Source: an uncultured Propionivibrio sp.
Lineage (GTDB): Bacteria; Pseudomonadota; Gammaproteobacteria; Burkholderiales; Rhodocyclaceae
Direction: 5' to 3'
Assembly: GCF_963666255.1 (NCBI RefSeq)
Contig: NZ_OY762656.1
Span: 1-64,000 of the forward strand
Length of the DNA stretch: 64,000 nucleotides
The translations under genes were made by a program, and so were the position numbers. The notes below the pieces were generated by a model. It ran no database searches. It was not told the DNA's origin and was given only the letters and a program-made list of their open reading frames with translations. Positions 1 to 64,000 of this stretch are shown here, piece after piece (the stretch's first letter is position 1; each line of letters starts with the position of its first letter).

Positions 1-738
1 ATCTACGAACGCTCGGACTCCGACGTGCGCGGCCTCGAAGGACTCGAACCGGTCACCGGCTGGGTGCACGGCGACGCCCCCGACCAGCCGCTGTCGATCG
101 ACGAGAACGGTGTGCGACTCGGCGTCGACGTCGTCGGCGGCCACAAGACCGGCTTCTATCTCGACCAGCGCGACAACCGTCTGCTGACGCGCGATCTCGC
201 CGCCGGCAAATCGGTGCTCAACTGCTTCTGCTACACCGGCGGTTTCTCGCTGCAGGCGCTGGCCGGCGGTGCCGCCTCGGTGCTCTCGATCGATTCGTCC
301 GGCCCGGCGCTGGCCGGCGCGCGCGCCAACCTGGCGCTCAACCCGCAACTCGACGCGAGCCGCGCCGAATGGCACGAAGCCGACGTCTTCGAGGCGCTGC
401 GCGTCTTCCGCAAGGAAGAACGGCGCTTCGACCTGATCGTCCTCGACCCGCCCAAGTTCGCCCCCTCGGCCGCGCATGCCGAACGCGCCGCCCGCGCCTA
501 CAAGGACATCAACCTGCTCGGTTTCCGGCTGCTCAATCCCGGCGGCTACCTGATGACGTATTCATGTTCGGGCGGCATTGGGCATGAACTCTTCCAGAAA
601 ATCGTCGCCGGCGCCGCCGTCGATGCCGGCCGCGACGCGCGCATCCTGCGCCGGCTGGCCGCCGGTCCCGACCACCCGATCGCGCTGCATTTCCCCGAAG
701 GCGAATACCTCAAAGGCCTGCTGGTCCAGGCCGACTGA
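1..738 (+). CDS. rlmI: 23S rRNA (cytosine-5)-methyltransferase, RlmI type, 5' end outside window
   Basis: A SAM-dependent RNA methyltransferase of the RlmI/RlmK family, expected to methylate a 23S rRNA cytosine. Its reading frame is open from base 1, so the start codon and the N-terminal PUA domain lie outside the window; about 245 codons are visible. Seen: the family block GHKTGFYLDQRDNR, SAM motif I (VLNCFCYTGGFSLQAL), the motif IV region VLDPPKFAPS, and motif VI YSCSGG, whose cysteine is the expected catalytic nucleophile of m5C enzymes. It ends at TGA 736-738. It converges with the minus-strand glycosyltransferase, whose stop lies only 17 bases away. The family is secure; the exact target cytosine is inferred from RlmI. 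Confidence 0.85.
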   Translation: MYERSDSDVRGLEGLEPVTGWVHGDAPDQPLSIDENGVRLGVDVVGGHKTGFYLDQRDNRLLTRDLAAGKSVLNCFCYTGGFSLQALAGGAASVLSIDSSGPALAGARANLALNPQLDASRAEWHEADVFEALRVFRKEERRFDLIVLDPPKFAPSAAHAERAARAYKDINLLGFRLLNPGGYLMTYSCSGGIGHELFQKIVAGAAVDAGRDARILRRLAAGPDHPIALHFPEGEYLKGLLVQAD

Positions 739-755
739 ACGCTCGCGCCCGCCGC

Positions 756-2178
756 TCACCGCGGCGGCGTGTCGTCCGGCGTTTCTTTCACCCCGCTGCG
801 CAAGGCATCGGTACGCGTCATCGCCCCCCAGGGCTGATGCAGGCCAAAGGCCCAGCGGACGAGTCCCTGCAAACGCCAGAGCGCGACGCGTTGGCGATAG
901 CCGAAATTCTCGGCGAGCGCGACAACGAACAGCCGGGCAACATCCCACAGACGCGGGAAGAGCCGGAACGAAACTTCCTCGATGAACAGCGCCGTGACCG
1001 ACAGCATCACACCGAAACTCACGGCGACGAAGAGAAAGGCGCGAAACGCCTCCCAGGAAATCGCGCCGAAGCAGAAACCAAAAATGAACAACGCATAGCC
1101 TGCGGTTTCGATCACCGGACCGAAAAACTCGAAAAAGAGATAGAACGGAAATGCCAGCCAGCCCGCACTGCCGGCGCCCGGATTGAAGAGCAGGCCGCGA
1201 TTCATCGTCAGGCTGTCGGCGAGGCCGCGCTGCCAGCGCATGCGCTGACGGCGGAGCACATCGACCGATTCGGGCACCTCGGTCCAGCACAGGGGATCAG
1301 GCACGTAGGCGATTCGGTAGCGGTCCCGCTGGCCGGCGAAGCGCCGGTGCAGGCGCAGGATGAGTTCCATGTCCTCGCCGACGGTGTCGGCGCGGTAACC
1401 GCCGGCCTCGATGACGACGTTCTTGCGGAAAAGACCGAAGGCGCCGGAAATGATCAGCACGGCATTGATCGCCGACCAGCCGAGGCGGCCGAACAGGAAG
1501 GCACGCAGGTATTCGACGATCTGGAAGCGCGCCAGCCACGACGCCGGCAAGCCGACCGATTCGAGCATGCCGTGGGCGATGCGGCAACCATTGGGCGACG
1601 CGCACCGTGCCGCCGGCGGCGATCGTGCGCGGATCGTCGAGGAAGGGCTGGACGACCCGCAGGAGCGCATCGCGCTGCAGGATCGAATCGGCATCGATAC
1701 CGCAAAAGAGCGGGAAACGCGACACGTTGATCCCGGCATTCAGCGCGTCGGCCTTGCCACCGTTCTCCTTGTCGACAACGCGCAGATCCGGGTAGATGCC
1801 GGAACTGTAGACGCCGCGGATTTCGGCGCAGGGCAACTGTTTCCGCAGCACTTCGGGGAAGGGCTGCAAGGCGAATTCGCGCGTCAGCGCTGCCAGCGTC
1901 GCGTCGCTCGATCCATCGTTAATGACGATGATCTCGAACTTCGGATAGTTGAGTTGCAGCAGCGAACGCACCGAAGCGACAACGACGCGTTCCTCGTTGT
2001 GGGCGGGGACGAGCAAGCTGATCGGCTGATCGAAACCGAAGAAAGTCTGCGGCAAATCGTCGAGGCTGCGGCTCTCCATGTAACGCCACAGGCTCAGCAG
2101 CGACAGCAGGTTGAGCAGTAAATACCCGGCATTGAGCAGGATGAAATAGATCAGGAAGAAAGATTCCAGCCAGGTCAT
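756..2178 (-). pseudogene. family-2 processive glycosyltransferase, frameshifted
   Basis: A membrane glycosyltransferase of the PgaC/BcsA-like type that would polymerise a surface polysaccharide from nucleotide sugars. It is split over two frames. The first part starts at ATG 2178 and has an N-terminal membrane helix, SLLVPAHNEE, INDGSSD, DKENGGKADALNAGI and the DAD motif (GIDADS). The second part carries GEDMEL, the processivity motif QRMRW and C-terminal membrane helices. The frames join near 1593-1595, where one extra base in a GGG run (CCC on the coding strand) breaks the frame; removing it gives a continuous protein of about 473 residues. Unless corrected, the product loses the acceptor-site acid and QxxRW. 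The ATG overlaps the stop of the HEAT gene (ATGA). A sequencing error and a true mutation are both possible. Confidence 0.8.
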
Positions 2179-3254
2179 GCCAGTCTCCGCAGCGCCGATT
2201 CGGCCAGCGCCTGGGTCAATATTTCCTTTGCATAGACGTCGGCGAGCGCGGCGCACAACGCCTGCAGCCGTTCGGTCGGGACCGCTGTCATGCCGGCAAG
2301 CGCCTGCGCGGCGCGATACCGCACCCACCACTGAGCGTCAGAGAGCAAGCCGACGAGCCGGTCGACATCCTCGACCCGGCCGAAACGTCCGAGCGCGGCG
2401 GCGACCTGGACGCGGACACGCCAATCCTCATGTCCGGCCAGGGCGCGGACCATTTCGCCGGCGCGGCCTTCCCGCGTCGCCTTGAGCGCGCCGATCAGGA
2501 TCTCCGGCGGCTGTTTCGCATCGAGCAGGGGCAACAGCAAGGCCGCGACCTCGTCGCCCGGCGCCATTTCGGCGACGGCCAGCAGACGCGGCAACTGATC
2601 GTCGCGGGCCATGCGCAGCGCCGTGGTGAGGTCAGCGGCAAGCAGCGAAGGATCGACCTCGGCGACGGCAGCGACGATGCTGCGCATCGGCCAGTCGGAA
2701 CGCCGCGTCATTTCGGTCATCAACAGTGGCGCCGCACGGCGCGGATCGAGCTGCAGCAATACCCGCATCGCGACGAAGGACAACACCGGATCGGCTTGCC
2801 TGACCGTCTCGGCAAGCTCGCCCCAGCAATCGTTACACCCGAGACGACCGAGCGCGGCAATGCCGATCAGACGATCGCGCAGTGCCGACTGGGAGAACAG
2901 CCGCCGCGCCACCGCATCGAGGCCGAGCCGCAGCCCCAGCGCCCGAAACCGGTCGCGCGCGCGTCCGCGAACGAGTTCGCAGAGATGAATCCAGAGCACC
3001 AGCACCGCCTTGCGCTCGCCGCGCCGCAAGACCGGCAGGTCCGTCGCCGCATCGTCCTGCGCGGCCAGCAGAAGCGGCAGCCAGCGCCGCTGCAGCGCCG
3101 CCTCGCGAGCCGTCCGCGACGCCGCGTGCAGGCGCACGGCCAGGATCGCCACCAGCAGGCAGGCCGTCAGCGCGGCAATGAACAGGCCGCTCAGGACGGC
3201 TGCCCGGAGCAGCGGATCGCCGGGCAGAAAATCAAAACCGGTAACGAAGGCCAA
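2175..3254 (-). CDS. membrane-anchored HEAT-repeat protein
   Basis: A scaffold-type protein of about 359 residues; no enzymatic motif is visible. One N-terminal membrane helix (around residues 15-40, rich in L, A and V) is followed by a basic stretch and then a series of HEAT-like helical repeats, clearest near the C-terminus (for example EDWRVRVQVAAALGRFG and AQWWVRYRAAQALAGM). I chose the TTG at 3254 because a GGGAG lies six bases upstream; a GTG at 3284 is an alternative without a clear ribosome site. Either start overlaps the 3' end of the YaiO gene, and the stop overlaps the glycosyltransferase start (ATGA), so translation is coupled on both sides. Its role is probably to hold the polysaccharide machinery together; this is inference from position. 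Confidence 0.7.
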   Translation of the reverse strand: MAFVTGFDFLPGDPLLRAAVLSGLFIAALTACLLVAILAVRLHAASRTAREAALQRRWLPLLLAAQDDAATDLPVLRRGERKAVLVLWIHLCELVRGRARDRFRALGLRLGLDAVARRLFSQSALRDRLIGIAALGRLGCNDCWGELAETVRQADPVLSFVAMRVLLQLDPRRAAPLLMTEMTRRSDWPMRSIVAAVAEVDPSLLAADLTTALRMARDDQLPRLLAVAEMAPGDEVAALLLPLLDAKQPPEILIGALKATREGRAGEMVRALAGHEDWRVRVQVAAALGRFGRVEDVDRLVGLLSDAQWWVRYRAAQALAGMTAVPTERLQALCAALADVYAKEILTQALAESALRRLA

Positions 3255-3981
3255 GCTGCGCTCCCGTGCGACGGTACAAATCACCCTGCCGGACCGAAAC
3301 GGCGTCCCAGATCACGCTCCAGCGCGGCGACAGGTCATGGCGGCCGTTCAGCGCCACGCCGCTGACCTGCCAGGTCGAAAGGACCGATTCGCCGACGTTC
3401 TCGACTTCTTTCCCGCGAAACACGGCGACACCGACGAAATCCTGATCGCCATAGAAATGCGACCACTGCAGGCGGTGGCTGGAAGCACTCGACTTGCCCT
3501 GGGGGCCGCCGTTGAACAGCGTGTAGGCAAAGCGCTCCTGGCCGACATAACGCTCGACGCCGAGACGCACGAGCGCCGCATTGCCGATTGCATAGGCGCT
3601 GCGCCGGCCGCCGACTTCGGCGCCCCAGCCCTGGCCGAGCGACTGATGCCAATTGAGATCGACATAGTCCTTGGCCAGGATGCAGTGCGTCCCGCTCGCC
3701 CCGAGTTCGGCCGAAAAGTGGCTATCCTGGCCGACGGCGAGCGTCCCGCCGGTGAGGAACTGCTGATCGCGTAACCCGAAGCGCTCGGTCTCGCCGGCGC
3801 CGACATAAACCGCCTGGTGATTCTCGCCGCGCCGCGTCAGTCGCAGCGTCTCCGACCGCCAGTCGGCCCGCCCCCTGGTCAGCGTGTCGTGCGCAGCGGC
3901 CGCGTCGATTTCCAGCGATTCCGCGCCGCACGCACCCGCCAGCAAGCTCAGTCCGACACACAGAAAATACCGTATTGTCAT
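3232..3981 (-). CDS. YaiO-family outer-membrane beta-barrel protein
   Basis: A predicted outer-membrane protein of 249 residues. It has a signal peptide (MTIRYFLCVGLSLLAGACGA) followed by alternating polar/hydrophobic beta strands, and it ends in LGLRYRF, the C-terminal aromatic signature of outer-membrane barrels. Internal strands such as WHQSLGQGWGAEVGGRR and LQWSHFYGDQDF resemble the YaiO family. Start ATG 3981 overlaps the TGA of the receiver gene (ATGA). In this operon it is the likely export or anchoring element for the product of the glycosyltransferase. The cysteine in the signal region is not a convincing lipobox. Family assignment is from overall pattern, without a search. Confidence 0.7.
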   Translation of the reverse strand: MTIRYFLCVGLSLLAGACGAESLEIDAAAAHDTLTRGRADWRSETLRLTRRGENHQAVYVGAGETERFGLRDQQFLTGGTLAVGQDSHFSAELGASGTHCILAKDYVDLNWHQSLGQGWGAEVGGRRSAYAIGNAALVRLGVERYVGQERFAYTLFNGGPQGKSSASSHRLQWSHFYGDQDFVGVAVFRGKEVENVGESVLSTWQVSGVALNGRHDLSPRWSVIWDAVSVRQGDLYRRTGAQLGLRYRF

Positions 3982-4343
3982 TGCGTCACCGTCGCAATCC
4001 GGTTCATCAACGCATCCGGGTCGAAGGGCTTGACGAAATACGCGTCGGCCCCCGCCCGCACTGCTCGTGCAATATCCATTTCGTCGCCCCGGGCGCTGAC
4101 CACCATCACCGGAACCTGCTGCCAGGCCGGCAGCGCGCGCAGCGTCTCGATCAGCTCGAAGCCGTCGGCACGCGGCAGGGAAATCTCGAGCACGACCACC
4201 GCCGGCGGCGCCTCGGTCTGCAGGCGCGCCTTGGCCTCTCCGCCATCGCCGATGACGCGAGCGGAAAAGCTGCCGCGTTCGAGTACGAAGGCGAGCAAGG
4301 CCGCCGCCACCGCGTCCGCCTCGACGACCCAGGCCGTCTTCAT
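3978..4343 (-). CDS. stand-alone receiver-domain protein with Glu at the phospho-acceptor site
   Basis: A single-domain CheY-like protein of 121 residues with no output domain. The beta3 segment reads VVVLEISLPRADGFEL: the position normally held by the phosphorylated Asp is Glu53. The acidic pocket is also altered (WVVEAD instead of a DD pair). The remaining switch residues look normal: Ser in VVSARG and Lys in YFVKPFDP. A Glu at this position often mimics the phosphorylated state, so the protein may be locked active and act as a binding partner rather than a phosphorelay target. Start ATG 4343 overlaps the stop of the diguanylate cyclase gene and its own stop overlaps the YaiO start. The longer upstream reading in this frame is a shadow of the cyclase gene. 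Confidence 0.85.
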   Translation of the reverse strand: MKTAWVVEADAVAAALLAFVLERGSFSARVIGDGGEAKARLQTEAPPAVVVLEISLPRADGFELIETLRALPAWQQVPVMVVSARGDEMDIARAVRAGADAYFVKPFDPDALMNRIATVTQ

Positions 4344-5431
4344 GCCGGCGCGCCGCTGAACGAAGAAACCCGGTTGCGCCCGGACTTCTTGGCGCTGTAC
4401 ATGGCCAGGTCGGCCTTGCTCTGGATTTCCTGCATCGTCTGGTCGGGCTGCTGATGAACGGCGACGCCGATGCTTGCGGTGATCTTCAGGCTGCGCTCCG
4501 GCGCGATCTCGATCGACAGCGCCTCGATCGCCTTGCGGATATTCTCGGCCGCCTGGAAAGCGCCGTCGGCATTGGCATTGGGCAGGAAAACGCTGAACTC
4601 TTCGCCGCCGACGCGCCCGACGATGTCGGAGGCACGGAGGCTCTTGCGGATGCATTCGGCCGCTTTCCTGAGCACGACATCACCGACGGCATGCCCATGG
4701 GTATCGTTGATCGACTTGAAATGATCGAGATCGATGAACAGCACGGCATAAGCTGCCGACGACCGCTGGCTCTGGGCGATGAAGCAATCGCAGACCTGAT
4801 AATAGGCACGCGCGTTGAAGACCTCGGTGAGCTGGTCGTGCATCGCCATGTAATACAACTGCTTGTTCGAATCGCGCATGCGGACAAAATACGAAATCGA
4901 GCGATCGGCGTAGAAATGGAAGAAGAAGCCGAGGAAGATCACGCCCGACACCAGCGTCGCCAGCGCATTCGGCGAATACGGCGACGGCAGGTCGGCGTTG
5001 AAAACCGACAAGCCCAGCGCCGTCCCGAGCGTGACGACGAACCCGGCGCGTTGCCCCAGCAACAGATAGACGCCGGGAATATTGGTCATGAACCAGATGG
5101 CGCGCAATTCGTCGACCGAGACGTAATACAGGGCGGAGACATATTCAAGCACGCACAACACCTGAAAACCCCACGCCACTGGCAGGAACCAGGCCTTGCG
5201 ACCGCGCAGGGCCAACCAGAACAGGATCGACCCGGCGGTGAAAATATTCATCGAGCGGACGTGCTCAGGATCGATCGGGTTCGAACCGCTGGCGGACACG
5301 AACACGAGCAGGCCGGTGATGGCCGCCGACGCCAGCATGACGACGCACAGGAATTTGTACTGGAACTCGAGATGTTCCTCGCTGGTTTCGAACGCGACAT
5401 CGCCGAAAACCAACTGTCGAAGCGTATCCAT
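4340..5431 (-). CDS. membrane diguanylate cyclase (GGDEF)
   Basis: Makes c-di-GMP from two GTP at the inner membrane. It has 363 residues. About six hydrophobic segments fill roughly residues 25-175, followed by a C-terminal GGDEF domain with FIDLDHFKSINDTHGH, the active-site GGEEF and an RASD inhibitory (I) site five residues before it, so feedback inhibition by c-di-GMP is likely. The start ATG at 5431 has GGAGG six bases upstream; an in-frame GTG 33 bases further up is less supported. It is the first gene of the unit DGC-receiver-YaiO-HEAT-glycosyltransferase, all joined by overlapping stops and starts, which suggests a dedicated c-di-GMP source for the synthase. Confidence 0.9.
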   Translation of the reverse strand: MDTLRQLVFGDVAFETSEEHLEFQYKFLCVVMLASAAITGLLVFVSASGSNPIDPEHVRSMNIFTAGSILFWLALRGRKAWFLPVAWGFQVLCVLEYVSALYYVSVDELRAIWFMTNIPGVYLLLGQRAGFVVTLGTALGLSVFNADLPSPYSPNALATLVSGVIFLGFFFHFYADRSISYFVRMRDSNKQLYYMAMHDQLTEVFNARAYYQVCDCFIAQSQRSSAAYAVLFIDLDHFKSINDTHGHAVGDVVLRKAAECIRKSLRASDIVGRVGGEEFSVFLPNANADGAFQAAENIRKAIEALSIEIAPERSLKITASIGVAVHQQPDQTMQEIQSKADLAMYSAKKSGRNRVSSFSGAPA

Positions 5432-5734
5432 CCATGCCCTCCGGACGCCAGGAAACAAACTCACCCCCGAAGAGCGAAGGCCGATGCCCCTATGCCGCAG
5501 TCAAGCCATCGACATGAGGACGAGCGCCCCGCCTGTACGACCCTTTCACCAGAGTCATTTTTATGCGTTCTAGCGTAACGCAAAAGGGATATTTCGTCAC
5601 CCCGGATGAATATGACGAATTGGCGCACTCCCTCCCGCCTGCTGCAGCCGATCCGTAAACGAGAAAGCGCGCCGCACTCACCGCGACGCGCTCCCGTGCA
5701 CCGGCCGACTGGCGCCGTGACGCCTGTATCGCCG
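5432..5734. other. intergenic region upstream of the diguanylate cyclase operon
   Basis: About 300 bases without a convincing gene. Reading from right to left it is downstream of the UxaE-like gene and upstream of the cyclase, so it should hold the operon promoter. An interrupted inverted repeat GCGTT-N7-AACGC lies at 5565-5581 within the most AT-rich part and could be an operator. No clear -35/-10 pair could be fixed by eye. Confidence 0.4.
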
Positions 5735-6988
5735 CTACTCGACCGCGAAGAGACGCCGCAGATGGCGATCGTAGAGATTGCCGGTGACGCAGCGGGCGAT
5801 CACGTCCCGATGTCGTTCGAGTGCGGCGAGATAACGCGGCCCCATCTCGGCAGCAACCTTGTAGCCGACGTGGATCAGCTGGCGCGCACCGGGATTGAAC
5901 TGCGGATTACCCGGCTCGTGCTGCAACGCCGCCGCGAACGCCTCGCCCGACCAGGCAGCGACGACATCCGGCGCCGGCAACGCGGCATGATCGATGTCGA
6001 TGACCGCAGCATAAGGCGCGCACAGCTCGTCCTGGCGGGCATAGGCCTGGGCATAGACTTCGCGCGCCAGCGCCAGGCCATCGTCGCCGGCCAGCGCGAG
6101 GCCGATGATCTCCTCGATCCATGAGGTACCGGCGGTCTTGACGTGCAGTCCCTTGTTGTACTTGCGGATCAGCCGCCCCATGACCGGATAGATCGAGAAC
6201 TTGTCGCTGCCCGAATGGACGCTAAGCTTGAGCGCCGGCGGCAGGCCGAAATGATCGACGGCGTAATCGATCACCAGCAGATCGGCCTCGAACTCGCGTG
6301 CAAACCGGGCGACGTCGCCGACATAATCGACGCCCTTGTTGAAGCGCCCGGTGAACTTCGGTGCGATCGTCTGCACCGGGACGCGCAGATCGGCGAGCGA
6401 CTTCAGGATGAACAGCAGATCAAGCGGCGTCTGCGCCTCGTCGACCTCATCCATCGACACTTCGGTGACAAAGTTGCCGGCCCCTTTCTTCTCGGCGACA
6501 TGGCGGAAAATCCTGGCCGCTTCCTGCGTTGCCAGCAGGAATTTTTCAGCGACGGCGCGCAGATAAGCCTCATCGATGACGAAGGGCGTATCGATACCGG
6601 GAATGGCGAGTGTGCCGATGAAACCGCGATGGGCGGTGACGAACGCCTCGATATCGGCCGCTGGCGCCGGCTTGCCGATGGCATCGGCGACATCAAGCGT
6701 GAAGAAATCGGACGGTTCGATGAAGCGATCGACGGTACCGAGATTGATGTGATCGGCATCGACGAAATACGGTCCGTCATAGGCCAGTGCCTTGACCGCG
6801 GCAGCGGCGGCACGGCGCGTATCGGCGGGTTCGGAATGGACGATGTTGTGCTCGCGGTTGGACTTGTTCCAGACCGGCGTGATCGCCACGCCGAGTTCCT
6901 GCCGCGCCTTGAGAATCGCCGACAGCTGGGCGACGCCCTGATGCGCGAAACGGTCGCCGGTGCCAAGCGAAAATTTCCCGAGTTGCAT
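5735..6988 (-). CDS. tagaturonate epimerase family protein (UxaE-like)
   Basis: A soluble protein of 417 residues that resembles the UxaE family, which in Thermotoga epimerises tagaturonate and fructuronate in hexuronate catabolism. Suggestive blocks are the N-terminal GKFSLGTGDRFAHQG, VDADHINLGTVDRFIEPSDF, and SVHSGSDKFSIYP with conserved His and acidic residues that could bind metal. ATG 6988 is preceded by AAGGGGA with six bases of spacing. No other hexuronate gene (uxaC, uxuA, kdgK, transporter) is nearby, so the real substrate is open. It lies 67 bases after the alkaline phosphatase gene on the same strand. Family assignment comes from memory of the motifs and is moderate. Confidence 0.6.
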   Translation of the reverse strand: MQLGKFSLGTGDRFAHQGVAQLSAILKARQELGVAITPVWNKSNREHNIVHSEPADTRRAAAAAVKALAYDGPYFVDADHINLGTVDRFIEPSDFFTLDVADAIGKPAPAADIEAFVTAHRGFIGTLAIPGIDTPFVIDEAYLRAVAEKFLLATQEAARIFRHVAEKKGAGNFVTEVSMDEVDEAQTPLDLLFILKSLADLRVPVQTIAPKFTGRFNKGVDYVGDVARFAREFEADLLVIDYAVDHFGLPPALKLSVHSGSDKFSIYPVMGRLIRKYNKGLHVKTAGTSWIEEIIGLALAGDDGLALAREVYAQAYARQDELCAPYAAVIDIDHAALPAPDVVAAWSGEAFAAALQHEPGNPQFNPGARQLIHVGYKVAAEMGPRYLAALERHRDVIARCVTGNLYDRHLRRLFAVE

Positions 6989-7055
6989 AGTATTCCCCTT
7001 GCCAAAATGCGGGCCGGAACACGCCCGGCGCCGCCTGATTCATCCTAGCCCAGCC

Positions 7056-8450
7056 CTAGCGCGAACTCAAACCGGCCTTCCCCGCCCCCCGCTTCTTCGG
7101 CGTCATCGCGTCGCGAATCAGACCGAAAATCTCGGTGTTGTGCATGAGTCCGCCGACACGCTCCGCCCCCGGCCCGGCGCCGAACAGCGCCAGCGGCGCG
7201 GCGGTGTGCGTCTGCGTGACGAAGGCGACACGCAGGTACGGACGCAGCACGAAGGCGAGCGAATGCAGCAGGTCGTAGTTGTAGTTGGCCGGATCCAGCG
7301 ACTTGATCGTATCGCGGGCGACGGTGTCGACTTCCGCATCGGTCAGATCGATCGCGAAATGCTGTTTCACTGCGTCGCGGATGCGCTCGGGCGTCGGCTT
7401 GGCGCCGAGCTCCTTGAGCACGACCTCGAACGAGGCGCTGATCCCCGCGATCGCCTTGAAATCGGCGCCGACATAATCCTTGCTCGTCTTGCTGTGCCCA
7501 ATAATGGCCATGCCGCCGGTCTCGTGGTCGGCGGTGACGAGCACCAGCGTGCCGGGATGCGCCTTGGCAAAATCGATGGCGACGCCGACCGCCTCGTCGA
7601 AGGCCAGCGTATCGCGGATCGTCGCGGCGGCGTCGTTGCGGTGTGCGGCGTGATCGATACGACCACCTTCGATCATGGCGAAGAAACCCTTCTTGCTGAC
7701 CGAAAGGAGTTGCAGGGTTTTCACGGTCATCGCGGCGAGGCTCGGCTCCTGGGTACGGGCGCGGTCAAGTTCGAAACTCATGTTGCCCGTATTGAAGAGC
7801 CCGAGCAGCGGCGTCTGCCCCACCGCCTGCATTTCCTCGGCCGTACTTGCATAGGCATACCCGGCGGCGCGCGCCTCGGCAACGAGGTCGCGCCCGTCCT
7901 TGCGCTTGCCGCCGGCGCTCTCGGGCAGGAAGAACTGCCGGCGTCCGCCCATCAGCACATCGACCCGATGCTGCAACTCCTGCTCGGCCGCCGACGCCTC
8001 ATCGGAACGCTTGGCAAGGTGCGCGGCAAATGCCGCCGGCGTCGCGTCGGTAATGCCCGAGGTCGTCACCAACCCGACCGCCTTGCCCTGACCCTGGGCG
8101 ATTTCGAGCAGCGTCGGTAACGGCGTCTTGCCGTCTTCGGCCATGCTGATGGCGCCGGCCAGCATGCGCTTGCCGGTGGCAATCTGTCCGGCGGCCGCGG
8201 CCGACTCTGTCACCATCGCGTCGGCCGTGTCGTTGAGCACGATGGCGGTGCGCCCCGGCTTCATCAGTTCGACCATGCGCAGATCGCGCCCAAGCATCGT
8301 CCGGCTGTAGAGCAGCGTCGTGCCGATCTGCCCCATCCCCATGCCGTCGCCGATCAGCAGGATGACGTTTTTCGCCTCGCCGGCGAACACACCGAAAGAC
8401 AGCAGTACCGCCCACATCAGCGCAAATACGCGTACGCCCCAGCCGTTCAT
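7056..8450 (-). CDS. periplasmic alkaline phosphatase
   Basis: A secreted phosphomonoesterase of 464 residues. The signal peptide (residues 1 to about 24, ending VFAGEA) follows ATG 8450, which has GGGAGAAG upstream. Metal and active-site motifs of the PhoA superfamily are present: LLIGDGMGMGQ, the nucleophile region VTESAAAAGQIATG, GGRIDHAAH, TADHETGG and a C-terminal QTHTAAPL with the last zinc ligand. The residue before the nucleophilic Ser is Glu, whereas E. coli PhoA has Asp101. The gene follows the GNAT gene after about 50 bases. No Pho box was recognised, so phosphate control is unproven. Confidence 0.88.
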   Translation of the reverse strand: MNGWGVRVFALMWAVLLSFGVFAGEAKNVILLIGDGMGMGQIGTTLLYSRTMLGRDLRMVELMKPGRTAIVLNDTADAMVTESAAAAGQIATGKRMLAGAISMAEDGKTPLPTLLEIAQGQGKAVGLVTTSGITDATPAAFAAHLAKRSDEASAAEQELQHRVDVLMGGRRQFFLPESAGGKRKDGRDLVAEARAAGYAYASTAEEMQAVGQTPLLGLFNTGNMSFELDRARTQEPSLAAMTVKTLQLLSVSKKGFFAMIEGGRIDHAAHRNDAAATIRDTLAFDEAVGVAIDFAKAHPGTLVLVTADHETGGMAIIGHSKTSKDYVGADFKAIAGISASFEVVLKELGAKPTPERIRDAVKQHFAIDLTDAEVDTVARDTIKSLDPANYNYDLLHSLAFVLRPYLRVAFVTQTHTAAPLALFGAGPGAERVGGLMHNTEIFGLIRDAMTPKKRGAGKAGLSSR

Positions 8451-8502
8451 GACTTCTCCCTGTTTTTCTCGCCCCGCGGGAGGAAGCCGCGGCGCCATGG
8501 TC

Positions 8503-8949
8503 TCAGGCGTTGCTTCCTCCGCCGCAAATCATCGAAAACCGGTGCACATCGTCGCGACGCGTCCAGCCGGCGGCGGCCCAGAAGGCATTGCCATCGGCAT
8601 TGCTGCGGAAAACATCGACATGGGTCTTGTGGATGCCAAGCGCTTCGAGCGCGGCCAGGCAGCGCGCCACCAGGGCGCTGGCGATGCCCCGGCGCCGGCA
8701 CTCCGCATCGACGGCCAGGTGATAAAGCGCACCGCGCCGGCCGTCGTGCCCGGCCATCAGGCAACCGACGAGGCGACCGTCCTGTTCGGCGACGAAGCTG
8801 AGCTCGGGATTGTGTTCGAGGAAGCGCGCGATCGCCGCCTCGCTGTCGGCCTCGCGCACCGACACGCCAGGCGTGCGGCGCATCAGGCCGAGCACCGCCT
8901 CGTAATCGGAAAGCATCATCTCGCGCAGCTGGAAGGGGTCGGGCTTCAT
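8503..8949 (-). CDS. GNAT-family N-acetyltransferase
   Basis: A 148-residue acetyltransferase. Acetyl-CoA binding motif A is visible as LYHLAVDAECRRRGIASALV (R-x-x-G-x-A loop), followed by the typical C-terminal motif B region with THVDVFRSNADGNAFWAAAGW. Within GNATs the pattern NxxAxxFWxxxGW fits small-molecule or protein N-acetyltransferases; the substrate cannot be told. I use ATG 8949 because upstream residues in this frame look non-coding. It is the first gene of a minus-strand run with the alkaline phosphatase and is divergent from the liv operon. Confidence 0.8.
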   Translation of the reverse strand: MKPDPFQLREMMLSDYEAVLGLMRRTPGVSVREADSEAAIARFLEHNPELSFVAEQDGRLVGCLMAGHDGRRGALYHLAVDAECRRRGIASALVARCLAALEALGIHKTHVDVFRSNADGNAFWAAAGWTRRDDVHRFSMICGGGSNA

Positions 8950-9089
8950 GGCATCGGCGTGGACAAGGCAGGGCGGCCGCCGATGACACCGGCAACCGCC
9001 CGAAAAGCCATTCATCGTCACACTATACGCCGATCGTCGCCGCAACGACCGCCAGCATCACTCAATCAGTTGAAACACAAGGCCTTCCC

Positions 9090-9118
9090 TTGACCCGAGA
9101 ACCGTTTTCAACTAACCT
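9090..9118 (+). promoter_or_regulatory. predicted sigma-70 promoter of livK
   Basis: TTGACC at 9090-9095 and TAACCT at 9113-9118 are separated by exactly 17 bases. They lie about 40 bases upstream of the livK ribosome site, in a local AT-rich patch. The -35 matches well and the -10 only partly. Confidence 0.5.
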
Positions 9119-9173
9119 TTTCCGGTTTTTTCCCCCCACCCGCTTTCGTCCGTCCGACGAGGAGATGATGACA

Positions 9174-10289
9174 ATGCATTCACTGAACCGGTTATCGCTG
9201 GCCGTGTTGCTGGCAACCGCACTGGCCGCGCCTGCTTTTGCTGCCGACACCCTGAAGATCGGCATCGCCGGCGCCCATACCGGCGATCTCGCCGCCTACG
9301 GCCTGCCGACGCGCGATGCCGCCGAAATGGTCGTCGCCGACGTCAACGCCAAGGGCGGGATCAATGGCAAGAAGGTCGAACTGCTGATGGGCGACGACCA
9401 GTGCAAGCCGGAAATCGCCACGAACGTCGCCACCAAGCTCGTCTCCGAAGGCGTCAACATCGTCATCGGTCACATCTGCTCGGGCGCCACCAAGGCCGCC
9501 CTCGGCATCTACAAGAGCGCCAAGGTCACGGTCATCAGCCCGTCGGCGACCAACCCGCCGCTGACCAAGAGCGGTGAATACCCGAACTTCTACCGCACGA
9601 TCGCCGCCGACGACGACCAGGGCGTCGCCGCCGCGCAATTCGTCGTCGACAAGCTCAACGCCCGCAAGATCGCCGTCATCCATGACAAGGGCGATTACGG
9701 CAAGGGTTTCGCCGACTTCTCGAAAGCGGCGATCGAAAAGGACGGCAAGGCCAAGGTCGTCATGTACGAAGGCATCCAGACCGGCGCCATGGACTACTCG
9801 GCCGTCATCCAGAAGCTGCGCAAGGAAGGCGCCGACGCCATCATCTTCGGCGGTTATCACCCCGAGGCCTCGAAGCTGATCTCGCAGATGCTCAAGAAGA
9901 AAATCAGCATTCCCTTCCTCGGCCCGGACGGCATCAAGGGCGACGGCTTCCTGAAGATCGCCGGCAAGGATGCTGAAGGCATCTACGCGACCGGCCCGAA
10001 GGACGTTTCGAAGTACCCGGTCAACGCCAAGGCACGCAGCGACTACAAGGCCAAGTACGGCAAGGAGCCGGGCACCTTCTTCGACCAGGCCTACGCCGCC
10101 ACCCAGGCCGCGCTCAACGCCGCCAAGGTCGCCGGTAGCGCCGACCAGGAAGCGCTGGCCAAGGCCCTCAAGAGCAGCCCCGTCGACACGCCGATCGGCA
10201 CCATCAAGTTCGACAAGAAGGGCGATGCCGAAGGCGCCGGTTTCTCGGTGTATCAGGTCAAGAACGGCGCTTTCGCCGAAGTGAAGTAA
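9174..10289 (+). CDS. livK: branched-chain amino-acid ABC transporter, periplasmic binding protein
   Basis: Captures Leu/Ile/Val or related compounds in the periplasm for the LivHMGF importer. It has 371 residues with a clear signal peptide ending APAFAADTLKIG. The mature part follows the type I periplasmic-binding fold: KIGIAGAHTGDLAAYG, NAKGGINGKKVELLMGDDQ, and GHICSGATKAAL followed by VISPSATNPPLT. GAGGAG at 9159-9164 is best spaced (9 bases) for ATG 9174; ATGs at 9165 and 9168 are too close. The permease and ATPase genes follow in the order livH, livM, livG, livF. A hairpin with a T run after the stop may make this gene more highly expressed than the rest. Confidence 0.92.
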   Translation: MHSLNRLSLAVLLATALAAPAFAADTLKIGIAGAHTGDLAAYGLPTRDAAEMVVADVNAKGGINGKKVELLMGDDQCKPEIATNVATKLVSEGVNIVIGHICSGATKAALGIYKSAKVTVISPSATNPPLTKSGEYPNFYRTIAADDDQGVAAAQFVVDKLNARKIAVIHDKGDYGKGFADFSKAAIEKDGKAKVVMYEGIQTGAMDYSAVIQKLRKEGADAIIFGGYHPEASKLISQMLKKKISIPFLGPDGIKGDGFLKIAGKDAEGIYATGPKDVSKYPVNAKARSDYKAKYGKEPGTFFDQAYAATQAALNAAKVAGSADQEALAKALKSSPVDTPIGTIKFDKKGDAEGAGFSVYQVKNGAFAEVK

Positions 10290-10314
10290 GCGCCGCGCCG
10301 ATTGCAAACGCATG

Positions 10315-10344
10315 CGGGAGGGGAACCCCCCTCCCGATTTTTTT
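10315..10344 (+). terminator. intrinsic terminator/attenuator between livK and livH
   Basis: A GC-rich hairpin, left arm CGGGAGGGG (10315-10323) and right arm CCCCTCCCG (10328-10336), is followed by a run of seven T. It sits in the 85-base gap after livK. Partial termination here is a common way to make more binding protein than permease. Confidence 0.8.
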
Positions 10345-10374
10345 GATTCCTCCAATTTCCCGACCGCCCACGCC

Positions 10375-11283
10375 ATGGATTATCAGTACCTGCTCGAGCT
10401 GTTTTGCGGCGGCGTCGTCAAGGGCAGCCTTTATGCCCTGATCGCGCTCGGCTACACGATGGTGTACGGCATCATCCAGCTGATCAATTTCGCCCACGGC
10501 GAAATCTACATGATCGGCGCCTTCGTCGCCTTCATCGTCGCCGGCATCCTCACTTTCAGCGGCTACAGCGGCCTTTCGGTGCTGTTGCTCGCCGCCGTCG
10601 TCGCCGTCATCTACGTCGCCGCCTACGGCTTCACGCTCGAGAAGATCGCCTACCGGCCGCTGCGCCACGCGCCGCGCCTGTCGCCGCTGATCAGCGCCAT
10701 CGGCGCCTCGATTTTCCTGACCAACTACGTGCAGCTCGTGCAGACGCCTGACTTCCTGCCCTTCCCCGAGCTGATCCCCGAATTCGAGTTCATGGCCGAC
10801 ATCTCGGGCCTCCTGAGCTCCGCCGACCTCGTCATCCTGGTCGTCACCGCGCTGACCATGATCGCCCTGACCGTGCTGATCAAGTTCACCCGCATCGGCA
10901 AGGCCATGCGCGCCACCCAGCAGGACATGATCATGGCGCGGCTGGTCGGCATCAACGTTGACCGTGTCATTTCCTGGACCTTCATCATCGGCTCGATACT
11001 GGCGGCCATCGCCGGCGTGCTGATCGGTTCGCGCAGCGGCCAGATCAACGCCGCGATCGGCTTCATGGCCGGCATCAAGGCCTTCACCGCCGCCGTACTC
11101 GGCGGCATCGGCAACATCCCCGGCGCCGTTCTGGGCGGCCTGCTCCTCGGCATTGCCGAGACCTTCGGCGCCGGCTACATCTCGAGCGCCTACGAAGACG
11201 TCTTCGCCTTCGCCCTGCTCGTCATCGTCCTCACGTTGCGCCCCGCCGGCCTGCTCGGCAAGGCAACCAAGCAGAAGGTATAA
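10375..11283 (+). CDS. livH: branched-chain amino-acid ABC transporter permease LivH
   Basis: Inner-membrane permease of 302 residues with about eight hydrophobic segments. Family features are the N-terminal GSLYALIALGYTMVYG and INFAHGEIYMIGAF, the cytoplasmic loop KFTRIGKAMRATQQD with ARLVGIN, and the coupling region FTAAVLGGIGNIPGAVLGG. Translation most likely begins at ATG 10375 (MDYQYLLELF); the upstream part of the frame covers the terminator. LivM begins four bases after its stop. It forms the membrane channel with LivM, energised by LivG and LivF. Confidence 0.93.
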   Translation: MDYQYLLELFCGGVVKGSLYALIALGYTMVYGIIQLINFAHGEIYMIGAFVAFIVAGILTFSGYSGLSVLLLAAVVAVIYVAAYGFTLEKIAYRPLRHAPRLSPLISAIGASIFLTNYVQLVQTPDFLPFPELIPEFEFMADISGLLSSADLVILVVTALTMIALTVLIKFTRIGKAMRATQQDMIMARLVGINVDRVISWTFIIGSILAAIAGVLIGSRSGQINAAIGFMAGIKAFTAAVLGGIGNIPGAVLGGLLLGIAETFGAGYISSAYEDVFAFALLVIVLTLRPAGLLGKATKQKV

Positions 11284-11287
11284 GGCC

Positions 11288-12538
11288 ATGACGCACTTCA
11301 AGAAATCGCTTGGCATCGGCCTCTGGTTCATGTTCCTGACGTTCCCGCTGATGGCGGTGCGCGTCAACACCATCGACAACGTCATTGAGTGGCGCTGGAG
11401 CAACGTGCTCTGGATCGGTCTCTGTGCCGCCGCCATTGCCTGGTTCTGGCAGTTCTCCATCGAGCGGCGCACGGCGCGCCATGCTGCCGCGATTGCCGAC
11501 CCGCATCCGCAAACCAAACAGCCTACGCTGGCGCAACGCCTTGCCGACGACCCGGTGCTGATGCGCCGTGCACTGATCGTTGCCGGCCTGCTTGCCGTGG
11601 CCTTTCCCTGGGTGACCTCGACGGCGCAGAACTTCTACCATATCAACGTCATGGTCAGCGCGCTGATCTTCGTTGTTCTCGGTCTCGGCCTCAACATCAC
11701 CGTCGGCCTCGCCGGCCTGCTCGACCTCGGTTACATCGCCTTCTTCGCCGTCGGCGCCTACACCTATGCACTGCTCGGCCAGCACTTCGCCCTCGGCTTC
11801 TGGGTCTGCCTGCCGCTCGGCGGCCTGATGAGCATGCTCTTCGGTGTCGTCCTCGGCTTCCCGATCCTGAGACTGCGCGGCGATTACCTCGCCATCGTCA
11901 CGCTCGGTTTCGGCTCGATCACCAAGATCATCCTCGAAAACTGGGACACGGCCTTCGGCGGCGCCGCTGGCATCGCCGGCATCGCCCGCCCGCAATTCTT
12001 CGGCATGACGCTCGAAGGACGCATGCAATCGGTCTATACCTATTACATCGTGCTGGCGCTCGTCGCGGCGACGATCTTCATCGTCACCCGGCTCAAGAAC
12101 TCGCGTATCGGCCGCGCCTGGATGGCGCTGCGCGAGGACGAGATCGCCTGCGAGGCGATGGGTGTGGACATGGCGCGTACCAAGCTCTCCGCCTATGCGC
12201 TCGGCGCCTTCTGGGCGGGGCTCGTCGGCGTCGTCTTCGCCGCGCACAACACCTTCATCAATCCTGACAGCTTCACCTTCATGGACTCGGCGATGGTCCT
12301 TGCCATGGTCGTGCTCGGCGGCATGGGCTCGATCCTCGGCGTCATCATCGCCGCGCTGACGCTCAAGCTGCTGCCCGAATACCTGCGCGCCTTCGCCGAG
12401 TACCGCATGCTCGTCTTCGGCGCCGTCATGGTGCTGATGATGATCTTCCGCCCGCAGGGACTGATCAACGACATGCGCCGCAACTACGAACTCGATACCG
12501 CCGATGACGCGGACGGAGGCGACGACAATGGCAAATGA
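11288..12538 (+). CDS. livM: branched-chain amino-acid ABC transporter permease LivM
   Basis: Second permease, 416 residues. It has an N-terminal extension of about 95 residues with two hydrophobic helices and a basic linker before the conserved LivM core, as in the longer proteobacterial LivM proteins. Core motifs are GLGLNITVGLAGLLDLGYIA, FPILRLRGDYLAIVTLGFG, the loop SRIGRAWMALREDEIACEAMG and VVLGGMGSILG. ATG 11288 lies four bases after the livH stop; its last codons overlap the livG start. The C-terminus is acidic (DTADDADGGDD). Confidence 0.93.
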   Translation: MTHFKKSLGIGLWFMFLTFPLMAVRVNTIDNVIEWRWSNVLWIGLCAAAIAWFWQFSIERRTARHAAAIADPHPQTKQPTLAQRLADDPVLMRRALIVAGLLAVAFPWVTSTAQNFYHINVMVSALIFVVLGLGLNITVGLAGLLDLGYIAFFAVGAYTYALLGQHFALGFWVCLPLGGLMSMLFGVVLGFPILRLRGDYLAIVTLGFGSITKIILENWDTAFGGAAGIAGIARPQFFGMTLEGRMQSVYTYYIVLALVAATIFIVTRLKNSRIGRAWMALREDEIACEAMGVDMARTKLSAYALGAFWAGLVGVVFAAHNTFINPDSFTFMDSAMVLAMVVLGGMGSILGVIIAALTLKLLPEYLRAFAEYRMLVFGAVMVLMMIFRPQGLINDMRRNYELDTADDADGGDDNGK

Positions 12539-13328
12539 GCGCCGCAAACTGCTGGAAGTGTCCGGCCTGACCATGGATTTCGGCGGGCTGCGCGCGATTG
12601 ACTCGGTCGGCCTCGAAATAAACGCCGGCGAAATCGTCGCGCTGATCGGCCCGAACGGCGCCGGCAAGACAACGTTCTTCAACTGCGTCACCGGCATCTA
12701 CACACCGACCGGCGGCGACATCGTCATATCGCCGCCAGACGGCAGCCGCCGCCGCATCAACGGGCTCAAGCCGAATACCATCACCTCGCTCGGCATGGCG
12801 CGCACCTTCCAGAACATCCGGCTGTTCCCGGCCATGACGGTGCTTGAGAATGTCATGATCGGGCGCCACTGCCGGACGCGCAGTTCGATTCTCGACGTCG
12901 TCATCGGCGGCGCGCGCACCCGTCGGGAAGAACGCGAAACCGTAGCGACGAGCTACCGCCTGCTCGAGAAGGTCGGCCTCGCCGACTTGGCCGGCGAATA
13001 CGCGCGCAACCTTTCCTATGGCGCCCAACGCCGGCTCGAAATCGCCCGTGCGCTGGCAACCGAACCTTTCCTGCTGCTGCTCGACGAACCGGCGGCCGGC
13101 ATGAACCCGCAGGAAACGCTGGAACTCGACGCGCTGATCGCCCGCATCCGCGCCGACGACCAGCTCGCCATCCTGCTCATCGAACACGACATGAAGCTGG
13201 TGATGAACATTTCCGACCGCATCTACGTCATGGAATACGGCAAGAAGATCGCCGAAGGCACGCCGCGCGAAATCAAGGAAAACCCAAAGGTCATCGAGGC
13301 CTATCTCGGCGAGGAAGCCCATGCTTGA
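12528..13328 (+). CDS. livG: branched-chain amino-acid ABC transporter ATPase LivG
   Basis: ATP-binding subunit of 266 residues. Walker A is GPNGAGKT, the Q-loop region is ARTFQNIRLF, the ABC signature is LSYGAQRRLEIARAL (YG replaces SG, usual in LivG), and Walker B is LLLLDEPAAGMNP with the H-loop in LIEHDMKLV. ATG 12528 has GGAGG eight bases upstream, so the gene starts inside the end of livM; its stop overlaps the start of livF by eight bases. It drives transport with LivF. Confidence 0.95.
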   Translation: MANERRKLLEVSGLTMDFGGLRAIDSVGLEINAGEIVALIGPNGAGKTTFFNCVTGIYTPTGGDIVISPPDGSRRRINGLKPNTITSLGMARTFQNIRLFPAMTVLENVMIGRHCRTRSSILDVVIGGARTRREERETVATSYRLLEKVGLADLAGEYARNLSYGAQRRLEIARALATEPFLLLLDEPAAGMNPQETLELDALIARIRADDQLAILLIEHDMKLVMNISDRIYVMEYGKKIAEGTPREIKENPKVIEAYLGEEAHA

Positions 13329-14028
13329 ACTGCGCGATATCCAGACGTATTACGGCGCGATCCAGGCGCTCAAGAACGTTTCGCTGAACATCGGCGAAGG
13401 CGAGATCGTCACGCTGATCGGCGCCAACGGCGCCGGCAAGAGCACGACCCTGATGTCGATCTGCGGCGTGACGCCGCCGCGGCGGGGCGAGATCCTCTTT
13501 CGCGGCGAACCGATCCAGCGGCGCAGCGCCGAGGACATCGTCCGGCTCGGCATCTGTCAGGTGCCGGAAGGACGCCACATCTTCCCGCAGATGAGCGTGC
13601 TCGAAAACCTCGAGATGGGCGCCTACCTGCGCCGTGACGCCGACGGCATCAAACGCGACATCGCCGAGGCCTTTGAACGTTTCCCGATCCTCGGACGGCG
13701 GCGCAACCAGGCCGGCGGCACGCTTTCGGGCGGCGAACAGCAGATGCTGGCGATCTCACGCGCGTTGCTCTCGCGCCCCTCGCTGCTCCTGCTCGATGAA
13801 CCGTCGCTCGGCCTCGCGCCGCTGATCATCAAGCAGATCTTCGAGATCATCAAGCAGATCAATGCGGAGCACGGCACCACCGTCTTCCTCGTCGAACAGA
13901 ACGCCAACCAGGCGCTCAAGATCGCGCACCGCGGCTATGTCATGGAGAACGGCGCGATCACGCTCGAAGACCGCGCCGAAGCCCTGCTCAGCAACGAAGA
14001 CGTCAAGCGCGCCTACCTCGGCATCTGA
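13321..14028 (+). CDS. livF: branched-chain amino-acid ABC transporter ATPase LivF
   Basis: Second ATPase, 235 residues, the usual LivF length. Walker A is GANGAGKST, the Q-loop region is CQVPEGRHIFPQMSVLENL, the signature is LSGGEQQMLAISRAL, Walker B is LLLLDEPSLGLAP and the H-switch region FLVEQNANQAL has Gln in place of His, as is normal for LivF. GAGGAA precedes ATG 13321 within the end of livG. It ends the operon; a GC-rich hairpin follows a few bases later. Confidence 0.95.
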   Translation: MLELRDIQTYYGAIQALKNVSLNIGEGEIVTLIGANGAGKSTTLMSICGVTPPRRGEILFRGEPIQRRSAEDIVRLGICQVPEGRHIFPQMSVLENLEMGAYLRRDADGIKRDIAEAFERFPILGRRRNQAGGTLSGGEQQMLAISRALLSRPSLLLLDEPSLGLAPLIIKQIFEIIKQINAEHGTTVFLVEQNANQALKIAHRGYVMENGAITLEDRAEALLSNEDVKRAYLGI

Positions 14029-14034
14029 CGCCCG

Positions 14035-14052
14035 GGCGGGCGATTGCCCGCC
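14035..14052 (+). terminator. hairpin after livF
   Basis: GGCGGGC (14035-14041), loop GATT, GCCCGCC (14046-14052), seven bases after the livF stop. There is no T run, so it is at most a weak or Rho-assisted terminator. Confidence 0.45.
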
Positions 14053-14179
14053 GACTGACCGGTCCTGCCGTTGATCGCCGATGGCGACCATGTCATGTGC
14101 TGGCTGAAGGACCCATGCCAATGGACTTGCCGCGGGCGCCTGCCCTGTCGAGGCACAAACGCCTCGGTAAAACAGGCCG

Positions 14180-17100
14180 TCAATCAATCAGCAGCATCAA
14201 GGCGTTGAATTCGTCGAACAACCGATCGACGTGCGCCTGCAGCCTGCCCAGCCGCGCCTCGACTTCGTCGCTGCCCCGGCCTTCGCGATGCGCTTCGAGT
14301 ATCCGCTCGGCCAGCGCATTCGCCGTCAGATGACACGACTCAAGAGAGTCCAGATGTCCGGCTGCAGCCGGATTTGCCGCCCTCAACGCGCGCAGACACT
14401 GCGACAGACGGCATTTGCCATGGTCATGAACCGGCCGCTCGCCCTGGCCGCGCAGATAGGCTGCCAGCGCCGCCACCCAGGCGCGATGCTCGATGATGGC
14501 GAACAGCGGCGGCAAATGTTCGCGGCGCAGCGCCCGCACGCCCAGCCATTGCGGGTCGGGCTGCCAAGTCGAGATCCAGCCCGGCACGTCGGCAGCCGGC
14601 ATCGGCACGGCGATGCCGTAGCCCTGCGCCAGATCGCAGCCCAATTGCTGCAGCAGGCGCCCGTGCGCAACCGTCTCGACACCTTCGGCGATGACCTGCT
14701 TGCGGAAGGCGCCGGCCATGCTGATCATGCCTTCGAGGATGGTCAGGTCATCGGGATCTTCGAGCATGTCGCGGACAAAGCTCTGGTCGATCTTGAGCTG
14801 ATTGACCGACAGGCGCTTGAGATAACTCAGCGAGGAGTAGCCGGTGCCAAAATCGTCGAGCGAGAAATTCACCCCGAACTCCTGGCATTCGGCGATGATC
14901 CGGCACACGCCGGCCATGTCTTCGAGCGCGCTGGTTTCCAGGATTTCGATATCGAGCCGCTCGGCCATGATATCGGGATATTCCGCGAGAATGGAACGCA
15001 AGCGTTGCGCGAAATCGCGCTGCTGCAACTGGCGTGCACCGACGTTCACGCTGACAGCGAGTTCGACGCCGTCCTTTTGCCACGCCTGCAATTGGGCCAG
15101 CGCCGTGCGGATCACCCATTCGCCCAGTTCGATCGCCAGCGGCTGGTTCTCGACCACCGGCAGGAACAGGCCGGGTGGCACCAGACCGCGCGTCGGATGC
15201 CGCCAGCGGATCAGCGCCTCGACGCCGACGACGGCACCGCTGCCCATGCTGACCTTGGGCTGGTAATAGAGCACGAACTCTCCGGCGGCCAGTCCGCGGC
15301 GCACATCTTCGATGCTCTCGTGAATGTCGCGAACGCTGCGATGCAGGTCCTGATCGAAGATGTGGTAACGGTTCTTGCCAAGCAGCTTCGACTGGTACAT
15401 GGCCTGATCGGCCTGGCGCATCAATTGATCGGCATTGACCTCCTCGGCCTGCGGATAGAACGTGACGCCAAGGCTGGCGGTCACCTGCAGGGCTATGCCA
15501 TCGACGGTATGCGCCTGCGCGGCGGCATCGAGCAGCCGATTCAGCAGGGGCACGCAATCGGCATTGTCGCCGAGATCCGAGATGACGGCGACAAACTCGT
15601 CGCCACCGATCCGCGCCAGCGTATCGACGTCACGCAGCGTCAGCCGCATGCGGCTCGACAAGGCTACCAGCAGGTCGTCGCCGACCTTGTGGCCATACGT
15701 GTCATTGACCGCCTTGAACCCGTCGAGATCGAGGCAGACGACGGCAACACGCCGTTTGTGCCGGTTGGCCTGCGACAAGGCCTGCTGCAGGCGGTCGGCG
15801 AGCAGCACCCGGTTCGGCAACGTCGTCAGCAGGTCATAATGCGCCATCTGCCGCAGCTGCGCCTCGTGCTCCTTCATCGGCGTGATGTCGGTAAACATGG
15901 CGACGTAATGCAGCGTCTTGCCGCTGTCATCGCGCACGGCGCTGATCGTGAGCAGCTCCGGATACAGCTCGCCGTTCTTGCGCCGGTTCCATATCTCGCC
16001 TGACCAGAATCCGGCCTCGATGAGATCGCGCCACATCGCCGCATAGAATTCAGGCGGATGGTGTTCGGATTTTATGATGCGGGGATTGCGCCCGAGCGCT
16101 TCTTCGCGGCGATAACCGGTGATACGCGTGAAGGCCTCGTTGACGTCGATGATGGTCCCGTCGGCGGCGGTGATGGTGATGCCCTCGCGGGCATGCGAGA
16201 AGACGCTGGCGGCGAGCTGCAGTTGTTGCTCGCTCTGCTTGCGCGCATCGATGTCGGCGATGACGCCGACCAAGCCCTGACGCACGTTGTTGGCATCGAA
16301 CAGGCTGCGGCCGTTGAGATGCCCCCAGAACAAGGATCCGTCCGAGCGCCAGTAGCGCCGGTCGGTATCGACCGCGGTGATTTCGCTCGAAAGCAGCTTG
16401 AGCATGCGCTCGCGTCCGATCTCGCGTTCGCTCGGATGGACGAGATCGACATAGGGACGTCCGACCAGCGAGTCGTCGGGATAGCCGAACATTTCGTGCA
16501 TGCGCCGGTTGGCCAGCGTGAGGCGGCCTTCGAGGTCGACGAGGAAGATCGCCACGCTCGAGGTATCGAGAATCTGGCGCAACAGTGTCTTGCGCTGGCC
16601 GAGGTTCTGCAGCAGCGTATTGAAGGCGGTCACCAGCTGGCCGATCTCGTCGTTGCGCACCACCGGTAGCGGCTGTTCCTCGCCCGACGCCTCCGAGAAG
16701 CTGCCGAGCGCTTCGGTCGCGTCGATCAGTGGCGCCACCTGGCGCTTCAGGAAAAACCAGATGAACGAACCGGCCAGCAGCGTCAGGACCACCGTCGCCA
16801 GCACGATCCGCCGCTCCATTTCGCGGATCGGCAAGAAGGCCTCGTCGGTCGGCAACAGCGCGGCGACATACCAGCCGGCAGACGGTATCCCTTTGGCCGA
16901 TGCCAGCATTTCGCGACCATGCTGATTGACGGTCACGCCGAAGCCCTCATAGCCGCCGATAAAGCGGTCGATCAGGGAGATCTGGCCCGGCGGCGGTAGC
17001 GACTCCATGACACGTGCCTTGTCAGTTGCCGTCGCCACCAGGCGCAGGCGCGGTACGACGAGCAGATAGCCACCGGTACGGCCGTATTGCACTGTCGTGA

Positions 17101-17713
17101 TCTGGTCGAGGAAATTGTCCTTTTCCATATTGACGACGCCGGCCAGCATGCCAATGACGTGGTCGCCGCGATCACGGATCGGCACCGCGATAACGACGAT
17201 CGGCACCTTGAGCGTGCGCCCGACGATCGGGTCGCTGATGACCGGCCGGCCTTCGCGCAGTACGATCCGCGCGTATTCGCGATCGCTGTAGTTGACGCCG
17301 ACCCGCTCGGGCGCGGTTGGCACCGCGGCAATGGCAACGCCGTCGAGCCCGGTCGCGAAGGTGCCGCCGTTGAACTTGGCCTCGATATCCTTCCATCGGT
17401 CGAGATGCGCCTGCATCGCCGCCGGTCCGGCCTGCATCGCCGCGCCGGCCTGGTGCGCCACTTCGTCGAGTGCAATCACGCGATCCGAAAATTCGTGATT
17501 GACGCGGTCGGCGACCAGCGTCACCGTCGAGAACTGCTGTTCGCCGAGCAGGCGGACCATGTCGCCACGCAGGTAATGGCTGGCATAAAAAGTCAGCGAC
17601 CAAATCCCGGCGACAAAAATCGCCAGCGTCACGACGATGGTCTTGGTGCGCAGCGACCGCCACGACACGCGCAACACGTCAAGCACACGGGATACGCCGG
17701 GAAACGGGCTCAT
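14180..17713 (-). CDS. Cache-HAMP-PAS-PAS-GGDEF-EAL protein with CZB-like C-terminus
   Basis: A large membrane sensor (about 1177 residues) that can make and/or break c-di-GMP. In order: membrane helix (about 25-45), periplasmic Cache-like sensor (to about 300), second helix, HAMP-like linker, two PAS domains (about 385-630), GGDEF with RIGGDEF and an RDVD I-site, then EAL with GVEALIRW, DDFGTGYSS, QLKIDQSFV and EGVET, so both catalytic sites look intact. The last 100 residues begin HRAW and contain DHGKCRLSQ and two further His (GHLDS, SCHLT), the pattern of a chemoreceptor zinc-binding (CZB) domain. ATG 17713 is used; GTG 17722 is possible. It is a single gene, convergent with the liv operon. 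The CZB call is by motif only. Confidence 0.85.
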   Translation of the reverse strand: MSPFPGVSRVLDVLRVSWRSLRTKTIVVTLAIFVAGIWSLTFYASHYLRGDMVRLLGEQQFSTVTLVADRVNHEFSDRVIALDEVAHQAGAAMQAGPAAMQAHLDRWKDIEAKFNGGTFATGLDGVAIAAVPTAPERVGVNYSDREYARIVLREGRPVISDPIVGRTLKVPIVVIAVPIRDRGDHVIGMLAGVVNMEKDNFLDQITTVQYGRTGGYLLVVPRLRLVATATDKARVMESLPPPGQISLIDRFIGGYEGFGVTVNQHGREMLASAKGIPSAGWYVAALLPTDEAFLPIREMERRIVLATVVLTLLAGSFIWFFLKRQVAPLIDATEALGSFSEASGEEQPLPVVRNDEIGQLVTAFNTLLQNLGQRKTLLRQILDTSSVAIFLVDLEGRLTLANRRMHEMFGYPDDSLVGRPYVDLVHPSEREIGRERMLKLLSSEITAVDTDRRYWRSDGSLFWGHLNGRSLFDANNVRQGLVGVIADIDARKQSEQQLQLAASVFSHAREGITITAADGTIIDVNEAFTRITGYRREEALGRNPRIIKSEHHPPEFYAAMWRDLIEAGFWSGEIWNRRKNGELYPELLTISAVRDDSGKTLHYVAMFTDITPMKEHEAQLRQMAHYDLLTTLPNRVLLADRLQQALSQANRHKRRVAVVCLDLDGFKAVNDTYGHKVGDDLLVALSSRMRLTLRDVDTLARIGGDEFVAVISDLGDNADCVPLLNRLLDAAAQAHTVDGIALQVTASLGVTFYPQAEEVNADQLMRQADQAMYQSKLLGKNRYHIFDQDLHRSVRDIHESIEDVRRGLAAGEFVLYYQPKVSMGSGAVVGVEALIRWRHPTRGLVPPGLFLPVVENQPLAIELGEWVIRTALAQLQAWQKDGVELAVSVNVGARQLQQRDFAQRLRSILAEYPDIMAERLDIEILETSALEDMAGVCRIIAECQEFGVNFSLDDFGTGYSSLSYLKRLSVNQLKIDQSFVRDMLEDPDDLTILEGMISMAGAFRKQVIAEGVETVAHGRLLQQLGCDLAQGYGIAVPMPAADVPGWISTWQPDPQWLGVRALRREHLPPLFAIIEHRAWVAALAAYLRGQGERPVHDHGKCRLSQCLRALRAANPAAAGHLDSLESCHLTANALAERILEAHREGRGSDEVEARLGRLQAHVDRLFDEFNALMLLID

Positions 17714-17832
17714 GCCTCTCACTCACTTGCCATCGATAGACCGCTGCCCGCCGGTCGGCGGCAGTCGATCGCCATACGCGCATTGTCGCACTACCGCCCA
17801 CCTCCCGCGCAAGCCATCACACGGGTTCCTGC

Positions 17833-17861
17833 AAAAAAAAGGGCATCGCCAAGCGATGCCC
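17833..17861 (-). terminator. intrinsic terminator of the enolase gene
   Basis: On the minus strand a perfect nine-base-pair stem, GGGCATCGC and GCGATGCCC with a three-base loop, is followed by eight T. It lies about 40 bases after the enolase stop and is one of the clearest terminators in the window. Confidence 0.9.
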
Positions 17862-17903
17862 TCCGCGTATTCCCCGTCGCCGGGGAAAATGACTCCGTCC
17901 TGC

Positions 17904-19520
17904 TTAGAAGCCGGCGCCCTTGATCGACTTGAGGCCCTTGTAGATGGCCTTGGCACCGAGTTGCTCCTCGATGCGGATCAACTGATTGTACTTGCAGATA
18001 CGATCGGTACGCGAGAGCGAACCGGTCTTGATCTGGCCGGCGCCGGTACCGACGGCGAGGTCGGCAATGAAGGAATCCTCGGTTTCACCCGAACGGTGCG
18101 AAGAGATCACGCCGTAGCCAGCCTTCTGCGCCATCTTGATGGCATCGAGGGTCTCGGTCACGGTGCCAATCTGGTTGACCTTGATCAGGATCGAATTGGC
18201 GGCGCCCATGTCGATGCCCTTCTTCAGACGGCCCGGGTTGGTGACGAAGAAGTCGTCGCCGACGATCTGGACCTTCTTGCCGAGCGCCTGCGTGAACTTG
18301 ACGTAGCCTTCCCAATCGTTCTGGTCGAGACCGTCCTCGATCGAGACGATCGGGTACTTCTGGCACCACTCTTCGTACTTGGCGATCATTTCGTCGGCCG
18401 TGAACAGCTTCTCGGGATTCGACTTCCAGAACTTGTAGCCCTGGCGGCCGCCCTCGTCGAACAGTTCCGACGATGCGCAGTCGAGCGCGATGGCAATCTG
18501 CTTGCCCGCCTTGTAGCCGGCGGCGTCGATCGCCTTCATGATGACTTCGAGCGCCTCGTCGTTCGAGAGGTTCGGCGCGAAGCCGCCTTCGTCGCCGACG
18601 GCGGTGACGTGGCCACCCTTCTTGAGGATGCTCTTGAGCGCGTGGAAGATTTCGGTGATCCACTGCAGACCCTGCGAGAAGGTCTTGGCACCGACCGGCA
18701 TGATCATGAATTCCTGGAAGTCGATCAGATTGTCGGCATGCTTGCCGCCGTTGATGATGTTGGCCATCGGCGTCGGCAGCACGAATTCCTTGTTCTTGTG
18801 CAGCTTGGCGATGTACTTCCACAGCGGCATGCCGCTGACATTGGCGGCAGCAACGGTGATCGCCATCGACGCGCCGAGCAGCGCATTGGCGCCGAGCTTC
18901 GCCTTGTTCGAGGTGCCGTCGAGGGCGATCATCGCCTCGTCGAGTTCACGCTGGTTGAGCGGGTTCTTGCCCTTGAGCAGTTTGGCGATCGGGCCATTGA
19001 CGGCCTCGACGGCCTTGAGCACGCCCTTGCCGAGGTAGACCTTCTTGTTGCCGTCGCGCAGTTCGCAGGCTTCGAATTCGCCGGTCGAGGCGCCCGACGG
19101 CACCGCGGCGCGCGCGAGGAAACCGTTGCTGAGCACGATATCGACTTCGACGGTCGGATTGCCGCGCGAATCAAGGATCTGACGACCGACCACCTTGCTG
19201 ATCTTGACGAAAGCCGGCACGACTTTCTTGACAACTTTCTTGGCAGCAACAGCCTTCTTGGCAACGACTTTCTTGGCGACCATTTTCTTGGCGGCAACAG
19301 CCTTCTTCGCAACGGCGGCCTTCTTCGGCGCAGCGGCCTTCTTCGGCGCAGCGACCTTCTTCACGGCGGCGACCTTCTTCACGGCAGCGGTCTTCTTCGC
19401 CGGTGCGGCCTTCTTGGCTGCAGCAACAGTCTTCACGGCAGCGGCCTTCTTGGCGGCTGCGGCGGGTTTTTTGGCAGGAGCGACTTTCTTAGCGGGTGCA
19501 GCTTTAACGACCTTGGCCAT
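17904..19520 (-). CDS. eno: enolase with lysine-rich histone-H1-like N-terminal tail
   Basis: Converts 2-phosphoglycerate to phosphoenolpyruvate. Residues from about 104 to 538 form a normal-length enolase with every catalytic element visible: [22 protein letters not shown] followed by [60 protein letters not shown] and [10 protein letters not shown]. In front lies a tail of about 100 residues made of AAKK, APKK and VAKK units, with about one third Lys and no acidic residue, like histone H1-type or AlgP-type tails. The frame is continuous from ATG 19520 (GGGATG upstream). The gene is not in the usual pyrG-kdsA-eno-ftsB setting; it has its own terminator and AT-rich promoter. The tail may bind DNA, RNA or polyphosphate; this is inference. 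Confidence 0.9.
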
Positions 19521-19576
19521 TTTTCATCCCATGAACAATAGTTGAACAAAAGTTTCTGCTGACTTACAAAAGTACA

Positions 19577-19582
19577 AGTATA
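19577..19582 (-). promoter_or_regulatory. possible -10 element for the tailed enolase
   Basis: On the minus strand TATACT lies in the AT-rich gap between the DUF190 gene and the enolase start, about 57 bases upstream of the ATG. No good -35 was seen at 16-18 bases, so the call is tentative. Confidence 0.35.
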
Positions 19583-19601
19583 TAACAAAACACTTTGGAA
19601 T

Positions 19602-19967
19602 CTAATGCTTGCCTGATTCCTCCGACGCGTTGCCAGCCGATTCGTCGGCATTTATGACACCAAACTCGACCGGGACACGCACATAGAAAACGCAAATGCC
19701 GGCATTGCGCACCAGCGACATCATCGCTTCGGCCTCTTTCGCATCGACGATGAACTCGACCTCGACCGCCGTCGAACCGGCCAATTCGAAGAACTGACTC
19801 TCGTGCAGCACATGATGCCTGCCGAAGCCGCCGATGGCACGGAACGCCGAACCGCCGCGGATACCAATGGCATTGGCCTGCTCGAGCAGCCATTCCCAGA
19901 GCAGCACACCATGATGACGCCGCCGTTCATCGACATATAGCCTGAGATACTCGCCTGTCATTGCCAT
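19602..19967 (-). CDS. DUF190 (PII-like) protein
   Basis: A soluble protein of 121 residues of the DUF190 family, related in fold to PII signalling proteins. Visible family features are LRLYVDERRRHHG near the N-terminus, the glycine-rich IGGFGRHH and a beta-alpha-beta arrangement. DUF190 genes are frequently found next to crcB, as here: crcB ends 13 bases upstream on the same strand. This suggests a regulatory partner of the fluoride channel, though the molecular role is not established. ATG 19967 is chosen; a second ATG two codons later (19961) is possible. The C-terminus is short and polar. Confidence 0.8.
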   Translation of the reverse strand: MAMTGEYLRLYVDERRRHHGVLLWEWLLEQANAIGIRGGSAFRAIGGFGRHHVLHESQFFELAGSTAVEVEFIVDAKEAEAMMSLVRNAGICVFYVRVPVEFGVINADESAGNASEESGKH

Positions 19968-19980
19968 CTCTGATTCCCTA

Positions 19981-20364
19981 TCATAGGTTCTTGAACAGCG
20001 ACACCGTACCGATACCGGCAAAGGTCATGGCGATCGAACCGACCACATGCACCGCGATGGCGCCGAAGGCCCAGACCATCCGACCCTGCTGCAGCAACAG
20101 GGTGACCTCGGCCGAGAAGGTCGAAAAAGTCGTCAGCCCACCGCAGAAACCGGTAATCAGCAGCAGGCGCCATTCGGGCGAGATCGCTGCGAACGCAGCA
20201 AAAAAGGCAACGGCAACGCCAACGACATAGGCGCCGATCAGGTTGGCCGCCAGCGTACCCGGCGGCACCGAGGGGAACAAGCTGTTGAGCTTGTTGCCGA
20301 GATACCAGCGCAGGAGCGCGCCAAGCGCCGATCCGACGGCAATCGCCGCCACCGATTTCCACAT
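19981..20364 (-). CDS. crcB: fluoride channel CrcB/Fluc
   Basis: A small inner-membrane protein of 127 residues with four hydrophobic helices that exports fluoride as a dual-topology dimer. Family motifs are present: GALLRWYLG, the Asn-bearing [14 protein letters not shown] and [13 protein letters not shown], whose Phe, Thr and Ser residues line the fluoride pore. ATG 20364 has AGAGG seven bases upstream; the ATG directly before it is possible. It is followed by the DUF190 gene. The crcB (fluoride) riboswitch consensus was looked for in the leader and not seen; an inverted repeat is there instead. Confidence 0.9.
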
Positions 20365-20395
20365 CATCGAACCTCTTCCGTCATGTCGGCGCTTT

Positions 20396-20424
20396 CCCAC
20401 AGAAACTGTGCATAAGTCTGTGGG
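20396..20424. repeat. inverted repeat in the crcB leader
   Basis: CCCACAGA (20396-20403) and TCTGTGGG (20417-20424) form a perfect eight-base-pair stem with a 13-base loop, about 30 bases upstream of the crcB start. It could be an RNA leader structure or a protein-binding site. Confidence 0.5.
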
Positions 20425-20462
20425 CGGCATGTGCCCGATCGAAAAATCCGGAATGCCGCCAG

Positions 20463-20508
20463 TGACTTGGCATCCTTGCCGAAAAAAGAGGCAAGCGGCG
20501 CCAAGTCA
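20463..20508 (-). terminator. long hairpin spanning the fadD stop codon
   Basis: TGACTTGGC and GCCAAGTCA (nine base pairs) enclose a second stem CTTGCC/GGCAAG; on the minus strand the loop contains six T. The TGA stop of fadD (20506-20508) is part of the outer stem. No T run follows the hairpin, so it may protect the 3' end or terminate weakly. Confidence 0.5.
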
Positions 20509-22188
20509 GCGCTCCTCTTTCGTCGCCGCAGTGGCGTCACGCAATTCGCGGCGCAGGATCTTGCCGACGTTCGTCTTCGGCAACTCGGTGCGGAACTCGA
20601 TCTGGCTCGGCACTTTGTAGCCGGTAAGAAATTCGCGGCAATGACGCAGCAATTCCTTCGGCGTCAGGCTTTCGTCGCGCCGCACGACGAAAATCTTGAC
20701 CGACTCACCGGTGCGTTCGTCGGGCACGCCGATCGCCGCCGCCTCAACGACGCCGTCGTGCATGACAAGAACGTCTTCGATTTCGTTGGGATAGACGTTG
20801 AATCCGGACACCAGGATCATGTCCTTCTTACGATCGACGATCCGGATGAACCCGCGCTCGTCCATGACGGCGATATCGCCGGTACGCAGGAAGCCGTCGG
20901 GCGTCATGACGTTGGCAGTTTCCTCGGGCTGGCGATAATAGCCCTTCATCACCTGCGGCCCGCGCAGGCACAATTCGCCCCGCTCGCCGAGCGCCACGTC
21001 ATTGCCGTTGTCATCGCGGATGGCAACCTCGGTCGACGGCACCGGCAGGCCGATCGCACCGGTGTACTCGGTGCCGTGGAAAGGATTGATCGCCGCCACC
21101 GGCGACGCCTCGGTCAGGCCGTAGCCTTCCATCAGCGTCAGGCCGGTCATCTTCTTCCAGCGTTCGGCAACGCCGCGCTGCACCGCCGCACCGCCGCCGA
21201 GCGTCACCTTGACACGCGAGAAATCGAGTTCGGCGAATTTCGGGTGGTTGAGCAGCGCATTGAACAGCGTGTTGACGCCGGTCATGATGGTGAAGGGCGT
21301 CTTCGCCAGTTCCTTGATGAACCCGGGAATGTCGCGCGGATTGGTGATCAGCAGGTTGGTGCCGCCGAGACGGATGAAGAGGAAGCAGTTCGCCGTCATC
21401 GCGAAGATGTGATACAGCGGCAGCGCCGTCACCACCAGTTCCTCGCCCTCGGTCACATGCTGCTTCACCCAGGCGTGCACCTGAATGACGTTGGCAAGCA
21501 TGTTGCCGTGCGCGAGCATCGCGCCCTTTGAAACGCCGGTGGTTCCGCCCGTGTATTGCAGGAAAGCGATATCATCGCGGCCGATGTCGACCGGCGCGAA
21601 CGACGCCGCGCGACCGCGCGCCATCGCCTGGCGGAAAGGCTCGACATTCCTGAGCCGCCAGCTCGGTACGACGCGTTTGACATACTTGACGACGAAATTG
21701 ACGATCGGCCCCTTGGCACCAAGCATGTCGCCCAGCCGCGCCATGACGATATGCTCGACCGGATAACGGCGCACGACCTTCATCAGCGTGCGCGCGAAAT
21801 TCTCGAGAATGACGATCGTCGTGGCGCCACAGTCGCGCAGCTGGTATTCGAGCTCGCGTGCCTTGTAGAGCGGATTGCAATTGACCACGACGCAACCGGC
21901 GCGCAACGCGCCCAACATGCAGACGGGATACTGAAGGACGTTCGGCAGCATGATCGCGACGCGTTCGCCGCGCGGCAGCTTGAGCACCGACTGGAGATAC
22001 GCGGCGAAGTCGCGCGAAAGGCGGTCGAGTTCGCCATAGCTGATGCGCGCGCCCATGCAGATGAAGGCGGTGCGGTCGCGGTAACGTTCGACGCTTTGCT
22101 CGAAGAGATCGATCAGCGAAGCATACGCCGCCGGATCGATTTCCGCCGGAACGCCCGGTTCATAGCTCTGCAGCCAGATCTTATCCAC
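20506..22188 (-). CDS. fadD: long-chain fatty-acid--CoA ligase
   Basis: Activates fatty acids to acyl-CoA using ATP, the first step of beta-oxidation. It has 560 residues, the usual FadD length. The AMP-binding P-loop is [12 protein letters not shown]; further adenylate-family motifs are [10 protein letters not shown], the TGD in [27 protein letters not shown] and the C-terminal catalytic Lys in [12 protein letters not shown] start at GTG 22188 because it gives [18 protein letters not shown], matching the conserved FadD N-terminus; a TTG nine codons upstream is less likely. It follows the helicase-nuclease gene after about 117 bases and is not grouped with other fad genes. Confidence 0.92.
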
Positions 22189-22305
22189 CCGCCCCCCAGA
22201 GGACTCGTTATTCAATTGTCGTCTCGGCTTTCACCAAAGCTGAAATGGTAGTCGATTCGAACGATGAATCAAAGCCGGAACGCGCGTTTCCCCGGTGCCC
22301 GGCGC

Positions 22306-25300
22306 CTATTCGCCGGACACCTCAAGAAAATCCGCATCGCCGAAGATCAACAGGCCGCGCACCGGCCGGCCGGGGAAGGCGGCAGCGACAATACGGCAAT
22401 AGCCGCGTACCTGTTCCTCGTAGGCCGACAGCCGTCCGGTCGCACGCCCCGAACTCTTGTAGTCGAGCACCCAGAGCGCGCCCTCGACCTCGACCAGACG
22501 GTCGATACGCTGCAACTGCCCGTCGCCTGCGGTCACATCGACTTCGTTCCAGGCGCGCGCATAACGCGTCGGATCGAAGAAACGACGCAAGGCCGGCTCG
22601 GCGAGGATGCGTTGGGCGACCGCATCGACGCGCCGGAAATCGCTCTCGGCGAAGCCCAGCGCGCGCCACCAACCGGGCGCCTCGGCGCCCACCGTGCGCC
22701 GTTCGAGCAGCGCATGCAGTAGCACGCCGAAACGCTCCGCCGCATCCATGGCCTCACGTCGCTCGCCGATGGCGGGCAAGGCCGGAACCGGCCCGTCCAC
22801 CGACGATACCGGTGGCATGACGACCGCCGCGCCGCGCGGCAAGGCATCGCCGTGGGCAAGATCGCCGCCCAGCCGCTCGATCGCCGACGCGATGAGCCGA
22901 TACGGCGTTGTGTCGCCGGCGCGTGCGTTGTCGATGCCACTGGCGATGAACACCTGACGCGCCCGCGTGATCGCGACGTAGAGCAGGTTGAGTTCCTCGC
23001 GCGCCGCGGCCGCCGCCTCGGCGTCGAAAATCGGCTGGCGCGCGACACCGCGATCTTCCTTGCGTCCGAAGAAGGAAAAATGACACGGCGCCCGCTCTTC
23101 CGGCGCCCAATCGACAATCACATCCCAGGGATCGGGCGGCCGCGGTGCGGCATGCGCCCCCAGCAGCCAGACGATCGGCGCTTCCAGACCCTTGGCGCCG
23201 TGGATGGTGAGGATACGTACCCGGCCCGTCGCGGCACTGTCGGCGGCAATGACGCCTTCATCGGGCGCATCGCTGCTGTCGGCGTCGCGCCATTCGCGCA
23301 GCGCGTCAATGAAGCGCGGCAGGCTCGGATAGCGACCGCCGTCGAGATCGAGCGCGAGCAGAAGCAGTTCGCGCAGGTTGGCCTCGACCCCCGCTGCCAT
23401 CGCCGCCGGCGCCGCCCGGCGGTAGCGGGCGATGACCTCGCCCTCGTGAAAGATCCTGTCGAGCAGGTCATGCACCGGCAGCACGCTGGCCGCCGCCTGC
23501 CATGCCAGCAACAGCCGCGAAGCGCGCGACAGATGCGACGGCGCGGCCGCCTCCATGACTTCGGCATGAAGACGTATCCACCAGCCGATCTCCGTGCGCG
23601 CCGCCAGACGCATGAGCATGTCATCGTCGCAGGCGAACAGCGGCGAGCGCAGCACCTGCGCCAGGTGCAGGTCGTCCGACGGGGTCACCAGCACGGCGAG
23701 CAAGGCCATGATGTCGGCAACTTCGAGCGCTTCGAGCAAGCCGCCGCGCGAGCCGGCGTCGAAGGGAATCCCCGCCGCGCTGAGCGCACGTTCGTACAGT
23801 GCTAGTCCGGTGCGCGTACGCACCAGGATCAGGATATCGTCATAGCGCGCCGGACGTACTGTGGCCGGGGCACCGGGCGCCCCGGCGACCTGGATCTGCC
23901 AGGCCTCGCCGTCGCAGCCGACGATCTCCTGGATGCGCGCAGCCAGCGCCTCGGCTTCCAGCGCGCGGCGGCGGTCCTCGGCGATGACGGCCGGTTCGGT
24001 CAGCGGATCGCGCAGTCGAATGTCCTGATCGCCGTCCTCGGCATCGCTTGTTTCCACTTCGTCATGGCCAAACAGCGGCAGCAGTTCGACTCGCCCTGGC
24101 ACCGGCCCGGCCAGCGACGCCTGGCGGCGGAAGGGCTGGAAAACAGGGTCATCGAGGAAGAGCGCATTGACGACATCGATCACCGCCGGCGCGTTGCGTC
24201 GCGTCACATCCTGTTCGCAGCGGACGGCACCGAACTCGTGTTCGAGGAATTCACTGGCGACGGCGAACAGGCGCGGTTCGGCGCGCCGGAAACGATAGAT
24301 CGACTGCTTCGGATCGCCGACCAGGAAAAGACACGGCCGCGCGCCGTCGCTGTAGGCATCGAGCCAGGCCCGCAGGATCTGCCACTGCAGCGGATTGGTG
24401 TCCTGGAACTCGTCGAGCAGGACATGACGATAACGCGCGTCGAGCCGCGCCTGCAGGAAGGCCGCCGTCATCTCGTCACGCAGGAGTTGCAGCACCGCCC
24501 ATTCGGCATCGACGAAATCGATCTGCCGCCGCGCCTGCTTGAAGGCATCGACATGCGCGAGGAAAGCGGCGAAAACGGCGCAGGCATCGCGGTTGAAGGC
24601 GAGGATGCGCTCCGCCCTCTGGCGCTCGGCGCAATCGATCAGCCATTCGCCGAGACGCGCATGCAGCGCGACCAGACGTTCTGCCCCGGCCGGTGTGAAA
24701 CGCTTCTCGGCGGTCTTGTTGAGTTCGCGCTTGCGCAGCGTGCCGGTCGCGGTCAGCACGGCCGAACAGAGCAGATCGAAACGCACCGCATCATCGTCAC
24801 AGGCGAGCGCTGCGCGCAGGGCCGCCGCGCAACGCGCGTCGGTCGCCGTTTCGCTCATTTCGAGCAGGCCGAGATACGCCTGCACCTCGCCCTGCCACTC
24901 GCCGGCGAAACACGCCGCCAGTGCTTCACCAGGTTCGCCGGCGCCGAGCAGCGCCTGCAGCGCGTCCACCACCTGTCCTTCGATCCGTGCCGGGTCGTCG
25001 GCCAGAACGCGCCATTCGCTGCGGCGGTCGAAGGCGCGGCGCAACAGTCGGCGCGTCGCGTCGAGACCGGCGGTGTCGAGCAAGGTGATGAAACGCTGCG
25101 TGAGCGGGCTCTGCACATCCTTCTGCAGCGCCGTGGCGAAGGACTGCCACAACTCGTCGAAGAAGCGCGAGTCGGCGTCGACGAGCGTCGCGCCCGACAG
25201 ATTGGCCGACAAGGGTGCGGCGTCAACGAGTTGCAGGAACCAGCCGTGAAAAGTGCTGACCGCCAGGCGCGGCTGCGCCGTCAGGACAATTTCATAAAGC

Positions 25301-25608
25301 CCGCGCGCCGTCCGGCGCGTCGCGGCATCGGGATCGACACCGCGTTCGGCGAGGAAGGCATCGACGAAGGCGCTGTCGCCGGTCGCCAGTTGCCGCAACC
25401 AGCCGACGACGCGCTCCTCGATTTCGCGCGCCGCCTTGCGGGTGAAGGTGATCGCCAGGATGTCGCCGGGGGCGACGCCGGCGAGCAGCAGGCGGACGAT
25501 GCGCGAGGCGAGCAGCCAGGTCTTGCCGCTGCCGGCGCAGGCCTCGACGACGACGCTGTGCGTCGGGTCGAGGGCGCGCCGCACGAGCGGATCGACGGCC
25601 TCAGCCAT
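22306..25608 (-). CDS. AddA/RecB-like UvrD-family helicase with C-terminal nuclease
   Basis: A double-strand-break end-processing helicase-nuclease of 1100 residues. Walker A is ACAGSGKTWLL (about residues 23-33); motif Ia ITFTRKAAREIEERV, motif II LLDEFQDTNPLQWQIL, motif III VGDPKQSIYRFRRAEP, and later TIHGAKGLEAPIVWLLG and NLLYVAITRARQ complete the SF1A helicase. The C-terminus is a RecB-type PD-(D/E)XK nuclease: LLHALLE, RIDRLVE, WVLDYKSS and YEEQVRGY. AddA normally works with AddB, but neither neighbour (purL upstream, fadD downstream) is addB; a partner gene may be elsewhere. It starts 25 bases after the purL stop, probably in the same transcript. Confidence 0.85.
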   Translation of the reverse strand: MAEAVDPLVRRALDPTHSVVVEACAGSGKTWLLASRIVRLLLAGVAPGDILAITFTRKAAREIEERVVGWLRQLATGDSAFVDAFLAERGVDPDAATRRTARGLYEIVLTAQPRLAVSTFHGWFLQLVDAAPLSANLSGATLVDADSRFFDELWQSFATALQKDVQSPLTQRFITLLDTAGLDATRRLLRRAFDRRSEWRVLADDPARIEGQVVDALQALLGAGEPGEALAACFAGEWQGEVQAYLGLLEMSETATDARCAAALRAALACDDDAVRFDLLCSAVLTATGTLRKRELNKTAEKRFTPAGAERLVALHARLGEWLIDCAERQRAERILAFNRDACAVFAAFLAHVDAFKQARRQIDFVDAEWAVLQLLRDEMTAAFLQARLDARYRHVLLDEFQDTNPLQWQILRAWLDAYSDGARPCLFLVGDPKQSIYRFRRAEPRLFAVASEFLEHEFGAVRCEQDVTRRNAPAVIDVVNALFLDDPVFQPFRRQASLAGPVPGRVELLPLFGHDEVETSDAEDGDQDIRLRDPLTEPAVIAEDRRRALEAEALAARIQEIVGCDGEAWQIQVAGAPGAPATVRPARYDDILILVRTRTGLALYERALSAAGIPFDAGSRGGLLEALEVADIMALLAVLVTPSDDLHLAQVLRSPLFACDDDMLMRLAARTEIGWWIRLHAEVMEAAAPSHLSRASRLLLAWQAAASVLPVHDLLDRIFHEGEVIARYRRAAPAAMAAGVEANLRELLLLALDLDGGRYPSLPRFIDALREWRDADSSDAPDEGVIAADSAATGRVRILTIHGAKGLEAPIVWLLGAHAAPRPPDPWDVIVDWAPEERAPCHFSFFGRKEDRGVARQPIFDAEAAAAAREELNLLYVAITRARQVFIASGIDNARAGDTTPYRLIASAIERLGGDLAHGDALPRGAAVVMPPVSSVDGPVPALPAIGERREAMDAAERFGVLLHALLERRTVGAEAPGWWRALGFAESDFRRVDAVAQRILAEPALRRFFDPTRYARAWNEVDVTAGDGQLQRIDRLVEVEGALWVLDYKSSGRATGRLSAYEEQVRGYCRIVAAAFPGRPVRGLLIFGDADFLEVSGE

Positions 25609-25633
25609 GGCGCCCGGTCGGCCTCGCGGCGGG

Positions 25634-28600
25634 TCAGCCGACCCAGCGCCGCGCGTTGCGGAACATGCGCATCCACGGCGAATCCTCGCCGAGACTTTCC
25701 GGATGCCAGGACATCTGCACGGTGCGGAAAACGCGCTCCGGGTGCGGCATCATGATCGTGAAACGGCCGTCGGCCGTCGTCACGCCGGTGATGCCGGCCG
25801 GCGAACCGTTCGGGTTGTAGGGATAGACCTCGGTCACCCGGCCGGCATTGTCGAGGTAGCGCATTGCCACCAGCGCACCCGCCTGCTGCGCCGCCGATTC
25901 AAACTCGGCGCGGCCTTCGCCGTGCGAGACGACGATCGGCATGCGGCTGCCGGCCATGCCGGCGAAGAACAGCGAGGGCGAATCGGGAATCTCGACCATC
26001 GTGAAACGCGCCTCGAACTGCTCGACGCGGTTGCGCTCGAAGCGCGGCCATGCCTCGGCACCGGGGATCAGGTCCTTCAATGCGCTCATCATCTGGCAGC
26101 CGTTACAGACGCCGAGGGCGAAGGTATCGCCGCGGCCGAAGAAAGCCGAGAACTCGTCGCGCGCACGCGGGTTGAAGAGGATCGTGCGCGCCCAGCCCTT
26201 GCCGGCGCCGAGCACGTCGCCATAGGAGAAGCCGCCGCAGGCGACGGCGCCCTTGAAGCCGGCGAGCGAGACGCGGCCCGAGAGAATATCGCTCATGTGC
26301 ACATCGACGGCGTCGAAGCCGGCGCGGTCGAAAGCCGCCGCCATTTCGATCTGGCTGTTGACGCCCTGCTCGCGCAGGATCGCCATGCGCGGCCGCACGC
26401 CGGCGGCGATAAAGGGCGCGGCAATATCCTCGCCCGGTGCATACGGGAGGCTCACCGACAGACCGTTGTCATCGGCGTCGAGGATGCGATCGTATTCCTG
26501 CTGCGCGCACTCGGGGTTGTCACGCAGGGACTGCATGCGGAAACTCGTTTCCGACCAGGCACGGTGCAGATCGACGCGCTTCTCGGCAAGCAAGGCCGCG
26601 CCGCGGCAGTTGATGCGGATCATGCCGCTGTTATCGGGCGCGCCGAGCAGGGTGGCGGCGATGCCAGCGGTCTGGAATGCCGCCTGAACGATATTGCGCT
26701 GGGCGCGGCGAATCTGCACGACCGCACCGAGCTCTTCGGCGAAAAGCGCACGCACCGGACTGTCGGGCGATCCGTCGCAGAGATCGCCGATGTCGACGGC
26801 GAGGCCGCAACGCGAAGTAAAGGCCATCTCGGCGAGCGTGGCGAAGAGGCCGCCGTCGGAACGGTCGTGATAGGCGAGCAGCATATCGTCGGCGGCGAGC
26901 CGCTGGACGATGCTGAAGAATGCCGCGAGCTTCTTCGGCACATCGACATCGGGCACTTCCGAGCCGGTGGCGTTGAAGACCTGTGCCAGCGCCGAACCGC
27001 CGAGGCGGTTCCTGCCTTCGCCGAGGTCAATGACAAGCAGGTCGGTGGCTTCGCCCGAAACCCTGAGCTGCGGCGTCAGCGTGCGCCGCGCGTCCTGCAC
27101 CGGCGCGAAGGCGCTGACGATCAGCGACAGCGGCGCCACCACTTCCTTGGCCTCGCCGCCCTCTTCCCATGCCGTCCGCATCGACAGCGAATCCTTGCCG
27201 ACCGGAATCGAGACGCCGATCGTCTGACAGAGATCGGACACCGCACGCACCGTGTCGAACAGGCGCGCATCCTCGCCGGCGACGCCGGCCGGCGCCATCC
27301 AGTTGGCCGAGAGCTTGACGTCGCCGAGCTTGGCGATGCGTGCCGCGGCGACATTGGTCAGCGCTTCGCCGACCGCCATGCGGCCCGAGGCGGGCGCGTC
27401 GAGCACGGCCACCGGCGTGCGTTCGCCCATGGCAAAAGCCTCGCCGAGCAGCGTGCGATATCCCATTGTCGTCACCGCGACGTCGGCCACCGGCACCTGC
27501 CACGGCCCGACCATCTGGTCGCGCGCCGTCATGCCGCCGACCGAGCGGTCGCCGATCGAGATCAGGAAGGTCTTGTCGGCGACGGTCGGCAGACGCAGCA
27601 CGCGATAGGCGGCATCCTTCAGATCGATGCCAGTTGCATCGAAGGGCACGGCGACGGTCGGCAGGCGTGTCACATCGCGCGTCATGCGCGGCGGCTTGCC
27701 GAGCAGCGCGTCCATATCCATGTCTACCGGCTTGTCGCCGAAATGACGGTCGGCGACGATCAGGCGATTGTCATCGGTAGCGGTGCCGACGACGGCGAAG
27801 GGGCAGCGCTCGCGCACGCACAGCGCTTCGAATTCGGGCAGACGCGACGGCGGGATCGCCAGCACGTAGCGTTCCTGCGACTCGTTGCTCCAGATTTCGG
27901 CCGGCGACATGCCGGGTTCCTCGATATGCACGTCACGCAGCTCGAAATGCGCGCCGCAACCACCGCCATGGGCGAGTTCGGGGAAGGCGTTGGAGAGACC
28001 GCCGGCGCCGACGTCATGGATCGACACGATCGGGTTGCCGTCGCCGGGTTGCGAAGCGTCGCCCTGCGGCGCGCCCATCTGCCAGCAGCGATCGATGACT
28101 TCCTGGGCGCGACGCTGCATTTCCGGATTGCCGCGCTGCACCGAGGCGAAATCGAGGTCTTCGGCGTTGGTGCCAGTACTCATCGAACTGGCCGCGCCGC
28201 CGCCGAGACCGATCAGCATGCCGGGACCGCCAAGCTGGATCAGCAGCGTGCCGGGCGCGAAGGTCGGTACCTTGAAGGCCTGGCTGTCGGCGATATTGCC
28301 GACGCCGCCGGCAACCATGATCGGCTTGTGATAGCCGCGCACGACGCCGTCATTGCCGGTGCCGACACGCTGTTCGTAGGTGCGGAAATAGCCGGTCAGG
28401 TTGGGACGGCCGAATTCATTGTTGAAGGCGGCGGCGCCGATCGGGCCGTCGAGCATGATCGACAGCGCCGAGGCGATGCGCGACGGACGGCCGTAGCCGG
28501 CGCTTTCGGTTTCCCACGGCTGCATCGCGTCGGGCAGATACAGGTTGGAGACCGAGAAGCCACAGAGGCCGGCCTTCGGCTTGGAGCCGCGCCCGGTCGA

Positions 28601-29554
28601 ACCCTCGTCGCGGATTTCGCCGCCGGAACCGGTCGCCGCGCCGGGGAAGGGCGAAATCGCCGTCGGGTGATTGTGCGTTTCGACCTTGGCAAGAATATGC
28701 GTCAGGTCTTCCTTCCAGCGGTAAACGCCGGCCGTGTCGGGCTGGAGCTTGTCGACCGACGCGCCCTCGAAGACCGAGGAGTTGTCGGAATAAACGACGA
28801 CGTTGCCCTCGGGATGCGCCGCATGTGTCTCGCGGATCATGCCGAACAGCGTTTCTTTCTTGGTCTCGCCGTCGATGATCCACGAGGCGTTGAAGATCTT
28901 GTGCCGGCAGTGTTCGGAGTTGGCCTGCGCGAACATCATCAGCTCGACGTCGGTCGGGTTGCGGCCGGTGCGCGTGACGAAGAGATCGACGAGATAGTCG
29001 ATTTCGTCCTCGGACAGGGCCAGTCCAAGCCGGGTGTTGGCCTCGACCAGCGCGGCGCGGCCGCCGGACAGGAGATCGACGCTCGTCATCGGTTTCGGCG
29101 TGAAATGACGGAAGAGTGCAGCGGTCTCGTCGAAGCTGGCGAGCACCGTCTCGATCATGCGGTCGTGCAGCAGCGCCGAAACCTCGGCACGGCGCGCCGC
29201 CGGCACGCCGTCAATGCGGAAGGCGATGCCGCGCTCAATGCGCTCGATCGCCGCGAGACCGCAGTTCCAGGCGATATCGGTCGCTTTCGAGGACCACGGC
29301 GAGATCGTCCCGACGCGGGGCGTCACCAGGAAAAGTGCGCCCGCCGGCGCCGTCTCGGCGGCGCGTTCCTCAAGCAGCGCCGCCAACTGCTGGCGCGCCT
29401 CGGGCGACAAGGCTTGCTTGAGCTTGGCGACGTGCCAGAACTCGGCGCTGCGACACACGGCGCCCGGCACCACGGCCGCGATACGTTGCTGCAAGCCCTG
29501 CAGCCGGAAGTTCGAGAAAGCGGGCGCCCCGCGCAAGAAAAGGATGTCGGCCAT
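25634..29554 (-). CDS. purL: phosphoribosylformylglycinamidine synthase, single-chain large form
   Basis: Converts FGAR to FGAM with glutamine and ATP in purine synthesis. At 1306 residues it is the large proteobacterial form that fuses the synthetase (PurL) and glutaminase (PurQ) parts. Seen: [52 protein letters not shown] and [11 protein letters not shown] in the synthetase; the C-terminal class I amidotransferase has the nucleophile Cys in GVCNGCQMM and the His-Glu pair in [12 protein letters not shown] 29554 is preceded by a weak ribosome site and, about 50 bases further, a TATAAT. The helicase-nuclease gene follows. purF lies in the supercluster 15 kb away. Confidence 0.96.
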
Positions 29555-29605
29555 GGTTTACCAGGAGAAAAGCGGAAATCCGCATAAAAACAACGGGAGG
29601 CCGCC

Positions 29606-29611
29606 ATTATA
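29606..29611 (-). promoter_or_regulatory. -10 element for purL
   Basis: A perfect TATAAT on the minus strand lies 51 bases upstream of the purL ATG. No good -35 is visible at 16-18 bases. The gap is shared with the divergent COG3014-MORN gene. Confidence 0.5.
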
Positions 29612-29639
29612 GCCGAGAGCCTCCCCGACCGCCCCGTCG

Positions 29640-29667
29640 TTGACCGCTGACATTATTGGGTTAATCT
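29640..29667 (+). promoter_or_regulatory. possible promoter of the COG3014-MORN gene
   Basis: TTGACC (29640-29645) and TAATCT (29662-29667) are separated by 16 bases, about 40 bases upstream of ATG 29707. The -10 match is partial. Confidence 0.4.
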
Positions 29668-29706
29668 GAGGAAAACACCGCCGTTGCATGACAACCGGGA
29701 GGGATC

Positions 29707-31875
29707 ATGAACAGACAGGGTCCGACAAACGCCACCGCGCTCAGGGAAACGCTGCCGGCGGTGCTGATCTCCGCCGTGCTTGCCGGCCTGGCGCCGGCCG
29801 CCGAAGCAGGCATCATGCGCAACTATGACGAGGAACTCGCCGTTTCGGTCAAGCACGTGCGCGACGGCGCACTCAGGCAGGCGGTCACCCACCTCGAGAA
29901 GAACAACGAGGACGCCGATAAGGACATCCTCTATTTCTTCGAGAAGGGCGAGCTTTTCAGCCTCGGCAACAACTACCTGGCGAGCCGCGACATCTGGATG
30001 AAGGGCGACGAGATCATCCAGATATGGGAAAACGAGTTCCGCACCAATTCCTCGAAGCTCTTCGGCGACATCGGCAGCTACCTGGTCAGCGACAAGACAC
30101 GCCGCTATGACGGCCAGGATTATGAAAAGGTGATGCTGTCGACGCGGCTGACGCTGACCCACATCATGCTCGGTCACTTCGACAATGCGCGCATCGAGAT
30201 GAAGAAAACCTACGAGCGCGAAAAACTGATCGAATCCTTCCGCGAAAAGGAATACGACGCGCTCGCCGCTGAAAACGAGAAGGAAGGCAACGGCGAGATC
30301 AAGCAGCTCGACGGCTATCCGATGGCCGAGATCGACACGCCGGAAGTGCGCGAGCTCAAGAACGGCTTCCAGAACGCCTTCGCCCACTACCTCGCCGGCT
30401 ATTTCTTCGAGGTCACCGACGAGTCCTCGCTGGCCGAACCCGGCTACCGCAATGCGCTGCAACTCGCGCCGAACAGCCGGATGATCCACCAGGCGCTCGA
30501 AAACGTCGGCCGCGAGCCGCTGCCGGAAGGCCAGTCGGAGGTCCTCTTTGTCATCGAAACCGGCTTCGCGCCGAGCATCGATTCGCTCAACATCCCGATT
30601 CCGATCCCGCGCAAGCGCGGCACCATCGTCACGCCGCTGTCATTCCCGGTGGTCAAGTCCTCGCCGCGGGTGCTGGTGCCGCCGACGATCAGGCTCGTCG
30701 ACCAGACGCTGCCGGTCGAAACGCTGACCAATATCGACGCCATGGCACGCCGCATGATCCGAGACCAGATGCCGGGCACCATCCTGCGCACCGTCATCCG
30801 CGCCGGCTTCAAGTCGCTGGTGCAGGACCAGGCGGAAAAGGCGCACTGGCTGGCAGGCTTCATCGCCAAGGTCGCCTCGGTCGCCACCGAACAGGCCGAC
30901 GACCGCAACTGGCGCATGCTGCCCGAACGCATCTCGATCGCCCGCGGCCGCCTCCCGCACGGCCGCCGCAGCATCGAGTTCCAGACCAACGCCGGCAGCT
31001 ATCGCACGGAAATCGATGTCGCCGGACGCTTCACCATCGTCCCCATCCGCCTGACCGGCAACGCCGTCTATGTCGGCCTGGCGCAGCGCGCGCCGCAAGG
31101 GGCCAACGCACTCGCCGAACTGACCGTGCAGCCCTTTGGCGAAGGCCTGACCGAACCGGTCGCCAGCGCTGCACCGCCCCCGGCAGGCGCCGCCAGCGTA
31201 CCGCTGACGCTGGCGCGGACCTCGCCGGGAGCCGCCCCGACCGGCACCATGCCGACCGAGACGACCAGCGCCAGCACACGCGGCGCGGCGGCGGCCGCCC
31301 CGACGACGGCCATGCTCGGCAAGCGCGTCACCGTTGGCGACACCACCTACATCGGCGATTTCCGCTTCGAGCAGCCGAGCGGCCTGCCGGCGGGGCAGGG
31401 CCGCGTCGAATGGCGCAACGGTGACAGCTACGAAGGCGCGCTGGCCGCCGGCCTGCGCACCGGCACGGGCAGTTTCGTCAGCAAGGACGGCGGCTTCCGC
31501 TACGAGGGCGACTGGCGCGAGAATGTCCAAAGCGGACGCGGCACAACCCGCTTCGACGACGGCGACGTCTATGAAGGCGACATGGCCGGCGGCCTCTTCC
31601 ATGGCGAGGGCGTTTACCGGTCGAAGGACGGCTGGCGCTACGAGGGCGAGTGGAAGAACGGCGTCAAGGACGGCCAGGGGCGTCTCACCTATACCGATGG
31701 CAGCCGCTGGGAGGGCCGCTTCGCCGAAGACCGGCAGACCGCCGACGGCCAGATGATCTTCAACACGACACCGGTCGCCAACGCTCGCCCGGCAGAGGCG
31801 ACGACAGCAGCGCCCAAAGCGGCGCCAGCCAGGCAGACCGCGCCGGCACAGGAACAGGACGACGAGAACGATTGA
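29707..31875 (+). CDS. COG3014-like protein fused to C-terminal MORN repeats
   Basis: A predicted secreted or envelope protein of 722 residues. An N-terminal hydrophobic signal segment (about 15-35, ending AAEAG) leads into a domain that resembles the uncharacterised COG3014 family (RNYDEELAVSVKHVRDG, ILYFFEKGELFSLGNNY, helical TPR-like part to about 280). A beta-rich part follows, then a Pro/Ala/Thr-rich linker (about 475-535). The last part holds five MORN repeats, for example GQGRVEWRNGDSYEGAL, GRGTTRFDDGDVYEGDM and GEGVYRSKDGWRYEGEW. ATG 29707 has GGGAGGG upstream. The C-terminal tail is Ala/Pro-rich and acidic. Function unknown; MORN repeats usually bind membranes or proteins. Confidence 0.75.
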   Translation: MNRQGPTNATALRETLPAVLISAVLAGLAPAAEAGIMRNYDEELAVSVKHVRDGALRQAVTHLEKNNEDADKDILYFFEKGELFSLGNNYLASRDIWMKGDEIIQIWENEFRTNSSKLFGDIGSYLVSDKTRRYDGQDYEKVMLSTRLTLTHIMLGHFDNARIEMKKTYEREKLIESFREKEYDALAAENEKEGNGEIKQLDGYPMAEIDTPEVRELKNGFQNAFAHYLAGYFFEVTDESSLAEPGYRNALQLAPNSRMIHQALENVGREPLPEGQSEVLFVIETGFAPSIDSLNIPIPIPRKRGTIVTPLSFPVVKSSPRVLVPPTIRLVDQTLPVETLTNIDAMARRMIRDQMPGTILRTVIRAGFKSLVQDQAEKAHWLAGFIAKVASVATEQADDRNWRMLPERISIARGRLPHGRRSIEFQTNAGSYRTEIDVAGRFTIVPIRLTGNAVYVGLAQRAPQGANALAELTVQPFGEGLTEPVASAAPPPAGAASVPLTLARTSPGAAPTGTMPTETTSASTRGAAAAAPTTAMLGKRVTVGDTTYIGDFRFEQPSGLPAGQGRVEWRNGDSYEGALAAGLRTGTGSFVSKDGGFRYEGDWRENVQSGRGTTRFDDGDVYEGDMAGGLFHGEGVYRSKDGWRYEGEWKNGVKDGQGRLTYTDGSRWEGRFAEDRQTADGQMIFNTTPVANARPAEATTAAPKAAPARQTAPAQEQDDEND

Positions 31876-31938
31876 CCCGGTTGGGCGCGTGCCGGTACCA
31901 GGCGGTGTTCGCAATCAAGCGTCGGTGGTGAACACTCC

Positions 31939-33246
31939 CTAGCCTGCACCGCCCTGCCGCACCGGCAGCGTGATGCGGAAGCGCGAACCTCGCCCGACGG
32001 CGCTATCGACGACCAGCGTCCCGCCGTGGCTGCGGATGATGCCATAGGAGAGGGAGAGGCCGAGGCCGAGTCCCTTGCCGGCCGGCAGCGTGGTGAAGAA
32101 GGGATCGAAAATGCGCCGGCGCACGTCGTCGGGCATGCCGCAACCGTTGTCGGCGAACTCGATCCAGACGCTGTCCTTGCCGACGCCGCTGCGGATGGTG
32201 ATCTGGCCGCGCGCCTTTCCAAAGGCATGCTCGGCGTTGACGAGCAACGCCATGAACACCTGATTGAGCTGTTCCGGCAGGCATTCGACTTCGGGCAGCT
32301 CGCCGTACTGCCGGATGACATCGGCCTTGTCGCTGACCTCGCTGCCGAGCAGTTCGAGCGTCGCATCGATGCCGCGATGCAGGTCGGCGAAACGCCAACG
32401 GCCGGCCGCTCCCGTCTGGGCGAATTCGCGCAGGCTGTGCGCGATCTTGCGCACCCGTTCGATATTCTCGCGCGACTCGCGACCGAGGCGCTCGGCCTCC
32501 GCCGCCAGGCGCTCGACGTCAATATAGCGATGACAGGCGGCGACGCGATCGAGGCGTTCCGGCGGCAAGTCCTTCACCGCTTCGTCATAAGCGCCGACCA
32601 ACCCGAGCAGTTGCTGGACGTTCTGCAGCAGCGTCCCGATCGTCGCGTGCACATACGCCAACGGCGTATTGACCTGATGCGCCACGCCGGCAGCCAGTTG
32701 CCCGATGCTGGCCATCTTCTCGCTCTGGATAAGTTGTCCTTGCACACGTGCCAGCTTGGTATTGACCTCCGACAGCTCGTCGCAGCGACAGGCGAGTTCG
32801 GCCTCGGCCAGCTCGCGCAGGCGGATATCCTCGGCCAGTTGGCGGTTGGCTTCGATGACCTCGTGCCGCAACGCGGCAATCCGCGTCATCGCCATCATCT
32901 TGGCGCGCAACACACCTTCGGGCACATTCTTGGCAATCAACTCGTCGCCGCCGGCCTCGATCGCGGCAATGACATTGTCGTCGGTGCCGACCGAGGTCAG
33001 GAACAGGATCGGCGTCCACGCCCATTGTTGCGCCGCCTCGAAAGCACGGATCTGGCGCGTCGCCTCGAAGCCGTCCATCACCGGCATCTCGATATCCATC
33101 AGGACGAGATCGGGGGCGAAGCGCTGGAACTGCTCGACGCCCTCCCGCCCGTCATGGGCGACCGCCACCTCGTTACCGAATGCCCGCAGCCGCTCGGCGA
33201 AGACAACGGCCGCCGAACGCGAATCGTCCACCAGCAGAATTTTCAT
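31939..33246 (-). CDS. response-regulator/histidine-kinase hybrid (REC-HK)
   Basis: A soluble two-component protein of 435 residues with the receiver first. The receiver has the DD pair (LLVDDSR), phospho-acceptor Asp51 in LVLMDIEMP and a conserved Lys in LIAKNVP. A coiled coil (about 130-190) leads to the H-box GVAHQVNTPLAYV, which carries the His but is a variant of the usual HEINNP, then the ATPase domain with NAEHAF, FADNGCGMP and GLGLGLSLSYGI. GGAGGATGAC precedes ATG 33246. There is no membrane segment, so it likely takes phosphate from another kinase or senses an internal cue. No cognate regulator is adjacent; it is divergent from nnr. Confidence 0.85.
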   Translation of the reverse strand: MKILLVDDSRSAAVVFAERLRAFGNEVAVAHDGREGVEQFQRFAPDLVLMDIEMPVMDGFEATRQIRAFEAAQQWAWTPILFLTSVGTDDNVIAAIEAGGDELIAKNVPEGVLRAKMMAMTRIAALRHEVIEANRQLAEDIRLRELAEAELACRCDELSEVNTKLARVQGQLIQSEKMASIGQLAAGVAHQVNTPLAYVHATIGTLLQNVQQLLGLVGAYDEAVKDLPPERLDRVAACHRYIDVERLAAEAERLGRESRENIERVRKIAHSLREFAQTGAAGRWRFADLHRGIDATLELLGSEVSDKADVIRQYGELPEVECLPEQLNQVFMALLVNAEHAFGKARGQITIRSGVGKDSVWIEFADNGCGMPDDVRRRIFDPFFTTLPAGKGLGLGLSLSYGIIRSHGGTLVVDSAVGRGSRFRITLPVRQGGAG

Positions 33247-33403
33247 GTCATCCTCCGCACCCGCGTACGAGCCATCGGTGTCGGCCGACCCGACGGCCCC
33301 GGACTCTTCCATTGTAGATGCTGGAACGCCGGGTCAAAGCGCTGTCGATTCGATGCCAGAAAGCGGTAAGATCGTCGGATTACATTGCCAGGCTGGCGCC
33401 GCC

Positions 33404-34897
33404 ATGACCCTCGACAACGCCCTCCCGCTCTATCGTTCCGCCGATCTGCGCCGCATCGAAAGCGCGGCCGCCGACCAGAAGCTCATGCAGCGCGCCGGCC
33501 GCGCCGCCGCCGACTGGGCGACCGAACTGTGCGCCGACGGCGGCGCCATCCTTGTCCTTGCCGGCCCCGGCAACAACGGCGGCGACGCCTTCGACGCGGC
33601 GCGGCGACTGCGCGCAGCCTTCTTCGATGTCGTCCTCGTCTTCGCCGGCGATCCCGACCGCCTGCCGGCCGACGCCGCGGCCGCCTGCAAGCACTTCCTC
33701 GCCGAGGGCGGCCTCATCCGCACCGCCATTCCGGCGCACGGGCGCTGGGCACTGATCATCGACGGCCTCTTCGGCATCGGCATTACCCGTGACATCAGCG
33801 GCCCCTATGCCGACCTCATCGAACGCGCCAACGCCCTTGCCGACCGCGACGCTTGCCCGCTGCTGGCGCTCGATTGTCCGAGCGGACTCGACGCCGACAC
33901 CGGCGTCGTGCGCGGCACCGTCATCCGCGCCAGCCACACGCTGAGCTTCATCGCCGCCAAGCCCGGCCTGTTCACCGGTGACGGGCCCGATTACTGCGGC
34001 AACTGCCGTGTCGCCGCGCTCGACCTCGACGCCGAAGCGATCGCCCCGGCAGCCGGGCGCCTGGTCGGCGGCGACGCATTCGCCGCGTCTCTGACACCGC
34101 GCCAGCGCAACAGCCACAAGGGCAGCTACGGCAACGCCGGCATCCTCGGCGGTGCGTCCGGCATGACCGGCGCCGCCCTGCTCTCCGCCCGTGCCGCCCT
34201 GCGTCTCGGCAGCGGCCGCGTCTACGTCGCGCTGCTCGACGCGCAGGCGCCGGCGCTCGACCCGTGCCAGCCCGAACTGATGCTGCGCCGGCCCGACGCG
34301 CTCGATGACGCCACACTCACCGCGCTCGCCTGTGGCCCGGGCCTCGGCACCTCGATCGCTGCAAAGGAACAATTGGACGCCGCCTTACGCCAGGACATCC
34401 CGCTCGTGCTCGATGCCGACGCGCTGAACCTGCTCGCGCGCGAATGCGATCTGCCGGTCGCCGTCGCGCTGCGTCAGGCACCGACGCTGTTGACGCCACA
34501 TCCGGCCGAAGCCGCGCGCCTGCTCGAACGGAGCGTCGCGGCGATCCAGTCCGACCGCATCGGCGCCGCCCAGGAAATCGCCGAGCGCTTCAACGCCCTC
34601 GTCGCCCTCAAGGGCTGCGGCACGGTACTGGCTCGGCCGGACGGACAGTGGCGGATCAATGCCAACGGCAATCCCGGACTATCGACCGCCGGCAGCGGCG
34701 ACGTGCTGACAGGTATCGTCGTCGCCTTGTTGGCACAGGGCTGGGACGCCGAAGCGGCATTGGCCGGCGGTGTGCATCTGCACGGCGCCGCGGCCGACCG
34801 GCTCGTGGAGGAAGGCGTCGGCCCGGTCGGGCTGACGGCCGGCGAACTCATCGACAGCGCGCGGCGCTGCCTGAACGACTGGATCAGCGGCGTCTGA
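33404..34897 (+). CDS. nnr: bifunctional NAD(P)HX epimerase/dehydratase
   Basis: Repairs damaged (hydrated) NADH and NADPH. It has 497 residues. The N-terminal epimerase domain shows LAGPGNNGGDAFDAAR, LIIDGLFGIGITRDISG and ALDCPSGLDADTG; the C-terminal ATP/ADP-dependent dehydratase shows NSHKGSYGNAGILGGASGMT, LDADALNLLA, LLTPHPAEAARLL and the nucleotide-binding GNPGLSTAGSGDVLTG. I start at ATG 33404, giving MTLDNALPLYRSADLRRIE, because the earlier part of the open frame overlaps the divergent kinase gene. The stop is 18 bases from the stop of the convergent SulP gene. A housekeeping single gene. Confidence 0.93.
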   Translation: MTLDNALPLYRSADLRRIESAAADQKLMQRAGRAAADWATELCADGGAILVLAGPGNNGGDAFDAARRLRAAFFDVVLVFAGDPDRLPADAAAACKHFLAEGGLIRTAIPAHGRWALIIDGLFGIGITRDISGPYADLIERANALADRDACPLLALDCPSGLDADTGVVRGTVIRASHTLSFIAAKPGLFTGDGPDYCGNCRVAALDLDAEAIAPAAGRLVGGDAFAASLTPRQRNSHKGSYGNAGILGGASGMTGAALLSARAALRLGSGRVYVALLDAQAPALDPCQPELMLRRPDALDDATLTALACGPGLGTSIAAKEQLDAALRQDIPLVLDADALNLLARECDLPVAVALRQAPTLLTPHPAEAARLLERSVAAIQSDRIGAAQEIAERFNALVALKGCGTVLARPDGQWRINANGNPGLSTAGSGDVLTGIVVALLAQGWDAEAALAGGVHLHGAAADRLVEEGVGPVGLTAGELIDSARRCLNDWISGV

Positions 34898-34915
34898 GCG
34901 GCCGGACGGGACCGC

Positions 34916-37126
34916 TCAGTTCTCGCGCAGCAGCGTCAATTCCTGGTCCGAATGGCGCAGGCGCAGCGCCAGCGTCCGCGCCAGCTGCGTGATCAGGATC
35001 AGCGCGATGCGTTTGTGTTCCTCGGCCAGCACGTCGAACTTCTCCATGCTGAGCACATAGAGCTCGGCATCGGCCGAGACCACGGCGCTGTTGCCGCGCG
35101 GCCGGTGATCGAGGAAAGCGAGGCCGCCGAAGAATTCGCCGCGCCCGTAGGTGGCGATGTGATGCAGCTGCACATCGGTGCCGACACGCCCCATGATCCG
35201 GACCTCGCCGCTGCGCACCAGATAGAGATTGCAGTCCATGTCGCCGACGTCATAGACGACGTCGCCGGCCTTGCACGAGCGTGCCTCAAGGCAGGTAGCG
35301 AGGTCGACCAGCGTATCCGGCTTGCTGCCCTTGAACAGGCCGATTTCATGGAGTTCGAGCGGCGGCAAGGCATAGTCGGCCTTGTCGACATCGCCGAGCA
35401 GACGGTCCTCGACCCACTCGATCGCCGCCTCGAGCGAGGGCATGAACAGCACCTTTTCCCCGTCCGGCACGAGTCCGGCAAGTTCGAGGAATTCGCGTAG
35501 GTTGCGCCCGTTCGGCAGCATCTCGCGCACGCTCGACAGGATCAGCGGCACCTTGCGTTCGGACAGGATGTCGCGCACGAGACTCAGCATGTGCGCGGCC
35601 GTCAGATCGACCGATTGCACGCGCTGCAGATCGAGGATCAGGTAATGTGTCGTCGACAGTTCCGGTTCCAGCCGCAGATAGAGCTGGTGCGTCGTGCCAA
35701 AGAACAGGCTGCCCTGCAGCTCGAAGATGACGGCGGTATCGCCGAACTGCTCGAGGCGCTGCATCTCTGCGTCGGGACGGTACCAGGTCGAGGAGCGCTG
35801 GCCGACAACGCTCCTGCGGCGGACGACATTGCCGCCGACCTGTTCGCGCAGGAAGAGGATGATCGACAGCACGACACCGACCGCCGATGCGGCGATCAGG
35901 CCGATGAACAGCGCCGAGGCGACGACCGCCAGCACGACCGAAAAATCGAGCACGGTCGAGCGCGATTCGAGGAAGCGCAGCGGATCGGTATCGATCATGC
36001 GCATGCCGACGACGAGCAGCACGCCGGCCAGCGCGGCGATCGGGATCCAGGCGACGAAGGCGCCGAGCACGAGACCGACGACCGCGACGGTGACGCCTTC
36101 GACGATGCCGGACATCCGCGTCCGTGCACCGCTGGAAAGATTGACGAGCGTCGCGCCCATGGTGCCGGCGCCCGGCATGCCGCCGATCGTCGAGGCCACC
36201 GCATTGGCAAAACCCTGCGCCGCCAGTTCGCGGTTCGGCTCATGGCGCGTGCGCGTCATCTGGTCGAGGATGACGCAGGTCTTGAGCGTGTCGATCGAGA
36301 GCAGCGCCGCCAGCGTGATGGCACTGCCGATCAGCCCGCCCACCTGCGACAGGCGCATTTCGCCGATCTCGGTCCAGCGATTGGTAATGAGATCGATGTA
36401 GCCGGCGCCGTTGGCACCGAGTTCACCGACGACGAGCTCATTACCCTCGAGCACGCGCATCGACGGATCAACGGCGGCGAGACCGGCATAGGTCAACGCC
36501 CCGGCGGCAATACCGAAGATCGTACCGGGCACCGTCTTGACGAAACGGCGCGCCAGCAACATCGCGATGGCCGTCACGCCACCGATCGCCAATCCGCGCA
36601 GATCCCAGAGTTCCGGTTTGATCAGTACCTGGTACCACAGCGTTCCTTCCGGCGCGCCGGCGAACTTGGGCAACTGGCTGCCGATGATGATGAGGCCGAC
36701 CCCGCTCAGGTAGCCGCTGACGACCGGATAGGGGATGTACTTGATCAGCCCGCCGATGCCGACGAAGCCGATCAGCATCTGGATGAGGCCGGTCAGGATG
36801 CCGAGCACGGTCATCAGCAAAACGATGGTGACCGGCGCCGTGCCCTGCCCGACGAGCTGGATGGCGAAGGCGGAAAGCACCGCCGCCGCTGGCGCGCAGG
36901 GTGCCGAAATCAGCCGGTCGGTGCCTCCGAAAACCGGCGCCAGCAAGCCGAGCGCCGTCGCGCCGAGAATGCCGGCGAGCGCCCCGAAAGCGGCATAGTG
37001 CGGATTGATCGCCGCGTAGACGGTGACGCCGAAGGCCACCGACGCCGGCAATGCGACCAGCATCGCCGCGAAGCCGCCCCAGAAATCGCCTGAATGACGC
37101 ATCCATGTTCCGGAAAATTCACGCAT
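34916..37126 (-). CDS. SulP-family anion transporter with STAS and cNMP-binding-like domains
   Basis: An inner-membrane transporter of 736 residues for sulfate, bicarbonate or a related anion. The membrane part (to about 415) has SulP features such as PHYAAFGALAGILGATALGL, GGTDRLISAPCAPAAA and SSGARTRMSG. A STAS domain follows (about 445-560, with LILDLQRVQSVDLTAAHML). The last part (about 600-720) is a cyclic-nucleotide-binding-like domain, but the phosphate-binding cassette reads GEFFGGLAFLDHRPRGNSAV, where the Glu and the second Arg-type residue of true cAMP binders are not obvious. GGGG precedes ATG 37126. It lies just after the Na/Pi gene, at a gap of about 20 bases. Confidence 0.85.
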   Translation of the reverse strand: MREFSGTWMRHSGDFWGGFAAMLVALPASVAFGVTVYAAINPHYAAFGALAGILGATALGLLAPVFGGTDRLISAPCAPAAAVLSAFAIQLVGQGTAPVTIVLLMTVLGILTGLIQMLIGFVGIGGLIKYIPYPVVSGYLSGVGLIIIGSQLPKFAGAPEGTLWYQVLIKPELWDLRGLAIGGVTAIAMLLARRFVKTVPGTIFGIAAGALTYAGLAAVDPSMRVLEGNELVVGELGANGAGYIDLITNRWTEIGEMRLSQVGGLIGSAITLAALLSIDTLKTCVILDQMTRTRHEPNRELAAQGFANAVASTIGGMPGAGTMGATLVNLSSGARTRMSGIVEGVTVAVVGLVLGAFVAWIPIAALAGVLLVVGMRMIDTDPLRFLESRSTVLDFSVVLAVVASALFIGLIAASAVGVVLSIILFLREQVGGNVVRRRSVVGQRSSTWYRPDAEMQRLEQFGDTAVIFELQGSLFFGTTHQLYLRLEPELSTTHYLILDLQRVQSVDLTAAHMLSLVRDILSERKVPLILSSVREMLPNGRNLREFLELAGLVPDGEKVLFMPSLEAAIEWVEDRLLGDVDKADYALPPLELHEIGLFKGSKPDTLVDLATCLEARSCKAGDVVYDVGDMDCNLYLVRSGEVRIMGRVGTDVQLHHIATYGRGEFFGGLAFLDHRPRGNSAVVSADAELYVLSMEKFDVLAEEHKRIALILITQLARTLALRLRHSDQELTLLREN

Positions 37127-37147
37127 GGTGCCCCCTGGAAGTTGTGT

Positions 37148-38836
37148 TTATTCTGGATGTGTTGCCAGTTTTTCTTCGGCGGTTTGCCCCGGTGAATCGC
37201 TCTCGGGCAACACATCATAGCCAATGCTCGAAATCTGCGTGCTGATCCAGCGCAGGTCCGAAATGAGGTCAAGATGCGCCGAACTGCTGCTCAACGCATC
37301 GGAATGCCCCTGGCTCAGGCGGCCGATGTGCTGCCGGGAACTGTCGTGGCACATCGCCTTCATGTCGCGCTTGCGTTGCACCAGCAGGTTCGCCGTATCC
37401 GGATGCCAGGCCATGATCACCTCGGCCGAAAGTTGCGTCGTTCCTATGAGAAAGCGGAACAGGCGTTCAAGTTCCGTCTTGCCCTCGTCGGAAAACTGCT
37501 TGCCCGATTTTTTCATCGACTCGGGAATACGCAGCATCGTCTTGCAAATGACATCACCGGCATTTTCGAGGTTGGCGGTATAGCGCAGGAGCGCGGTGAC
37601 GCGGCGCTGTTCCGTTTCGTTGAGCCCCTTGCGCGTCAGCGCCACGGCATAGGCGCGTACCGCCTTGAAGAGCGTATTGACCTTCTCCTCCATGCGCAGG
37701 ATGTCATCGGCGCGCTCATGCTTGCCTGCGATCAGCATGTCGAGCGCCGCTTCCAGCATGTTCTGGATCGTGCCGAGAATGCGCAGGATCTCGCGTGTCA
37801 GCGCCAGCACCGGGAAGGCGGCCGCATCGGCGCAGTCCTCGCCGGCGCTCGGAATGTACCTCGGGCCAATCTCGCTGACCGGCTTTTCGGTAGTAATGAA
37901 AAATCGCTCCATGAAACGCGCCAGCGCATCGACGCGCCACGAGAAGACAACGATCAGCATCAGGTTGAAAAGGATATGCAGTATCACCACGCGGAATCCT
38001 GCAAGGCCCGGCAACAAGGCGTAGAGCCGGTCGATGAGGTGCAGCGCGACAAAACAGGCGAAAACGCCTGACAGCTTGATCACGGCATGACCGACGACGA
38101 TGCGCCGCGACGGCGCCGCCTGGTTCATGCTCATGACAATCGGCGGGATGGCGTTGCCGACGTTGATACCGAGGATCGCTGCGACGATCAGCGCCGCGTT
38201 GTCGGTGATCCCCGCCTGCACCAGCGAGGCCCAGAACAACAGGATGGCGATCGACGAATGCGCGAGCCAGGTCAGGAGCGCGAACAGCAGCAAGGCAATC
38301 AGCAATTCGTCGCCGAGCGACGAGACGACGATGCGCACCAGTTCGCTGTTGGCGAGCGCCGACGACACCTGGCTCATGAAGGTCAGGGCAATCAGCACCA
38401 TGGCGATGCCGAGCAGGATGCGACCGTATTGTTTGGCCGGTGAATCGCTTTCGGCATAAATCGAATGCAGCAGGTAGCCAACGAACATCAGGAGCGGCCA
38501 CATCGCCTTGAGGTTCAGGGTCAGCAGCGCGGCGACGACGGCGCTGCCGGCATCGGCACCGAGCATCAGCACCAGGCCGTCAGCCACCGGAATGACGCCG
38601 AGCGCCGCCAGCGTCGAGGAAAACACGGCGACAGCAATCGAACTCTGCAGGATCGTCGCCGACCCGGCACCGGCCAGCAGCGCGACGAGCCGGTTCTTCA
38701 GCGTGCGCGGGAGGATTTCACGGATCTCGGCACCGTAGGCGCGCATGACGCCGGTGCGCGCCATACGCACGCCCCAGAGCATCAGCGTCGCGGCGCCGAG
38801 AATCATCGTCAGCTCATAGATGCCCGATTCAACCAT
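37148..38836 (-). CDS. Na/Pi-cotransporter family protein with PhoU-like C-terminus
   Basis: A membrane protein of 562 residues. Two inverted Na/Pi repeats are seen, GSATILQSSIAVAVFSS with the canonical QSS and a second, WLAHSSIAILLFWASL, in which His replaces Gln. The last 200 residues are a PhoU-like helical domain (ILGTIQNMLEAALDMLIAG, RVTALLRYTANLENAGDVI). Proteins of this YjbB type are thought to move phosphate, probably outwards. ATG 38836 (MVESGIYELTM) is chosen; the upstream frame is unsupported. It follows the HAD phosphatase gene after 13 bases and the TRAP genes before that, and is followed by the SulP gene, so a shared transcript is likely. Confidence 0.85.
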   Translation of the reverse strand: MVESGIYELTMILGAATLMLWGVRMARTGVMRAYGAEIREILPRTLKNRLVALLAGAGSATILQSSIAVAVFSSTLAALGVIPVADGLVLMLGADAGSAVVAALLTLNLKAMWPLLMFVGYLLHSIYAESDSPAKQYGRILLGIAMVLIALTFMSQVSSALANSELVRIVVSSLGDELLIALLLFALLTWLAHSSIAILLFWASLVQAGITDNAALIVAAILGINVGNAIPPIVMSMNQAAPSRRIVVGHAVIKLSGVFACFVALHLIDRLYALLPGLAGFRVVILHILFNLMLIVVFSWRVDALARFMERFFITTEKPVSEIGPRYIPSAGEDCADAAAFPVLALTREILRILGTIQNMLEAALDMLIAGKHERADDILRMEEKVNTLFKAVRAYAVALTRKGLNETEQRRVTALLRYTANLENAGDVICKTMLRIPESMKKSGKQFSDEGKTELERLFRFLIGTTQLSAEVIMAWHPDTANLLVQRKRDMKAMCHDSSRQHIGRLSQGHSDALSSSSAHLDLISDLRWISTQISSIGYDVLPESDSPGQTAEEKLATHPE

Positions 38837-38849
38837 GTACAACCGACCC

Positions 38850-39620
38850 CTAGAGATTGCCCAGGTGTTCGACGACCAGCGTCGGCTGCCGTTCGAGGCT
38901 TGGCAGATCCTCTCGCTTCGCTTCGCCTGAGAGAACAAGGATGAAATCGATGCCGGCGTTCTCGGCCAGCACCTTGTCGGTCATCAGCCGGTCGCCGACC
39001 ATGACCATGTCCTCCTGCCGGAAACGCTTGAGCAGCGGCGACAAGACGATGGTATTGGGCTTGCCGAAGACGAGTTCGGGCAGGCGGCCGGTTGCCGCCT
39101 CATAGAGTTTGACGAAGCTGCCGGTATCGGGCAGCGGTCCCTGCGCCGACGGACAGACGAGGTCGGGGTGCGTGGACAGGAAGCGCAGCTCGGGCCGTTG
39201 CAACAGCAGGCACGAGGTCGCGAGTTTTTCGTAGGTCAGTTCGGTGTCATAGCCGAGGACAACGGCCTGACAGCCGGCGTCGGCGGTGAAGACGATTCCC
39301 GGCACGCGCTGACGCAGGTAGGCCTGGAAACTCGTGTTGCCGACGGGATAAATGCGCGTCAGCCCGTGCTCGACGAGATAATCGGCGAGCGGCAGGAGCG
39401 GCGAGAGAATGCGCTCGACCGGCACGTCGACGAGGCCGACGCTGGCGAGCTTCTTCGTGTAATCGGAAAGATTCTTCGAGGTGTTGTTGGTGAGGAAGAA
39501 GATTTCCTTCTTCCCCCAATTGCGCCGGATGTAGTCAATGGTGCCCTGGATGGGCACGTCACCGAGGTAGACGGTCCCATCCAGGTCAAAGACGATGCAT
39601 TTTTTCTGATCGAGATTCAC
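38850..39620 (-). CDS. HAD-IIA family phosphatase (NagD/phosphoglycolate-phosphatase-like)
   Basis: A soluble phosphatase of 256 residues. HAD motif I is FDLDGTVYLGD (nucleophile Asp12, Asp14), motif II FFLTNNTS, motif III Lys in VFGKPN and motif IV MVGDRLMTD; the long cap between motifs II and III is of the IIA type found in NagD, glycerol-3-phosphatase and phosphoglycolate phosphatases. The GTG start at 39620 follows the dctM stop with no gap, so translation is coupled to the TRAP transporter. The adjacent Na/Pi protein would handle released phosphate. The substrate is unknown; a phosphorylated C3 compound is a guess from the nearby GlpD-like gene. Confidence 0.85.
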   Translation of the reverse strand: MNLDQKKCIVFDLDGTVYLGDVPIQGTIDYIRRNWGKKEIFFLTNNTSKNLSDYTKKLASVGLVDVPVERILSPLLPLADYLVEHGLTRIYPVGNTSFQAYLRQRVPGIVFTADAGCQAVVLGYDTELTYEKLATSCLLLQRPELRFLSTHPDLVCPSAQGPLPDTGSFVKLYEAATGRLPELVFGKPNTIVLSPLLKRFRQEDMVMVGDRLMTDKVLAENAGIDFILVLSGEAKREDLPSLERQPTLVVEHLGNL

Positions 39621-40898
39621 TTACATCAACCACTTGAGCGGCACGAGCGACAGCTTCGGGAAGAACAGCAGCAGGAACAGCACCGCCACCTCCATCAGCA
39701 GGAACGGCATCATCTTGCGTACCAGATAGCCCATCGATATCCCGGCCGAACCGCAGACGACGAACAGCACCGTGCCGACCGGCGGCGTGATGACGCCGAT
39801 ACCGACGTTGAGCACGAAGAGCAGGCCGAAGAAGTACGGGTCGATGCCGGCGGCATTGGTCAGTGGATAGAACACCGGCGCGAACAGCAGGATGTTCGGC
39901 GTCAGGTCCATGACCATGCCGGCCGCGAACAGGAAGATCATGATCGCGATCAGCAGCAGCGTCGGCGTCGGGACCAGCGGCTCGAAGAAGGACTTCATCT
40001 GGTCGGGGATCTGCGCCGCGGTGATGAACCAGCCGACCGCAGTCGCCGCGCCGACGATCAGCATGACCACCGCCGTGCTGCGGGCGGCCGTCGCGCTAAC
40101 GCGCAGCAACTCGCGCAACGGAAGCTCGCGGTAGTACAGCGTCGTCACCACGATCGCATAGACTGCAGCGAAGGCACCGCCCTCGGTCGGCGTAAACACG
40201 CCGCCGCGGATACCGCCCAGCAGCAGCACCGGCAGCATGAAGGCCGGCGTCGCTTCCTTGAGGATGTTGATCGCTTCTTGGCGCGTAAAGGTGATCGTCT
40301 CGGTATAGCCATCGACCTTGACGACGAAGTACCACATGATCAGCAGGAAGAAGCCGATGATCAGGCCCGGCACGAGACCGATCATGAAGAGCTTGGTGAT
40401 CGACAGCTCCATCGTCGCGCCGAGCAGGATGAAGTTGGCCGACGGCGGGATGATCGGACCGAGGATCGCGCCCGACGAAATGATGCCGCCGGCGCGTCCC
40501 TTGTCATAACCCGCATCCTTCATCATCGGATAGAGGATGCCCATCAGCGCCGCGGCTTCGCCGACCGAACTGCCCATCAGGCCGGCGAAGATGATCGAGG
40601 CGATGATCGTCGCATAACCGAGGCCGCCCTTGACGCGGCCGATCATCAGCTGCGCAAGCAGGATGACGCGCTTCGACAGCCCGCCCTTGGCCATAATTTC
40701 GCCGGCGAAGACGAAGAAGGGGATGGCCATCAACGGGTAGTTATTGACGCCGTCAACCATCGCCTGCGGGATGATCATGAAGTCGCCGTCGCCCGAATAG
40801 ATCATCAGGACGATCGCCGACAACACCATCACCAGCGCGATCGGAATATTGAGAAAAAGGAAGAAGAAGAGGCTCCCGAGGAAGACGAGTAATTCCAT
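39621..40898 (-). CDS. dctM: TRAP transporter large permease (DctM family)
   Basis: The transport-carrying membrane subunit of a tripartite ATP-independent periplasmic transporter, 425 residues with about twelve hydrophobic segments. Family blocks include PFFVFAGEIMAKGGLSKR, GLMGSSVGEAAALMGILYPMM, SSGAILGPIIPPSANFIL, GVFTPTEGGAFAAVYAI and VGIGVITPPVGTVLFVVCG. ATG 40898 comes two bases after the dctQ stop; the HAD gene starts directly after its stop. It works with DctQ and the periplasmic DctP to import an organic acid using the sodium gradient. Confidence 0.93.
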   Translation of the reverse strand: MELLVFLGSLFFFLFLNIPIALVMVLSAIVLMIYSGDGDFMIIPQAMVDGVNNYPLMAIPFFVFAGEIMAKGGLSKRVILLAQLMIGRVKGGLGYATIIASIIFAGLMGSSVGEAAALMGILYPMMKDAGYDKGRAGGIISSGAILGPIIPPSANFILLGATMELSITKLFMIGLVPGLIIGFFLLIMWYFVVKVDGYTETITFTRQEAINILKEATPAFMLPVLLLGGIRGGVFTPTEGGAFAAVYAIVVTTLYYRELPLRELLRVSATAARSTAVVMLIVGAATAVGWFITAAQIPDQMKSFFEPLVPTPTLLLIAIMIFLFAAGMVMDLTPNILLFAPVFYPLTNAAGIDPYFFGLLFVLNVGIGVITPPVGTVLFVVCGSAGISMGYLVRKMMPFLLMEVAVLFLLLFFPKLSLVPLKWLM

Positions 40899-40900
40899 GA

Positions 40901-41422
40901 TCAGAACTCCTTCGGAATGCGGACGAATTCACACGCGGGCTTCTTCAGCGTGATCAGCAGTTCACGCCCGCGGATGACGATGACGGCCAGCGCCATGATC
41001 GGCAACGTGCCATTGACGAAGGCCATGTTGAGGCCGGTCGCCACGGTCGCCGTATCGATCGTCTGCTGTACCAGCGAGATGCCGCCGATCAGCAGCAGCA
41101 CCAGCGCCGCCAGCGCGAACAACTGCGCGACGACATCGACCGCCTTCCGCGTCAACCCAGTCAGCAGGCTGGTGACCATATCGACGGCAATATGACGGCC
41201 ACGATAGAAGCCCTCGATCGAACCGAAGAAAGTGATATACATGAACAGGATGCGCGCCCATTCCTCGCTCGGCGCAAAACTCGCCTTGAATATGTAGCGC
41301 AGCATGGCGTTCCAGAACACCAGGCCGATCATCGACAGAAACATCACCGCACAGAACACCTGAAAGGCGATTTCCGCCTTGCTTTCATTTTCCTGTGGCT
41401 TTTCCGGCATGAGCTCGCTCAT
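40901..41422 (-). CDS. dctQ: TRAP transporter small permease (DctQ family)
   Basis: Small membrane subunit of 173 residues with four hydrophobic helices. The DctQ signature is seen in FWNAMLRYIFKASFAPSEEWARI and GFYRGRHIAVDMV. The helices after that are typical Leu/Ala-rich segments. ATG 41422. It is separated from dctP by about 157 bases in which I see no gene and no clear hairpin, and is followed directly by dctM. Together the three form one importer. Confidence 0.9.
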   Translation of the reverse strand: MSELMPEKPQENESKAEIAFQVFCAVMFLSMIGLVFWNAMLRYIFKASFAPSEEWARILFMYITFFGSIEGFYRGRHIAVDMVTSLLTGLTRKAVDVVAQLFALAALVLLLIGGISLVQQTIDTATVATGLNMAFVNGTLPIMALAVIVIRGRELLITLKKPACEFVRIPKEF

Positions 41423-41579
41423 CTTGCCGTCCCCTTCTCAAACAATTGACCCCACATGGCCGCCATCGACGGCCCTCCTTTATTCGCGCAGTGCCTGACG
41501 GCGCCACGCCCCCCGTTTGTCGCCTCATCCTGCCGCGCGGAGTCGTCCGATAAACGTCCCCGCGCGCAGGCAATGACGA

Positions 41580-42569
41580 TCACTTGTACTGCTTGACGCT
41601 TTCGAGAATTTCCTTGGCATTGGGCACGGTGTCGTAGAACAGCTTCCACGTGCCTTCGCCGGCCTTCTTCAGCGCCGCCTTGAACTCGGCGTTCGGCGTC
41701 ACGATCTTGCCGCCGCCCTTGGTGATTTCATCGACCGCCTTCTTCTCGACATCCGACGCCATCTTCCAGACGTCCTCGGCCGAGCGCTTGGCTGCGTCAT
41801 CGAAGACTTTTCGGTCTTCCGGCGGCAGCTTGGCGTAGAAGTCGTTATTGATGTAGAGCGAGTGGATCACGAGAATGTGGCCGGACAGCGTGATGTTCGG
41901 CGCGATTTCATACATCTTCAGCGCGACGATATCGGAGAAGGGGCTGTCGCCACCATCGATCGTGCCCTGGTCGAGCGCCGCCGGCACTTCGGCGAACGGC
42001 ATCGGCTGGCCGCTCTGGCCGAGTTGCTTGGCGAATTCCAGATAGAGCGGAATGTTCGGCACGCGCATGCGCAGACCCTTGAGGTCGTTGATGCCATTGA
42101 CCGGCTTCTTGGTGTAGAAATGACGGAAACCGAGCGGGAAAGCGTTCATCATCGTCAGGCCCGACTTCTCGGCAAAACCCTTGTTGATCAGCTTGAAGGT
42201 CTCGCCGTTCATCGCCTTGTGGGCGTGGTCGAGGCTGTCATACAGCATCGGCGTTTCCAGCATCGCCATCGCCGGGAAAAGCGAGGAAGTCTGCGTGCCG
42301 GTCGCGCACATCTGGATGATGCCCTTGCGCGTCTGCGCGATGTAGGCGTCTTCCTTGCCAAGCTGGCTGTTCGGGAATACGCGGACGTCGTACTTGCCCT
42401 TGGTCCCTTCCATGACATATTTGGCGAACAGCTTCATGCCAACGGTTTCCGGTTCGCCATCCGGCTTCATGCCGGCGATCTTGACGACAATCTTGTCGGC
42501 GGCGACAACCGGCGCGACCGCTCCACCCAGCAGCGCCAGGATGGAAAGAAGAAGAATCCTGCGTTTCAT
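41580..42569 (-). CDS. dctP: TRAP transporter periplasmic substrate-binding protein (DctP family)
   Basis: Binds the substrate in the periplasm for the DctQM permease; 329 residues. The signal peptide MKRRILLLSILALLGGAVAP ends near VVAADK. Family features are FPNSQLGKEDAYIAQTRKG, the ligand-carboxylate Arg region LKGLRMRVPNIP and the hinge block FAEVPAALDQGTIDGGDSP. GGAGGG upstream fixes ATG 42569. The substrate is probably a carboxylate, as for nearly all DctP proteins, but nothing in the sequence names it. It is the first gene of the TRAP-HAD-Na/Pi run and lies downstream of the glpD-like gene on the same strand. Confidence 0.92.
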   Translation of the reverse strand: MKRRILLLSILALLGGAVAPVVAADKIVVKIAGMKPDGEPETVGMKLFAKYVMEGTKGKYDVRVFPNSQLGKEDAYIAQTRKGIIQMCATGTQTSSLFPAMAMLETPMLYDSLDHAHKAMNGETFKLINKGFAEKSGLTMMNAFPLGFRHFYTKKPVNGINDLKGLRMRVPNIPLYLEFAKQLGQSGQPMPFAEVPAALDQGTIDGGDSPFSDIVALKMYEIAPNITLSGHILVIHSLYINNDFYAKLPPEDRKVFDDAAKRSAEDVWKMASDVEKKAVDEITKGGGKIVTPNAEFKAALKKAGEGTWKLFYDTVPNAKEILESVKQYK

Positions 42570-42694
42570 AAACCCTCCGTCAATAGTAGATTTTCCGCGT
42601 TGCCACACCCGAATGCCCGTCACTGGCATCACCAGCAGCGAACCTGCCACAAACCTAGACTCAACCCTTGCGCAACGCACGTTGAAGCGCGTCA

Positions 42695-42700
42695 ATCATA
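42695..42700 (-). promoter_or_regulatory. possible -10 element for the dctP operon
   Basis: TATGAT on the minus strand about 125 bases upstream of dctP, in the 218-base gap after the glpD-like gene. The -35 side is weak. Otherwise the gap shows only an AT-rich stretch near 42715-42750. Confidence 0.3.
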
Positions 42701-42787
42701 CTCTCGGTCATTGGCGAATAATGAAAATCACACAGCATTTTTTTCGCTTTCGCTCATCAGCCAATGCGCGTATCCGAAATGGCGTCG

Positions 42788-44428
42788 CTATGCCGTCGTC
42801 GCCGCCGGCCCCTGCCCGGCATCCGAGGCGAAGTATTCGTCGAATTTCTCGCGGGCCTCGTCCCCGAACAGGATTTCGCAGGCCGCCATCAAGCCCTCGG
42901 CGTTGCGAATATCCTCGTGCCGCATGACCAGCGCGATCTTCGAGCGCCGACGCAGGAAGTCCTCCAGCTTGGTCACCATTTCCTGATGACGGATCAATTC
43001 GATTTCACAGCGAATGTAATCGGTTCCCTTGATCAGCACTTCCGCCTCGCGCGGATCCTCGCGGATCAGCGCCAGCAGCTCGAGCGCCTGCTGGTCGTAG
43101 CGACGCCACAAGCGCGTGCTCAGGGCCTCGATCGAATTCGGTGAGGTATAGCTGTCGAGGTTCATCAGCTGCGCCTGATGGAAGTACTCTTCGCGCACCG
43201 ACGCATGCGGCTCGCCGTACCACTTGTAGGCGGGATAGCGCATCGACACCCCCATGCCGGCCACCAGCGTGGAGATCTCGTTACCGACGTTCACGCAATC
43301 GGTCAGCTTGCCGCCAAACACGCTGATGTGCGCGGTCTCCTGATTCGCATCGATTTCATGCTTGCGCGACATCTGCAACCAGTCGCGCTCGCCGTTGCCG
43401 TTGCCTGTACGCTTGACGACGAGCGGACGGACGCCGCAACGCTCGGCGATGATGTCGGCGGTGGTCAGCGGCTTCGCCAGATTCAGGCGCTTGTTGATGT
43501 TGTCGAGCACGAACTGGCGGTCTTCCTCGGTCACCTCGCTGTAGGGCGAATCGACACGCGTATCGGTCGTGCCGACGCAGGTGCGCACCCCCATCGGGAT
43601 GACGAAGAACAGGCGCCCGTCATCGGCGAAGAAGGTCAGGATGCGCCGGTTCGGCGTGATCTGCGGCACGATCAGATGGATGCCTTTTGAGAACACGTGC
43701 TGGTGCTCGGTCTTCTCGCCGGTCAGGGCGTTGTGATCGTCAACGAAGGGGCCGGCGGCGTTGATCAGTACCTTGGCGCGGATATCGAAAGACTCGCCCG
43801 AGATCACATCGCGAACGCGCGTGACCCAGCGCCCGTTCTCGCGGCGCGCCCCCTCGGAAGCGACGTAATTGGCGGCGATGCAGCCGTGGTCCATGGCGGC
43901 ACGGATGAACTGGAAGACGAAGCGCGAATCGTTGTCGTGCAGATAGGCGTCCGAGTACTCGAAACCGCCGTAATAGTTGGCCGTACTGACCACCGGTTCT
44001 TCCTGCTGGGTGGCGCGCCGGTTCAGCAGGCGCGGCATCTGCGTGAAGCAGTTGCCGAACAGCCAGTAAACCCAGGTCCCCGCCCAGATGAACCACGGCG
44101 GGAAGCGGAAGCCCTTCTCGATGGTCGTGAAAAAGCGGATCTCCTTGATGCGCGACGGGAAGTTCTCGATCAGATGGTTGCGGCTTTTGCACAGGCCGCG
44201 CACAAGGCCAAAATCGCGGCTTTCGAGGTACTTGATCCCGCCCCAGGCGAGATTGCTCGACTGCTGGCTGGTGAATCCCGCGAAATCGCGCTGGTCGATC
44301 AAGGCGACCTTGGCGCCCTTGCCCGACAACGCAGCCGCCGACACCGCCCCGTTGATGCCTCCGCCGATCACCAGGACATCGAAATCCCCCTGCCCGAGTT
44401 TCCGGATATTGCTCAGTCTCAGCTTCAT
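42788..44428 (-). CDS. glpD: GlpD-like FAD-dependent glycerol-3-phosphate dehydrogenase
   Basis: A membrane-associated flavoprotein of 546 residues that should oxidise glycerol-3-phosphate to dihydroxyacetone phosphate with electrons to quinone. The FAD-binding Rossmann motif is VLVIGGGINGAVSAAALSGK; DFAGFTSQQSSNLAWGGIKY replaces the commoner DFASGTSSRSTKLxHGG, so it is a divergent member. Further features are LINAAGPFVDDHN, SKGIHLIVP, VGTTDTRVD and VFGGKLTDCVNVG, plus a C-terminal helical domain. ATG 44428 has GGGAAGG upstream. The promoter carries three GlpR-like operators, which supports the assignment. No glpK or glpF is next to it; a TRAP transporter and a HAD phosphatase follow. Confidence 0.8.
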   Translation of the reverse strand: MKLRLSNIRKLGQGDFDVLVIGGGINGAVSAAALSGKGAKVALIDQRDFAGFTSQQSSNLAWGGIKYLESRDFGLVRGLCKSRNHLIENFPSRIKEIRFFTTIEKGFRFPPWFIWAGTWVYWLFGNCFTQMPRLLNRRATQQEEPVVSTANYYGGFEYSDAYLHDNDSRFVFQFIRAAMDHGCIAANYVASEGARRENGRWVTRVRDVISGESFDIRAKVLINAAGPFVDDHNALTGEKTEHQHVFSKGIHLIVPQITPNRRILTFFADDGRLFFVIPMGVRTCVGTTDTRVDSPYSEVTEEDRQFVLDNINKRLNLAKPLTTADIIAERCGVRPLVVKRTGNGNGERDWLQMSRKHEIDANQETAHISVFGGKLTDCVNVGNEISTLVAGMGVSMRYPAYKWYGEPHASVREEYFHQAQLMNLDSYTSPNSIEALSTRLWRRYDQQALELLALIREDPREAEVLIKGTDYIRCEIELIRHQEMVTKLEDFLRRRSKIALVMRHEDIRNAEGLMAACEILFGDEAREKFDEYFASDAGQGPAATTA

Positions 44429-44508
44429 CGCCAACCTTCCCGATCCACGCGCCACGCGTCTTTTCTCTCGGTGCCATTGACACCCGGACGAGCGCTTGCG
44501 CACAAAAA

Positions 44509-44526
44509 ATGTTCGTTTACAAACAT
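44509..44526. promoter_or_regulatory. GlpR-like operator 1
   Basis: ATGTTCGTTTACAAACAT, a near-perfect 18-base palindrome matching the E. coli GlpR half-site (ATKYTCG). It overlaps the predicted -10 of the glpD-like gene and would block RNA polymerase when bound. Confidence 0.65.
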
Positions 44527-44551
44527 AAATGAGCACAATAATGTTTGTCAA
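44522..44551 (-). promoter_or_regulatory. promoter of the glpD-like gene
   Basis: On the minus strand a perfect TTGACA (44546-44551) and TATGTT (44522-44527) are 18 bases apart. The -35 lies in operator 2 and the -10 in operator 1, so repressor binding at either site should shut it off. The predicted leader is about 85 bases. Confidence 0.65.
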
Positions 44552-44558
44552 CGACAAT
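44541..44558. promoter_or_regulatory. GlpR-like operator 2
   Basis: ATGTTTGTCAACGACAAT, with the same half-site layout as operator 1 and starting 32 bases after it. It contains the -35 hexamer. Confidence 0.6.
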
Positions 44559-44571
44559 TTTTCCCGACAAC

Positions 44572-44589
44572 CATTTCGAACACAAACAT
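44572..44589. promoter_or_regulatory. GlpR-like operator 3 (degenerate)
   Basis: CATTTCGAACACAAACAT; its right half is identical to that of operator 1 and its left half partly matches. It starts 31 bases after operator 2, keeping the three-helical-turn spacing. Confidence 0.45.
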
Positions 44590-44909
44590 GCAATCCGCAC
44601 ACTTCGGCGGAAGGGCGAACGGGATCGCCGCCTGCCTGGAAACAGGAAGCAGAACGGAAAACGAAACAGGAAACGGGACTGAAGAACGAAGATGAAGCAA
44701 TGTCGCCGCTGTCTGGTCGGGCGTGGGCGCTGCGCCGCCGGACTACGCCCCGTTCAGGGCAGAGGAAGCGACGGGCGACACGCGGACGATCCGGCCCGTG
44801 ACCGGAGGATTACATCGCGGACGTTCATCGCGACCCGGCAAGCGCGGCCGCGGGCGAAAATCGACGAAAGGAAGAAGCGAAGGCCGCGCAGAAGGCGAAC
44901 TGACGAACA
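44590..44909. other. non-coding stretch between purF and the glpD-like promoter
   Basis: About 320 bases with no gene I can support. Short plus-strand frames (for example 44692-44997) are rich in Arg and lack ribosome sites or domain character. A purine-rich part (44640-44700) precedes a GC-rich part. No tRNA or known RNA motif was recognised. Confidence 0.5.
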
Positions 44910-44945
44910 CGCGTTGGTTGCCCGACTCCGGGCGCAACCAACGCG
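44910..44945 (-). terminator. hairpin after purF
   Basis: Perfect 12-base-pair arms CGCGTTGGTTGC (44910-44921) and GCAACCAACGCG (44934-44945) begin 13 bases after the purF stop. No T run follows. It is likely the end of the long minus-strand transcript. Confidence 0.6.
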
Positions 44946-44958
44946 CTACAACATCCCG

Positions 44959-46485
44959 CTAGCCCGAAACGTTCAGGTTGATATCGAGTTGCCGTGACGC
45001 GCCCTGGTCGTCGCGGCCCGACGCCAGTTTCTTGTTGCGCGCCCGCTCGATCATGTCGAGATATTCCGGCGTGATATCGCCGGTGACATAGTCGCCGTTG
45101 AAGCAGGACGTGTCGAAACGCGTCAGGCTCGGCTTGAGATCGCTGACCGAAGCCTTGAGCGTGTCCAGCTCCTGATAGACCAGCGCATCGGCACCGATCT
45201 CGCGGCAGATCTCCTCGTCGGTGCGGTCGGTCGCGATCAGTTCATTGCGCGTCGGCATATCGATGCCATAGACGTTGGGATAGCGCACGGGCGGCGCGGC
45301 CGAAGCGAAATAGACTTTGAGGGCACCGGCGGCGCGCGCCATCTCGACGATTTCGCCGCTGGTCGTGCCGCGCACGATCGAGTCATCGACCAGCAGCACG
45401 CGCTTGCCCTTGAACTCCTGCGTGACGGTATTGAGCTTCTGGCGCACCGATTTCTTGCGCACCGACTGGCCGGGCATGATGAAGGTGCGGCCGATGTAGC
45501 GGTTCTTGACGAAGCCCTCGCGATACGGCAGCCCGAGCTTTTGCGCCAGTTGCATCGCCGACGGCCGGCTCGAGTCCGGAATCGGGATGACAACGTCGAT
45601 TTCATCGACCGGCAGTTTCTTGGCGACGAGATCGGCAAGGTACTCGCCCATCACGAGGCGCGTCTCATACACCGAGACACCATCGATGACCGAGTCGGGA
45701 CGCGCGAGATAGACGAACTCGAAGATGCACGGCGACAGCACCGGATGATCGGCGCACTGGCGCGCATGCATCTGGTGATCCAGACCGACGAAGATCGCTT
45801 CGCCCGGCGCGACGTCGCGCAGGACCCTGAAACCGAGCGTGTCGAGCGCGACCGACTCGGAGGCGACCAGAAACTCCTGTCCCGCCGGCGTATCGTTGAC
45901 ACCGACCACCAGCGGACGGATGCCAAACGGGTCGCGGAAGGCGAGCAGGCCGTGGCCGGCGATCATCACGACGACGGCATAGGCGCCCTTGCAGCGGCGA
46001 TGCACGCCGGAGACCGCCTTGAAGATCATGTCGGGATCGAGCCGGTAACCGCTCGCCGATTCCTGCAGTTCGTGCGCCAGTACGTTGAGCAGCACTTCCG
46101 AGTCGGAGCTCGTGTTGATGTGGCGCAGATCCTGGCGGAACATGTCCTCCTGCAGCTGCTGCGTATTGGTCAGGTTGCCGTTGTGCGCGAGCACCAGGCC
46201 GAAGGGCGAATTCACGTAGAAAGGCTGCGACTCGGCCGAATCCGACGACGAACCGGCGGTCGGATAGCGGCAGTGCGCGATGCCCATGTTGCCGGGCAGT
46301 GCGCGCATGTTGCGCGTGCGGAAGACGTCGCGGACGAGGCCCGACCCCTTGTGCATGTAGAACGCGTCGCCATCGCCCGTGGCGATGCCGGCAGCATCCT
46401 GCCCGCGATGTTGAAGAACCATCAGCCCGTCATACAGCAGCTGATTGACGGGCGAAGTCGCCATGACGCCGAGAATACCGCACAT
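44959..46485 (-). CDS. purF: amidophosphoribosyltransferase
   Basis: First committed enzyme of purine synthesis: makes phosphoribosylamine from PRPP and glutamine. It has 508 residues. ATG 46485 puts the catalytic Cys at position 2 (MCGILGVM), as needed after Met removal; the longer frame upstream is not used. Glutaminase features are LQHRGQDAAGIAT, HCRYPTAG and LAHNGNLTN; the PRPP-binding loop is VLLVDDSIVRGTTSGEIV. cvpA ends eight bases upstream, the conserved cvpA-purF pairing. A strong hairpin follows. Confidence 0.96.
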   Translation of the reverse strand: MCGILGVMATSPVNQLLYDGLMVLQHRGQDAAGIATGDGDAFYMHKGSGLVRDVFRTRNMRALPGNMGIAHCRYPTAGSSSDSAESQPFYVNSPFGLVLAHNGNLTNTQQLQEDMFRQDLRHINTSSDSEVLLNVLAHELQESASGYRLDPDMIFKAVSGVHRRCKGAYAVVVMIAGHGLLAFRDPFGIRPLVVGVNDTPAGQEFLVASESVALDTLGFRVLRDVAPGEAIFVGLDHQMHARQCADHPVLSPCIFEFVYLARPDSVIDGVSVYETRLVMGEYLADLVAKKLPVDEIDVVIPIPDSSRPSAMQLAQKLGLPYREGFVKNRYIGRTFIMPGQSVRKKSVRQKLNTVTQEFKGKRVLLVDDSIVRGTTSGEIVEMARAAGALKVYFASAAPPVRYPNVYGIDMPTRNELIATDRTDEEICREIGADALVYQELDTLKASVSDLKPSLTRFDTSCFNGDYVTGDITPEYLDMIERARNKKLASGRDDQGASRQLDINLNVSG

Positions 46486-46493
46486 AAGATTTC

Positions 46494-46985
46494 CTACCTG
46501 AAACGAATCCGTTTGGCGACGTCCACCGGCAGCCAGGGCTTGCCGGCGAGCACCGCCGTCTCGAGCGGCGCCGAAAAATACGCATCGGCCCACCATTTCT
46601 CCTTCGGCAGCGAGGTCATGCCGCCGACGGCCACCAACACCAGCACGATCGCCAGACCACGGACGGCGCCGAACACCACGCCGAGCAGACGATCGCTCAA
46701 ACTGAGACCCAATGCCTTGAGCAGGCCGCGCACAGCCAGGCGCAAGAGCGCCATCAGCACGAGCACAACGACGAACACCGCCACCCAGGCGGCAACGGTG
46801 CGCATGGCCGGATCGGCAATGCCGTCGAAAAACACCCGCGCCACTTCACTTCCCCAGGACTTGGCCGCAAAGAAGGCCAATACCCAGGCGACCAGCGCAA
46901 TGATCTCGCCAACCACGCCCCGCCATAAACCCAATGCCACCGAGGCGCCGACCACCGCCATGACAACGTAATCGAGTGTGGTCAT
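46494..46985 (-). CDS. cvpA: CvpA family inner-membrane protein
   Basis: A membrane protein of 163 residues with four hydrophobic helices, in E. coli linked to colicin V production and envelope homeostasis. Family features are the N-terminal TLDYVVMAVVGASVALGLWRG with GVVGEIIALVAWVLAF and the SDRLLGVVFGAVRGLAIVLV block. ATG 46985 overlaps the dedD stop (ATGA) and the stop is eight bases before purF, so dedD-cvpA-purF is one unit. Confidence 0.92.
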   Translation of the reverse strand: MTTLDYVVMAVVGASVALGLWRGVVGEIIALVAWVLAFFAAKSWGSEVARVFFDGIADPAMRTVAAWVAVFVVVLVLMALLRLAVRGLLKALGLSLSDRLLGVVFGAVRGLAIVLVLVAVGGMTSLPKEKWWADAYFSAPLETAVLAGKPWLPVDVAKRIRFR

Positions 46986-47719
46986 GGTTTGGCGGCGACG
47001 ACGCCGTTGACGCCGATTCTCTTCATCTTGTCGAGGGCCTTTTCCGCGCCATCGCGGTTCGGGAACGGCCCGACGCGCACGCGCGTCTTCTTGCCCTCCG
47101 GCGAATCGAGCGGCTCGGTAAAGACCTTGAGGCCGAGTTCGCCGAGTTTGCTCTGCAGTACCTTGACGTTACCCTGGTTGGCGAAAGCGCCGATCAGTAT
47201 GACGAACTGGCCGTTGCCGTGTGCCGGCGCGCTCGCCTCGACATGTTTTCCGGACAGGATGGCGGCCGCACGATGCGCGTCGTCGCCATTGCGGTCGGCA
47301 GCTTTTTCCGGTGCTTTTTCGGCAGGCTTTTCCGGTGTTTTTTCAGGCGTCTTTTCCGTCGGCTTCTCGGCCGGTTTCGCCTTCTCCGGTACTTTTTCGG
47401 GGACTTTCTCCACCGGCGTTTCAAGCGGTTTTTCGGCCGGAGGCGCTTTCTCGGTCAGCGCAACCTTCTCTGCCGGCTTCTCGACGGCAGCGGGCGCGGC
47501 ACGCTCGACCGGCTCGGACTTCATCCGCGCCGACTTGGGCGCGAATGCAGCCTGGTCCTGTCCGGGAATACGGATCTGGACGTCCTGCACCTGTTGTTTG
47601 GGCTCGTCGTCCATCACCATCGGCAGCACGACGGCCGCGAATCCAGCAAACGCCACCGCACCGACCAGTCGGCGGCGCGCCCGTTTTTTCAGCAGTTCGG
47701 CATCAGAAGAGTCGGACAT
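46982..47719 (-). CDS. dedD: SPOR-domain cell-division protein DedD
   Basis: A septal protein of 245 residues. A short cytoplasmic N-terminus (AELLKKRARRRLVG) precedes one membrane helix (about 18-37), then a long periplasmic linker of PEK and AEK repeats (about 75-150), and a C-terminal SPOR domain (FVILIGAFANQGNVKVLQSKL through VRVGPFPNRDGAEKALDKMK) that binds denuded peptidoglycan at the division site. The start is ATG 47719; a TTG three codons upstream is unlikely. It sits between folC and cvpA as in most betaproteobacteria. Confidence 0.9.
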   Translation of the reverse strand: MSDSSDAELLKKRARRRLVGAVAFAGFAAVVLPMVMDDEPKQQVQDVQIRIPGQDQAAFAPKSARMKSEPVERAAPAAVEKPAEKVALTEKAPPAEKPLETPVEKVPEKVPEKAKPAEKPTEKTPEKTPEKPAEKAPEKAADRNGDDAHRAAAILSGKHVEASAPAHGNGQFVILIGAFANQGNVKVLQSKLGELGLKVFTEPLDSPEGKKTRVRVGPFPNRDGAEKALDKMKRIGVNGVVAAKP

Positions 47720-47743
47720 CGGTTTCAAACGGAACGAGAAAGA

Positions 47744-49078
47744 TCAGGAGCGCCCGGACGGAAGCGGAGAATCGCCGCGCGCAGCGACTACCCGCAGCAC
47801 GGCCGCGACCGTATGGAACGAACCAAAGGCCGCAATTCTATCATTTTCCCCCGCCCGCCCGACAGCACACGCAAAGGCCGCCTCCGGCGAGTCGAAAACC
47901 TCGACGTTTCCGCCGAGTCCGGCGACGGCACGCGCCACGGTTCCGGCCGGCGCGCCGCGCGGCACATCAAGGCCGGCGACGAGCCAGACATCGACGCGGC
48001 CGGCCAGCGTCGCCAGCGCGCCGGCAATGTCCTTGTCGGCCAGCATGCCGACGACGGCCAGCGTCTTGCCGGCGCAGGGCATCGCCTCGAGATTCTCCGC
48101 CAGCCCGGCTGCCGCCTGAGGATTATGGGCCACATCGACGATGACGCACGGATGCTCGCCGATGATCTCGAACCGCCCCGCCAGCCGCACCGTGCGCAGC
48201 CCGGTTTCGATCGCTGCGCGCGGCACCGGCAGGCGCGCCTGCAGCAGGGCCACCGCCGTCAGCGCGGCAGCGGCGTTGCGCAACTGACAGGCGCCTTTCA
48301 ACGCAGGCAGCGGCAGGCCTTCCCAGCGCGTGTCGCCGCTCGCGAACGTCCACGCCTGAGCCTCGGCCGCCATCGTGAAATCCCGGCCGATCAGGCGCAG
48401 GTCTGCGCCAATCGATGCAGCGTGCGCGCACAGGGTCCCGGGCGGCACCGGATCGGCGCACAGCGCCGGCCGAGCAGGACGGAAGATGCCGGCCTTCTCG
48501 AAACCGATCGCTTCGCGCGTCGTTCCCAGCCAATCGGTGTGATCGAGCGCAATACCGGTCACGATGGCGCAATCGGCATCATAGACATTGACGGCATCAA
48601 GGCGGCCACCGAGACCCACTTCGAGGATCGCGACGCCAACACCCTGCGCGGCAAAGACTTCCCAGGCCGCCAGCGTGCCGAACTCGAAATAGGTCAGCGC
48701 GATGCCGCCGGCCGCCTGCCGCGCCGCCTCGACGCGCGCGAAGGCGCGGACAAGATCGGCATCGGACGCCGGCACACCGTCGACCCGGACGCGTTCGTTA
48801 TAGACGAGCAGGTGCGGCGACGTGTAGCAGCCGGTACGAACACCGGCGGCGCGGTAGATCGTTTCCAGGTACGCGCAGGTCGAGCCTTTGCCGTTGGTGC
48901 CGCCGACAACGACCACGGGGCAATGCTGTCGCTGCTGCAACTCGGCCTTGACGCGGGCGACGCGCTCGAGGCCGAGTTCGATGCCGGCCTGCCCCTTCGG
49001 ATGCAGGCCTTCCAGATGAGCCAGCCAATCGTTCAAGCTATTCACGTCGAACCCCGGTGCGTAGGACAAAGGCGGCAT
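47744..49078 (-). CDS. folC: bifunctional folylpolyglutamate/dihydrofolate synthase
   Basis: Adds glutamate to folates and makes dihydrofolate from dihydropteroate. It has 444 residues from ATG 49078; a GTG twelve codons in gives the common start MNSLNDWLAHLEGLHP and may be the true one. The ATP-binding loop is GGTNGKGSTCAYLE; other Mur-ligase features are GCYTSPHLLVYNERV, FEFGTLAAWEVF, EVGLGGRLDAVN, ALDHTDWLG with FEKAGIF, and DVAHNPQAA. dedD follows after 24 bases. Upstream is a substrate-binding protein rather than the usual accD. Confidence 0.93.
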   Translation of the reverse strand: MPPLSYAPGFDVNSLNDWLAHLEGLHPKGQAGIELGLERVARVKAELQQRQHCPVVVVGGTNGKGSTCAYLETIYRAAGVRTGCYTSPHLLVYNERVRVDGVPASDADLVRAFARVEAARQAAGGIALTYFEFGTLAAWEVFAAQGVGVAILEVGLGGRLDAVNVYDADCAIVTGIALDHTDWLGTTREAIGFEKAGIFRPARPALCADPVPPGTLCAHAASIGADLRLIGRDFTMAAEAQAWTFASGDTRWEGLPLPALKGACQLRNAAAALTAVALLQARLPVPRAAIETGLRTVRLAGRFEIIGEHPCVIVDVAHNPQAAAGLAENLEAMPCAGKTLAVVGMLADKDIAGALATLAGRVDVWLVAGLDVPRGAPAGTVARAVAGLGGNVEVFDSPEAAFACAVGRAGENDRIAAFGSFHTVAAVLRVVAARGDSPLPSGRS

Positions 49079-49106
49079 TATTGCAGATCGGGCGGAAAAA
49101 CCGGCG

Positions 49107-49946
49107 CTAGCGCATGTCGGCGGGCAAGGCCTCCGACGGAATGCGCTGCACGCCGCCGTAGTACTTCGCCATGATCCGGCGGAAGGTCCCGTTTCTCTTG
49201 ATCAGGGCCAGCCCTTCGGCAAATTTGCCGACGTAATGGCCATCGGCATCGCGCGTACGCGAACACGCCAGCGACACATCCCCGCGGTTGAACGGCGCCG
49301 TCCGCGCATACGCACCGGACTCCTCGCGAAACAGCGATGTCAGGAAATACTGGCCAGTCAGATCGACGATCGCCCACAGATCGATGCGCCCGGCCACCAG
49401 TTGCCTGGCCGAGCCTTCGTGCGAGGTGTTCGGTATCAGTGTCAGCCCCGGCATCCGCTGCAGTGTGCGCATGATGCCACTGGAATTGAGCGCGCCAATG
49501 CCAAGTCCGCGCAGGCGGTCGGGACTGATATCGGCAAACCCGTCGGGAAAGCGTCGGCGATCGTAGAAGAAGGTCTGCAGCACATAGAGAATGACGCTGC
49601 CCATCCGCACGTTGGCCGCCACCCCCGGATCCTCGTACAAGACCTGCCCACCGATCGCGCAGGTTACAGCGCCGGTCTCAAGATAATGGATCATGCGCGC
49701 CACCGGATAGAAGCGCAGATCGACCTCGACGTTCACCGCCTGAAACGCGGCGAGCGCCAGATCGATCGCCAGCCCCTTGTCCGGCCCTGCCGCGTCCTGG
49801 TAGATCGGCGGATATTCAAAGGCGCCGAGTTCGACGCGGTCGGCAGCCGCGGCATGACCGGCCGTCAGCGCAGTCACCACCGTCAGCCAAAGCGCCGAGG
49901 ACCGCCATCGCGACCGTCCCTTTTCCCAGCTTCTTTCATGCCCCAT
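49107..49946 (-). CDS. stand-alone periplasmic solute-binding protein (family 3)
   Basis: A secreted protein of 279 residues. A basic N-terminus and hydrophobic signal (to about residue 34, ending HAAAADR) lead into a type II periplasmic-binding fold: LGAFEYPPIYQDAAGPDKGLA, the Arg-bearing FYPVARMIHYLETGAV, and a C-terminal KFAEGLALIKRNGTFRRIMAKYY, as in amino-acid-binding proteins of ABC systems. No permease or ATPase is nearby, so it may be an orphan receptor or may not serve transport. It occupies the place between trpA and folC where accD is common in betaproteobacteria. A hairpin separates it from trpA. Confidence 0.75.
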   Translation of the reverse strand: MGHERSWEKGRSRWRSSALWLTVVTALTAGHAAAADRVELGAFEYPPIYQDAAGPDKGLAIDLALAAFQAVNVEVDLRFYPVARMIHYLETGAVTCAIGGQVLYEDPGVAANVRMGSVILYVLQTFFYDRRRFPDGFADISPDRLRGLGIGALNSSGIMRTLQRMPGLTLIPNTSHEGSARQLVAGRIDLWAIVDLTGQYFLTSLFREESGAYARTAPFNRGDVSLACSRTRDADGHYVGKFAEGLALIKRNGTFRRIMAKYYGGVQRIPSEALPADMR

Positions 49947-50007
49947 CGCCCACCCCCTTGCGCCGCAAGGCCATTATCCCGGCGACATCGACGATGCAGA
50001 AGACGAC

Positions 50008-50035
50008 GGCGCGCATCGCCATGACGATGCGCGCC
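50008..50035 (-). terminator. hairpin after trpA
   Basis: GGCGCGCATCG (50008-50018) and CGATGCGCGCC (50025-50035) form a perfect 11-base-pair stem with a six-base loop, 15 bases after the trpA stop. There is no clear T run. Confidence 0.55.
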
Positions 50036-50050
50036 GCATCAGGCGACCGC

Positions 50051-50872
50051 CTATGCCGGCGGGATGCCGCGCGAACCGGCATCGACACCGGCGCGCAAGT
50101 CGACCACCAATGCCTTCACCCGGGCACAGACGGTGTCGGGTGTCGAACGCTCTATTTCCTCGATGATGCGACTACCGACCACCACCGCGTCGGCGCAGGC
50201 AGCGACGGCACCGGCCGTCGCCGCGTCGCGGATGCCGAAACCGACGCCGACCGGCACGCCGGTCGCCGTGCGCAGTTCCGGAATACGCGCCGCCACCGAC
50301 GCCACGTCGAGCGCCGCCGAACCGGTGACGCCCTTGAGCGAAACGTAATAGACGTAGCCACTGGCGAGTTCGCCGACGCGGGCGATGCGCTCGGGCGTCG
50401 ACGTCGGCGCCAGCAGGAAGATCGGATCAAGCGCATTGGCATTCATCGCCTGCGCGAAGCTGCCGCCTTCCTCTGGCGGATAGTCGACAACCAGCACGCC
50501 ATCGACACCAGCGTCGAACGCGGTTTCGGCAAACGCCTGGAGCCCCATCGCCTCGATCGGATTGGCATAACCCATGAGCACGACCGGTGTGACATTGTCA
50601 TCGGCGCGGAAACTTGCAACCATGCCGAGCACCTGGCGCAGGCTGACGCCCTTGGCCAGCGCGCGCTCGGAAGCACGCTGGATGGTCGGTCCGTCGGCCA
50701 TCGGATCGGAGAACGGCACGCCGAGTTCGATGATGTCGGCGCCGGCCTCGACCAGCGAGTGCATCAGCGGCACGGTCAACGCCGGATCGGGGTCGCCGGC
50801 AGTAATGAACGGGATCAGCGCCTTGCGGCCCTGAGACTGAAGACGCTCGAATGTAGCCTGGATCTTGGACAT
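50051..50872 (-). CDS. trpA: tryptophan synthase alpha subunit
   Basis: Splits indole-3-glycerol phosphate to indole and glyceraldehyde-3-phosphate and passes indole to TrpB. It has 273 residues with the TIM-barrel signature [11 protein letters not shown], catalytic Glu in [23 protein letters not shown], catalytic Asp in [14 protein letters not shown], and phosphate-binding [11 protein letters not shown] and VGFGIRD. GAGGAGG precedes ATG 50872, nine bases after the trpB stop. Confidence 0.97.
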
Positions 50873-50881
50873 GACGCCTCC

Positions 50882-52087
50882 TCAGAACTGGATGCCGGAT
50901 TTTTCGGCGACGGTATGCATATCCTTGTCGCCGCGACCGGAAAGATTGACGAGCAGGATCTTGTCCTTGCCCATTGTCGGCGCGATCTTCATCGCGTGGG
51001 CGAGTGCATGGCTCGACTCAAGCGCCGGAATGATGCCCTCGGTCAGGCAGAGGCGATGGAAAGCCGCCAGCGCCTCTGCATCGTCGATCGTCGCGTACTC
51101 GGCGCGACCGGTGTCCTTGAGCCACGCATGCTCGGGACCGACGCCGGGATAATCGAGACCGGCCGAGACCGAATGCGTTTCGATGATCTGGCCGTTGGCA
51201 TCCTGCAGGAGGTAAGTGCGATTGCCGTGCAGCACGCCGGGACGACCGGCGGTCAGCGAGGCGGCGTGACGTCCGCTGGCGATGCCGTCGCCGGCTGCTT
51301 CGACACCGATGAGGCGAACCTCGTGGTAATCGATGTAGGGATGGAAAATGCCCATCGCATTGGAGCCGCCGCCGACACAGGCGATCACCACATCCGGCTG
51401 GCGCCCGCACTGCACGGGCATCTGCACGATGGCCTCCTGACCGATGACGGCCTGGAAGTCGCGCACCATCATCGGATACGGGTGCGGTCCGGCGACGGTG
51501 CCGATGATGTAGAAGGTATTGGAGATGTTCGTCACCCAGTCGCGCATCGCCTCGTTGAGCGCATCCTTGAGCGTCTTCGAGCCGCTTTCGACCGGCACCA
51601 CGGTGGCGCCGAGCAGCTTCATGCGATAGACATTGGCGGCCTGGCGACGGACGTCTTCCGAGCCCATGTAGACGATGCACTCCATGCCGTAGCGAGCGGC
51701 CACCGTTGCCGTCGCGACGCCGTGCTGGCCGGCCCCGGTTTCGGCGATGACGCGCTTCTTGCCCATGCGTCGCGCCAGCATGGCCTGGCCGATGCAGTTG
51801 TTCACCTTGTGCGCGCCGGTGTGGTTGAGATCCTCGCGCTTCAGGTAGATCTGCGCGCCGCCAAGTTCGTCGGACAGGCGCCGGGCATGATAGATCGGAC
51901 TCGGGCGACCGACGTAGTGCTTGAGTTCGTATTCGAATTCGGCGATGAAGGCCGGATCGCGCCGGGCCTCGTCATAGGCGAGCCGAAGCTCGTCGAGCGC
52001 CGGGATCAGCGTCTCGGCAACAAAGATGCCGCCATATGGACCAAAATGGCCGGCGGCATCGGGCAATGCATAGGGGATATCACTCAT
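50882..52087 (-). CDS. trpB: tryptophan synthase beta subunit
   Basis: PLP enzyme that joins indole and serine to tryptophan. It has 401 residues. Features: [13 protein letters not shown], the PLP Lys in [30 protein letters not shown], the phosphate loop [12 protein letters not shown] and [22 protein letters not shown] precedes ATG 52087. The 166-base gap to trpF has no gene. trpF-trpB-trpA is the usual split trp group of betaproteobacteria; trpE, G, D and C are elsewhere. Confidence 0.97.
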
Positions 52088-52253
52088 GAGAACTCCTTGG
52101 AAACAGAACGTGTGAAAGCGGACGAACGACGGCGCGCGCCGTCGGCGTCAGGCGTGGTCGGCGTAAAAACGCCGCCAGCAATCACGTGTATGTCCACCCG
52201 GAGTCTTGCGCATCAACTGCTTCCCGTAAAGCCCTCGTTGCAACGCCGCACCG

Positions 52254-52913
52254 CTAACCGGCCGGCGTCTCTTTCATTTCTGCCTCGGCACCGCGCACTG
52301 CGGCGACGAAGGCCTGCATCTTTTCGGCGTCCTTGATGCCTTTTCCGGACTCGATCCCCGACGAGACATCCACCGCCGCCGGGCGCACGCGCCGGACGGC
52401 ATCGGCCACGTTGGCCACATCGAGCCCGCCCGAGAGAATCACCGGCTTGTCGAGCCGCTCGGGGATCAGGGCCCAGTCGAAGACCTTGCCACCGCCACCG
52501 TAGCCTTCGACAAAGGCATCGAGCAAAATCGCCTGCGCCGAGGGAAACACCTGAGCGTATTGTAGCAAATCCATGCCCGGCTTCACCCGTGCCGCCTTGA
52601 TGAAGGGGCGGTCGAACTGGCGGCAATAGGCCTCATCCTCGTCGCCGTGGAACTGCAGCAGATGGATCGGCACCGCCGCCAGCGTCGCCCGCAGCTGGGC
52701 TGGATCGGCGTTGACGAACAGCCCGACGATCGTCACGAAGGGCGGCACCAGGCGCGCCAAGGCCGCCGCCTGCGCCAGATCGACGTGGCGCGGACTCGGC
52801 GGGTAGAAGACCAGCCCGATCGCATCGGCACCGGCCTCGACCGCCGCCAGCACATCCTGCGGCCGCGTCAGGCCGCACATCTTGATCCGTGTCCTTCCCG
52901 ATACCACCGTCAT
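52254..52913 (-). CDS. trpF: phosphoribosylanthranilate isomerase
   Basis: Amadori isomerase of tryptophan synthesis, a TIM barrel of 219 residues. Seen: the catalytic Cys in RIKMCGLTRPQDV, GLVFYPPSPRHV, LLQFHGDEDEAYC, catalytic Asp in ILLDAFVEGYGGGGKVFDW, ILSGGLDVANV and VDVSSGIESGKGIKD. ATG 52913 overlaps the truA stop (ATGA). The C-terminus has a short extra tail. trpB lies 166 bases downstream. Confidence 0.96.
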   Translation of the reverse strand: MTVVSGRTRIKMCGLTRPQDVLAAVEAGADAIGLVFYPPSPRHVDLAQAAALARLVPPFVTIVGLFVNADPAQLRATLAAVPIHLLQFHGDEDEAYCRQFDRPFIKAARVKPGMDLLQYAQVFPSAQAILLDAFVEGYGGGGKVFDWALIPERLDKPVILSGGLDVANVADAVRRVRPAAVDVSSGIESGKGIKDAEKMQAFVAAVRGAEAEMKETPAG

Positions 52914-53710
52914 CGCGGCAACGCTCCTTCCAGTTCGATCGGCATCGACGTCACCGTCTCCGGCAAGCCCCAATGCGCCTCATAGCTGACAGCGACGAGA
53001 TACAGCCCGGCTGCCGAAAAAGTCGGCGCGGCGACCCGCCGGTCCTTCATCGCCAGGAGTTCGGCCATCCAGCCGACCGCCTCGCGCCCCTGACCGATAT
53101 AGACGAGGCTGCCGACCAGATTGCGCACCATATGATGCAGGAAGGCACTCGCCTCGAACTCGAAGACGATCAAGTCACCGACCCGGTAGACCCGCGCTTC
53201 GCGCATCAGTTTCACCGGCGTTTTGGCCTGACAGCTGGCGGCGCGGAACGCCGAGAAATCATGCTCGCCGACGATCTGTGCCGCCGCTTGCTGCATGCGC
53301 TCCAGATCGAGCGGATGGTGATCCCAGCCGACCCGGCCATAACCGACGCCGGGGCGCTGCGGCCGGTTGAGCAGCAAATAGCGGTAACGGCGCCCGAAGG
53401 CGGAAAAGCGCGCGTGAAAGCCGTCGGCCACCGGCTGCGCCCAGCGCACCGACACCGCCTCCGGCAGAAAGGTATTGACGCCGCGCATCCAGGCGGTCAG
53501 CGGCCGTTCGACCGGCGCGTCGAAATGCACGACCTGTCCGGTCGCATGCACGCCGGCATCGGTACGCCCGGCGCAGACGACAGCCACCGGCTGCCCGGCG
53601 ATTTTCGCCAGCGCTGCTTCCAGCGCATCCTGCACCGAACCGCCGCCCGGCTGCGTTTGCCAGCCGCAAAAGGCGGCACCGTCATACTCGACACCAAGTG
53701 CGATACGCAT
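52910..53710 (-). CDS. truA: tRNA pseudouridine(38-40) synthase
   Basis: Modifies uridines 38-40 in the tRNA anticodon arm. It has 266 residues. The catalytic Asp lies in AGRTDAGVHATGQV; other features are VEYDGAAFCGWQTQ, FHARFSAFGRRYRYLL and the C-terminal FLHHMVRNLVGSLVYIG. ATG 53710 has GGGGGA upstream. It lies between the membrane-protein gene and trpF, with which it is translationally coupled. Confidence 0.96.
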   Translation of the reverse strand: MRIALGVEYDGAAFCGWQTQPGGGSVQDALEAALAKIAGQPVAVVCAGRTDAGVHATGQVVHFDAPVERPLTAWMRGVNTFLPEAVSVRWAQPVADGFHARFSAFGRRYRYLLLNRPQRPGVGYGRVGWDHHPLDLERMQQAAAQIVGEHDFSAFRAASCQAKTPVKLMREARVYRVGDLIVFEFEASAFLHHMVRNLVGSLVYIGQGREAVGWMAELLAMKDRRVAAPTFSAAGLYLVAVSYEAHWGLPETVTSMPIELEGALPR

Positions 53711-53712
53711 GG

Positions 53713-54327
53713 TCAGGTCCCCCGCGCCATCGCAACGCCCGCCACGCCGGCAACCGCAATCGCCGTCAGTACAATGGCATCGCGCCAACCGAGACGCTGT
53801 GCATGAATCTCGACCGGTTCACACGCCGTCGCCGCGGAATCGTCAAGCAGCACGGTCCAGTCGCGCGGCCGCGGCAAATCCTCGGCATAACGCAAAGCCA
53901 GCATCAGGCGCACGACGCCGCGATCGGGGTCAACACCGACGCGACGCAAGGGCGCCAGTGCGGCATGGGTCGCCGTCAGCAGATCCGGCAATGACATCGT
54001 TTCAAGGAAGGCGGCGACCGCCATCAGCACCAGCAGCAAGCGGCCGATATGCATCCAGGCTTGCGCCAGTCCCTCGTAGGTCGGTGCGTGATCGGAAGAC
54101 CAGAGCGGATCGCCGGCGGTGCCCCAGGCGAGAATGACGAAGAGCGATGCGAGCAGCCAGCGCGTCCGCCAGATGAGCTTCATCCCCCGCCGCACGATCG
54201 GCCGTCCCGCCAGACAGGCAAGGGCGAGCGCCGCGCCAAGCACGACGCCGCTCAACGACTGGACGGCAATCAACAGCGCGATCCAGACGATCAGGCGGGT
54301 GGCGGGGTGCAAGGGAAAGCGAGACAT
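53713..54327 (-). CDS. small membrane protein, possibly EcfT/CbiQ-like
   Basis: A membrane protein of 204 residues with about five hydrophobic segments. The N-terminus (LHPATRLIVWIALLIAVQSLSG) and the block LPDLLTATHAALAPLRRVG with LMLALRYAEDLPRPRDW recall transmembrane T components of energy-coupling-factor transporters, but no ATPase or S component is adjacent and the AxR-type coupling motifs are unclear. The start is ATG 54327, just downstream of the fimV terminator. It ends two bases before truA. A similar unnamed gene sits in this place in other betaproteobacteria, from memory. Confidence 0.6.
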   Translation of the reverse strand: MSRFPLHPATRLIVWIALLIAVQSLSGVVLGAALALACLAGRPIVRRGMKLIWRTRWLLASLFVILAWGTAGDPLWSSDHAPTYEGLAQAWMHIGRLLLVLMAVAAFLETMSLPDLLTATHAALAPLRRVGVDPDRGVVRLMLALRYAEDLPRPRDWTVLLDDSAATACEPVEIHAQRLGWRDAIVLTAIAVAGVAGVAMARGT

Positions 54328-54344
54328 GCGAATTGGATCATTGG

Positions 54345-54374
54345 AAAAAAAGCCGCAACCCCGAGGGTTGCGGC
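54345..54374 (-). terminator. intrinsic terminator of fimV
   Basis: On the minus strand GCCGCAACCC and GGGTTGCGGC form a perfect ten-base-pair stem with a three-base loop, followed by seven T. It lies 37 bases after the fimV stop and 18 bases before the next start codon. Confidence 0.9.
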
Positions 54375-54410
54375 AGATCATACGGGCCGGCGCAGCAATC
54401 CGGCGACACG

Positions 54411-57400
54411 CTACGGGCCAATTTTGTCGAGCAGCGCACGCGCTTTCGCGCGCTGGCCGGCGTTCCCTTCTTCGACCACCTCACCGAGCAGTTCCCGGGC
54501 GCCTTCAAGGTCGCCCATTTCCTCGTAAGCCTTGGCGAGATCGAGTTTGGTCGCCGCCTCCTCATTCTCCGGCTCGAACGATGCATCGAGTTCCGCCGGC
54601 GCCTCTGCCGGGGCCATCCCGATTTCCGGCAGTTCCTCCGCAACCGTCAGCGCGGCGGTGCCGGGATCGGGCAGATCCTCGACAACCGGCTCGGGGTTTT
54701 CACTAGCAAACGGCTCAACCTCCGGCGACGACGCGGCCAGTAAGCCAGGATCCGGCAAATCTGCCGTCGGTGCCGGCAGTTCGACCTCGAACGGGGCGCT
54801 CACTGCCACCGGTTCGGCCTCGAGCGCCGCGCCTGGCTTCTCTTCGTCGAGTTCCAGCGTGATCGAACTCATGTCGAAGGGCGCGACGACCGGTGCGGGA
54901 ACGGCATCGAACGGCGCATCCGGCTCGGACAGATCGAAATTGAATGCGCCCGGTTCGTCAGCCAAGGAACCGGATTCGGGAGCCACCGCACTCGCCTCTG
55001 CCGGGGCTTCCGCCGGTGCCAGGGCGTCGAAATCCAGGTTGAAATCGAGGCCGGTATCTTCCTCGGCACGCGCCGGCGTTGCTGCCGGTTCGACGGCAGG
55101 CGCCGGCGGTTCGTCGCCGAGATCGAGGTCGGGCAAGGAAAAGTCGAGTGTATCCGCCGTTGGCCCGGCGGTCGCTTCCTGAACGGCCGGCGGCAAATCG
55201 AAATCGAGCGGGGCGACGTCGACGCTGACCGATGGCGCGGACGCTTCCGCTGCCGGCAACGACGACGCTTCCGTCGTCGCTGCCGGAGCCTGTTCGGAAT
55301 CCAGGCTCGCAAGTTCAATCGATTCTGACGGCGCTTCCGCCGGCGCCGACTCCTCGGGCGCGGCATCGGCAAGCACAATCTCTTCGACCGGCTCGGGCAT
55401 CGACGGCGTCAACTCGACAACTTCGGGCGCCGCAGGCGTCTCCGCCGACGCCTCGGGCACGCCGCCGTAGAGCGGATTCGTCGGATCCAGCGCAAGTCCG
55501 AGCGCAACGACCTTCTCCCAGTCGCTGCCCACGCCATTCGTCGCATCGCGCAGTTTCACCGCCTCGCGTTCGAAGGCGGTCGCATCCTTGCGCTGGACAT
55601 AGATATCGAGCAGTTTCAGCGGAATCGCCAGGCGCTCGGGATCACTCGCCTGCGCCGCACGCAGGATTTCCTCGGCTTGCGCATCGCGACCATAAGCCAG
55701 ATAGACATCGGCCTCGGCGATGGGGTCGACTTCCGCCCCCTCTTCTTCCTCGACGATCTCCTGCGCAGTCGCGGCGACGGGTTCGGGTGCCGCGCTCGCA
55801 CGCGCTGGCACTTCCTCCTCCACCGACACCGATTCCGCCGGCGCGGCAACCGTTGCCGCCGGTGCCGCTTCGGCGGTCTTCGCCGCACGGCGCCGCATCA
55901 ACAGGAAAGCTGCCAGCAGCGCGATCACCCCCGCCCCGCCGGCGGGCACCATCGGATCGTCGAGCAGCATGTCGACGAAGCTGGGTTCCGGCGGCGGCAC
56001 GTCTGCGGCCGCAGGTTTCGGTTTCGGCTTCGGCATGTCGTCGGCCGGCGCGGTGCCTGGCACAGGCGCCGCAGCAGCGACTGGCGCCGGAACCGCCGCC
56101 GGCTCGGATTTGGCAGGCTCGGCGACCTTCGGCGGTTCAACCGCTTTCGTCGGAGCGGGAGGCGCCGACGTCCCGGCTTCCGGTTTTGCCGCCTGCTTCT
56201 GCGCGTCGGCCAGCGTCTGATCCTTCACTTCGAGCAACTTCTGCAGGCTGGCGACGTTTTTCTCAAGCGCGGCCGCCCGCTCGTTGGCCTCGCGCATCGC
56301 CTTCTTCTTGGCGACCTCGTCTTCGACGCTGCGCTTGCCCGGTGTTCCCGAGGCCGCGCCGGTCTCGGACTTCGAGACTTTTACCTGATCCTTGGGCGCG
56401 CTCTCCGGCAAAGGCTTTTCCTCGACCTTCGCGGTGATCTTGCCCGCCGACGCCTGGGTCGCATCGCGTTCCGTCGCCGGCGCCTTTGCAGCGAGTCCCG
56501 CCAGGCGGGCGCGGTACGCATTCCAGTCGCCAGACTGGGCCATCACGACCTTCCTGGCTTCCGCCGGGGCAATCGCCTCAATGTCCGATTTTTCCGGAAT
56601 CGACAGGATGCGTCCGGAGCGCAGACGGTTCATGTTGCCGCCGTCAAAGGCTTCCTGGTTGGCGCGCAGCAGGCCGACCAGCATCTGTTCCAGCGTCACG
56701 CCCTCGGGCTTGGTAGCCTGGGCGATCTTGCTCAACGTATCGCCCGGCTTGACCTGCCGGCTGTCGGCCGAGCGTTCGGTCGTCTTCTCCGATGCGCGCG
56801 CGGAGGCAACGGCCGTTTCCGCCGGGCGTGCCGGCTCGGCAGCCACCGCCGACGCGTTCTGGCTGGCCTGCAAGGCTCGGGCACGCGTGGCTTCGTCGAT
56901 CGATGACGACACCGGCGCAGCCGATTCAGCCGGAGCCGCGCTGCTCGGCGCTGGCGCCGGCACTTGCACCGGCGCCACACGAACAGGCTCAGACACCGGC
57001 GCCGCTTGCGCCTTGCTCGTCACTGCAATCGGCACCGCGGCATTTTTGGCGGCGATCTCCGGCGGATCAAGCAGGAAAGTGTACTCCCGGACCATGCGCC
57101 CTGACGACCAGGTCAACTCAATCAGCATGTCGAGGAAAGGATCGTTGACCGGCGCGTTTGATGAAAGCCGAATCACGTTCTGCCCGTTGGGGCGCTTGTC
57201 GAGCGAGAAACTGATGCCCTGAATGCTGCCGGCAAGATCGATACCGGCTTGCCGGAAGGCGTCGCGCGACGCCAGCTGCGCCTTCATTCCCGACAATTCC
57301 TCGCGCGTCGCCGTCACTTCGATTTCCGCCCGCAGAGGCTGGCCGAGCGCCGAGAACACCGTCACCTTACCCAGACCAGCGGCATCCGCCACCAACGGCA

Positions 57401-57491
57401 TCAGGGAAAGCGCGAAGCATGAGGTCACGGCCAGAACGGATGTCCGCCACGATCCCGGCATTGTCGTCCGTTGCGTATTTTCTTTTTTCAC
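54411..57491 (-). CDS. fimV: FimV pilus/peptidoglycan-binding protein
   Basis: A polar hub protein (about 1026 residues) linked to type IV pili and twitching in Pseudomonas. A signal peptide with a long basic N-terminus ends at VADAAGLG; then comes the FimV N-terminal domain (KVTVFSALGQPLRAEIEV, TWSSGRMVREYTFLLDPPE), a Pro/Ala linker, a peptidoglycan-binding LysM domain (about 245-300, VKPGDTLSKIAQ), a coiled coil, one membrane helix near 512-532, a very acidic cytoplasmic region with TPR-like parts and the FimV C-terminal motif KLDLAKAYEEMGDLEGARELL. GTG 57491 follows GGGGT by six bases; ATG 57461 is an alternative. It is a single gene with its own terminator, between asd and truA as usual. 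Confidence 0.92.
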   Translation of the reverse strand: MKKENTQRTTMPGSWRTSVLAVTSCFALSLMPLVADAAGLGKVTVFSALGQPLRAEIEVTATREELSGMKAQLASRDAFRQAGIDLAGSIQGISFSLDKRPNGQNVIRLSSNAPVNDPFLDMLIELTWSSGRMVREYTFLLDPPEIAAKNAAVPIAVTSKAQAAPVSEPVRVAPVQVPAPAPSSAAPAESAAPVSSSIDEATRARALQASQNASAVAAEPARPAETAVASARASEKTTERSADSRQVKPGDTLSKIAQATKPEGVTLEQMLVGLLRANQEAFDGGNMNRLRSGRILSIPEKSDIEAIAPAEARKVVMAQSGDWNAYRARLAGLAAKAPATERDATQASAGKITAKVEEKPLPESAPKDQVKVSKSETGAASGTPGKRSVEDEVAKKKAMREANERAAALEKNVASLQKLLEVKDQTLADAQKQAAKPEAGTSAPPAPTKAVEPPKVAEPAKSEPAAVPAPVAAAAPVPGTAPADDMPKPKPKPAAADVPPPEPSFVDMLLDDPMVPAGGAGVIALLAAFLLMRRRAAKTAEAAPAATVAAPAESVSVEEEVPARASAAPEPVAATAQEIVEEEEGAEVDPIAEADVYLAYGRDAQAEEILRAAQASDPERLAIPLKLLDIYVQRKDATAFEREAVKLRDATNGVGSDWEKVVALGLALDPTNPLYGGVPEASAETPAAPEVVELTPSMPEPVEEIVLADAAPEESAPAEAPSESIELASLDSEQAPAATTEASSLPAAEASAPSVSVDVAPLDFDLPPAVQEATAGPTADTLDFSLPDLDLGDEPPAPAVEPAATPARAEEDTGLDFNLDFDALAPAEAPAEASAVAPESGSLADEPGAFNFDLSEPDAPFDAVPAPVVAPFDMSSITLELDEEKPGAALEAEPVAVSAPFEVELPAPTADLPDPGLLAASSPEVEPFASENPEPVVEDLPDPGTAALTVAEELPEIGMAPAEAPAELDASFEPENEEAATKLDLAKAYEEMGDLEGARELLGEVVEEGNAGQRAKARALLDKIGP

Positions 57492-57638
57492 AGCGACACC
57501 CCAAGGGTCTAAATTGTCAATTAGCAAAATAACATCATGGGGTTAGCCATGCAAGCTGAACGTTATTCTGATGTTGCCGGGCGTGTTTCGAATTGCCCGA
57601 AACAAACAATCGATCGAAAACACGCCACGCGGCCAGAT

Positions 57639-57669
57639 AAAAAAGCCAGGGCCGCAGCCCTGGCTTTTT
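57639..57669 (-). terminator. terminator of asd, also possible in the other direction
   Basis: GCCAGGGC (57645-57652) and GCCCTGGC (57657-57664) with a four-base loop are flanked by six A on the left and five T on the right. For the minus-strand leu-asd transcript this gives a stem followed by six T, 16 bases after the asd stop. Confidence 0.88.
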
Positions 57670-57684
57670 GTGTCGTCGCGCAAC

Positions 57685-58815
57685 TCAGGCGTCGAGCAGG
57701 ATGCCGAGCATCCGGCGCAGCGGTTCGGCCGCGCCCCAGAGCAACTGGTCGCCGACGGTGAAGGCGCCGAGATAGTCCGGACCCATCGCCAGCTTGTGCA
57801 GGCGCCCGACCGGAACGGTCAGCGTGCCGGTGACGGCGGCCGGCGTGAGCTCGCGCTCGCTGAGTTCGCGCTCGTTCGGCACCACTTTCGCCCAGGGATT
57901 GCCCTGCGCGATCAGGTCGGCGATTTCGTCGAGCGGCGCATCCTTCTTGAGCTTGATCGTCAGGCCCTGCGAGTGGCAGCGCATCGCGCCGATGCGCACG
58001 CACAGGCCGTCGACGGGAATGCTGCCCGGCGAACGGAACGGCGGCAGGCCGAGGATCTTGTTGCATTCGGCGCCGCCCTTCCATTCCTCTTTCGACTGAC
58101 CGTGCTCGTAGGGCACATCGATCCACGGGATCAGGCTGCCGGCCAGCGCGGTATTGCGGAAATTCTTGGTCGGGAACGACGACGCGCGCATCGTCTCGGC
58201 GACCTTGCGGTCGATGTCGAGAATCGCCGACGCGGGATCGGCGAGTTCAGCCTTGACCGCACCGTAGAGCGCGCCCATCTGTTCGAGCAGTTCGCGCATG
58301 TTCTGCGCGCCGGCGCCCGACGCAGCCTGGTAGGTCATCGCCGACACCCACTCGACCAGCCCGGCGCGGAAGAGACCGCCGAGGCCCATCAGCATCAGCG
58401 AAACCGTGCAGTTGCCGCCGATCCAGTTCTTGCCGCCCTTGGCCAGCGCGTCCTTGATGACGTGCAGGTTCACTGGGTCGAGAACGATGACCGCGTCCTT
58501 GTCCATGCGCAGCGTCGAGGCGGCGTCGACCCAGTGGCCGTTCCAGCCCGCAGCGCGCAGCTTCGGAAAGATTTCCTTGGTGTAGTCGCCGCCCTGGCAC
58601 GTGACGATGATGTCCATCTGTTTGAGCGTGTCAATGGAGGAAGCGTCCTGCAGCGTGCCGCCGTCTTTACCGCCGAACGTCGGGGCTTTGCCGCCGACCG
58701 AGGACGTCGAAAAGAACACCGGATCGATATGGGCGAAATCGCCCTCTTCCACCATTCGCTGCATGAGTACCGAACCCACCATGCCGCGCCAGCCCACCAG
58801 ACCTACTTTCTTCAT
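57685..58815 (-). CDS. asd: aspartate-semialdehyde dehydrogenase
   Basis: Reduces aspartyl phosphate to the semialdehyde, the branch point to Lys, diaminopimelate, Met and Thr. It has 376 residues, the gram-negative type. NADP-binding [14 protein letters not shown], the catalytic Cys in [13 protein letters not shown], the His in [18 protein letters not shown] and [13 protein letters not shown] are visible. ATG 58815 has AGAGG eight bases upstream. It follows leuB by 42 bases and ends with a strong terminator, so it closes the leuC-ecn-leuD-leuB-asd operon. Confidence 0.96.
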
Positions 58816-58857
58816 CACTTTCGCCTCTCAGTTGACAATAAACCGCACCATCCTACC

Positions 58858-59922
58858 TTATAACGCCGCCAGAACGGCGTCGCCCATTTCCTTCGTCCCG
58901 ACGCGGATCGTCCCGGCTTCGTAGATGTCGCCGGTGCGATAGCCTTGCGCCAGAACCTTTTTGACCGCGGCTTCGATCTTTTGTGCCGGCTCCTCGAGCG
59001 CAAACGAGTAGCGCAGCATCATCGCCGCCGAGAGAATCGTCGCCAGCGGATTGGCGACGCCCTTGCCGGCGATGTCGGGCGCCGAACCGTGGCAGGGCTC
59101 GTACATGCCCTTGTTGTGCTCATCGAGCGAGGCCGACGGCAACATGCCGATCGAGCCGGTCAGCATCGACGCCTCGTCGGACAGGATGTCGCCGAACATG
59201 TTGCCGGTAACCATCACGTCGAACTGCTTCGGCGCGCGCACGAGCTGCATGGCGGCGTTGTCGACAAGCATGTGGGTGAGCTCGACGTCCGGATATTCCG
59301 GCGCCAGTTCGTTCATGACGTCACGCCAGAGCTGCGTCGTTTCGAGCACGTTCATCTTGTCGATCGAGCAGACCTTGCGATTGCGTTTGCGCGCCGCCTC
59401 GAAAGCGACACGGCCGATGCGGCGGATCTCGCTTTCGCTGTAGTGCATGGTGTTGTAGCCGTAGCGCTGGGCGACGCCATCAATGGTGCGCGTCTCGATG
59501 CCGCGCGGCTGGCCGAAGTAGATGTCGCCGGTCAGTTCGCGCACGATCAGGATGTCGAGCCCGGACACCACCTCGGGCTTCAGCGTCGAAGCGTTGGCGA
59601 GTTCGGGATAGAGCACCGCCGGTCGCAGGTTGGCGAAGAGGTTGAGTTGCTTGCGGATGCCGAGCAATCCGCGCTCCGGGCGCTGTTCGCGCGGCAGCGC
59701 ATCCCACTTGGGACCGCCGACGGCGCCGAGCAGGATCGCGTCGGCTGCCTGCGCGAGCTTCTGCGTCGCTTCCGGATACGGATTGCCGGTCGCATCGACA
59801 GCGCAGCCGCCGAGCAATGCTTGTTCCATTTCGAGCTTGAGGCCGAGCGCCTTGAGCACACGAACGGCCTCGGCCGTGATCTCCACTCCGATGCCGTCAC
59901 CCGGCAGTACGCAAATCTTCAC
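58858..59922 (-). CDS. leuB: 3-isopropylmalate dehydrogenase
   Basis: NAD-dependent oxidation and decarboxylation of 3-isopropylmalate in leucine synthesis; 354 residues. The N-terminus is [10 protein letters not shown]; substrate residues lie in [35 protein letters not shown] and the Lys and Asp of [14 protein letters not shown]; metal and NAD regions are [19 protein letters not shown] and [18 protein letters not shown]. The start is GTG 59922 with AAGGAG eight bases upstream. It lies 33 bases after leuD. Confidence 0.97.
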
Positions 59923-59955
59923 GCTTGAATCTCCTTCTGTCCTTGATGCGATGTC

Positions 59956-60594
59956 TCAGGCAAACAGCCAGGGCTGTTCGGCGCGGCGGCGTTCCTCGTA
60001 TTCGCCGATCTTGTCGGCGTGTCGAAGCGTCAGGCCGATGTCGTCCCAGCCATTCAGCAGGCATTCCTTGCGGAACGGGTCCACGCTGAAAGGAATCGTG
60101 TGACCGTCCGGGCAGACGACCGTCTGCGCCGACAGGTCGACGACGAGCTTGAAGCCCGGCGTGACGTTAACCAGCTGGAACAGCGCCTCGACCTCGTTGG
60201 CCGGCAGCACGATCGGCAGGACGCCGTTCTTGAAGCAGTTACTGAAGAAGATGTCGGCGAAGCTCTCGGCCAGGATGACGCGGAAACCATAGTCGAGCAG
60301 CGCCCAGGGCGCGTGTTCGCGCGAACTGCCGCAACCGAAGTTCTTGCGTGACAGCAGGATGCTGGCACCGCGATAGCGCTCCTGGTTGAGCACGAAATTC
60401 GGGTTCTTCGGCCGCGCGCTGCAGTCCTGGCCCGGCTGCCCGACGTCCATGTAGCGCCATTCGTCGAACAGGTTGGGGCCGAAACCCGAACGCTTGATCG
60501 ACTTCAGGAATTGCTTCGGGATGATCGCGTCGGTATCGACGTTAACGCGATCCAGCGGGGCGACCAGCCCCTCCAGGCGATTGAATTTTTCCAT
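59956..60594 (-). CDS. leuD: 3-isopropylmalate dehydratase small subunit
   Basis: Swivel subunit of isopropylmalate isomerase, 212 residues. Features: [35 protein letters not shown] and [23 protein letters not shown] 60594 has AAGGA upstream. It pairs with LeuC, from which it is separated only by the entericidin-like lipoprotein gene. Confidence 0.97.
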
Positions 60595-60614
60595 GATTTT
60601 CCTTGGACGGCGCC

Positions 60615-60743
60615 TTACTTGGCTGCCTTTTCAATCGCCTGACCGCCCCGTTCGAGATCCTTGCCAATCCCATGGACCGTATTGCAGGCGGACAGGGAGA
60701 ACAGCGAGACACACAGCAACAGCACGGAAAGCAGCGTTTTCAT
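60615..60743 (-). CDS. ecnA: entericidin A/B family small lipoprotein
   Basis: A 42-residue lipoprotein, [20 protein letters not shown] followed by [14 protein letters not shown]. The lipobox LSAC predicts lipidation after cleavage; the mature peptide is a short amphipathic helix ending IEKAAK, as in entericidins. GAGGAG precedes ATG 60743 by seven bases. It lies 11 bases after leuC and 20 before leuD, and such a gene between leuC and leuD is common in betaproteobacteria. Whether it acts as an antidote, a toxin or an envelope-stress lipoprotein cannot be said; A versus B is not resolved, so the symbol is approximate. Confidence 0.85.
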
Positions 60744-60754
60744 GGGACGACTCC

Positions 60755-62161
60755 TCAAAGTAACTCGCGGACATCCGCGAAATGACCGGCCACGGCCGCT
60801 GCAGCGGCCATCGCAGGACTGACGAGATGGGTTCGGCTGCCAGCGCCCTGGCGGCCTTCGAAATTGCGGTTCGACGTCGACGCACAGCGCTCGCCCGGTT
60901 CCAGACGATCGGCGTTCATGGCCAGGCACATCGAGCAGCCCGGCATGCGCCACTCGAAACCGGCATCGACGAAAATCCGGTCGAGCCCTTCGCGCTCGGC
61001 CTGCTCCTTGACCAAGCCCGAGCCCGGCACCGCCAGCGCCAGTTTGACGTTGGCGGCGATGCGCCGGCCCTTGAGCACGGCGGCGGCGGCACGCAGGTCC
61101 TCGATGCGCGAGTTGGTGCAGGAACCGATGAAGATCTTGTCAATCTTGATGCTGCTGATCGGCATGTTGGGATTGAGGCCCATGTACTGCAGCGCGCGCT
61201 CGATCGCCTCGCGCCGCACCGGGTCGCTTTCCTTGGCGGGATCAGGCACCGTGTCGTTGATCGAGACGACCATTTCGGGCGAGGTGCCCCAGGTCACCTG
61301 CGGGCGGATGTCGGCGGCGCGCAGTTCGACGACGCGGTCAAAACGCGCACCTTCGTCGCTGTGCAGCGTGCGCCAGTGGGCGACGGCGGCATCCCATTGC
61401 GCGCCGGTCGGCGCGAACGGCCGACCCCTGAGATAGTTGATCGTGACGTCATCGACAGCGACGAAGCCCATGCGCGCGCCGGCCTCGATCGCCATGTTGC
61501 AGAGCGTCATCCGCCCTTCCATCGACAGCGCGCGGATGGCGCTGCCGCCGAATTCGATCGCGTAGCCGGTGCCGCCGGCGGTACCGATACGGCCGATCAC
61601 CGCCAGCGCGATATCCTTGGCCGAGACACCCTTGCCGAGCGCGCCATCGACGCGGACCAGCAGGGTCTTCGATTTCTTCTGCAACAGGCACTGCGTCGCC
61701 ATCACGTGCTCGACCTCGGAAGTGCCGATGCCGAGCGCCATGCAGCCGAAAGCGCCGTGCGTGCTGGTGTGCGAGTCGCCGCAGACGACCGTCATGCCCG
61801 GCAACGTCGCGCCGTTTTCCGGCCCGATCACGTGGATCACGCCCTGACGGCGATCCTTGAACGGAAAATAGGCGAGCGCGCCGGTTTCGCGGATGTTGGC
61901 GTCGAGCGTCTCGACCTGCAGGCGCGAGACCGGATCCTCGATGCCGCGGTCCCAATGATTCGTCGGCGTGTTGTGATCGGCCGTGGCGACGATCGACGAC
62001 ACCCGCCAGGGCTTGCGACCAGCAAGTTTCAGGCCCTCGAAGGCCTGCGGGCTGGTCACTTCGTGCACCAGATGGCGGTCAATGTAGATCAGCGCCGTCC
62101 CGTCGGACTCCTCATGCACGACGTGACTTTGCCAGAGTTTCTCGTATAAGTTGTTCGGCAT
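60755..62161 (-). CDS. leuC: 3-isopropylmalate dehydratase large subunit
   Basis: Iron-sulfur subunit of isopropylmalate isomerase, 468 residues. [4Fe-4S] cysteines are in [13 protein letters not shown] and [11 protein letters not shown]; other aconitase-family blocks are [41 protein letters not shown] and [22 protein letters not shown] 62161 ([10 protein letters not shown]) matches the family start; a GTG 13 codons earlier is unlikely. It is the first gene of the leu-asd operon. Confidence 0.97.
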
Positions 62162-62270
62162 CTTTCGACTATCCGCTAAAGTCGGGCCGGAATCGGCCAC
62201 ACGAACCTTCGATTATGGCACGGGACCCCCGACCTGTCAGCCCACTGCCATACAGGCGAAGCCTCACCAA

Positions 62271-63470
62271 TCATCCTTCGAGCGGCTCCGCGGCCTCTGT
62301 CGGCGCTTCTGCCGCCGGCACTTCCTCGTCGTCACGCAGGGTCAACGCGACGATCACGAGACCGATCAGCGCGTAGAGCGAACTCAACACGAAGGCCGCC
62401 GCACCGCCGAGCGCATCCCAGGCCCAGCCGCTCGCCAAGCCGCCGACGAGGCCGCCGGCGCCGAAACTGACGCTTGAATACAGCGCCTGGCCGCGGGCGC
62501 GCGTGCTGCCGGCAAACCAGCGATTGATCGCCGCGATCGCCGCCGCGTGGAAGGCGCCGAAGGTCAGACCGTGCATCAGTTGCATCGGAATCAGCACTGC
62601 CAGCGAATCGCCGCCGATACCGATCGCCGCGAAGCGCACGACGGCGGCGGCGAAGCTCGCCAGGAGCAGCCGACGCAACCCGAAGCGCGGCAGCAAGGTC
62701 GTCATGTAATAGAAGACGACGATCTCGGCGAGCACGCCGAGCGTCCACAAGGCGCCGGTCACCGACTTGCTGTGGCCGTGCTCGGTCAGGAAGATCGAAT
62801 AGAAGATATTGAACGCCCCGTGTGCCGCGGTCATGGCAAAACAGGCCACCAGCAGGCCGCGCACGCGCGGCTGGGCGAGAATTTGTCCGATCGGCGGCTG
62901 TTCGGCGCATTCCGGCACATGGCGCGCCTCCGGCACGACCAGCGTGCTCAGCACGATGCCGACGAGCAGCATCACATCGACCCAGAGCAGGAGGCGCAGG
63001 CCAAAGCGGTCGAGCAAGCCACCGACGATGAGCACGACGACGATGAAGCCGATCGAGCCCCAGATGCGGATACGGCTGTAGCGGCCCGGATTGCCGCGCA
63101 GATGGTCGAAGGTCAGCGTCTCGACGAGCGGCAGCGAGGCCACCCAGAAAACCGACAGCACGGCCAGCACGGCAAACACGGCGCCAAAGCTATGGACGAA
63201 GAAAAACAGGCTGAAGGCGGCCAGCGTCAGGGCGCTGGTGATGCGCACGATGCGCAGGCGTTCGTTGAGGCGATCGGCCAGCGTCCCCCAGAGATACGGG
63301 CCGAAGAGCCGCATCAACTGCATCAGCGACATCAGGACGCCGATGTCCCAGGCCGAGAACGAGAGGGATTGGAGGTACAGCCCGAAATACGGCGAGAATC
63401 CGCCGACGAAGGCGAAATAAAAGAAGTAGTAGGCGGAAATCCGCCAGTAGGGAAACGCTTGCGCTTGCAT
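62271..63470 (-). CDS. MFS transporter (HcaT-like)
   Basis: A major-facilitator protein of 399 residues with about twelve helices, ending in an acidic cytoplasmic tail. The N-terminal RISAYYFFYFAFVGGFSPYFGLYL, the loop GTLADRLNERLRIVRI and FDHLRGNPGRYSRIRIWGSIGF resemble the group with E. coli HcaT (phenylpropionate permease). ATG 63470. The substrate is unknown. It sits between ydcH and leuC, a placement I recall from other betaproteobacteria. Confidence 0.85.
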   Translation of the reverse strand: MQAQAFPYWRISAYYFFYFAFVGGFSPYFGLYLQSLSFSAWDIGVLMSLMQLMRLFGPYLWGTLADRLNERLRIVRITSALTLAAFSLFFFVHSFGAVFAVLAVLSVFWVASLPLVETLTFDHLRGNPGRYSRIRIWGSIGFIVVVLIVGGLLDRFGLRLLLWVDVMLLVGIVLSTLVVPEARHVPECAEQPPIGQILAQPRVRGLLVACFAMTAAHGAFNIFYSIFLTEHGHSKSVTGALWTLGVLAEIVVFYYMTTLLPRFGLRRLLLASFAAAVVRFAAIGIGGDSLAVLIPMQLMHGLTFGAFHAAAIAAINRWFAGSTRARGQALYSSVSFGAGGLVGGLASGWAWDALGGAAAFVLSSLYALIGLVIVALTLRDDEEVPAAEAPTEAAEPLEG

Positions 63471-63497
63471 CCGGACATTCTACCGGATGCGGCCGCT

Positions 63498-63530
63498 CGG
63501 GATTGCCTCCGATCCGGGTCGGCAATCCCG
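63498..63530 (-). terminator. hairpin between ydcH and the MFS gene
   Basis: CGGGATTGCC (63498-63507) and GGCAATCCCG (63521-63530) form a perfect ten-base-pair stem with a 13-base loop, 17 bases after the ydcH stop. No T run is present. Confidence 0.5.
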
Positions 63531-63547
63531 ACAACGGGTCGGAAAAA

Positions 63548-63814
63548 TCAGGACTTGGGATTGTGCTGGCCGGTGCGGTAGGCCAGCATCAGGTGGTAGA
63601 GGTCGTCTTTCAGTTTGACGCGGTGCTTCTTCATGTCCTCGATCGTGAAATCATCGACCGGCATGTCATGTTCTTCGAGATCTTCAACCTTGCCGGTCAG
63701 CCGGTTGTACGTCGCATAAAGCCGCTCGAACATCGGGTTCGAGTGTCGCAACGCTGCAATGGCATCCTGCATTTCCGGGAACTCGTGCTGAAGATCGTGG
63801 TGATCGACGTGCAT
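63548..63814 (-). CDS. YdcH/DUF465 family small protein
   Basis: An 88-residue cytoplasmic protein. It shows the DUF465 pattern: an N-terminal FPEMQDAIAALRHSNPMFERLY helix block and a C-terminal IEDMKKHRVKLKDDLYHLM, together a helical hairpin. Family function is unknown. ATG 63814 has GGAGGGTTCC upstream. It lies between aroC and the MFS transporter gene. Confidence 0.85.
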   Translation of the reverse strand: MHVDHHDLQHEFPEMQDAIAALRHSNPMFERLYATYNRLTGKVEDLEEHDMPVDDFTIEDMKKHRVKLKDDLYHLMLAYRTGQHNPKS

Positions 63815-63884
63815 TTTTGGAACCCTCCATCAAGAAACCCAAGTCGGAAATCCATCAACCAAACCGAACGTCATAGACGCGAGG

Positions 63885-64000
63885 TCAATTCATTGTGCCT
63901 CCAATGCGCGGCGTTTGGCAATCGACATCGGCACACTGGCCGCGATGCCGCAGGGCATGGTCGATCAGCACCAGCGCCAGCATGGCTTCGGCGATGGGCG
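63885..64000 (-). CDS. aroC: chorismate synthase, C-terminal end only
   Basis: The minus strand from the right edge encodes 37 residues and a TGA stop (63885-63887). The segment [20 protein letters not shown] is the characteristic C-terminal block of AroC (compare VAEAMLAIVLMDHLLRQRAQ in E. coli), followed by [16 protein letters not shown]. The start and most of the gene lie beyond the window. Chorismate synthase makes the precursor of aromatic amino acids, in keeping with the nearby trp genes. Confidence 0.85.

Follow-up and report, generated by a model that had tools for sequence, protein, structure and literature searches.

Tails resembling histone H1 have been described on proteins dedicated to the nucleoid or to granules, and PhaF, like AlgP, carries an H1-like tail of KPAA repeats. 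According to the report on AlgP of Pseudomonas aeruginosa, the repeats of its disordered-type, K/A/P-rich tail bind DNA, the protein associates with polyphosphate granules, and the tail is needed for the even spacing of these granules (PMC9239181). The tail described below resembles that of AlgP, and it shares its composition and its KK-A/P/V repeats with the Hc2 (PF07382, NF038052) and hist_H1_lk_Burk (NF038053) families. Enolase is known as a fluoride-inhibited enzyme. In Enterobacter cloacae FRM, an extra eno lies near crcB in a fluoride-induced operon with a riboswitch, ppaC-uspA-eno-gpmA-crcB-orf5249, and the available part of that report mentions no tail on its enolase (PMC5533749).

The gene analysed here, which we call eno2, differs from AlgP and PhaF in that its tail is N-terminal and sits on a glycolytic enzyme; the family searches matched neither an AlgP nor a phasin domain. 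The tailed protein is real and is conserved in two genera; within the literature searched, in the portions of the sources that were accessible (lysine-rich or H1-like tails on enolases, Accumulibacter, second enolases in Rhodocyclaceae), we found no description of it.

A second enolase and its lysine tail

Within the window (the whole 64,000-nucleotide stretch that was analysed), eno2 occupies 17904..19520 on the minus strand, stop codon included, and encodes 538 residues in an uninterrupted frame that opens with ATG and has no internal stop. The TIGR01060 eno equivalog matches residues 107-533 with 640.6 bits against a cut-off of 300 (E 9.6e-193), Pfam places Enolase_N (PF03952) at residues 107-237 and Enolase_C (PF00113) at 246-534, and the top match of a PDB search, the enolase 1iyx, covers the same residues as the TIGR01060 match. 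The motifs SGAS (142-145), GDEGGFAP (309-316), IED (394-396) and SHRSGETED (474-482) are among those that do not vary across the 30 aligned enolases, and we take them to form the catalytic and Mg-binding region. By its conservation, eno2 should be a working enolase, and the catalytically complete enolase in one frame proposed in the initial annotation is borne out. The enolase domain (17904..19211, minus strand) is under strong purifying selection, as dN is 0.002-0.040 and dS 0.17-0.55 in five orthologue pairs. The ATG start that had been assigned to the gene stands, but the ribosome site credited to it is weak by eye (GGGATGAAAA, 5′ of the ATG). As to the gene's own terminator, a hairpin scan does place a terminator-like hairpin 3′ of eno2 (17838..17864, minus strand), although the region holds five such sites where 3.3 are expected by chance.

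Searched with the enolase model, the 3.99-Mb genome (G000, in 4 contigs) yields two genes. Besides eno2 there is one at G000:C1:393843-395105, a canonical eno preceded by ORFs that we read as pyrG and kdsA; the earlier suspicion that the window might hold a second enolase was thus correct. Judged by sequence, eno2 has the whole fold of canonical bacterial enolase (TIGR01060; PF03952/PF00113) and its catalytic motifs, and it differs as a second copy, 55% identical to the canonical eno of its own genome, with a basic domain and a lysine tail of 103 residues. In two other genomes of the genus, G011 (92% complete) and G023 (96% complete), the eno2-type enolase is the only one found; there, it may have replaced the canonical gene, or the canonical gene may sit in a missing piece.

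The tail is encoded by 19212..19520 (minus strand); its 103 residues include 33 K, 40 A, 19 V and 7 P, while R, D and E are absent. This agrees with the H1-like lysine/alanine tail of about 100 residues, one third lysine and free of acidic residues, that had been read from the sequence at the outset. Such an extension is presumably disordered. Its membership of the H1-like families is a different matter: PF07382 scores 12.3 bits (cut-off 40), NF038053 14.7 (80) and NF038052 11.8 (135), weak matches that lie far under the curated cut-offs, and eno2 is not a member of Hc2 or hist_H1_lk_Burk. The codon pattern GCNAARAARNNNGCN is near background across the genome, with 108 matches and 98 for the reversed control. 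A search of the genome with the tail alone returned the tail itself and one match at E 2.79. A separate KA-repeat protein of 261 residues, with H1/AlgP-like composition, is encoded outside the window (G000:C2:437999-438784, minus strand) and was also missed by that search, which therefore carries no information on other tails. The enolase tail may have come from the gene of this protein, or the two may be partners.

The presence of this separate KA-repeat protein in the same genome and the repetitive nature of the tail DNA, where an imperfect 18-bp tandem repeat spans 19285..19463 (minus strand; 9.9 copies, 74% matches), are what one might expect of an assembly chimera joining an H1-like gene to an enolase gene, which the initial annotation had named as its main alternative. 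Tailed orthologues in many assemblies of two genera, in which the start of the tail and the leader can be aligned, rule out the chimera, and we give it practically no weight.

Orthologues, extension and charge

Relatives have the same architecture. Among 28 genomes from the genus of the window (g1, G000-G027), 20 carry an eno2 orthologue (82-100% identity, that of G008 in two pieces); in its sister genus (g43, which includes Accumulibacter SCELSE-3), 23 of 28 do, of which G673 contributes a fragment and G661 a partial match. No eno2 was found in the remaining eight g1 genomes (G003, G004, G009, G012, G017, G020, G025 and G026), four of which are more than 90% complete. Across a family sample of 249 genomes from 68 genera, the 12 matches at E ≤1e-155 all fall in g1 and g43. 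The 20 matches at the same threshold in a class sample of 369 genomes comprise the window's own protein and 19 others at 56-61% identity, and the lysine-rich tail is absent from all 19.

Every orthologue that was read completely (40 of 40) has an N-terminal extension, of 19-103 residues, that of the window being the longest. In g1, the extensions are 24-103 residues long (19 proteins), rich in K, A, P and V, and have net charges between +3 and +33 and no more than one acidic residue each (19 proteins, including the G008 fragment and excluding G006); in g43, they are 19-41 residues long (21 proteins), start with MAK and are of mixed K/E composition with a net charge of -1 to +1 (7 proteins). 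The tails of three close pairs differ by in-frame gaps only (36 + 12, 33 and 18 nt), and this, with the presence of the extension on all 40 orthologues, argues that the tail is more than chance. In three close pairs, one of 58 aligned lysine sites had changed, as had 15 of 139 other tail sites (Fisher p 0.043), a marginal result that is uncorrected for codon mutability and comes from an aligned stretch that includes three residues past the tail. The g1 tail thus appears to change length by gain and loss of repeats in frame, with its lysines kept as far as the marginal test goes.

The folded domain is unusual in charge even without the tail. Its median pI is 8.58 in g1 (net +1 to +8, 19 proteins; 8.40 in the window) and 6.6 in g43 (net -4 to +3, 21 proteins), compared to 4.77 for canonical enolases (net -26 to -15, n = 19). 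A pI above 6.5 was found in 2 of 97 other enolases, the tail-less sister L035 (9.41) and L050 (7.72). Because the basic character is common to L035, the basic domain probably predates the tail. The g1 proteins are cationic in both domain and tail, the g43 proteins near neutral in both; this parallel is one contrast between two clades, with no independent replicates.

We have considered whether the extension could be a neutral or mildly useful disordered segment, serving solubility, spacing or the start of translation, whose length drifts by repeat slippage, so that eno2 would simply be a spare soluble enolase. The spread of lengths across the clade, the in-frame repeat indels between near-identical proteins, the 18-bp repeat and the short, near-neutral form in g43 are all consistent with such drift. 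However, drift does not sit easily with an extension kept on all 40 orthologues, with acidic residues numbering zero or one in each of 19 g1 tails, with lysine sites that changed less than other tail sites (albeit marginally), or with an enolase domain that is basic too, and we regard this explanation as unlikely, though it merits serious attention.

Origin and neighbourhood of the gene

A tree of 156 enolases joins the 40 tailed proteins with L035 (1-1299), from a member of the Fibrimonadaceae, in one group (SH-aLRT 100) and places 19 canonical enolases, taken from g43, the window's genome and further families of the order, in a separate one (support 98). L035 has no tail and begins MAKIKNVVGR after a GGAGG site, and its genome gives no other enolase match at E ≤1e-20; the next three genomes in line, from Spirochaetota, likewise yield one match each. 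Since no further enolase was found in these four genomes, the eno2 clade appears to belong natively to other bacteria and to be a guest in Rhodocyclaceae. The grouping of the eno2 domain with a tail-less Fibrimonadaceae enolase, the sole one found in that genome, makes lateral acquisition, followed by gain of the tail, the simplest history that the tree suggests. The donor, for which Fibrimonadaceae is the nearest found, and the direction of transfer are tentative, as one close outside relative was found and it comes from a metagenome-assembled genome. In a smaller, careful tree, the 40 tailed proteins stand apart from L035 with support of only 81/89, and g43 is a clade (100/99) nested in the diversity of g1 via branches of 87-93 bootstrap; the corresponding group of 36 rows has an SH-aLRT of 96 in the 156-enolase tree. 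The placement of g43 within g1 suggests, without proof, that the mixed-charge extension derives from a lysine-rich one.

Directly upstream of eno2, on the same strand, are a DUF190 (COG1993) protein (19602..20021, minus strand) and a CrcB fluoride channel (19981..20430, minus strand). Of the 20 g1 genomes with eno2, 13, including that of the window, have crcB upstream in the same orientation; G008 among them lacks a DUF190 match. At the other g1 loci, DUF190 of G019 lies where the contig is cut, the flanks of G001 and G021 are too short, and G002, G011, G015 and G016 have enough flank and no crcB found near eno2; nor was crcB found there in any of seven g43 genomes. The other classified neighbours, besides DUF190, are an acyl-CoA ligase and a GGDEF/EAL protein. 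The gene that follows eno2 directly on its downstream side in the window (14180-17722, minus strand) encodes a PAS/GGDEF/EAL signalling protein of 1180 residues, which among the g1 regions compared is matched beside eno2 only in G005.

A promoter-like -10 box, GTTATATACT, lies 5′ of eno2 at 19577..19586 (minus strand) and follows a motif common to the g1 orthologues: with up to two mismatches, GTTGTATANTC is present upstream in 20 of 20 g1 sequences, the same 20 from which the motif was derived, and the box ends 31-59 nt from the start codon. Shuffled upstream stretches match the box equally well in 0-4 of 200 cases for 16 g1 sequences and in 19-28 of 200 for G000 (the window), G005, G024 and G008, so that the match in the window is by itself not beyond chance. 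The g43 sequences have a box of their own, GGTATGATC, in six of seven cases. A general promoter scan gave zero sigma-70-type sites on the minus strand in 17600-20700. As the g1 box is present with or without a nearby crcB, we read eno2 as probably its own transcription unit.

The position of crcB, the sensitivity of enolase to fluoride and the precedent of the E. cloacae operon raise the question of whether eno2 serves as a reserve enolase under fluoride stress, acting with the neighbouring channel, its tail being incidental. Control by a fluoride riboswitch was rejected, the Rfam model having no match in 17500-21000 of the window at E up to 1, and at the gathering threshold there was no Rfam match of any kind in 20 related loci. 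The neighbours of eno2, unlike those of the E. cloacae gene, are not ppaC, gpmA or uspA, its promoter-like box is there irrespective of crcB, and the loci of both genera that lack a detectable crcB, listed above, speak against a shared function. We therefore consider a dedicated fluoride role distinctly improbable. It would not exclude the others, however; a tethered enolase might equally be of use when fluoride is present.

What the tail may do

We suggest that an ancestor of two sister Rhodocyclaceae genera gained a second enolase from outside, possibly from near the Fibrimonadaceae, and that most genomes retained it alongside the canonical eno, putatively under its own promoter-like box. 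The folded domain is neutral to basic, unlike that of canonical enolases, and the N-terminal extension would have been added after acquisition. The tails may then hold eno2 by charge on an intracellular polyanion, be it nucleoid DNA, RNA or polyphosphate bodies, between which we make no firm choice, and the bound enzyme would constitute a second, localised enolase pool. The initial annotation had likewise suggested that the tail could tether the enzyme, to DNA, RNA, polyphosphate or the envelope; it did not mention the apparent lateral acquisition, the basic domain, the upstream crcB and DUF190 genes or the short, mixed-charge extension of the sister genus. Other enolases are oligomers; if eno2 is the same, each oligomer would present two or eight tails. 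For an acquired spare enolase with an added tail that is held electrostatically in this way, we judge the chances to be a little short of even. That a laterally acquired enolase has become, through its basic surface and a growing H1-like tail, a polyanion-bound glycolytic enzyme separate from the soluble canonical one is a proposal that we make tentatively, as possible but somewhat doubtful.

We favour tethering because the extension is on every completely read orthologue, dN is far below dS in the domain, lysine sites appear to be retained by a marginal test, the domain is basic in pI and AlgP provides a precedent. Counting against it, the near-neutral extension of the seven g43 proteins examined means that a strongly cationic tail is not a feature of the whole clade, tail length varies widely within g1 (24-103), and 8 of the 28 g1 genomes do without the gene. 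As to the ligand, all 16 g1 and g43 genomes examined carry ppk1, and PHO4/Pit-family matches number four per genome in six g43 genomes (two of the four in G069 being neighbouring pieces) versus one per genome in ten g1 genomes. The single match per g1 genome is consistent with g1 being Propionivibrio but is no proof of it. Polyphosphate as sole driver of the tail was rejected, since g43, which we take to hold a known polyphosphate accumulator, has the less cationic tail; this also speaks against polyphosphate as the only ligand.

For annotation, the name 'eno' in Accumulibacter-type genomes can mean either of two very different proteins. The orthologue series, in which tails range from 19 to 103 residues and net charges from about -1 to +33, is ready-made for relating tail length and charge to localisation. 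If tethering is true, a conserved H1-like tail on a core glycolytic enzyme whose net charge is reversed relative to canonical enolases would be a natural case of spatially organised bacterial glycolysis.
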